The position numbers and the translations under genes are program-made. Positions 1 to 31,018 of a stretch of 31,018 nt of DNA are shown here, piece after piece. The stretch lies in assembly GCA_023512255.1 (NCBI GenBank), contig JAILZY010000039.1, forward strand, positions 1 through 31,018. The letters run 5' to 3'. How positions within the stretch are numbered: the first letter of the stretch is position 1; the number at the start of each line of letters is the position of its first letter. A model generated the notes under the pieces. The model searched no databases, had not been told where the DNA came from, and saw only the letters and a list, made by a program, of their open reading frames with translations. Origin of the DNA: a bacterium (GTDB lineage Bacteria; SZUA-182; DTGQ01).

Positions 1-150
1 CTGGGGCTTGAGCTAAAGTTTGGTAAGGAAGGCTTACAACTTTATAATCAGATCAGCCTGATAGATTCTATTGAGCAATTAAAGAAGATCAAGGAGGCTA
101 TAAGAGCGGCCACAAGCCCAAAGGATATTGAAAAACTGGCTCTAGAGTAA
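1..150 (+). CDS. C-terminal fragment of an unidentified protein (possibly Rpn/PD-(D/E)XK-family)
   Basis: The first frame is open from the window edge to a TAA at 148-150 and encodes 49 residues; the start lies outside the window. The fragment opens LGLELKFGKEGLQLY and continues as a charged, helical tail (IEQLKKIKEAIRAA, then SPKDIEKL). This pattern resembles the C-terminal tails of 'cytosolic protein'/Rpn-family PD-(D/E)XK nucleases, where a KFG-EGL stretch precedes an 'I..L..L..I..AI..A' helix. That assignment is from memory of the family and is weak because the catalytic part is absent. The gene is co-oriented with the glycosyltransferases but separated by about 245 bp of repeat-bearing DNA, so it probably marks the left border of the polysaccharide locus. 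Confidence 0.45.
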   Translation: MGLELKFGKEGLQLYNQISLIDSIEQLKKIKEAIRAATSPKDIEKLALE

Positions 151-166
151 AAACTGGCTCTGAACT
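131..166. repeat. Imperfect 18-bp tandem duplication over a stop codon
   Basis: Two adjacent 18-bp units (131-148 and 149-166) share AAAAACTGGCTCT and differ at only a few bases in the last five or six. The duplication spans the stop codon of the first gene. It is one of several short tandem duplications in this window. Confidence 0.7.
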
Positions 167-210
167 AATTGATTAACCAATGACTTTTATTGGCTGGCTT
201 ATAAGGAAAT

Positions 211-232
211 CGCTTTTATATAGCAGACACCA
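211..232. repeat. Divergent end of the 90-bp inverted-repeat element
   Basis: The 22 bases from CGCTTTTATATAG match, at 20 of 22 positions, the end of the element found at 20762-20851 and 28868-28956 (CGCTCTTATATATCAGACAC in the other copies). Similarity stops after about position 232 and no second end or flanking duplication was found, so this is probably a truncated or decayed copy. The spacer 151-394 otherwise shows only this element and the two tandem duplications. Confidence 0.5.
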
Positions 233-320
233 GATAGGGGAGAAACCCCGTAAGAAAGAGATATAGATATTTGGAATATCTTCTGACTTCATGAAAGTTT
301 CTTTTTGTTGTTATTCTGGT

Positions 321-358
321 AAGCATGGCATCTAATAATAAGCATGGCATCTAATAAT
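321..358. repeat. Perfect 19-bp tandem duplication
   Basis: AAGCATGGCATCTAATAAT occurs twice head to tail (321-339 and 340-358), immediately upstream of the first glycosyltransferase gene. It could affect the promoter or leader, but no promoter element was recognised. Confidence 0.9.
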
Positions 359-394
359 AAAATAAAGAGCGAGTCTGCTGTAAGTCCAAAATAG

Positions 395-1729
395 ATGAGC
401 CGAAAAGAATCAAATATCACACGCTTTGCCATGCCTTTTGCCGCCCATTTAGAGCCGCAAGGAGCATCTCTTGCCTTGTTGTATCCAGTACCATCATCAA
501 CATATTCACCACCATACGCTTCTTCTCCCAGTGAATCTTTAAATACCCAGGAGGCAGCCCTATCACCCTTGCCTCAGCTTAAGATTCTTCACATTACCTC
601 GGCCACCCATGATATGAGCAAGAAAAATCTAAACTCATATCAGAGGGTACATTTTTTCAGCAGAAATGCTCAGCTAACCATTTTGGCTAAAAAGGGAGCG
701 GATTTTTCAGTCTCAGCCCAAGAAGGGACCCCGATCATCACGGCTCCGCTCGGCGGGAAATTAGGCCTGATCATCTTTTCTCTCTTCTGGCTACCCACTG
801 TGGGGAGAAAGCAGAAATTTGATCTAGTGATTACTGAGCCGTCACTTGTTGCCATAGGTGGCTTTTGGGCTAAACTGACAGCTCGGATGAGGTGGGCGGT
901 AGATATCTGGGACATTCCCATAAGGTGCCACTCAGAGTCAGCCATAATGAAAGCCAAGTCATGGCTCACCAGAAAGGTTTTCAAATTCCTGTATCGCTTT
1001 GCCGACCTTTTTATCATCTCGATTCTGCCAAACTTTGAATTGAAGGAGTTTGATCTCCCCCCAGAGAAAATGCTAACTCTCAAGAATGCTATCTGGCTAG
1101 AGGAAATCAGCGAGTCGGCGGCCACAGAAAGGTTTGAAAAGGTAACCATAGAACGCAAGCCCTTTGATATCCTGTGCATGCGGAGCCGCTATACGGCTGA
1201 TATGGGGCTTGATATCCTGGCTCAGGCTTTCCTGTCTCTGAGTGAAGAACTCGAAGGGATCTGCTTGACCATTGTGGGCATCATTCCCCAGGAGATCAGG
1301 CACCAGGTAGCTGATTTAGAGGGGATGATAAACGTCAGATTGTGTGGATTTGTTGATCATGACCGGCTTCTGGACACTATCCGGGCAGCATCGGTCTGTG
1401 TTATCCCTTTTAGAGATGTAGCCGACCTTTCTCAGACCTATCCTATCAAGGTCCTAGAATACCTTGCTTTGGGCAAGCCGGTGATTGCCTCCCGGATAGC
1501 AGGCCTTAGCGCCATGATTGAGGATGGCCGAACCGGCCTGCTTTTTCGCCCCGGAGACTGGCAGGATCTGGCTGACAAGATTCGCAAGTTGTACCATAAT
1601 CACCAGCTTCGAGCCGCCCTCTCAGCCAATGCCTTAGCCTCAAGGGGTGAGTTTGACTGTGTGGCCAAAAATAGGGTTATTCTAGACAGACTGTATCAGA
1701 TAACCGGTTGGAAAAACTTGAACAATTAG
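395..1729 (+). CDS. GT4-type glycosyltransferase
   Basis: This is a predicted cytoplasmic glycosyltransferase that transfers a sugar from an activated nucleotide donor during exopolysaccharide repeat-unit assembly. The 444-residue frame has a Rossmann-like N-terminal half starting near residue 61 (KILHITSA). Its C-terminal GT-B domain carries the typical donor-binding stretch YPIKVLEYLALGKPVIAS, then DGRTGLLF and PGDWQDLADKI. The first ~58 residues are Ser/Pro-rich and unlike a GT start. The ATG at 395 has no clear ribosome-binding site. A TTG at 569 (residue 59) lies 14 bp after AGGAGG (549-554) and would give LPQLKILHITSA as the N terminus, so the true protein may be about 386 residues. The next gene starts 6 bp downstream, implying co-transcription. 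Donor and acceptor cannot be predicted. Confidence 0.85.
   Translation: MSRKESNITRFAMPFAAHLEPQGASLALLYPVPSSTYSPPYASSPSESLNTQEAALSPLPQLKILHITSATHDMSKKNLNSYQRVHFFSRNAQLTILAKKGADFSVSAQEGTPIITAPLGGKLGLIIFSLFWLPTVGRKQKFDLVITEPSLVAIGGFWAKLTARMRWAVDIWDIPIRCHSESAIMKAKSWLTRKVFKFLYRFADLFIISILPNFELKEFDLPPEKMLTLKNAIWLEEISESAATERFEKVTIERKPFDILCMRSRYTADMGLDILAQAFLSLSEELEGICLTIVGIIPQEIRHQVADLEGMINVRLCGFVDHDRLLDTIRAASVCVIPFRDVADLSQTYPIKVLEYLALGKPVIASRIAGLSAMIEDGRTGLLFRPGDWQDLADKIRKLYHNHQLRAALSANALASRGEFDCVAKNRVILDRLYQITGWKNLNN
549..571 (+). promoter_or_regulatory. Candidate internal ribosome-binding site and TTG start
   Basis: AGGAGG at 549-554 precedes an in-frame TTG at 569-571, just where similarity to GT4 enzymes begins. 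The 14-bp spacing is long, so this is an alternative to the ATG at 395, not a firm call. Confidence 0.35.
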
Positions 1730-1735
1730 GGTAGC

Positions 1736-2902
1736 GTGATGAAAAAAGTTGTTTTATTGCAAAAGTATATATCTCCCTACCGGATACCGCTCTTTAACGG
1801 CCTGGCAGAACATCCAGAGATTGATTTTACCCTGGTTCACTACGGTAACCTAGAAAAGAGGAGAAAATGGACCAAATATCCAACCAAAAAATTCTCTGAG
1901 TTCCAAACCAAACGCATAAGCATCAAGCTCAATTATACCCAGAATATAAATTTACCCCTATCCCTAATCTCTGACTTTGCTCGACTTCGGCCCGAAGTCA
2001 TTATTTGCGCCCCTGACACCGGAGGGGTTTCAGCTTACCTTTACACCAAAAAAACACCAGGCAGTAGCTACATTATCTGGAGCGAGGCTACCCATATCAC
2101 CGAACAGGTAAGAAAGATTGGCTTTTTAAAGAAATGCCTCAGAAGTGTTATCTACCGCGGCTCAAGCAGGTTTATTGTACCTGGCCAGATGGCAGCAGAC
2201 TATATCCGTGAATATGTACCCTCGGCCAATATTTTCTATGCTAACAATTGTCTGAACGAGGACGACTTTAAAATTTCTGAAGACTACCTGCGCCAAAAAT
2301 GGGCTAAGAGAAGACTTACTCTCACCTTCAGCGGATCGCTGATCAAGGATAAAGGAATTACCTTTCTGCTTGAGGCATTCAAGGGATTGATGAAAGAAAA
2401 ACCCTATTTGAAGGAAAACTGCCTCCTGAGGATCCTAGGGACAGGGCCTCTTGATCTGTCAGCCTATCAGGATGAAAATATTCTCTTTGAGGGATTCTGT
2501 GAGGGGGAAAAATATTACAACTTCATGAAAGAAAGCCATATATTCATCTTGCCATCTTTGCGCGACTGCAATCCGCTGACAGTCATCGAAGCGCTTTTTG
2601 CCGGAAATATCTTGATCGTTTCCTCTCGGGTAGGCAACTATCCTGAAGCCGTAAGAGACAACGGACTAATCATCCAATCCATCTCCAAAGCCGAGATTGG
2701 CCGGGCGATTGATTCCATCCTGGCTTTGCCGCGAGAGCGGTTGGTTGATATGGCGCTGAATTCTCTGGCCGTATCCAGTACCTTTACGGTAGAAAAGAGC
2801 CTTGAAGGTTTTATCTCCGCCATTTTCAATGATGAAAGAGAGGCTTCAGCCCCCAAGAGAGTATCTTTGGCAGATGAGCTATGCAGCCCCTGTGCTTGGT
2901 AA
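1736..2902 (+). CDS. GT4-type glycosyltransferase
   Basis: This is a second predicted cytoplasmic glycosyltransferase of the GT-B/GT4 type. The 388-residue product begins MKKVVLLQKYISPYRIPLF, a typical first strand and loop. The C-terminal half contains TFSGSLIKDKGITFLLEAF and the donor-site region PSLRDCNPLTVIEALFAGN, with the conserved Glu of the family, followed by VGNYPEAV. The coordinates start at a GTG (1736); the ATG at 1739, one codon later, is equally possible, and both have only a weak ribosome-binding site (TAGGG). The C terminus ends in a short unconserved tail (DELCSPCAW). It follows the preceding glycosyltransferase by 6 bp, so the two likely add successive sugars to the same lipid-linked repeat unit. 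Confidence 0.86.
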   Translation: MMKKVVLLQKYISPYRIPLFNGLAEHPEIDFTLVHYGNLEKRRKWTKYPTKKFSEFQTKRISIKLNYTQNINLPLSLISDFARLRPEVIICAPDTGGVSAYLYTKKTPGSSYIIWSEATHITEQVRKIGFLKKCLRSVIYRGSSRFIVPGQMAADYIREYVPSANIFYANNCLNEDDFKISEDYLRQKWAKRRLTLTFSGSLIKDKGITFLLEAFKGLMKEKPYLKENCLLRILGTGPLDLSAYQDENILFEGFCEGEKYYNFMKESHIFILPSLRDCNPLTVIEALFAGNILIVSSRVGNYPEAVRDNGLIIQSISKAEIGRAIDSILALPRERLVDMALNSLAVSSTFTVEKSLEGFISAIFNDEREASAPKRVSLADELCSPCAW

Positions 2903-2984
2903 GCTGTGAATTTACTCTAGCAAAACCCCTAACACAACACTATGCTAATAGCAACATGCAATCCCCCTGTTTTCGGTGAGAGTT

Positions 2985-4163
2985 ATGAATTTAAATTTGC
3001 CAACACATAATGGTCGTCCCCCAATTCTATTCATTGGCCCCTATCCGCCGCCATATTCTGGCCCTGAGTTAGGAACAAAACTCTTTTTGGAGTCTGAGCT
3101 AAAGGATATTTTCAACCTTCATTTCATCAAAACTAACTTCAGAAAGAGCAATGTAAATAAAGGCCGCCTCGATGGCCAGATGGTCAAGGCTTTCTTTGTC
3201 TTCTTCGGAAGACTCATAAGCTCACTGATCCGCTATCGCCCTGAGCTCGTTTACTATCCGATAACCCCAACCCAGATCGGCTGGGTCGGCAGAGACATCT
3301 GGTGTCTGCTGATCTCAAGGCTATTTGGCAGCAAAACGGTTATTCACTTGCGGGGAGGGCATCTGAACCTCAATTTCCAGACATTTCATCCTCTGGTTAA
3401 ACACCTGGTGAAATATGCGTGCAGCTCTGTGTCAATGGCTCTTGTCCAGGCTGAGTGTCTTAGAGATCAGTTCTCAGGGTTAGTTCCCAATGAGAGGGTC
3501 AAGGTGCTGTATAATGCGATAGATACCGCAGAATATATCAATAACACTCCCTACATTTATGACCATCATAAGATCCTGTTCATGGGACATTTGACTCAGG
3601 CGAAGGGGTATTGTGATGCAGTAAGGGCTATACCAATTGTGGCCAAACATACGCCAAACATTCAATTTTATTTTGCAGGCACCCTGAGAAGAGGCGAGCG
3701 GGGTGTTTTTTTTAACCAGACAAATGGTCAGCCCCTGACCTACGAGGATCCCGTAAAGGTCCACCAGGAGATCTCATCAGGCTGCTTCGCCCGCAATTAT
3801 CGCTATCTGGGTATTGTCACGGGACAGGAGAAAATAAAACTCCTGAAAGAGAGCAATATCTTTATCCTGCCCTCATATTCAGAAGGCTTCTCCAGGGCTG
3901 TACTCGAGGCTATGGCTATGGGAAAGCCGATCATCTGCACTCCTGTTGGTGCACTGCGGGAAATTTTAAAAGATGGAGAAAATGGATTTTTGATCCCCCC
4001 AGGCGACTTTCGTCAACTGGCCCGCAGAATTATTCAACTTCTTGAAGACCCTGAACTGCGAAATCGGATGGCTCAAAAAAATATTGACCATGTAAGAAGG
4101 CGCTTTACCGCGGAAAAGATATCTGCTCGGTTGGCTGACTATTTTCACGAGGTACTAACATGA
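2985..4163 (+). CDS. GT4-type glycosyltransferase
   Basis: This is the third GT-B/GT4 glycosyltransferase in a row, about 392 residues. The N-terminal domain opens PPILFIGPYPPPYSG, with the glycine/proline-rich first loop seen in many GT4 enzymes. The C-terminal domain has ILFMGHLTQAKGYCDAV and then PSYSEGFSRAVLEAMAMGKP, the classic EGF-x(4)-EA donor-binding signature, followed by the PVGALREIL and GENGFLIPPGD loops. ATG 2985 is preceded by GGTGAG (2975-2980); a GTG at 2976 would add three residues but lacks a site of its own. The stop overlaps the start of the acyltransferase gene by 4 bp (ATGA), showing translational coupling and a likely shared job in decorating the same glycan. Confidence 0.88.
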   Translation: MNLNLPTHNGRPPILFIGPYPPPYSGPELGTKLFLESELKDIFNLHFIKTNFRKSNVNKGRLDGQMVKAFFVFFGRLISSLIRYRPELVYYPITPTQIGWVGRDIWCLLISRLFGSKTVIHLRGGHLNLNFQTFHPLVKHLVKYACSSVSMALVQAECLRDQFSGLVPNERVKVLYNAIDTAEYINNTPYIYDHHKILFMGHLTQAKGYCDAVRAIPIVAKHTPNIQFYFAGTLRRGERGVFFNQTNGQPLTYEDPVKVHQEISSGCFARNYRYLGIVTGQEKIKLLKESNIFILPSYSEGFSRAVLEAMAMGKPIICTPVGALREILKDGENGFLIPPGDFRQLARRIIQLLEDPELRNRMAQKNIDHVRRRFTAEKISARLADYFHEVLT

Positions 4164-4645
4164 ATCTATTCAGCTTTCTTTTGAGAAGGAGTGTTCATTA
4201 TTTTGGCAACCTTATTCGCTGGCTGCATATAACTTACCTAAGATGTATGGGGGTTAAAATTGGTCGGGGGTGCATGATCAGCCTCAGGGCTAAGATCGAC
4301 ATCAGAAGGGGAAAAATCACTATTGGTAACTACTGCACCATAACCTATGGGTGTGTGATTCTGTCCCATGATCGCTCGGCCATGCACATTAATCCCCTCG
4401 ACAGCGGCGAGGGTGAGGTGGTCATTAAGGATAATGTGTATATTGGGGTTAACTCAGTTGTTCTTCGGAACGTAACCATTGGGGAAAATAGTGTCATTGG
4501 GGCAGGATCTGTGGTAACTAGGGATATACCGCCAAATTCGGTCGCAGTTGGCAATCCAGCCCGGGTAGTCAAAAAGATCGAACGCTTTGAACATCCGCAA
4601 CCTGATAATCTTGCTGTCGAACTTGCGGCCCGGAGTACGGGGTAA
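4160..4645 (+). CDS. Left-handed beta-helix (hexapeptide) acyltransferase
   Basis: The 161-residue protein is made of hexapeptide repeats (VKIGRG, ITIGNY, VVIKDNVYIG, VTIGEN, SVIGAG) forming a left-handed beta-helix. The family transfers acetyl or similar groups from acyl-CoA to a sugar. The loop ILSHDRS holds the likely catalytic His70, and the C-terminal SVAVGNPARVV is the standard WcaF/maltose-acetyltransferase-type end. A short basic/aromatic N-terminal helix (about residues 1-30) may associate with the membrane. The start overlaps the preceding glycosyltransferase stop. It probably O- or N-acetylates the exopolysaccharide repeat unit; the exact sugar is unknown. The first hairpin cassette begins at its stop codon. 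Confidence 0.88.
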   Translation: MNLFSFLLRRSVHYFGNLIRWLHITYLRCMGVKIGRGCMISLRAKIDIRRGKITIGNYCTITYGCVILSHDRSAMHINPLDSGEGEVVIKDNVYIGVNSVVLRNVTIGENSVIGAGSVVTRDIPPNSVAVGNPARVVKKIERFEHPQPDNLAVELAARSTG

Positions 4646-4767
4646 GGGGAAAACCCTTTTGAAAAAGGGTTTTCCCCTTGTACCCCTTTCCTAAAACTTT
4701 AACATATATATTAAAGTTTTAGGAGGATGGCTTGGAAGGAACACTTTTGCAAAAGGGTTCCTTCCAA
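4644..4767. repeat. Three-hairpin intergenic cassette, copy 1
   Basis: Three consecutive inverted repeats fill this spacer. The first (4644-4679) is nearly a perfect palindrome: AAGGGGAAAACCCTTTT and its complement around two bases. The second (4690-4723) pairs CCTAAAACTTTAA with TTAAAGTTTTAGG across 8 bases. The third (4732-4767) pairs TTGGAAGGAAC with GTTCCTTCCAA around a palindromic core, with one mismatch. The same first and third hairpins, in the same order, recur at 12859-13025. It may act as a terminator or mRNA-stability element, or be a mobile repeat; there is no long T-tract. Confidence 0.85.
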
Positions 4768-4802
4768 AAAATGGGACCATTAAGGATAAGGAGTGCCTAA
4801 CC

Positions 4803-6149
4803 ATGATCGCCGCCGTGGCCATGACTGTCAGCCTGATTGTCTTGTCTATCCTGGCCTTTAGCCCTCAGGTCGGGCTGCTTTTGATGCTCATTCTAAAACC
4901 AGTCATTGATGTTACCTGGTCAAACACCCTATTTGGCCATAATGCTCTTGAACTCGTCGGCACAGGACTCCCTGTAGTCATTCTCTTTCGTCTTCTGGTT
5001 ACTAAAGATCGTAGCCTGAAGGAAACGCCGCTAATCTTTATCTGGATAATTTACCTTTTCAATAACCTGCTCAGCCTGGCCATGATTGGAGCCTCTGGCA
5101 AGTGGATGGAATCTTTAGAGTTTTTCTTCCGCACCCTGAATGGGTTTATTGGTTTTTACATGTTTCAGGCCTACTTCAGCAGCGGGAAGGTATGGTTTCG
5201 CAGGCTCCTTATCGCCCTCCTGATAGCCGGTCTCTTTCCTATGCTCATGGGTGCCTATCAGGCGATAACGGGGAAAATATGGAGGGTCCATATGACCTGT
5301 GGCCTGATGAGAAACATCGGAATATACCATGATGCCTTTTCTTTCAGAGCTTATGGTTATATGACCCTTACGGCTATTCTCCTATATTGGTCTTACTTTA
5401 GTGAAAATAAATTTGGTCGAAAATTAGCCCTGATGTTCTATGCTGCTATTTGCTGTTTGGTTATCTTTAAGGTCTACTCCAAGGCTGGGTTTGTCATTTT
5501 CGGCTTATGGCTGATAACCTGGACGGTATTGAATAAAAAGTTCGGTTGGCTTCTGACGGCTGTAGTGGCGATCATAGCCATTAACACGGCTTCTGGAAAT
5601 CGGGTGTTTAACGATGTGATGACCACATTCTCCAAAGAAGCTGCGGCCATTGAGGGGACAGGCGAAACGAAAATGGTTTTGGCTGGCCGAACAATTGGCT
5701 GGCAAAGCCGCTGGGAGATGTGGAAAGAGCAAAATATCTTTTATAAACTTTTCGGCCTGGGGACTTTTGCCGGCGGAGCGCACAATGATTACTTGCGGGT
5801 TATTCTGAGTAGCGGCATTTTGGGCCTGACGATCTATCTTGCTCTTTTAGGCGCTATCGGCTGGAAGGTGTTGGTTAATCTGAGGCAGCAGGCTACTCCG
5901 CTGAATATTATGGCCCTGATGCTTTTTTTGATGTGGATCGTAGATACGATTGGGCTTGTGCCAGGGCTTTATCCTGCTTATCAGTGGTATGTTTGGGGTT
6001 TTGTTGGCCTAGCGCTCAGTGGGGTTAAGGGGCTTAATCATGAGCTCGGCCAAGACCTCGATTATGATCTTGAACACGGCCTTGACCATGATGAGGGACT
6101 CCCCTGTGAGGCGGAAGAATTTCCCCTTAAGGCACCGCAGATGATCTGA
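4803..6149 (+). CDS. O-antigen ligase/polymerase-like membrane protein (Wzy_C family)
   Basis: This is a polytopic inner-membrane protein of 448 residues with about ten hydrophobic segments between residues 1 and 410. The signature part is near residue 300: GRTIGWQSRWEMWKEQN, then GLGTFAGGAHNDYLRV with the HN pair and SSGILGLTIYL, as in O-antigen ligase/Wzy polymerases and the exosortase-associated ligase group. Members join undecaprenyl-linked glycans to an acceptor or polymerise them on the periplasmic side. The start has a good AAGGAG (4788-4793) 9 bp upstream. The last ~35 residues form a soluble acidic tail with repeated D-L/H-L patterns (GQDLDYDLEHGLDHDEG), which is unusual and might bind metal or a partner. 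It heads the second block of the locus. Confidence 0.82.
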   Translation: MIAAVAMTVSLIVLSILAFSPQVGLLLMLILKPVIDVTWSNTLFGHNALELVGTGLPVVILFRLLVTKDRSLKETPLIFIWIIYLFNNLLSLAMIGASGKWMESLEFFFRTLNGFIGFYMFQAYFSSGKVWFRRLLIALLIAGLFPMLMGAYQAITGKIWRVHMTCGLMRNIGIYHDAFSFRAYGYMTLTAILLYWSYFSENKFGRKLALMFYAAICCLVIFKVYSKAGFVIFGLWLITWTVLNKKFGWLLTAVVAIIAINTASGNRVFNDVMTTFSKEAAAIEGTGETKMVLAGRTIGWQSRWEMWKEQNIFYKLFGLGTFAGGAHNDYLRVILSSGILGLTIYLALLGAIGWKVLVNLRQQATPLNIMALMLFLMWIVDTIGLVPGLYPAYQWYVWGFVGLALSGVKGLNHELGQDLDYDLEHGLDHDEGLPCEAEEFPLKAPQMI

Positions 6150-6190
6150 AGTCATAAAACAACAGGGGGCAAAGTAAAGTAGTGTAGATC

Positions 6191-8116
6191 ATGGATAAGG
6201 GTAGGATCAAATTTTATATCTCCAGGCTAAAGACCGCATCCCTTCCTGAATTGATTTACCGAGCCCGACAGTTTTTTTTTGCCTGGCAGGTAAAAGCCCT
6301 CTTGAAAAGGGCTGAAAGTCTGCTCAATGGCATATATGCTAACCTTGAGGCTGCAGTCAGCCTCGCCTCACTAAGAGAGCTCAAGCTCCCTCTTTTCCAT
6401 CATCAGGTGAGTGAAGAGATGATTCAGCAAATTATTGAAGGCAAGCTCTTCACTCTAAATGCCGAGGCACAGAAGCTGCTGGAATATGAGCGGCGGTATT
6501 CTTCGCTATTTCTACCCCGCATTGATTCTAAGGAGATTAATTCTGAAGAGCAGACCCCTGACCTCAGAGCAGTTTGGGAGCCAGCCAGGTTGCAGCATAT
6601 CACCATACTGATCGCTTATGCCCTAACCGAGCCAGACTCACCGCTTTGTCCTGAGGCCAAGCAATTTGCCAAAGATGCAGCTTTAGCCTGGATTCGCGAC
6701 AATCCCTTACCTCTTGGGGTTCACTATCTTTCAGCCATGGAGTGTGGTCTTCGGCTCCCTGTCTTTCTGTATTGCCTAAAGGCCCTTGAGAATCTTCTGG
6801 CCCCAGCTGAGTTTCGTCTGATTCTTGAGGCCATATATCTTCATGCCTGGTGGATAGAGCGACGCCTCTCGCTCTACTCTTCGTTGGGAAATCATACCGT
6901 AGCCGAAAGCCTGGGGCTGGTTTTTGCCGGTCTGGTTTTCCAAAAGACCCCTGAGGGCCAAAAGTGGCTAAAGCGGGGTTTTCGCCTTCTTGAGCAGGAG
7001 GCATATCATCAGATCTTAAATGATGGCGGCCCGATAGAGCAATCGCTTCACTATCACCGCTTTGTGCTTGATCTTTTCTGGCTGGCAGTTGATTTTCTGG
7101 AGAGAAACACTGCCGCCTATGACTGCCGCAGGATCAGGGAACGGCTTGAGCTTGGAGAGGATTTTTGCTCCACCTTCACTGACGGTGGACGCCTAGCTGC
7201 TCCCTCCATCGGAGACAGCGACGGCGGCTTTGCCGTTGCCCCAGGGGTATTTGTGGCCTGCTCCAGGTCTCGCTTAAATCCTCAGCCAGCCACTGGCCCC
7301 TATTCCTGTAGCTCCTACTACCGGATATTTCTCGATTCTGGCTATTCGGTCATCAGATCAAAGAGCGGTGCTCTTTTGACTTTCGATCATGGCTCATTGG
7401 GCATGCCTCCCCTGTATAATCATGGACATGCCGATGCGCTGTCAATCACCTTGTCAAAGAATGGGCAGCAGCTTTTGGTTGACCCGGGAACATATCGCTA
7501 TAGCGGATTAGCCACCTGGCGCAGATATTTCAAGGGCACGCGAGCGCACAATACGGTAACCATTGATGGTCAGGATCAGGCCACTCAGGAAACCAGCTTT
7601 ATCTGGAGCAGACCGTATGAGGCCAGGCTCTTAGAGTGCCGAAAGCAGGCAGATGATCTTCTGCTGATCGCCGATCACACTGGATATTTGCGGCTTAGCG
7701 AGCCGGTGCGTCACAGGCGCTCCATTCTCTTTTTCGACCATAGCAGCTTTATCATCAAGGATGCATTCGGCGGAGGGGGCATCCATGAGTTTGAGCTCAA
7801 TTATCACCTTCACCCCAAGGCTTGGGCAAAGCAGTGGCCGGACAGGCCTGATGAGGGATGGTGGCAGATTGGTACCCCAGACGGCCAAAGCATCTTGATC
7901 AGGCTTATGGGAGCAGATGATTTTCAGCTTCGTTTTGCTCAAGACTCATCTCCCCTTGGCTGGTATTCTGCCGGCTATGGGCTGAGGGAAAAAAGCAGTC
8001 TCTTGAGCTGCACCAAAAAAGGGGCTCCTGATGAGGTCTTCTTTATCACCGTGATCAGCACAGAATTGAACACGCCTGCAAGATACAAGCTAGATAGGAT
8101 GGTGGCTAACATTTGA
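6191..8116 (+). CDS. Heparinase II/III family protein
   Basis: The 641-residue enzyme has an alpha-helical N-terminal toroid (about 1-360) and a C-terminal beta-rich heparinase II/III domain. The segment MPPLYNHGHADAL (about residues 405-417), followed by LVDPGTYRY and GTRAHNTVTIDG, is the family hallmark with the Tyr and His residues used for beta-elimination on uronic acid-containing glycans. No signal peptide is evident: the N terminus is MDKGRIKFYISRLKTA. Such proteins are standard members of exosortase-linked EPS loci, often with no proven activity; trimming or editing the polymer is an inference. The uronate link fits the nearby nucleotide-sugar dehydrogenase. The next gene overlaps by 4 bp. 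Confidence 0.85.
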   Translation: MDKGRIKFYISRLKTASLPELIYRARQFFFAWQVKALLKRAESLLNGIYANLEAAVSLASLRELKLPLFHHQVSEEMIQQIIEGKLFTLNAEAQKLLEYERRYSSLFLPRIDSKEINSEEQTPDLRAVWEPARLQHITILIAYALTEPDSPLCPEAKQFAKDAALAWIRDNPLPLGVHYLSAMECGLRLPVFLYCLKALENLLAPAEFRLILEAIYLHAWWIERRLSLYSSLGNHTVAESLGLVFAGLVFQKTPEGQKWLKRGFRLLEQEAYHQILNDGGPIEQSLHYHRFVLDLFWLAVDFLERNTAAYDCRRIRERLELGEDFCSTFTDGGRLAAPSIGDSDGGFAVAPGVFVACSRSRLNPQPATGPYSCSSYYRIFLDSGYSVIRSKSGALLTFDHGSLGMPPLYNHGHADALSITLSKNGQQLLVDPGTYRYSGLATWRRYFKGTRAHNTVTIDGQDQATQETSFIWSRPYEARLLECRKQADDLLLIADHTGYLRLSEPVRHRRSILFFDHSSFIIKDAFGGGGIHEFELNYHLHPKAWAKQWPDRPDEGWWQIGTPDGQSILIRLMGADDFQLRFAQDSSPLGWYSAGYGLREKSSLLSCTKKGAPDEVFFITVISTELNTPARYKLDRMVANI

Positions 8117-8901
8117 ACGACAGATTGGACATACTAAACATCTGGGTCGATCCGGTAAATATGGATCAGGCCCTGGCGCGGGTCAAACAATTTATCGAGC
8201 AGGGCGAGCGACCTCATTCTATATTTGCTGTTAATCCGGAAAAAGAGTTCTCTATACCAAAAGATCCTGTTCTGTATGAGATTTTCAAAACCGCTGATCT
8301 TCTGATTCCCGACGGCATCGGAATTGTCTGTGCGGCCCGAATACTGCACGGTGTGAGGCTATCTAGGGTGCCTGGAGCAGATCTGATGGTAAAAATATGC
8401 GAGCTAGCTGCGGCTGAAAACTACCGTATCTTCATTTACGGAGCCAATGAAGAGGTTAATCAAGCTGCCAGCCAAGCCCTGGTCAGACGCTATCCGGGGT
8501 TGAATATTGTCGGCAGATCAAATGGTTTTGTCAAGGATGAAAACATGCCTGAGCTGATAGCCAAAATCAATGCTTCCCGTGCCCAGATACTCTTTTTGGC
8601 CCTTGGCTCGCCGAAGCAGGAGAAGTGGTTTGCCACCTATAAAGATCAGCTCTCTAGCGTTAGGGTATGCCAAGGGATAGGAGGAACGCTGGATACCATT
8701 GCTGGCAAGGTCAAGCGGGCTCCGCAATTGTGGCAAAGGTGCGGAGCAGAATGGCTTTATCGGCTGCTGAAAGAGCCAAAGAGACTAAAGAGGCAGAATG
8801 TTCTGCCTGTCTTTGCGGCCGTGGTTATCTTTGCTAAGCTAATAAAATTACAGGCCCAGACAATTCTTAACCTTATGGAAAGCGACAAGGTTCATCGATA
8901 A
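8113..8901 (+). CDS. WecB/TagA/CpsF-family glycosyltransferase (GT26)
   Basis: The 262-residue protein transfers a sugar, N-acetylmannosaminyl-type or related in characterised members, to an undecaprenyl-diphospho-sugar at the cytoplasmic membrane. The family motifs are clear: DLLIPDGIGIVCAARIL near residue 70 and LALGSPKQEKWF near residue 170, then GIGGTLDTIAGKVKRAP and the EWLYRLLKEPKR end. The start is a TTG overlapping the preceding stop (TTGA); it is preferred over ATG 8161 because LDILNIWVDPVNMDQAL matches the usual N terminus of the family, and AGGATGG lies about 10 bp upstream. It probably adds the second sugar after the MraY/WecA-like enzyme encoded at 14723. Confidence 0.9.
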   Translation: MNDRLDILNIWVDPVNMDQALARVKQFIEQGERPHSIFAVNPEKEFSIPKDPVLYEIFKTADLLIPDGIGIVCAARILHGVRLSRVPGADLMVKICELAAAENYRIFIYGANEEVNQAASQALVRRYPGLNIVGRSNGFVKDENMPELIAKINASRAQILFLALGSPKQEKWFATYKDQLSSVRVCQGIGGTLDTIAGKVKRAPQLWQRCGAEWLYRLLKEPKRLKRQNVLPVFAAVVIFAKLIKLQAQTILNLMESDKVHR

Positions 8902-8916
8902 ATATGAGATAGAACT

Positions 8917-11148
8917 ATGAGACAACTTACTCAAAAATTAAGATCTGGAAAAATGACGGTTCTTGAGGTTCCCACTCCAGCCTTGGTTAGTGGTCAGGTT
9001 ATGGTGAAAAACCACTACTCACTAATCAGCGCCGGCACCGAGGCAAGCACAGTCAAGGCAGCCCGAAAGTCACTGATTGGAAAGGCCAAGGAGCGGCCTC
9101 AGCAGCTCAGGCAGGTGGTCGAGATGCTAAAGACTCAAGGGGCTGTGCAAGCCTATCGGGCAGTGATGAAGAAGCTCGAAGCCCACTCTCCCCTTGGCTA
9201 CTCCTGTAGCGGTGAGGTGATCAATCTAGCCCAGGATGTAACCCAATTTGCCATTGGGGATCTAGTAGCCTGCGGAGGTCTGACCGCCTCGCACAGTGAG
9301 GTGGTTTGCGTGCCTGCTAACCTTTGCGTTAAGCTTGCGCCCGATGCCGACCTCAAGCAAGCTGCCTACAATAGCCTGGGAGCAATAGCCATGCAGGGAG
9401 TGCGGCAGGCAGACCTTCGGCTTGGTGAAACCTGCGCAGTGATTGGCCTTGGGCTAATCGGCCAGTTGTGCGCTTTACTCCTTCGAGCTAGCGGGATTCG
9501 GGTGGTTGGTATCGATATCAATCAGGCTATGGTCGATATCGCCCGGCAACATTCGGTGGACCTGGCTCTCAATCGGTATGAGAGCGGTATTGAAGACAGA
9601 ATCATGCAATTTTCCCGCGGCCTTGGCTGTGATGGGGTTATCATTACGGCGGCTTCAGATTCCCTTGACCCGATTAATTTTGCCGGAGCAATATCACGCA
9701 AGAGAGGCACCATTGTGGTTCTAGGAGCAGTGCCTTGCGGCTTTGATCGCGAGCCTCACTTCTACCGAAAAGAGCTTCAGGTGAAAATGTCCTGCTCCTA
9801 TGGCCCTGGCCGCTATGATCCGGCCTTCGAAGAGAAGGGGTTCGATTATCCACCAGCCTATGTGCGCTGGACCGAAAACCGTAACATGCAGGCTTTTCAG
9901 GACCTGATCTACTCTGGTAAGATCAATCTCAACTACCTGACCACCCATGTGTTCAAACTTGAGGATGCCCCCTCTGCCTATGACCTGATACTGGAGCGCT
10001 CAGAGCCCTATATCGGCATCCTGATCGAATATGATACCTCAAAGCCTGTTGACTTTGGTCGGGTAGCGCTGCTCAGATCAGATCGGGCCAGCAGGGCAGT
10101 AGAAGCAGAAGCTCCCAAGGCAGCCACCATTGGCTTTATTGGGGCAGGCTCCTACGCCCAGAGCTTTCTTTTGCCTAATATCCCCAAAAACAGAAAAGAT
10201 GTCATTCTGCGAGGGGTAATGACGGCCACAAGCACAGGCTCCCGCTCGGCTGCGGATCGCTTCGGTTTTGAATTTTGCACTGGAAATGAGCAAGATATTC
10301 TGGAAAATCAAGAAATTAATACCATTTTCATCGCCACCAGGCATAATATGCATGCCGAGCTAGTGAAAAAATCCCTGTCTGCCGGAAAGCATACCTTTGT
10401 GGAGAAGCCCCTTTGCTTGTCCGAAAGCGAGCTCCAGGAGCTGGCCAGCCTCTGCCAGATGAGCTACCGCGGCGAAGGGACACAGCCGCTCCTTATGGTT
10501 GGCTACAACCGGCGGTTTTCACCCCTGGCCAAAATGCTTAAAGAAGCTGTAGGCAGCGGGCCGATGGCCATGATTTACCGGGTGAATGCCGGCCACATCC
10601 CGATTGACTCATGGATACAAGATCCTGAGATTGGAGGCGGGAGAATAATTGGTGAGGTTTGCCACTTTATTGATTTTCTTATCTTTATTAATGGTTCACT
10701 CCCCACTTCTATCTATGCCGCGGCTATGGAAGATGCTTATGATTTCCATGATACCTTAAGTGTTGTTTTGTCATTCAGAAATGGCTCTATCGGCACTATT
10801 TCCTATTTTGCTAACGGCGATCGGGGATTGCCCAAAGAGCAGATTGAGGTTTATGCTCACGGCAGTGTGGCTGTTTTGCATGATTTCAAAAGCCTGACCA
10901 TCTATAGCCACGGTAAGAAAAAGGAAAAGAAGCTGATGAGTCAAGACAAGGGCCAGAGAGAGGAAATCAGACTGTTTCTCGAAGCCATATTGCAGGGGAA
11001 AGAGGCGCTGATACCCTTTGAGGAACTATACGCTACTTCACTGACCACCTTCAGAATCGAGGAGTCAATCCGCACCGGCCAGCGGGTTCCGATTTACCGC
11101 CCGGCAGCCGCGGCAGATGATCAGCAGTTGGTGATTAGCTATAACTAA
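8917..11148 (+). CDS. Bi-domain oxidoreductase (MDR dehydrogenase + Gfo/Idh/MocA)
   Basis: This is a 743-residue fusion of two NAD(P)-dependent domains. Residues 1-375 resemble medium-chain (threonine dehydrogenase-like) reductases, with the Rossmann motif AVIGLGLIGQ at 174-183 and a downstream GIDIN acid. Residues 403-735 are a Gfo/Idh/MocA domain with GFIGAGSYAQSF (406-417), the EKP motif (496-498) and GYNRRFSP (529-536). Fusions of this architecture recur in exopolysaccharide loci and are thought to make an unusual nucleotide or lipid-linked sugar, perhaps via a keto intermediate. The substrate is unproven. Zinc-binding residues typical of classical MDR enzymes are not obvious. It lies 15 bp after the GT26 gene and 37 bp before the next gene, so all belong to one operon. 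Confidence 0.87.
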   Translation: MRQLTQKLRSGKMTVLEVPTPALVSGQVMVKNHYSLISAGTEASTVKAARKSLIGKAKERPQQLRQVVEMLKTQGAVQAYRAVMKKLEAHSPLGYSCSGEVINLAQDVTQFAIGDLVACGGLTASHSEVVCVPANLCVKLAPDADLKQAAYNSLGAIAMQGVRQADLRLGETCAVIGLGLIGQLCALLLRASGIRVVGIDINQAMVDIARQHSVDLALNRYESGIEDRIMQFSRGLGCDGVIITAASDSLDPINFAGAISRKRGTIVVLGAVPCGFDREPHFYRKELQVKMSCSYGPGRYDPAFEEKGFDYPPAYVRWTENRNMQAFQDLIYSGKINLNYLTTHVFKLEDAPSAYDLILERSEPYIGILIEYDTSKPVDFGRVALLRSDRASRAVEAEAPKAATIGFIGAGSYAQSFLLPNIPKNRKDVILRGVMTATSTGSRSAADRFGFEFCTGNEQDILENQEINTIFIATRHNMHAELVKKSLSAGKHTFVEKPLCLSESELQELASLCQMSYRGEGTQPLLMVGYNRRFSPLAKMLKEAVGSGPMAMIYRVNAGHIPIDSWIQDPEIGGGRIIGEVCHFIDFLIFINGSLPTSIYAAAMEDAYDFHDTLSVVLSFRNGSIGTISYFANGDRGLPKEQIEVYAHGSVAVLHDFKSLTIYSHGKKKEKKLMSQDKGQREEIRLFLEAILQGKEALIPFEELYATSLTTFRIEESIRTGQRVPIYRPAAAADDQQLVISYN

Positions 11149-11185
11149 AACAAAAAACCTTTTTGGTCATAAGGAGCAGACACTC

Positions 11186-12844
11186 ATGGATGATCGGCAA
11201 TACTCAATCAGCCCGGATGGAGAAAAATTCGCTATTCCTCAAGAAGAAGATTACAAACCAGAGTTTGAAAGAATCGAGCGGCTAGTTTGGGCCCAGCGAG
11301 CCATGAATCGTGAGATCGTGGCTGTAGTTGGACTTGGATTTGTCGGCGCAGTCATGGCGGCTGTGGTGGCCGATACCGTGGATGCCAAGGGTAATCCTGC
11401 CAAGTTTGTGATCGGTATGCAGCGGCCAAGCCCGCGAAGTTTTTGGAAGATTCCCCTCCTGAACCGCGGCCTAGCACCAGTCAAGGCAGAGGATCCAGAG
11501 GTTGAGCCTCTGATCAGGCGCTGCGTTTTGGAGAAAAAAAGCCTGGTGGCCACCTATACCTATGAAGTGCTGAAGCTGGTTGATGTGGTGGTAGTTGATG
11601 TCCAGTGTGATTACCTAAAAAATTCTCTTGGCAATGTTCACGACGGCCGCACAGCTATGGAAGCCCTGGAAAAATCGCTAGAGAAGATTGCCGAATATAT
11701 TCGGCCCGATACCCTGGTGCTGATTGAGACCACAGTTGCCCCTGGCACTACTGAGCAGGTGGCCTATCCGATCATGAAAAAGGTTTTCCAGCAGCGGGGC
11801 ATTCAGTCTGATCCTCTGCTGGCTCACAGCTATGAACGGGTTATGCCAGGCAGAGAATACGTGGCCAGTATCCGGGATTTTTGGCGGGTGTGCAGCGGTA
11901 TTAATGATGAGGCTAAAAAGCGAGTGGTGAAATTCCTCTCCGAGGTGCTGAATACTAAAAAATTTCCCCTCACTGTGCTTGATCGGCCTATAGAGTCTGA
12001 GACCGCTAAGATCGTCGAAAACAGCTTCCGAGCTACTATGTTGGCCTTTCTCGATGAGTGGAGCCTGTTTGCCGAGCGAAACGGAGTCGATCTGATCAAG
12101 GTGATCGAGGCAATTAAGGTCCGACCTACCCACGACAATATCATCTTCCCAGGACCTGGCATCGGAGGCTACTGCCTACCCAAGGACGGAGCCCTTGGCA
12201 TGTGGGCCTACAAGCATATTTTTGGCTGGGAGGATAATATTTTTACCATCACCCCGACAGCCATTAATATCAACGATACCAGATCCTTGCACGTGGCCCA
12301 ACTCGTCAGGGACGCACTTAGGAATATGGATCGGCCTATCGCCGCGGCCGAGATCCTGCTCCTTGGGGCTGCCTATCGGGAGGATGTTGGGGATACCCGC
12401 TACAGTGGATCAGAACTTGTGGTCCGCCGCCTGACCGAGATGGGAGCGGAAATGCGGGTCCATGACCCATATGTCCAACACTGGTGGGAGCTTGAGAAAC
12501 AAGATACCTACCCGGCTCCAGGCTACAGTCTGGCCCGATTCTTCAGAAACCAGGAGAAGCTGAAAGAGCTTCGAATTACTCAAAACCTGGAACAAGCCCT
12601 GCACGGTGCCGATGCGGTCATCTTTGCCGTCCGACACCAGCCTTACCTGCAATTGCAGCCTGATGAAGTGGTTCGAATGGCTGGAAAACCCTTGGCCGTG
12701 ATCGACTGCTTCGGCATCCTGAATGATGAGAAAATAGCCCGCTACTTTGAGCTTGGATGCGAAGTAAAGGGCCTTGGCCGGGGGCATGTCAGCCGCATCA
12801 AAAGAATGGTCAGAGAGAAAAAGGCCAGAGAGCTAGTGAGATAA
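11186..12844 (+). CDS. Nucleotide-sugar dehydrogenase (UDP-glucose/UDP-HexNAc dehydrogenase family)
   Basis: This 552-residue enzyme likely oxidises a UDP-sugar to the uronic acid in two NAD-dependent steps. The N-terminal NAD site is VVGLGFVGA (48-56), ETTVAPGTTE is at 181-190, the central helix SETAKIVENSFRA carries the conserved Lys and Asn, and the catalytic Cys330 lies in GIGGYCLPKDG. A C-terminal UDP-binding domain starts near LLLGAAYREDVGDTR. It is longer than typical family members (~430-460) because of a ~45-residue N-terminal extension and insertions around 70-110. AAGGAG (11171-11176) sits 9 bp before the ATG. Uronic acid production fits the heparinase-like gene upstream. The exact sugar (Glc, GlcNAc or ManNAc) is not determinable. 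Confidence 0.88.
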   Translation: MDDRQYSISPDGEKFAIPQEEDYKPEFERIERLVWAQRAMNREIVAVVGLGFVGAVMAAVVADTVDAKGNPAKFVIGMQRPSPRSFWKIPLLNRGLAPVKAEDPEVEPLIRRCVLEKKSLVATYTYEVLKLVDVVVVDVQCDYLKNSLGNVHDGRTAMEALEKSLEKIAEYIRPDTLVLIETTVAPGTTEQVAYPIMKKVFQQRGIQSDPLLAHSYERVMPGREYVASIRDFWRVCSGINDEAKKRVVKFLSEVLNTKKFPLTVLDRPIESETAKIVENSFRATMLAFLDEWSLFAERNGVDLIKVIEAIKVRPTHDNIIFPGPGIGGYCLPKDGALGMWAYKHIFGWEDNIFTITPTAININDTRSLHVAQLVRDALRNMDRPIAAAEILLLGAAYREDVGDTRYSGSELVVRRLTEMGAEMRVHDPYVQHWWELEKQDTYPAPGYSLARFFRNQEKLKELRITQNLEQALHGADAVIFAVRHQPYLQLQPDEVVRMAGKPLAVIDCFGILNDEKIARYFELGCEVKGLGRGHVSRIKRMVREKKARELVR

Positions 12845-12858
12845 ACCCTAAAGAAAAT

Positions 12859-13025
12859 AAGGGGAAAACCCTTTTGAAAAAGGGTTTTCCCCTCCTCACC
12901 CCTTTCCTAAAACTTTTAATAACTCAACCTTACTAATAACCCTTGGAGAATATGACTAAGAAAAATTTAAAATTTTATGAGAATGGTTTGGAAGGAACCC
13001 TTATTCAATAAGGGTTCCTTCCAAA
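12859..13025. repeat. Three-hairpin intergenic cassette, copy 2
   Basis: The first hairpin (12859-12893) is virtually identical to that at 4644: AAGGGGAAAACCCTTTT and its complement. It is followed by the same CTTTCCTAAAACTTT stretch. The central arm is longer and degenerate (about 12905-12920 with 12964-12982). The last hairpin (12987-13025) is a perfect 19-bp inverted repeat around a single base and contains GGAAGGAACCC, as in copy 1. Like copy 1 it separates two gene blocks, here dehydrogenase and exosortase, in the same orientation. Confidence 0.85.
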
Positions 13026-13062
13026 ATAAGTGCTATGAAAAACATCTAACCTGGAAGAGCCG

Positions 13063-14703
13063 ATGAAACGTATCACACTACTAACAGAAGGACCTTGGGC
13101 ATTGATCGGTCTGAACGTCCTCTTGATTGCGGGTATTTACCACTCGACGCTCACCTGGTTGATCATCCATGATTGGGCACGGGAGGATTTCAGCTACTGC
13201 TACTTGGTGCCACTAATAATTCTCTACCTTATCTGGGAAAGAAGGGGGAAATTAGTCGATCTGCCTTCAGTACCCTCCTGGGGTGGCCTTGCGCCACTGG
13301 TGGTTGGGCTTTCACTTTTCTGGCTCGGAGAGCTTGGCGGAGAGTATTTTACGCTCTATATTTCCCTGTGGCTGGTCATCGTTGGACTTTGCTGGATTTA
13401 CCTAGGCTGGCAAAAGATTAAGACTATAGCTTTTGTCCTATTCCTTGCCTTGAGCATGTTTCCCCTGCCAAATTTTCTCTACGGCAAGCTTGCGGTCAGA
13501 TTCAAGCTGATCTCCTCATGGCTCGGAGTAGCCCTGATTCAACTCTGGGGTCTGCCTGCTTTTAGGGAAGGAAATATTATTGATCTTGGCTCCATTCAGC
13601 TCCAGGTTGTGGACGCCTGTAGTGGTTTGCGGTATCTTATTCCGCTGATCATGCTGGGATTTATTATGGCCTATTTCTATAAGGCTACTTTCTGGAAGCG
13701 AGCACTCCTGGTTGTCTCGACCTTGCCGCTGGCGATTGTTCTAAACGGCATTAGGATAGCCCTGACAGGTATCCTTTGCCAAATGTGGGATCCGGACATA
13801 GCGGAGGGGTTTTTCCATGATTTTTCCGGCTGGTTTATTTTCATGATCTCACTTGGCTTACTTTTGCTTGAAATTAAAATCCTAAACAGGATCAAACCTG
13901 CCAGCGCAAAACCGCCGTCCCTTGAGTCATCCGCAGTCAGCCACCCCGAGCAGCAGACGGCGCTAGCCGAGACAGCGTCTTCTCCACCTCCTCGGCCGCG
14001 TCATTTTGCCCTGGCTATCTTTAGCCAGCCAGCATCGGTTATCAGTCTGATACTTTTGACCGCCACCTTGGCGGCCTCCCAAGGTATTAATTTCCATGAA
14101 AAAATTCCTCCCTCCCGCCCACTTTCTCACTTTCCCCTACGGATTGGGGAGTGGACCGGCCTGCCTCAACGGATGGATCCAGAGATTGTCGACTCTCTGG
14201 ATTTAAGTGATTACCTAATAGTTGACTATCAAGACCGCAGCGGGGCAAATATTAATTTTTATGTAGCCTACTATGAAAGTCAGCGAAAAGGGGAGTCAAT
14301 TCACTCCCCCGAAACCTGCCTGCCTGGAAGCGGCTGGGTCTTTGAGGAATCAAAACCTATCTCTTTAGATACACCAGGATATTATGGGGGAAAAATGCGG
14401 GTCAATCGCAGTCTGATGCACAAGATGGGGCAGCGACAGCTCTCCTATTACTGGTTTGCCCAGCGAGGCCGCGTTCTCACCAATGCTTATCAGCTAAAAT
14501 TTTTTACCTTCTGGGATGCCCTGACCATGCGCAGAACCGACGGAGCCCTGGTTCGGGTGATTACTCCGGTTTATGACTCAGAGGAGATCGGACAAGCAGA
14601 TGCCAGAATCAAGCGATTCATTCAGAATGTCCTGCCACTTTTGGCCGAATATCTGCCTGGGAAGGAAATCAACCCTAGCAGAGAAAGACTCCCCATAATA
14701 TGA
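13063..14703 (+). CDS. xrtD: Exosortase fused to EpsI domain (XrtD-like, VPLPA-CTERM sorting enzyme)
   Basis: This is a 546-residue inner-membrane protein. Residues 1-275 form an exosortase with about eight membrane segments. The predicted catalytic triad is Cys186 in VVDACSGLRYL, Arg231 in LNGIRIALTG and His252 in EGFFHDFSGWF. A Pro/Ala-rich linker (about 278-312) and one further membrane helix (about 318-340) lead to an EpsI domain with FPLRIGEWTGLP and HSPETCLPGSGW (414-425). Exosortases cleave the C-terminal sorting signal of PEP-CTERM-type proteins and are thought to pass them on for surface attachment. The EpsI fusion and the VPLP/TPLP/VPVP signals in nearby proteins point to the XrtD type instead of XrtA; the subtype is an inference. 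It begins the third block, directly after the second hairpin cassette. Confidence 0.9.
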   Translation: MKRITLLTEGPWALIGLNVLLIAGIYHSTLTWLIIHDWAREDFSYCYLVPLIILYLIWERRGKLVDLPSVPSWGGLAPLVVGLSLFWLGELGGEYFTLYISLWLVIVGLCWIYLGWQKIKTIAFVLFLALSMFPLPNFLYGKLAVRFKLISSWLGVALIQLWGLPAFREGNIIDLGSIQLQVVDACSGLRYLIPLIMLGFIMAYFYKATFWKRALLVVSTLPLAIVLNGIRIALTGILCQMWDPDIAEGFFHDFSGWFIFMISLGLLLLEIKILNRIKPASAKPPSLESSAVSHPEQQTALAETASSPPPRPRHFALAIFSQPASVISLILLTATLAASQGINFHEKIPPSRPLSHFPLRIGEWTGLPQRMDPEIVDSLDLSDYLIVDYQDRSGANINFYVAYYESQRKGESIHSPETCLPGSGWVFEESKPISLDTPGYYGGKMRVNRSLMHKMGQRQLSYYWFAQRGRVLTNAYQLKFFTFWDALTMRRTDGALVRVITPVYDSEEIGQADARIKRFIQNVLPLLAEYLPGKEINPSRERLPII

Positions 14704-14722
14704 GCGACCATCAAGGTGCCCT

Positions 14723-16357
14723 ATGACTTACCTGATTGCCTTGTGTTTTTCTATCCTCCTGAGCTCCGTTCTGGTCCCTCTGTTTATGAAGTTCGGTCTC
14801 AGAATGGGTATCCTCGACCAGCCTGGGGCCAGAAAGGTTCACACTCAGCCAATACCGCGCACTGGTGGGCTGGCGGTTATCATCGGAAGCATCACTCCAC
14901 TTATCTTTCTTATAACCGACAGCCAGCTTCTTTTGGGGATTTGCCTTGGGGCGCTCTGTATTCTCCTAGTCGGCCTAAGTGATGATATCTGGGAGCTAAA
15001 CTATGGATGGAAATTTTTAGGCCAGTTTATGGCCGCGGCAGTTACCCTGCTGGTCTGCAATCTCAAAATCCACTCCCTGATCGAGATTTACCCAGGACTC
15101 ACTCTAAACCTTAACCTGATCAGCTTCCCTTTAAGCCTGCTCTTTGTGGTTTTCACCATTAATGTTTTCAACCTGGCCGACGGACTGGATGGGTTGGCCG
15201 GAGGAAGTTGTCTGCTGGCTTTTTGTTGTACAGCCTTTTTTGCCTATTTCCGGGAGGAGTTTAGAACCGTGGCTCTCTGTGTTTGCATGATCGGCTCAAT
15301 CATTGGGTTTTTACGCTACAATACCTATCCGGCCACAGTCTTTCTGGGGGATACCGGCAGTCTTTTTCTCGGATTTATGGTCGGCGTGAGTATGATCTTG
15401 TTAACCGGTGGAAACTGTATTTACAGCCCGGTCATATCAGTCTACATTATCGGCATCCCGATCATGGATACACTGATGGTCATGCTGGAGCGATTCATGG
15501 ACCATCGACCGGTATTCAAGGCAGATAAAAATCATATCCACCACAAGCTTATGAAAATGGGGCTCAAGCATCATGAGGCCGTAGCCTCGATCTATTTCAT
15601 GCAGTTTTTGATGACTCTTCTGGCCTGGAGTCTGCGTTTTTGTTCAGATGGAACCCTTATAGCCATCTATTTTCTTATTCTGACATCATTTTTAGCCTTC
15701 TTTTTTTTACAGAAAAAAGGATACCTCAAGGTCTTGGCCTTTCATCAAGGGGAGACTAATCAAGCAAAAAAAAGCTTATCTCATGTCTGGGGAATCAGCC
15801 TTTTTTCCAGCGCCTCAATCAGCCACTTGGCCTGGTGGGGGCTGGTGATGGGGATGGTTCTGTTTGGCCTGCTTTCTCCTCTGGCGATGCGGCCATTTTC
15901 CAGGCAAATCGGCCTGATTTGCTGCTCTCTGATCGTTACCATTATCATCTTCAGACGACTTAAACCGAAGATGATGGAAATAATAGCCAAGTTCGCCGCC
16001 TATTTTATCAGCCTATCTTTCATCTTCTCACTTGAATTTCAGATTACATATTTAAAACCCATCTTCAATATCTTGTTTATCGGTATGGGAGCTTGCTATC
16101 TGGTTTATCTGGTTACGGCTCAAGAAAGCGTGCCTATTTCCACAATGGATTATCTGCTTCTGATGGGAGTAGTCTCGACCTTCTTTATCCCACGGGCCTA
16201 TCCTGAGCTCATTCATCTTAAGAATATCACGGTTCGGACCCTGTTTGTAGTCTTCTATATCGAGCTTCTCTTTTCCAAGCTCAAAGGAGAAAAGTTTATC
16301 TTTATGCTTTGGCCTATTCTTATTACTCTTGGTTTAACCTGTGCAGCAGCTTTTTAA
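14723..16357 (+). CDS. MraY/WecA-type undecaprenyl-phosphate sugar-phosphate transferase with extra C-terminal membrane domain
   Basis: This enzyme starts glycan synthesis by moving a sugar-1-phosphate from a UDP-sugar to undecaprenyl phosphate. Residues 1-330 carry the family motifs: KVHTQPIPRTGG (38-49), GLSDD (84-88), NVFNLADGLDGLAGG (147-161), FLGDTGS (207-213) and the HIHH motif (271-274). The 544-residue protein is about 200 longer than WecA. The remainder (about 360-544) is a second hydrophobic region with roughly six membrane segments and no motif recognised here. AAGGTG lies 4-5 bp upstream of the ATG, and the gene follows the exosortase by 19 bp. It presumably makes the first lipid-linked sugar for the glycosyltransferases at the left of the locus. 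Confidence 0.9.
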   Translation: MTYLIALCFSILLSSVLVPLFMKFGLRMGILDQPGARKVHTQPIPRTGGLAVIIGSITPLIFLITDSQLLLGICLGALCILLVGLSDDIWELNYGWKFLGQFMAAAVTLLVCNLKIHSLIEIYPGLTLNLNLISFPLSLLFVVFTINVFNLADGLDGLAGGSCLLAFCCTAFFAYFREEFRTVALCVCMIGSIIGFLRYNTYPATVFLGDTGSLFLGFMVGVSMILLTGGNCIYSPVISVYIIGIPIMDTLMVMLERFMDHRPVFKADKNHIHHKLMKMGLKHHEAVASIYFMQFLMTLLAWSLRFCSDGTLIAIYFLILTSFLAFFFLQKKGYLKVLAFHQGETNQAKKSLSHVWGISLFSSASISHLAWWGLVMGMVLFGLLSPLAMRPFSRQIGLICCSLIVTIIIFRRLKPKMMEIIAKFAAYFISLSFIFSLEFQITYLKPIFNILFIGMGACYLVYLVTAQESVPISTMDYLLLMGVVSTFFIPRAYPELIHLKNITVRTLFVVFYIELLFSKLKGEKFIFMLWPILITLGLTCAAAF

Positions 16358-16388
16358 GGTTAAAAAGAAATTATTGCGAGGAACCGGT

Positions 16389-18827
16389 ATGCAAAAGCAG
16401 AGATTATGGCAAGCCATTGTCCTGATTGGGATCGTGATTTTCATCTTTAGTGCAGGTTGCGGCTCTCGAGAGGAAAAAAGAGATAAGTTTTACTCAAAAG
16501 GGATGGAGTTTTTTAAAAAATCAGATTATGTCCAGGCCAGATTGGAGTTTAAAAACATTCTACAGATTGATCCAAAGTTTGCTAAGGGCTATTCTATGAT
16601 GGCTAAGTGCGAGCTTAAGCTGAAAAATTATAAGAAAGCCTTTGGTCTAGCCAATAAGGCTGTGGAGCTTGATCAAAATCTTTTAGATGCTCAACTGCTT
16701 CTCGGCCAAATATACCTTCTGGCCGGGGAGTTTTCAAAGTCGACTGAAAAAGCTGAGCTGGTGTTGGCCAAAGAGCCCAAAAATACCGATGCCCTCCTTG
16801 TGCTCGCTTCGGTCCACGCCAGACGACAGGAATGGGAGAAGGCCAAGGAAGTAATCAACAAAGTGCTTGCCATCGATAGTGGAAAAACCGAAGCCTATCT
16901 ACAACTTGCCTTTATACACATCAAACAAAAGGCTCAGGATCAGGCAGAAGCTGTGCTCAAGCAGGGATTGGCTAAAAAACCTGATGAGGTGCAGCTCATC
17001 TTGTTGCTAGCCGACCTTTATACTGAAAGGCGGGATCTTGAGGCAGCAGAGAAAATGTATCGGAGAGCTGCCGAGATCCATCCCGATAATGTCGACTACC
17101 AGCTCCTCTTGGCTGAGTTCTATCAGCGGTTCAACAGGATGCAGGATGCGGAAAAAATTTTGAGCCTGCTTTCGACCAAAAAGCCAAAGGTGGAAGAGTA
17201 TAAGATCTATCTGGCTCAGCTCTATGCCAGATGGGGAATGCGGGATAAAGCGGAAAAAGTTTTACAGGAGGGGATAAAAAAGATCTCGCCTGGCTATAAG
17301 TTGCGATTTGCTTTAGCTAGGCTATATAAGGATAACCAGCAGCTTGATGAGGCTATCAAGCTCCTTGCGGAGACGGCCGAGATCAACAAAAAGAAGGCCG
17401 AATCCGCCAAGGCGCGCAATCTGATGGCAGTCATCTATTTGGATCAGAACAAACCAGCTTTAGCTCTTGAGCAGTTAGATACTGTTTTGAAGAAAAATCC
17501 CAAGGATTTTCAAGCTCACTTTATCCGGGGACGTATATTCCTGAAGGAGAAAAACGGGCTGGAAGCGGTTAAAGAATTCAGATATTGTCTGAGCGAAGAG
17601 CCGAATAATGTCCTGGCTTATGATCAATTGGCCCGGGCTCATCTGCTGAACAAGGAAGAGAACCTGGCTATAGATTATTTTAAAAGAGCCCTATCACTTG
17701 ATCCAGGATTTCGTCCCTCTCTTGATTCCCTAATGGCGATCTATGTAATGAGGGGAGACTGGCAGGGGGTTATCGATCAGCTTACCGTAGCCGTGGAAAA
17801 ACGGCCAGATAATCTATACGCCATGGGCAAGCTTGGAGATGCCTATTTGAAAAAGGGAGATGCAGCCAATGCAGAGAAGTATTACCGACAGGTGCTTGAG
17901 AGAGATCCGAATAATTACGCTGCCCATTATCGGCTTGGGATACTGGCCAGTACCCAGGATAAGGATGATCAGGCACTCCAGGAGTTTGAAACCGTGCTGG
18001 GAGCATATCCCCAATCATTGAGCACCCTAGCCATGCTGGTCAATACCCTGGTGAGAGAGAATAAGGCTGATGAGGCGCTTCGAAAGTGCACGGAGTATCT
18101 GCCGAAATCTTCAGATCGGGCAGCCATTTATGACCTGATGGGGCGGATTCACCAAGCTAAGGGAGATGAAGAGCAAGCCAAGAGAGCCTATGAGCAGGCA
18201 ATTGCAGCTCGGCCCAATTGGATTATCCCCTACATGGACCTGCGAAGGCTATATCAAAAGAAAGCCAGGATAGAGGAAGGGGTCGCCTATTTTCGAAAAC
18301 TTGCCGCTATCTATCCTCAACAACCCTACCCGGGCTACATGATCGGCTCTCTCTATTTTATTGACCAGCAATACGAAAAGGCTAGGGATAACTTTGAAGA
18401 GCTCTTGTCATCATTTCCAGAATTTCTCATGGCCGCAAATGACCTGGCCTACATCTACGCCGAGCACTTTCCTTCGACAGAGAATTTAGCTAAAGCTGAA
18501 AAGATGGCCAGCAAGGCAGCCAAAACTTATCCCGATTGGCCCCCGATTCTGGATACCCTAGGCTGGGTTTATTACAAAATGGGAGATTATAAGAAAGGGA
18601 TTGAGACCTTCGAGAAGCTAAAAGTTGAAAAGCTTTCTGATCCCGCCTATGCCTATCATGCTGGAATGTGCTACTTGAATGTTGGCAATCAGGAAAGAGC
18701 GCGGGAGCTCCTAAAGAAAGCGGCTGAGGCTCAAGGAGATCAACATGAGCAGGAGATGGCCCGAAAAGAGCTAGAAAAACTCAATGGTAGTGTCAGAATA
18801 CAAGGTAGTTATAATCCCAAGTTATAA
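16389..18827 (+). CDS. prsT: TPR-repeat lipoprotein of exosortase/PEP-CTERM systems (PrsT-like)
   Basis: This is an 812-residue, probably outer-membrane- or periplasm-anchored lipoprotein composed almost wholly of tetratricopeptide repeats (about 20). ATG 16389 is chosen because GAGGAA (16378-16383) lies 5 bp upstream and the product then begins with a clean lipoprotein signal peptide: MQKQRLWQAI, a hydrophobic core and the lipobox FSAGC with Cys24. A GTG at 16341 would add 16 unlikely residues overlapping the previous gene. Repeats such as AKGYSMMAKCELKLKNYKKA and NVLAYDQLARAHLLN show the TPR small/large residue pattern. Length and position match the PEP_TPR_lipo/PrsT proteins found beside exosortases, thought to scaffold export or assembly of the polysaccharide or sorted proteins. 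Confidence 0.86.
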   Translation: MQKQRLWQAIVLIGIVIFIFSAGCGSREEKRDKFYSKGMEFFKKSDYVQARLEFKNILQIDPKFAKGYSMMAKCELKLKNYKKAFGLANKAVELDQNLLDAQLLLGQIYLLAGEFSKSTEKAELVLAKEPKNTDALLVLASVHARRQEWEKAKEVINKVLAIDSGKTEAYLQLAFIHIKQKAQDQAEAVLKQGLAKKPDEVQLILLLADLYTERRDLEAAEKMYRRAAEIHPDNVDYQLLLAEFYQRFNRMQDAEKILSLLSTKKPKVEEYKIYLAQLYARWGMRDKAEKVLQEGIKKISPGYKLRFALARLYKDNQQLDEAIKLLAETAEINKKKAESAKARNLMAVIYLDQNKPALALEQLDTVLKKNPKDFQAHFIRGRIFLKEKNGLEAVKEFRYCLSEEPNNVLAYDQLARAHLLNKEENLAIDYFKRALSLDPGFRPSLDSLMAIYVMRGDWQGVIDQLTVAVEKRPDNLYAMGKLGDAYLKKGDAANAEKYYRQVLERDPNNYAAHYRLGILASTQDKDDQALQEFETVLGAYPQSLSTLAMLVNTLVRENKADEALRKCTEYLPKSSDRAAIYDLMGRIHQAKGDEEQAKRAYEQAIAARPNWIIPYMDLRRLYQKKARIEEGVAYFRKLAAIYPQQPYPGYMIGSLYFIDQQYEKARDNFEELLSSFPEFLMAANDLAYIYAEHFPSTENLAKAEKMASKAAKTYPDWPPILDTLGWVYYKMGDYKKGIETFEKLKVEKLSDPAYAYHAGMCYLNVGNQERARELLKKAAEAQGDQHEQEMARKELEKLNGSVRIQGSYNPKL

Positions 18828-19037
18828 TCCTATCTATACTTTTACTTTTGCACTTTTTCTCCAAGCCTTTGATTTTACTGGGTGTCGATTTTAATGGTTT
18901 GGTATAAAAGATAACTTTCAAGAATTTCAAGGTATGGATAGAATCCTTTTAAAGAGATGAAATTGTAGGCCAGCCCAAAAACTGCACAGGGAAATCCCAA
19001 AACTGCCGCCAGTGGGGGGAAATTAAGGAGGCAACAT

Positions 19038-19838
19038 ATGATCAGGATATATCGGCAAGTGTCGACATGGACTTGGTATATCGCTGCCCTAGCCATTTTT
19101 TTTACCATCCTGCTGGCCACAGCCACAAGTTTGGCCATACCAACCCTCCAGATCAATATTCCCGGCGGCCAGTATGTAGATTATATGCCGGGCAGCCCCT
19201 TCAACGAGGGCATGCTGATTGTCAGTGATGCACCATTTAGTCTCCAGGCGTTCTATGCCCCTGAGAATAAAAAGTCTTATACCTTATCCTCATGGGACTT
19301 CTATCTTTCCTGTGCTCTGATTAATCTTGATGGGACGAAGGTCAGCAGTTTGCCCGATCCTTTTGCGATCAGCATTAATAACCTAAGCTATCCGAGCGAC
19401 TCCTTCTCCTATGGTAAGCCACAGGGACTGCCCCCTCACGGGGTATTTGATACCTATTATATTCAAATTGCGTTTGATTTTGAGCCGACCGACCTTACTC
19501 ATCAGGGGATATTTAATGTGCAGAACCCATCAGAGGGGGGCAAGCCTGGATATATTCATGATTTCAATATCAATGCCCAAGGGTTAGGCAGAAACTATGG
19601 ACTAGTATTCGACCTCTATGCCTATAACCAGAATTACAACACTATTCTCTTTGCTCCTTTTTCTCATAATGCGGCCTTTATTTCTTCCTATAATACAGCG
19701 GGCTTGATTTCGCACAATCAGGGCGACATCGTTCCTCTGCCAGATACTTTATTTCTTCTGGCCATCGGGCTTATGGGTATATGGGGAATCAGGATAGGAA
19801 TTAAGAGAAAGAAGGACACATCAATACTTAAGACTTGA
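19038..19838 (+). CDS. VPLPA/PEP-CTERM sorting-signal protein (surface protein)
   Basis: This is a 266-residue secreted protein of unknown function and a likely exosortase substrate. The N-terminal signal peptide (about 1-34) has a basic start and a long hydrophobic core ending ATSLA. The C terminus has the tripartite sorting signal: VPLPDT (232-237), a hydrophobic helix (about 238-255) and a basic cluster KRKK (256-259). Seven residues (DTSILKT) follow the basic cluster, which is longer than usual and may come from the 17-bp tandem duplication that contains the stop codon. The mature part is beta-rich without a known domain. AAGGAGG lies a few bases before the ATG. It is 210 bp after the TPR lipoprotein gene. 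Confidence 0.82.
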   Translation: MIRIYRQVSTWTWYIAALAIFFTILLATATSLAIPTLQINIPGGQYVDYMPGSPFNEGMLIVSDAPFSLQAFYAPENKKSYTLSSWDFYLSCALINLDGTKVSSLPDPFAISINNLSYPSDSFSYGKPQGLPPHGVFDTYYIQIAFDFEPTDLTHQGIFNVQNPSEGGKPGYIHDFNINAQGLGRNYGLVFDLYAYNQNYNTILFAPFSHNAAFISSYNTAGLISHNQGDIVPLPDTLFLLAIGLMGIWGIRIGIKRKKDTSILKT

Positions 19839-19864
19839 AATCCAATTAGACTTGAAATCCAATT
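19831..19864. repeat. Perfect 17-bp tandem duplication over a stop codon
   Basis: AGACTTGAAATCCAATT is repeated head to tail (19831-19847 and 19848-19864). The first unit contains the last codon and TGA stop of the VPLPA-CTERM gene, so the extra copy lies in the 3' untranslated region. Confidence 0.9.
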
Positions 19865-20139
19865 AGGCTGGTAAACAAATTCTTTCTACATTGCTACACA
19901 AGCTCTTTCTACAAAAGAAGGCTATTAGATGATAACTACCCAGCCACAACACCCATGAGGGGAATGAAGGTCATGAAGGTTATGAGATTATATCATCTCT
20001 TCTTTGAGAGATAATCTCCTGCTTGCTCCATCGCTTGGTCATTTCTGGCGAATTTATTGTACGAATTTATTGTAAAGGTTAGCCTTGTGTCCCCGACAAA
20101 TTGCGTATTTTGTTAACAAGAGGACAATTAAATCACTTA
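19839..20139. other. Spacer between convergent genes
   Basis: About 300 bp separate the plus-strand sorting-signal gene from the minus-strand coiled-coil gene. The spacer holds the second unit of the 17-bp duplication and a perfect 13-bp tandem duplication (CGAATTTATTGTA at 20049-20061 and 20062-20074). No convincing terminator hairpin or coding potential was seen. Confidence 0.6.
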
Positions 20140-20634
20140 TTAGCTTTTCTGTTTAGATAATTCAACTATCTGTTTGCTCAATTCCATGAGCATCTGCATG
20201 ACAGTATCGAATCTCCGGTTTAGCCAGCCTATTTCTTGCCTTATCCCCCCGATCTCCTGCCTCAACTGACTTGTCTGAGTATCAATCTTCTGGTTGAGCT
20301 GTTGACTTAGCTGTCCAATTTCCTGCCTGACCTGCCCAATTTCAGTGTCAATCTTCTGGTTGACCTGCCCAATTTCCTGTCTGACCTGTCTGATTTCCTG
20401 CCTGACCTGCCCGATTTCAGTATCAATCTTCTGATTTAGCTGCCCTATTTCAGTATCAATCTTCTGGTTAAGCTGCCCAATTTCCTGCCTGACCTGCCCG
20501 ATTTCAGTATCAATCTTATGACCAAGAACATCTATCCTTTGATTTAAATATCGGAAATCAGTATCAATAGCGTTGTAGATATCATCAAGCGACATTCTCT
20601 TGATTGCCCGGGCGATTGTGGGTAGATCTGCCAT
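20140..20634 (-). CDS. Coiled-coil repeat protein of unknown function
   Basis: This is a 164-residue cytoplasmic protein without a signal peptide. The short N-terminal helix (MADLPTIARAIKRMSLDDIY) is followed from about residue 36 to 150 by a repetitive coiled coil. It is built from 11-residue units such as KIDTEIGQLNQ and 7-residue units such as EIGQVRQ, with Ile/Leu/Val at core positions and Gln between. ATG 20634 is chosen because GAGGAG lies about 10 bp upstream; a TTG at 20652 sits on that site and is unlikely. Similar short Gln/Glu/Arg coiled coils are common in bacteria as uncharacterised proteins; some resemble coiled-coil modules near Rpn-type genes. The near-identical repeat units suggest recent expansion by duplication. 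No functional assignment is possible. Confidence 0.7.
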   Translation of the reverse strand: MADLPTIARAIKRMSLDDIYNAIDTDFRYLNQRIDVLGHKIDTEIGQVRQEIGQLNQKIDTEIGQLNQKIDTEIGQVRQEIRQVRQEIGQVNQKIDTEIGQVRQEIGQLSQQLNQKIDTQTSQLRQEIGGIRQEIGWLNRRFDTVMQMLMELSKQIVELSKQKS

Positions 20635-20761
20635 AGCGAAATATCTCCTCAATCATCATCTTGGTAAGGTTAAGCTTATAATGCTATGATATTCTGAACC
20701 GTTCATGGAAGTCAAGAGTAAATGTGCCGTTTTCTAGCAAGTTGCTCGGAATAAAGATTTT

Positions 20762-20851
20762 CGCTCTCATTTATTAGCTACCATTGAGAGACATAACCCA
20801 CATAAGAGCTAAGCTCCTTTGAGGGTTTATGGTGTCTGATATATAAGAGCG
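20762..20851 (-). mobile_element. 90-bp MITE-like element, copy 1, with 8-bp flanking duplication
   Basis: The 90 bp are nearly identical (one indel and one or two substitutions) to 28868-28956 in reverse orientation. The ends are imperfect inverted repeats (CGCTCTTATATAT against CGCTCTCATTTAT, 11 of 13). AAGATTTT occurs immediately on both sides (20754-20761 and 20852-20859), as expected for an 8-bp target-site duplication. No coding capacity, so it would need a transposase supplied elsewhere. Confidence 0.75.
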
Positions 20852-20956
20852 AAGATTTTTATTTTGCCGTGATTGTATACTATTTGCCGCAAGTGGGTGT
20901 GTGGGAAAATTAATATGAGGGAAGTAGTGAAATTTAAGGATAGCCAACAAAAAGGT

Positions 20957-20997
20957 AAAAGAGGCAGTGGGCAGAGCGCCTGCCCACTGCCTCTTTT
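20957..20997 (-). terminator. Strong hairpin terminator of the sorting-signal gene pair
   Basis: A perfect 17-bp stem (AAAAGAGGCAGTGGGCA with its complement) around a 7-base loop lies 40 bp after the stop of the minus-strand gene at 21037. The stem ends in A/T runs on both sides, so it could end transcription from either direction. Confidence 0.85.
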
Positions 20998-21036
20998 GGC
21001 CTCTAAAGGAGCTTAAAACTTATCGGAACGTATTTA

Positions 21037-21741
21037 TCAGCCCCAAACTTTTTTTCTAAATCCGGCTAAACCAAACAGCCCGGAGAACAAAAAGAGCAGC
21101 GTACCCGGCAGGGGAGTAACCTTGATATCATCAAAGAGAGCATAGCTGTCATAGATATTATCTCCCCAATTCTCGATGCCCATGACCACCGTATATGTAC
21201 CGGAAGTTGGGGCCGTATATGACCACTTTGTCCAGGGACCATCCCAGTAATCTGGACGGGGGATGGGGGGAGTCGGAGGAATAGGAGGAGTCATCGGATT
21301 GCCGCTTTCATACCAGGGAACATCAAAGGCAGCCGGATCACCCTTATAGATCCGAACCCAGGCATTATCATAAAATTCCCAGGCATTATCATAAAATTCA
21401 GCGTAATCTCCCCAATCGAAGGCTGCCCAACCATATATAGTCTGGCCAGCAACCAGGTTAAAGCTCTGCTGGATTTTTTGTTCATTTCCTGGGCCATCGG
21501 TTTTGAGAAGTGCAAAATAGCTGCCGCCTACAGGCGAATAGACGGTGGATGGATTACCAGGTCCAGGAATACTGGTATGGCTGCTGACCACCTGGGCGCT
21601 GCCTCCAGGGGTTAGGATTACAGTCCAGCCAGTGAAATCGCCAGTTTCAAAACCATCATTTACCAGGGGAGTAGCCTGAGCAGTTTGAGCCAGAGCAAAG
21701 AGTAGGGTACATACTATAATCAACAAATTCAATCTCTTCAT
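21037..21741 (-). CDS. VPLPA/PEP-CTERM protein with lectin/CBM-like beta domain
   Basis: This is a 234-residue secreted protein and likely exosortase substrate. The signal peptide is about residues 1-23 (MKRLNLLIIVCTLLFALAQT, then AQA). The mature part opens with NDGFETGDFTGW, a start typical of jelly-roll carbohydrate-binding-like domains in PEP-CTERM proteins, and ends SYALFDDIKV. The sorting signal is TPLPGT (209-214), a hydrophobic helix and FRKK. A Pro-rich loop (MTPPIPPTPPIPRP) interrupts the domain, and seven residues EFYDNAW are tandemly duplicated by an in-frame 21-bp repeat. AAGGAGG precedes the ATG at good spacing. It lies 45 bp after the neighbouring sorting-signal gene, so the pair is probably an operon ended by the hairpin at 20957-20997. 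Confidence 0.85.
   Translation of the reverse strand: MKRLNLLIIVCTLLFALAQTAQATPLVNDGFETGDFTGWTVILTPGGSAQVVSSHTSIPGPGNPSTVYSPVGGSYFALLKTDGPGNEQKIQQSFNLVAGQTIYGWAAFDWGDYAEFYDNAWEFYDNAWVRIYKGDPAAFDVPWYESGNPMTPPIPPTPPIPRPDYWDGPWTKWSYTAPTSGTYTVVMGIENWGDNIYDSYALFDDIKVTPLPGTLLFLFSGLFGLAGFRKKVWG
21357..21398. repeat. Perfect in-frame 21-bp tandem duplication
   Basis: Two identical 21-bp units (21357-21377 and 21378-21398) inside the sorting-signal gene encode EFYDNAW twice. The perfect identity suggests a recent duplication that kept the reading frame. Confidence 0.92.
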
Positions 21742-21786
21742 AAAATTTTTCCTCCTTTAAGATAAAAGCATAAGATAAAAATCAGC

Positions 21787-22383
21787 TTAGGCAATCTTCT
21801 TCTTCAGTCCTACCATTCCAAGTAAACCGAAACTAAGCAGGAGCACTGTCGGCGGCACAGGAACAGGGGTTTCCGAGTAGCCAAGGTTATCAATGGTGTA
21901 ATGATTCCCTGAGTCATGAATCTTTACATAGGCGATTTCTGCAGTCGGGCGATCAACATATAACTTGTTGTTCGTACCGAGGTTGCTGCCGGAAAAGACA
22001 CTTTTAGTCAACAGGATATCAGATGAATTGTAGGCCTCAAGATATAAATCGCTGGCCGTTGTGAACCACAGACTTACATAAGCCATCGGATCAGTAAAGT
22101 CTATCCTGATTAAGCTATTGGTTTTGCTGAACAGGATAGTGTTACCAGAATAGGGTGGATAATCTGTATTGTTATACTCAGACTGGCCACTGACCATAAT
22201 CATGGCATCCGGCCCGAAGGTTACCTCAGGATGTCCAGGATAATTATTTCCTAAATTTGTATTACCCCCACCTGTGCCGTATCGATAGGTATTGGGGACG
22301 CTTTCAAAGTCAAGAACGGTTAAGGCATACGCAGGGGAAGCAATCAGTACGATAGTCATGATAAACAGCAACAGTTTTCTCAT
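21787..22383 (-). CDS. VPLPA/PEP-CTERM sorting-signal protein
   Basis: This is a 198-residue secreted protein of unknown role and likely exosortase substrate. The signal peptide is MRKLLLFIMTIVLIASPAYA. The mature part starts LTVLDFESVP and continues with YVSLWFTTASDLYLEAYNSS and YTIDNLGYSE, an arrangement seen in many PEP-CTERM proteins with a lectin-like beta-sandwich. The sorting signal is VPVPPT (174-179), a Leu-rich helix and KKK. AAGGAG lies just upstream of the ATG. It is the first gene of a two-gene minus-strand operon with the neighbour at 21037. Asn/Gly/Tyr-rich composition is typical of extracellular matrix proteins. Confidence 0.85.
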   Translation of the reverse strand: MRKLLLFIMTIVLIASPAYALTVLDFESVPNTYRYGTGGGNTNLGNNYPGHPEVTFGPDAMIMVSGQSEYNNTDYPPYSGNTILFSKTNSLIRIDFTDPMAYVSLWFTTASDLYLEAYNSSDILLTKSVFSGSNLGTNNKLYVDRPTAEIAYVKIHDSGNHYTIDNLGYSETPVPVPPTVLLLSFGLLGMVGLKKKIA

Positions 22384-22516
22384 GAATTTCTCCTTGTCGA
22401 TTTCAGAATGAATTTGGTCCGATAAAAAAATATGAAAGTGTGAGTAATAAAAAAATATCTGTCAATCTATGTTAAATTATACCAACCTCCTTTCTATGGC
22501 CGGCAGAGGGGTTATA

Positions 22517-22562
22517 AAGAAATAGAGTAATCCCCCGCGGGCGGCTGGGCACTCTATTTCTT
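22517..22562. repeat. 12-bp perfect inverted repeat with GC-rich loop
   Basis: AAGAAATAGAGT (22517-22528) pairs with ACTCTATTTCTT (22551-22562) around 22 GC-rich bases containing CCCGCGGG. It could be a terminator-like or regulatory hairpin; no function is assigned. Confidence 0.6.
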
Positions 22563-23038
22563 ATGTCTGTAGGGTATCCGCCATTGATTTTTCTCGTCTT
22601 GATTTTTTTGGCTCTCAGCAGCATTGATTTTGGAGAATAGAGAGAGCAAAATCCATGCCTTTTCTTTTTCGCTGGTTTTATTAGCCATGAAAACTCATGG
22701 TTCATAAAGTATATGCAGCGATTTTCATAAAAAATTTCACTTTTTGTCTTCCTTGAGGCAGCTAGTTCTGCAATCTTTATCTAGCCTTGAATTCTCATTG
22801 GGTAGGCTAAAAAATCAACATTAATATCTTGATAACTTCTTGATCTTGTTATGAAAATTTTTTCACCTTATTGACTTATCTCAACCCGAGGTGAGTGTTC
22901 ATTAAAAGAACAGCCAGGCTGCACATTATTTACTAGCCACGCCCGCTCTCCTCCCTTGGCTTTTTGCTCTGCAAGGAGATCGAAGCAGGCAGTGGCAAGC
23001 CAAGGGGAAGAGCAGAGAAATTTTTTAGCCTTAATTCC

Positions 23039-23079
23039 TGTTCCGAAGAGGCTCACAAAAGCGTGGCCTCTTCAGAACA
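23039..23079 (-). terminator. Possible terminator hairpin after the Gly-Leu-Tyr protein gene
   Basis: TGTTC(C)GAAGAGGC pairs with GCCTCTTC(A)GAACA around a 13-base loop, 38 bp after the stop of the gene at 23117. The stem is strong but no T-tract follows on the minus strand, so intrinsic termination is uncertain. Confidence 0.45.
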
Positions 23080-23116
23080 TACTGTCTCACTTTACTTGAT
23101 AGCCAAATCAAGATAA

Positions 23117-23746
23117 TCAAATAACAGCCGGAGCAGCCAGGGTGAGCTGGAAAGCTCCGGTTTCAAGGATGGTCTTGCTCTGGGTTATCGTGTAATTACC
23201 AGCCATATCGGTGAGGGAAGAGAGTGTGCCCACAATTTGAACAGTAACGGTTGTGCCGGTTACTGAAAGACCTGTTCCACTCAAAATTACCTGATTATTC
23301 AAAAGCTGACCAGTGATATTGACCAAGGTTGGGATAATGGCATTATTTGCTAGCAAAACAGTACCGGTCAAATTGGTTGGAACCAGCGGGTCTTGAACAA
23401 TGGTCAGGGTCATGGGATTAGGGCTAGCATAGGTGATCCACCAAAGGCCTTGCCAGGTTCCCGCCTGCTCGGCCAGGCCGTATCTTAAGCCGCCGAGGCC
23501 GCCAAGGCCATAGAGTCCACCCAAAAGTCCACCATAGCCATATAGCCCGCCAAGACCGTATAGCCCATAGAGCCCAGAAAGCCCATAGAGCCCATACAAA
23601 CCGCCAAGGCCATAGAGCCCACCCAAAAGTCCACCATAGCCATAGCTATAATAGGCCCGAGCAGCTCTTGCTGGAATCACGGTTAAAACCACTAGGAAAA
23701 GAAGCCAAGTAATCAATCTCTTCGGTTGGGTAAACAGATTCATCAT
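23117..23746 (-). CDS. Secreted Gly-Leu-Tyr-repeat protein with C-terminal beta domain
   Basis: This is a 209-residue exported protein of unknown function. ATG 23746 (or 23743) is chosen because GGAGGA lies 7 bp upstream; an earlier in-frame ATG would add 12 residues without such a site. The signal peptide is about residues 1-30 (MNLFTQPKRLITWLLFLVVL, ending ARA). Residues ~31-90 are a low-complexity block of GGLYGL, GLYGLSGL and YGYGGLLGG units made only of Gly, Leu and Tyr (plus one Ser). The rest (from TWQGLWW) is beta-strand-rich with alternating Thr/Val and G-Y-T turns, resembling a small barrel or sandwich. There is no C-terminal sorting helix or cysteine. Its place beside exosortase substrates suggests an extracellular matrix or fibre role, which is inference. 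Confidence 0.75.
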   Translation of the reverse strand: MMNLFTQPKRLITWLLFLVVLTVIPARAARAYYSYGYGGLLGGLYGLGGLYGLYGLSGLYGLYGLGGLYGYGGLLGGLYGLGGLGGLRYGLAEQAGTWQGLWWITYASPNPMTLTIVQDPLVPTNLTGTVLLANNAIIPTLVNITGQLLNNQVILSGTGLSVTGTTVTVQIVGTLSSLTDMAGNYTITQSKTILETGAFQLTLAAPAVI

Positions 23747-23782
23747 CGTAGTCTCCTCCATAACCATACCCAAAATAACCAT

Positions 23783-24721
23783 ACCAAAGACCTTGGGGAA
23801 AATTGAACAATTTAATAAAGACCCTAATTCACCTTACCAAACCCGCTGTGGCTGCTACCCACTCCTTTATGTCATGGGTTTTGGCTTCATGCCGATTTTG
23901 GTTTCAATGCTGCAGCTACCTTAGTGGTTCTTTCACTAAGTGCGTAACACAAGTTGCGCAGCGGATCAATTACGCTATCAATTGTAGCCTGCGGCCCTTG
24001 TGCCCGCCGCAGCTTGCGCACTTTATTAGCGAAAAGACCACTTAGTGAAGTTGTCGCCCACCCCCTTCCATCATGGGTTTTATAGCTCAAAAAGCTTCGC
24101 TTAAACTCAGTGGGTATTTAACCGCCATGAAAAGAATTGTGCTTCCTCAACTATTCCTCACAATAGGCAATATTGATACCAGTCAAAAGAGAAATGGCCA
24201 ACTTACTCAATAAAGGCTTATTCAATCAAGCCCTAATCAAGCCCCAAGAGCTAAGCAATCTGCTAAACTCTATATACACCGCGAGAGTGCGCCAATAGCC
24301 CGAAAGCAAGCTGCAAGCTCTCTTTAGGCTAACCCGAAGGGTGATTGCCTGACAAATTGATTAGCCAATAATATCAAGATGTTATAGAGTTATCCTAAAA
24401 TTGCTGATTAATCCACCTACATTTTTGCAGAAGTTTCTTAACGCCTTGAAATCCTTGAAACTTACCTCTAATAGCAAATCCAGTAAAATTAAGGGTTTCA
24501 GAGAAAAAGTGCCTTCAGATAAAAAGTGCAAAAGCAAAGTACAAAAGCATAAAATCAACATAACCATTTGATATCTTATGATATTGGTAAGATTTACATG
24601 CGATTGCCCTGGGGGCTAACCCGAAGTTGTCAGCTACGCCTAGATTCTGGGCAGGCGGTTTGTTTTGCGAAAGAATTTGTCATAAAAGATATTAAGGAGA
24701 AATCATAAGGTTTGTGTAAGT
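23783..24721. other. 939-bp spacer with a repeat element
   Basis: The spacer between two minus-strand genes carries one copy of the 126-bp TTAG..CTAA element (23920-24045). The rest is AT-rich with no supported gene. The phrase GGCTAACCCGAAG occurs twice (near 24317 and 24613), and CATGGGTTTT occurs on both sides of the element. A promoter for the Gly-Leu-Tyr protein gene is expected near 23783-23850 on the minus strand but was not recognised. Confidence 0.5.
23920..24045. mobile_element. TTAG..CTAA inverted-repeat element, copy 1
   Basis: The 126-bp element has ~20-bp imperfect terminal inverted repeats: CTTAGTGGTTCTTTCACTAA and the complement of TTAGCGAAAAGACCACTTAG, 16 of 20 matching. Its interior (GCGCAGCGGATCAATTACG, then GCCTGCGG and GCCCGCCGCAGCTTG) recurs at 27511-27694 and, more divergently, at 30442-30555. 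It has no coding capacity and can fold on itself, so it is either a non-autonomous transposon or a conserved structured repeat. Confidence 0.65.
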
Positions 24722-25723
24722 TTAATCTTTTTCCCCAAGGCTTGCTTTCCCTGGACTTCCTTGTCCTTCTTGCCCCTTCCTGACTAGAAGAAGAAGATTT
24801 TCACCGTCGCTACTCAGAAAAGTTTGCAATTTTTCAAAACCATTTCGCCGCAAATACTCTTCAGCCTGCTGTCGGGTGTACTTATAGGTGAACCCTAGCT
24901 GGATAACATCTCCCGACGACAAGCTAACCGTATCTTGTCCGCAGGATATGGTGGTATTTTTCAGCACCTGCAGTTGTTTATTGGTCTTATACACCAGGCC
25001 GATATCAGTCTCAACTGGCCGAAATTCCAAGTGAAACACACAATTGTCAGTGTCAAATCCCCGCTGGACCAGAGGATTGATGCTAAAGCGCATTGTGGGT
25101 TCCGTGCGGTAGATTCGCTCAATCTGCTCCTGACCTGGGTCATTGCTCTCTTCCATCTGATCGGAGAGAAGGTGGCAGTCAAGGAGCAAAAGATCACTCT
25201 CCTCAAGCTGCCCCCAGATTAGAGCTAGAATGTAGTTCGGATCGAAATTACAGAAGGTATTGCCCAAAAGGCAAAGCAGGATCGGCGGGCTCCAATACTG
25301 TCTCAGCAAGGGCAGATCTTCGAGAAAAGCCACCAGACCAACCTTATCCACCTTGAGATCAGCCACTGCCCTGAGGGCCTCATCAATCATCCGACTGCTT
25401 ATGTCTACAGCGTAGTATCTTGATAAGCCGCGCTTTAGTAAAGCTTCCAGCAAGAGCCTTTCCTTTTCTCCCCTGCCTACCCCAATACTAACTAGGCTCA
25501 AATTTCGGGGAAAGGAGTCAACAAGAGAGGGAAGGCTTTGCCTGAGGAGGTCTGTGAGCTGAGCGCAGATCGGAAGCTCCTTGCAACTATTGACATTGTG
25601 CCAGCTCTTGTTGCCTCTCTGCTCACCGATATACAGAAAATAATCAGGCATTCTGCGCTGTTGCAGACATTCCTTGAACCTGGTTTCAAGTTCATTCCTG
25701 GTAATCAATTCGATTTTTTTCAA
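24722..25723 (-). CDS. EgtD-like SAM-dependent methyltransferase (Methyltransf_33 family)
   Basis: This is a 333-residue cytoplasmic protein related to the histidine-specific methyltransferase (EgtD) fold. The SAM-binding motif is LVSIGVGRGEKE (77-88), the acidic strand end is YYAVDISS (103-110) and the family-specific LLGNTFCNFDP lies at 152-162. The last third contains the ELEFR-like HLEFRP and FTYKYT strand pattern. EgtD makes N-trimethylhistidine in ergothioneine synthesis, but no EgtB-like partner is present and the similarity is too loose to assign a substrate. The start is a TTG right after AGGAGAGG; no upstream ATG fits. Tandem palindromes at 25782-25819 sit 60-100 bp upstream and could be its operator. 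Confidence 0.75.
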   Translation of the reverse strand: MKKIELITRNELETRFKECLQQRRMPDYFLYIGEQRGNKSWHNVNSCKELPICAQLTDLLRQSLPSLVDSFPRNLSLVSIGVGRGEKERLLLEALLKRGLSRYYAVDISSRMIDEALRAVADLKVDKVGLVAFLEDLPLLRQYWSPPILLCLLGNTFCNFDPNYILALIWGQLEESDLLLLDCHLLSDQMEESNDPGQEQIERIYRTEPTMRFSINPLVQRGFDTDNCVFHLEFRPVETDIGLVYKTNKQLQVLKNTTISCGQDTVSLSSGDVIQLGFTYKYTRQQAEEYLRRNGFEKLQTFLSSDGENLLLLVRKGQEGQGSPGKASLGEKD

Positions 25724-25781
25724 AGTTCCTCTCCTTTTCTCCCTGCTTATATAATTTTGAACATCTTAGATTGTGTTTTTG

Positions 25782-25819
25782 AACAATCATTAAGGATTGT
25801 TACTGAACAATACTTGTTC
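25782..25819. promoter_or_regulatory. Tandem palindromes, possible operator
   Basis: AACAATC-6 bases-GATTGTT (25782-25801) is followed at once by GAACAA-3 bases-TTGTTC (25805-25819). TGAACA also recurs near 25758, 25780, 25804 and 25820. Sites of this spacing upstream of the methyltransferase gene suggest binding by a dimeric regulator; the regulator is unknown. Confidence 0.4.
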
Positions 25820-26207
25820 CTGAACAATCTTACTTTTGAAAAATCACTCGATTTCCCTCACTCTTTGATAGTATTTGATCCTAGATCGGAATTTTTCATA
25901 TCAGATGAGCTACTCTTAATTCTATTTTTGTTTATTTTTAGGCTTTATTCTTCACTGATACTGATATTATTTGATATCCAAACTTATTCTCTGACCAAAA
26001 GCAAGAAAGCGGATAAGATTGGTATCAAAAGCAGGAAAACGGACAGGTTGGCAAAGGCAGGGAGGAGCTATGGCTACGGTTGGGGGGGAGTAAGGCCCTG
26101 GCCGATCAATGCATGGCTCTTGTGGACCTGCTACGCTAAGGCTATGGTTGGGGAGTAAGGGGTATATCAAGTGAAGGGTGATAATGGGTAAGTAAGGCTA
26201 ACTGCCC

Positions 26208-26352
26208 GACCATAAACCCAACCATAAAAGGTTTATAACTCGACATAATGACGCAGCCCGTGGACAAGTGAAATAATTATCCTAGCCAGGATGTTATAAT
26301 TCATTTATAATTCATGATGTTATAATTAATTATGGTTGATTTATGGTTGGTC
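26208..26352. repeat. ~145-bp element bounded by inverted CCATAAA..AACCATAA repeats
   Basis: The left arm GACCATAAACCCAACCATAA and the right arm, whose complement reads GACCAACCATAAATCAACCA, face each other and match at about 16 of 18 core positions. The interior has a perfect 11-bp tandem duplication TTATAATTCAT (26294-26315). Only one copy is seen in this window. Confidence 0.55.
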
Positions 26353-26388
26353 GCTTAATAAGAAGGGTGAATAAGCCTTAATGAGGTT

Positions 26389-27336
26389 TTAGCCTGTGGA
26401 TTCTTTGGCCTGATTTTTCAAGCAGACTCTCAGTCCTGAGTCAACATCAGCCGGAGCAAAGCCAGTGGCCTGGATGATTTTTTCACTCACCAGCGAGCAA
26501 TCAGCAGCCCTGGCAGCCAAGCAGGGCAGATCGCTCATCAGTACAGGTCTGATAAGGTCGGACGAATAACCAAAGATGCGGGCGAATTTTTGGCCGAACT
26601 CATACCGACTGATCCTCTCTGCTCCACCAAGGTGAAAGGTGCCTGTGCAGCTTTGTCTGCTTAGGCGAAAGAGCACCTCAACCGCATCCTGCACCAGAAG
26701 GCAAGTGCGGTATTGGTCGGTAAAGAGATAAACGGGCTGGCCAGCCTTAAGGCTGCGAGACAGCCAGCCTAGAAAGGAATTATCGACCCTGCTGCCATAT
26801 CTTAAACCATACAGCAGCGATATTCTAACGATAACATAGTTTCCGGCCCAGGCCCGGACTCGTTTTTCAGCCTCCAGCTTGGTTTTGGCATAGACATTAA
26901 GAGGGTTTACCTGATCATCCTCTCGATACCACCCTTTGCGTCCGTCAAACACCAGGTCTGTGGACACAAAGATAAATCGGACACTCGGATCAAGGCAGGC
27001 GAGAAGGTTTTCGGTCCCCTCCACATTGACTTGCCAGGCTAGATCAGGCGCACCCTCACACCGATCAGGCTGAGAGAGGGCAGCGGTATGGAAAATGACC
27101 TCCGGCTTGGCCGCGGCTATGACCTCCTTCACTGCCTGTCGGTCGGTAAGGTCAACTTGATAGAGCTGGCTTTTGCCCAAGGTGGCCGTCAGGCTGTCTG
27201 GGAGACTGCTGTGGCAGAAGCTTCCCGAGAGCCGAAAGCGGTCTTTTAGGCCAATGGCTAGATTTGTGCCCAAAAACCCGCTGATTCCGCAAATCATAGC
27301 TCGCGGCAGCTTTGGATCATGTTCAGTTTCATTCAT
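26389..27336 (-). CDS. RmlD-like SDR oxidoreductase (dTDP-4-dehydrorhamnose reductase-like)
   Basis: This is a 315-residue extended short-chain dehydrogenase of the RmlD/NAD-epimerase group. The nucleotide-binding motif is GISGFLGT (17-24), followed by HTAALSQPDRCE (the conserved T-A-A-x(4)-D-x-C-E of RmlD), VSTDLVFDG (124-132) with the catalytic Ser/Thr, and the YAKTK motif (Tyr149, Lys153). RmlD reduces dTDP-4-keto-6-deoxysugars to dTDP-L-rhamnose, but no rmlABC genes are present, so another keto sugar or a different substrate is possible. GGAGGT lies 8-9 bp before the ATG. It stands alone on the minus strand, apart from the polysaccharide locus, which it might still serve. Confidence 0.82.
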   Translation of the reverse strand: MNETEHDPKLPRAMICGISGFLGTNLAIGLKDRFRLSGSFCHSSLPDSLTATLGKSQLYQVDLTDRQAVKEVIAAAKPEVIFHTAALSQPDRCEGAPDLAWQVNVEGTENLLACLDPSVRFIFVSTDLVFDGRKGWYREDDQVNPLNVYAKTKLEAEKRVRAWAGNYVIVRISLLYGLRYGSRVDNSFLGWLSRSLKAGQPVYLFTDQYRTCLLVQDAVEVLFRLSRQSCTGTFHLGGAERISRYEFGQKFARIFGYSSDLIRPVLMSDLPCLAARAADCSLVSEKIIQATGFAPADVDSGLRVCLKNQAKESTG

Positions 27337-27510
27337 AAGAGCTTACCTCCTCTCTCTGCGACCTCATGACCTATTTTCAGGACCAGCGCAAGCTTCCTCC
27401 TCGCCGAAGCCTCCTTCTCCGTGACCTAATGGCCTGTTTGCGTTTTTTTCGCTTCCCGTTGGCCTTTGTAGGGCTTGCGGGATAATTTTCAGCCAGCCTC
27501 TCAAGGAGAG

Positions 27511-27694
27511 TAAATGGTTTCCTCGCTAAGTGCGTAACCCAAGTGCGCAGCGGATAAATTCGAGTCAGCCAGGGCCAGGATCCTATGCCAAGGCGTAACC
27601 CAAGTGCGCAGCGGATCAATTACGCTATCAATTTTAGCCTGCGGCCTTGTGCCCGCCGCAGCTTGTGCACTTTATTAGCGAAAAGACCACTAAA
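27511..27694. mobile_element. TTAG..CTAA inverted-repeat element, copy 2 with internal duplication
   Basis: This is the same element as 23920-24045, with closely matching right half (GCTTGTGCACTTTATTAGCG) and left end TGGTTTCCTCGCTAAG. It is longer because GCGTAACCCAAGTGCGCAGC and the next few bases occur twice, 61 bp apart (from 27532 and from 27593), with unique sequence between them. Confidence 0.65.
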
Positions 27695-27745
27695 AGTGGA
27701 TCAAGGCTAATCTCAAGGCGGCTAAGGGTGGATCCACAAGGGGGA

Positions 27746-27958
27746 TCAAGGTTGAGAATAGCCCGCTGGGTGAAGGTATAGCCTCCTTACCCCCTGTAGT
27801 CCCTTTTTGTTTGCAAGTAGGGTGAAACATCTCTCATATCTGTCATCTTGTATTATCTTGCCAATCCAAGATGTCGGTTGCCAATCAGCGAGCATCATGA
27901 TAACATCAAAGTCTAATGGTATTATTAGGTTATCATTACGATAACAATTTTTTATCAC
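27746..27958 (-). CDS. Doubtful small protein (70 residues)
   Basis: A GTG-initiated frame of 70 codons is preceded by AAAGGAG at an ideal 8-bp spacing, which is the main support. The product starts MIKNCYRNDNLIIPLDFDVI and has no signal peptide, membrane segment or recognised domain. The first codons overlap an inverted repeat GTTATC-5 bases-GATAAC (27929-27945), which might be regulatory. The last ~15 codons run into low-quality repeat-like DNA. It could be a real small gene, a decayed remnant or chance. Confidence 0.3.
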   Translation of the reverse strand: MIKNCYRNDNLIIPLDFDVIMMLADWQPTSWIGKIIQDDRYERCFTLLANKKGLQGVRRLYLHPAGYSQP

Positions 27959-28062
27959 GATATCAACTCCTTTCTTTCTCCACGAGATAGATTAACGGGC
28001 GTGAGAAAGTGAGGAAAAGATCAGGGGAAGTATTTGAAATATTAGCTTGAAGGAGAATAACT

Positions 28063-28644
28063 ATGGCTTTAGGAGCCAAAAAATTCTTTACACTCTTCTC
28101 GGTGTTTCTTATACCTTCGGTTCTGCTTGCCGGCTGGATTGGCTATTATCTTGGGGTATTTAGCCCGGTTGAACTCAACATTCAAGCCCGTGGGCCTTAC
28201 CTTATGGTGTTCATGATGCATCGGGGAGCCTACCACCAGATATTAGAAAAAATCGAGCGAGTGGGCAAGCTGCTAGATGAGCGAAAGATTCCCAAAACTG
28301 TGGCCTGCGCCATCTTCTATGATGATCCGCGGGATGTTCCCTTGGAGAGTTTACGGAGCGAGGGAGGGTATCTAGTGGACCGCCAGCTCAGTCTCGAGCA
28401 TCCCTTCGGACAGCAAAAGATTCCCCGTCGCACGGTGATTGTGGCCAGGGTCAAAGCCCATCCTCTGATAGCGCCTTTTAAGACCTACGGCCGAATTGTT
28501 GACTTCATGAAAATGCATAATCTAAAACATAGTGGCCCGGCTATGGAGCGCTATCTTGCCGATGGAGTCGTAGAAGTTGAGATACCCTTTGAGGCTCCTG
28601 ACCTTGAGATGCTTCGCCGAACTGCTCGGAGCCTTCGCCAGTAA
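28063..28644 (+). CDS. Membrane-anchored GyrI-like domain protein
   Basis: This 193-residue protein has one N-terminal membrane helix (about residues 8-33: FFTLFSVFLIPSVLLAGWIG and following) and then a GyrI/SOUL-like small-molecule-binding domain (about 37-185). The domain shows GAYHQILEKIERVGKLL, a central AIFYDDPRDVP stretch and RSEGGYLV, the pattern of GyrI-like domains that bind hydrophobic ligands in multidrug regulators. Here there is no DNA-binding domain, so it may be a membrane-tethered ligand binder or a degenerate esterase-like domain. AAGGAG precedes the ATG at standard spacing. No neighbour gene is closely linked, and regulation is unknown. Confidence 0.75.
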   Translation: MALGAKKFFTLFSVFLIPSVLLAGWIGYYLGVFSPVELNIQARGPYLMVFMMHRGAYHQILEKIERVGKLLDERKIPKTVACAIFYDDPRDVPLESLRSEGGYLVDRQLSLEHPFGQQKIPRRTVIVARVKAHPLIAPFKTYGRIVDFMKMHNLKHSGPAMERYLADGVVEVEIPFEAPDLEMLRRTARSLRQ

Positions 28645-28655
28645 GGTGTAAGGCC

Positions 28656-28745
28656 TACTAGGATAAAAGCCAAAGTTGACTATAGGCATAAAAGAAAGTT
28701 GACTATAGGAATAAAAGCTAGCTGTTATAGGGTAAAAGCTAGCTG
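28656..28745. repeat. Degenerate ~22-bp tandem array
   Basis: Two 23-bp units (28672-28694 and 28695-28717) differ at one base and contain GTTGACTATAGG. They are preceded and followed by shorter related units sharing TATAGGNTAAAAG (28656-28671, 28718-28738). The array ends in CTAGCTG. It resembles the other tandem duplications here more than a replication iteron array. Confidence 0.65.
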
Positions 28746-28867
28746 TCCCTGGCCCTGGCCAGCCAGGGTATAATGGTTATTTTAGGCATCAGCGCGCCGC
28801 TGGGCGATGGCTGATGAGTCGCCTTGGCTAGCCAAGGGAAAGGACCTTATGTCTAGCTTATGTTAAT

Positions 28868-28956
28868 CGCTCTTATATATCAGACACCATAAACCCTCAA
28901 AGGAGCTTAGCTCTTATTAGGTTATGTCTCTCAATGGTAGCTAATAAATGAGAGCG
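28868..28956 (+). mobile_element. 90-bp MITE-like element, copy 2
   Basis: The 89 bp match the reverse complement of 20762-20851 apart from one indel and one or two substitutions. The flanks ATGTTAAT (left) and ATTGTTAAT (right) look like an 8-bp target duplication with one inserted base. The high identity between copies suggests recent activity or gene-conversion-like exchange. Confidence 0.75.
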
Positions 28957-29032
28957 ATTGTTAATAACCATAATGTTATGTTAATAACCAATATTCATAA
29001 ATCTTCATAAATCGCCCGCAGGCTCCCTTCTC

Positions 29033-30298
29033 TTAATCACCCTTTAGAGCCTCAAGGTTGATTGAATCGAGAAACTCTCGGTTGGTCTTTTTGGCTCTCA
29101 ATTTATCTAGCAGAAATTCCATGCATTCGACTACTCCTAGAGAGCTTAAGAGCTTCCTCAAGTGCCAGATTTTGATCAGGTCCTCCTTGGGAAGAAGGAG
29201 CTCTTCTTTTCTGGTCCCTGAGCGCTGAACATCAATCGCTGGAAAGATACGCTTGTCAACCAGCCGCCGATCAAGGTGCAGCTCCATATTGCCTGTGCCC
29301 TTAAATTCCTCGAAAATCACATCATCCATCTTGCTTCCGGTATCAATCAGCGAGGTGGCAATAATGGTGATACTGCCCCCCTCTTCAATGTTTCTAGCCG
29401 TGCCGAAAAAGCGCTTCGGGGTTTGCAGAGCATTGGCATCGATTCCGCCCGAGAGGACCTTCCCACTAGGCGGAACAGTGGCATTATAAGCTCTGGCCAG
29501 CCTGGTAATGCTATCTAGCAGGATAACCACATCTTTTTTGTATTCAACTAGCCGCTTAGCCCGCTCAAGAACGATTTCAGCTACCTGAATATGCCGTGAG
29601 GGAGGCTCATCGAAGGTTGAACTGATCACCTCGCCCTTGACCGAGCGAAGCATATCGGTAACCTCTTCCGGCCGCTCGTCAATCAGGAGAACAATCAGGA
29701 TAACCTCTGGATGATTTATAGCAATGCTTTTAGCAATCGCTTGCAACAGCATGGTCTTGCCGGTCCTAGGTGGAGCCACAATCAGGCCTCTTTGCCCTTT
29801 GCCGATCGGAGTCAGAAGGTCCATCACCCTGGTTGACAGCTCATCCGGAGTTGTTTCCAGTTTGAGCCTCTCCTGGGGATAGAGCGGGATGAGGTTGTCA
29901 AACAGGACCTTCTCTTTGGCCTGTTCAGGAGCAGTATAGTTTATCGACTCGACCTTCAGCAAAGCAAAGTAGCGCTCGTTATCTTTCGGAGGGCGAATCT
30001 GCCCAAAGACAGTATCACCGGTAGCCAGACCAAACCGCTTTATTTGGGAGGGTGAGACATAAATATCATCCGGCCCAGGCAGATAATTATAGTCTGTGGC
30101 CCGCAAAAAGCCAAACCCATCAGGCAGTATCTCCAGCACCCCGCCACCATAAATCATCCCGTCTTTCCCTGCCTGAGTCTCGAGGATTTTAAAAATCAAC
30201 TCCTGTTTCCGAAGTCCGCTAGTTGATGGTACACCGACTTCTCTGGCTAAATCATTCAGTTCAGCGACTGTCTTTGCTTTTAAATCGAGTATATTCAT
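29033..30298 (-). CDS. rho: Transcription termination factor Rho
   Basis: Rho is a hexameric RNA-dependent ATPase that ends transcription of untranslated RNA. The 421-residue product begins [20 protein letters not shown] (Rho N-terminal domain), then the RNA-binding cold-shock-like domain with [12 protein letters not shown] (55-66) and [13 protein letters not shown]. The ATPase core has Walker A APPRTGKT (175-182), Walker B DVVILLD (256-262), the Q-loop [12 protein letters not shown] and the R-loop [13 protein letters not shown] 30298 is chosen because AAGGAAAGGG lies upstream and the N terminus then matches the family; a start at 30349 would add 17 atypical residues. Length and domain order are normal. 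The product is complete and all key motifs are intact. Confidence 0.97.
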
Positions 30299-30441
30299 TA
30301 TCGCATCCCTTTCCTTAAGAAAACTAGAAATGATGGAAATCAGGACCACGCCTCTATTTAATTTTTATTCGGAATGAAATGACGATCATCGGGGGAAAAA
30401 GATTCTCCCCTGCCCAAAAGATCATCGCTCATTAATTAATT

Positions 30442-30555
30442 CTAAATGGTTTCATCGCCAAGGGCGATGAGCAGATCCAATTACCCGATCAATCGCAGGG
30501 ACGGTTCCCTGTGGTCGCCAAAATTGCGCGCTTTGTTAGCGAAAGGACCGCTAAA
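30442..30555. mobile_element. TTAG..CTAA inverted-repeat element, divergent copy 3
   Basis: The ends (AAATGGTTTCATCGCCAA and TTAGCGAAAGGACCGCTAAA) and interior landmarks (CAATTAC, ATCAAT, TTGCGCGCTTTGTTAGCG) align with copies 1 and 2, but the centre differs (CAGGGACGGTTCCCTGTGG forms its own hairpin). Confidence 0.55.
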
Positions 30556-30589
30556 TCTCTATCTCTCCTGTTGCGGCTGCTCTCTCCCT

Positions 30590-30772
30590 GTGCTTGGCCG
30601 CCCTGATTTTACCTGCTCTGCTGGCCACCCTGCCTCTGCCGTGCTCTGCTTGGCCGCCCTGCCTCTATCGTGCTAGCTGCCCTACCCTTCCCCTGCTCTA
30701 CTGCTGGCCGCCCTGCCTTTATCTTGCTGTGCTTGGCCGTCCTGACTTTACCTGCTCTGCTGGCCACCCTGC
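30590..30772. repeat. C/T-rich degenerate repeat array
   Basis: A 44-bp unit starting GTGCTTGGCCGCCCTGATTT (30590-30633) recurs at 30729-30772 with two differences. Between them lie shorter variants of the core TGCTGGCCGCCCTGCCT. The array is strongly strand-biased (C/T on plus), immediately distal to the third element copy. Confidence 0.75.
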
Positions 30773-30944
30773 GCGCTTAGGCAAGGCTCTTGCGACGTTA
30801 TAATCGGCTTATTATCCAGCTAATAATGAGCGACCCTCATAACTGGGCTTGAGAAATTCCCCGACAAATTCTAAGTGAGATTGGTGGACATGCAGTAATG
30901 TAACTCATATTTTTCGATAAGTCAAGGAGATAACCAAAACCACA

Positions 30945-31018
30945 GATGTTCCCCATGTTTAAATTAGGAGGAGGAGATAAGCCGCAGGGTAAGGGTATTG
31001 AGGTAAAAGACAATAGTA
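30945..31018 (+). CDS. 5' end of an unidentified gene
   Basis: From ATG 30945 (or ATG 30955) the frame stays open to the window edge, giving MFPMFKLGGGDKPQGKG and a few more residues. AAGGAG (30924-30929) lies 15 bp before the first ATG, slightly far. Too little is present to name the protein. Confidence 0.35.

Follow-up and report, generated by a model that had tools for sequence, protein, structure and literature searches.

The gene at positions 23117 to 23746 of the window, by which we mean the whole 31,018-nucleotide stretch that was analyzed, encodes a protein that joins a Gly-Leu-Tyr (GLY) block to a predicted avidin-like barrel. With somewhat better than even confidence, we propose that it is one of a lineage-specific set of about 30 secreted structural proteins that would form an extracellular layer, in which the GLY blocks would be the flexible, sticky chains and the barrel would be an oligomerizing or anchoring knob. 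The features of the gene are as follows.

23117..23746, minus strand: whole gene, 209 amino acids plus stop (ORF reading), comprising signal peptide, Gly-Leu-Tyr block, and avidin-like barrel
23753..23759, minus strand: ribosome-binding site GGAGGAG, read from the sequence, 6 nt upstream of the ATG
23654..23746, minus strand: putative signal peptide, residues 1-31, MMNLFTQPKRLITWLLFLVVLTVIPARAARA, read by eye
23477..23653, minus strand: Gly-Leu-Tyr block, residues 32-90, 95% G/L/Y by composition
23120..23476, minus strand: C-terminal eight-stranded avidin-like barrel (AlphaFold2, Foldseek, VIA-align, and family profile)

The ORF starts with an ATG at 23746 and stops at 23117-23119 on the minus strand. 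By eye, the N terminus of its 209-residue product consists of a KR n-region, a hydrophobic stretch, and then ARA, with a putative cleavage site between ARAARA and YYSYG, and the full-length model places a helix over residues 8-23. YYG-type starts like this putative mature N terminus recur, and AxA followed directly by YYG is found in most paralogues. Charged residues make up 3.4% of the mature protein, which contains no cysteine, has a calculated pI of 4.3, and ends in ...LTLAAPAVI. The protein looks secreted. A preliminary description of this DNA had divided the gene at 23117-23746 into a signal peptide, a Gly/Leu/Tyr block of ∼60 residues, and a beta-rich domain, an anatomy that the ORF, the composition, and the model confirmed for the block and the beta-rich domain and that the reading by eye and the model support for the putative signal peptide. 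It had also called the protein undescribed-looking and free of a sorting tail, and both points held up: neither Pfam nor NCBIfam matched the C-terminal domain to any family, sequence searches for relatives of known structure found none for the window protein, and no PEP-CTERM signal was detected in it by Pfam or NCBIfam.

The GLY block comprises 26 Gly, 17 Leu, and 13 Tyr residues in 59 positions; elsewhere in the window, 60-residue stretches in any frame reach at most 52% G/L/Y unless they overlap residues 32-90. Each of the three amino acids is encoded by several synonymous codons, and the periodicity of the DNA is short and imperfect. The mixed codons imply that the block is not a DNA microsatellite and, taken with the weak periodicity, that an amino acid composition has been kept rather than a DNA repeat. 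When we searched with a DNA pattern for GLYGGLYG, we obtained 115 matches in the host genome and none with the reversed reading. Across the five related genomes, host first, the counts were 115, 98, 12, 2, and 20, and among 381 other genomes the pattern matched in only one, where it codes for GFYGGFYG. The block has no predicted structure, with a pLDDT below 50 for residues 24-93 in the full-length model. As a bare query, it recovered few relatives owing to low-complexity filtering.

The C-terminal beta domain is about 117 amino acids long. AlphaFold2, run on this domain together with five homologues, returned eight strands at a pLDDT of 93, and the top Foldseek match of the model was 4jnj (E 7.5e-4). 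By VIA-align and Foldseek, the barrel groups with streptavidin-type and redesigned eight-stranded barrels (VIA Z about 12-14), at about 10-16% identity to proteins of the avidin/streptavidin fold. It shares with avidin and streptavidin the eight-stranded barrel, a similar length, and the GTW motif of strand 1. Unlike them, it lacks the biotin-site tryptophans and a sequence-profile match: Trp is absent after strand 1 in 22 of 23 barrel domains, and a Pfam search of 23 members at E values up to 1 gave no avidin profile. According to PMC8033661, it is these later-strand tryptophans that matter for biotin contact. The missing tryptophans and the missing profile mean that biotin binding is not expected, and we ruled against it. 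In every strand, one face is conserved and made up of hydrophobic residues or Gly; the opposite face is polar, rich in Thr, Asn, and Gln, and more variable. This is the pattern that a soluble barrel with a packed core would show. As far as these searches tell, the domain is an unnamed family still missing from the databases.

With the C-terminal domain as a query, we found 18 further sites in the host genome, the weakest of which was discarded as spurious after reading. Profile A1 counted 19 domain genes in the host genome (the window's included) and 24 in the sister genome. Three other genomes of the order had 6, 3, and 5, and the remaining four of the nine genomes of the phylum had none. Reliable domain matches were limited to these five among the 386 genomes searched, all of one order of a small uncultured phylum; the single match outside the order was marginal and partial (E 2.8e-4). 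Sixteen of the 19 host domain genes carry a GLY block. In the other three, Pro, Leu, and Ala predominate in a different N-terminal region, and the barrel may therefore also act independently of the block. By following GLYGGLYG matches, we found at least 11 additional host genes with a GLY block and no barrel. This gives at least 30 host genes with a block, a barrel, or both, a lower bound drawn from short-read metagenome assemblies. These often break at the repeats, with several family genes located at the ends of contigs, and the repeat lengths read from them are provisional. Barrels of paralogues are 41-55% identical to that of the window. The family has another conserved module, 51 residues long and reading SPFGLQNMYY.I.TGTGLTYQVPFLQIAPLLGIAGLYNSLFPNLFNP (alignment A3), which occurs with or without the barrel and was present in four of the five genomes.

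The closest named records are the uncultured MAGs Zod_Metabat.896, from Zodletone Spring, and CSMAG_150 and CSMAG_2299, the latter two labeled Pseudomonadota bacterium and, by their prefix, presumably from a cold-seep catalogue. We found no relatives in PLSDB or IMG/VR and ruled against a plasmid or viral origin on that basis. Similarly, Rfam gave no match over 135 kb around 14 family genes, which speaks against a riboswitch or other RNA control.

We built a maximum-likelihood tree of 23 barrels that included 10 host and 11 sister members. Nine of the 10 host members paired with a sister member, and eight branches were well supported; the tenth (L029) fell beside two sister members in a poorly supported part of the tree. 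Between the window barrel and its sister orthologue, dN was 0.078 and dS 0.91, and this barrel is under purifying selection. The best-scoring paralogues thus correspond one-to-one in host and sister genome, and read from the tree and these rates, the paralogues are an old, separately preserved gene set rather than a recent burst. One tandem pair of paralogues (L028, 5269-6144 and 6306-7154) shares a 361-nt stretch, mostly GLY block, that is 99.2% identical, and the two barrels differ. The sister-genome counterparts of this pair are alike only to about 68-69%, and the 99.2% identity would reflect either gene conversion or short-read misassembly.

The proposed layer builds on the family, its architecture, its predicted fold, its distribution, and the long-term preservation of its paralogues as laid out above. 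A normal signal peptide would export each protein across the inner membrane, and from there we infer a further step across the outer membrane. The uncharged, flexible GLY blocks would then associate with one another by tyrosine stacking, hydrogen bonding, and hydrophobic contact of Leu and Tyr, and this association would give a dense, poorly soluble, yet pliable extracellular layer or thread. The C-terminal barrel would be a folded, non-biotin-binding knob, most likely joining chains, as in fibropellin, or fixing them to surface components. In some paralogues, the 51-residue module takes the place of the barrel or is added to it. Such swapping suggests that the members would be exchangeable units from which a single material is built. 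The preliminary description had proposed a matrix component, and a structural or matrix role, which we likewise infer, is still the best reading.

Two known systems bear on the two halves of the protein. Fibropellins are EGF-repeat proteins of an animal, the sea urchin. They are extracellular and reportedly carry a non-biotin-binding avidin-like domain, which serves oligomerization (Yanai 2005, as cited in PMC8033661). The GLY block, for its part, resembles squid ring teeth (suckerins), whose amorphous segment, YGYGGLYGGLYGGLGY / STGTLSYGYGGLYGGLYGGLGYG, owes its flexibility to Gly and its cohesion to hydrogen bonds of Tyr (PMC4555047, PMC6393770). The bacterial GLYGGLYG occurs letter for letter within the squid amorphous segment SYGYGGLYGGLYGGLGYG, and both systems are multigene families of low charge, rich in Gly, Tyr, and Leu. 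By direct reading, however, the window protein has neither the beta-crystal segments of squid, rich in Ala, Val, Ser, Thr, and His, nor their Pro-bounded alternation, and the partner of the bacterial block is a globular avidin-like barrel. The missing beta-crystal segments limit the mechanical analogy to the soft segment. Since the host is a bacterium, the likeness of GLYGGLYG to squid is presumably, indeed most likely, convergence. No paper on bacterial Gly/Tyr-rich matrix or suckerin-like proteins was found in the part of the literature searched.

A wider version of the proposal is that this uncultured order independently evolved a silk-like material from about 30 secreted Gly-Leu-Tyr proteins with the soft-segment motif of squid ring teeth, avidin-like oligomerizing knobs, and, in some members, a CxxCH heme-binding motif. 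We regard this as a tentative idea and lean against it as a whole. Low-complexity Gly/Tyr proteins underlie animal materials such as squid ring teeth; if the idea is true, a bacterial lineage that invests about 30 genes in the squid motif and a folded end domain would have solved the same material problem independently. The family would then also provide natural sequence variants for work on protein materials, and the proposal offers a concrete hypothesis on the cell surface of an uncultured phylum. The CxxCH motif itself was read in three GLY-block proteins from three genomes (L138 4737-5483, L150 1662-2408, and L140 2301-3104), which have the 51-residue module and a conserved C-terminal CTQCH or CVQCH. 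As this is the heme-c attachment motif, the sequence makes it conceivable that the layer is connected with electron transfer.

Among the alternatives to a structural layer, the one that survives best is that these are ligand-binding or signaling surface proteins, in which the barrel cavity binds a small molecule or glycan that differs from paralogue to paralogue and the GLY block is a flexible, sticky stalk. Barrels of the avidin and lipocalin types often bind ligands, those of this family have diverged strongly in sequence yet have been kept one-to-one between species, and three host genes have the barrel without the block. Even so, we think this rather unlikely: nearly all members lack the biotin-site tryptophans past strand 1, the hydrophobic or Gly character of the conserved face suggests that the core is packed and not a polar pocket, and at least 11 GLY-block genes lack a barrel altogether.

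Alternatively, the barrel could be a secretion handle that an outer-membrane exporter reads, as in Slam or type XI secretion, with the GLY block as its cargo. The order of parts, cargo first and eight-stranded barrel last, agrees with this. NHBA is a Slam cargo, and its C-terminal barrel (5o1r, 6cuj) is among the Foldseek matches. However, the barrel-less GLY-block paralogues would have no handle. Slam (PF04575) did not exceed the cut-off in any of the nine genomes of the phylum, which led us to rule against a Slam-type handle, and this search, for Slam, brought up no dedicated outer-membrane secretion route. We consider the secretion handle improbable.

About as improbable is a surface matrix component that works together with the PEP-CTERM/exosortase system, a reading that the surroundings of the window gene would suggest.

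13063..14703, plus strand: exosortase XrtD (TIGR04152, 586.7 bits), part of the surroundings and not of the family
19038..19838, plus strand: choice-of-anchor N PEP-CTERM protein (NF038141, E 7.6e-29; PF07589 over cut-off)
21037..21741, minus strand: probable PEP-CTERM protein (PF07589, 17.3 bits, below the cut-off of 20.7)
21787..22383, minus strand: PEP-CTERM protein (TIGR02595, 16.7 bits, over the cut-off of 16)

The distance from the window gene to a PEP-CTERM gene is 0.7 kb and that to XrtD 8.4 kb, its product, like the PEP-CTERM substrates next to it, looks secreted, and all five family genomes have an exosortase. Unlike those substrates, the window protein has no PEP-CTERM tail, no family member scanned with Pfam and NCBIfam gave a PEP-CTERM match, and the family is unlinked to exosortase loci. 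XrtD is the single exosortase detected in the host genome, and the other 18 host domain genes all sit on contigs different from its own. The four relatives have 38 domain genes, not one of them on an exosortase contig, so that the window gene is the sole exception among 57 (56 of 57 without) in the five genomes. The sister orthologue is located elsewhere, with no exosortase in the 19.5 kb covered on its sequenced side, and a genome of the same class (G005) has three exosortases and no family members. The neighborhood on which the preliminary description relied is therefore not supported as a link to the exosortase; of the co-occurrence that it proposed to check, only the presence in the same genomes stood. 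Homologues of the kind it named as counterevidence, lacking the repeat and far from exosortase loci, exist in part, as the three host domain genes without a GLY block indicate. The window neighborhood thus looks incidental. Exosortase proximity is clearly not a family property, and the contig locations together with the sister orthologue rule it out as such; the contigs are of limited length, so distant linkage stays compatible with these counts. On present evidence, the mechanism of the proposed layer does not involve the neighboring exosortase. Many domain genes sit among unrelated genes and hence offer no operon context that would back a shared process.

Lastly, a small integral outer-membrane barrel of OmpA/OmpX size displaying the GLY block is very improbable and was ruled against by the residue pattern of the strands: the OmpA transmembrane domain 1qjp is in the VIA-align list (Z 11.9) because both are eight-stranded barrels, but here the conserved face is hydrophobic, starting with the Trp of GTW, and the variable face is rich in Thr, Asn, and Gln, as in soluble barrels, and the last residue of the family proteins is not aromatic.

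Several further features were observed. GLY genes of two genomes have as neighbors S8 subtilases whose prodomain is of the fervidolysin type (L029 2569-4464 and L070 5913-7649), followed in L029 by an M4-type peptidase; from their position, these are possible processing proteases. Within the window, an intergenic repeat of ∼92 bp with inverted ends TCGCTCT...AGAGCGA occurs at 20761-20852 (plus strand) and 28867-28957 (minus strand). It is dispersed in the host genome, where 40 of the 149 first-look candidates were scored as near-full copies, and by its sequence looks like a MITE or REP-type element. Pieces of a second intergenic repeat, up to 98% identical, lie at 23925-24042, just upstream of the GLY gene, and 3.6 kb away at 27515-27691. 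The window gene at 20140-20652 (minus strand) encodes strongly repeated coiled-coil units, QLNQKIDTEIGQVRQEI, and its repetition is also seen at the DNA level.
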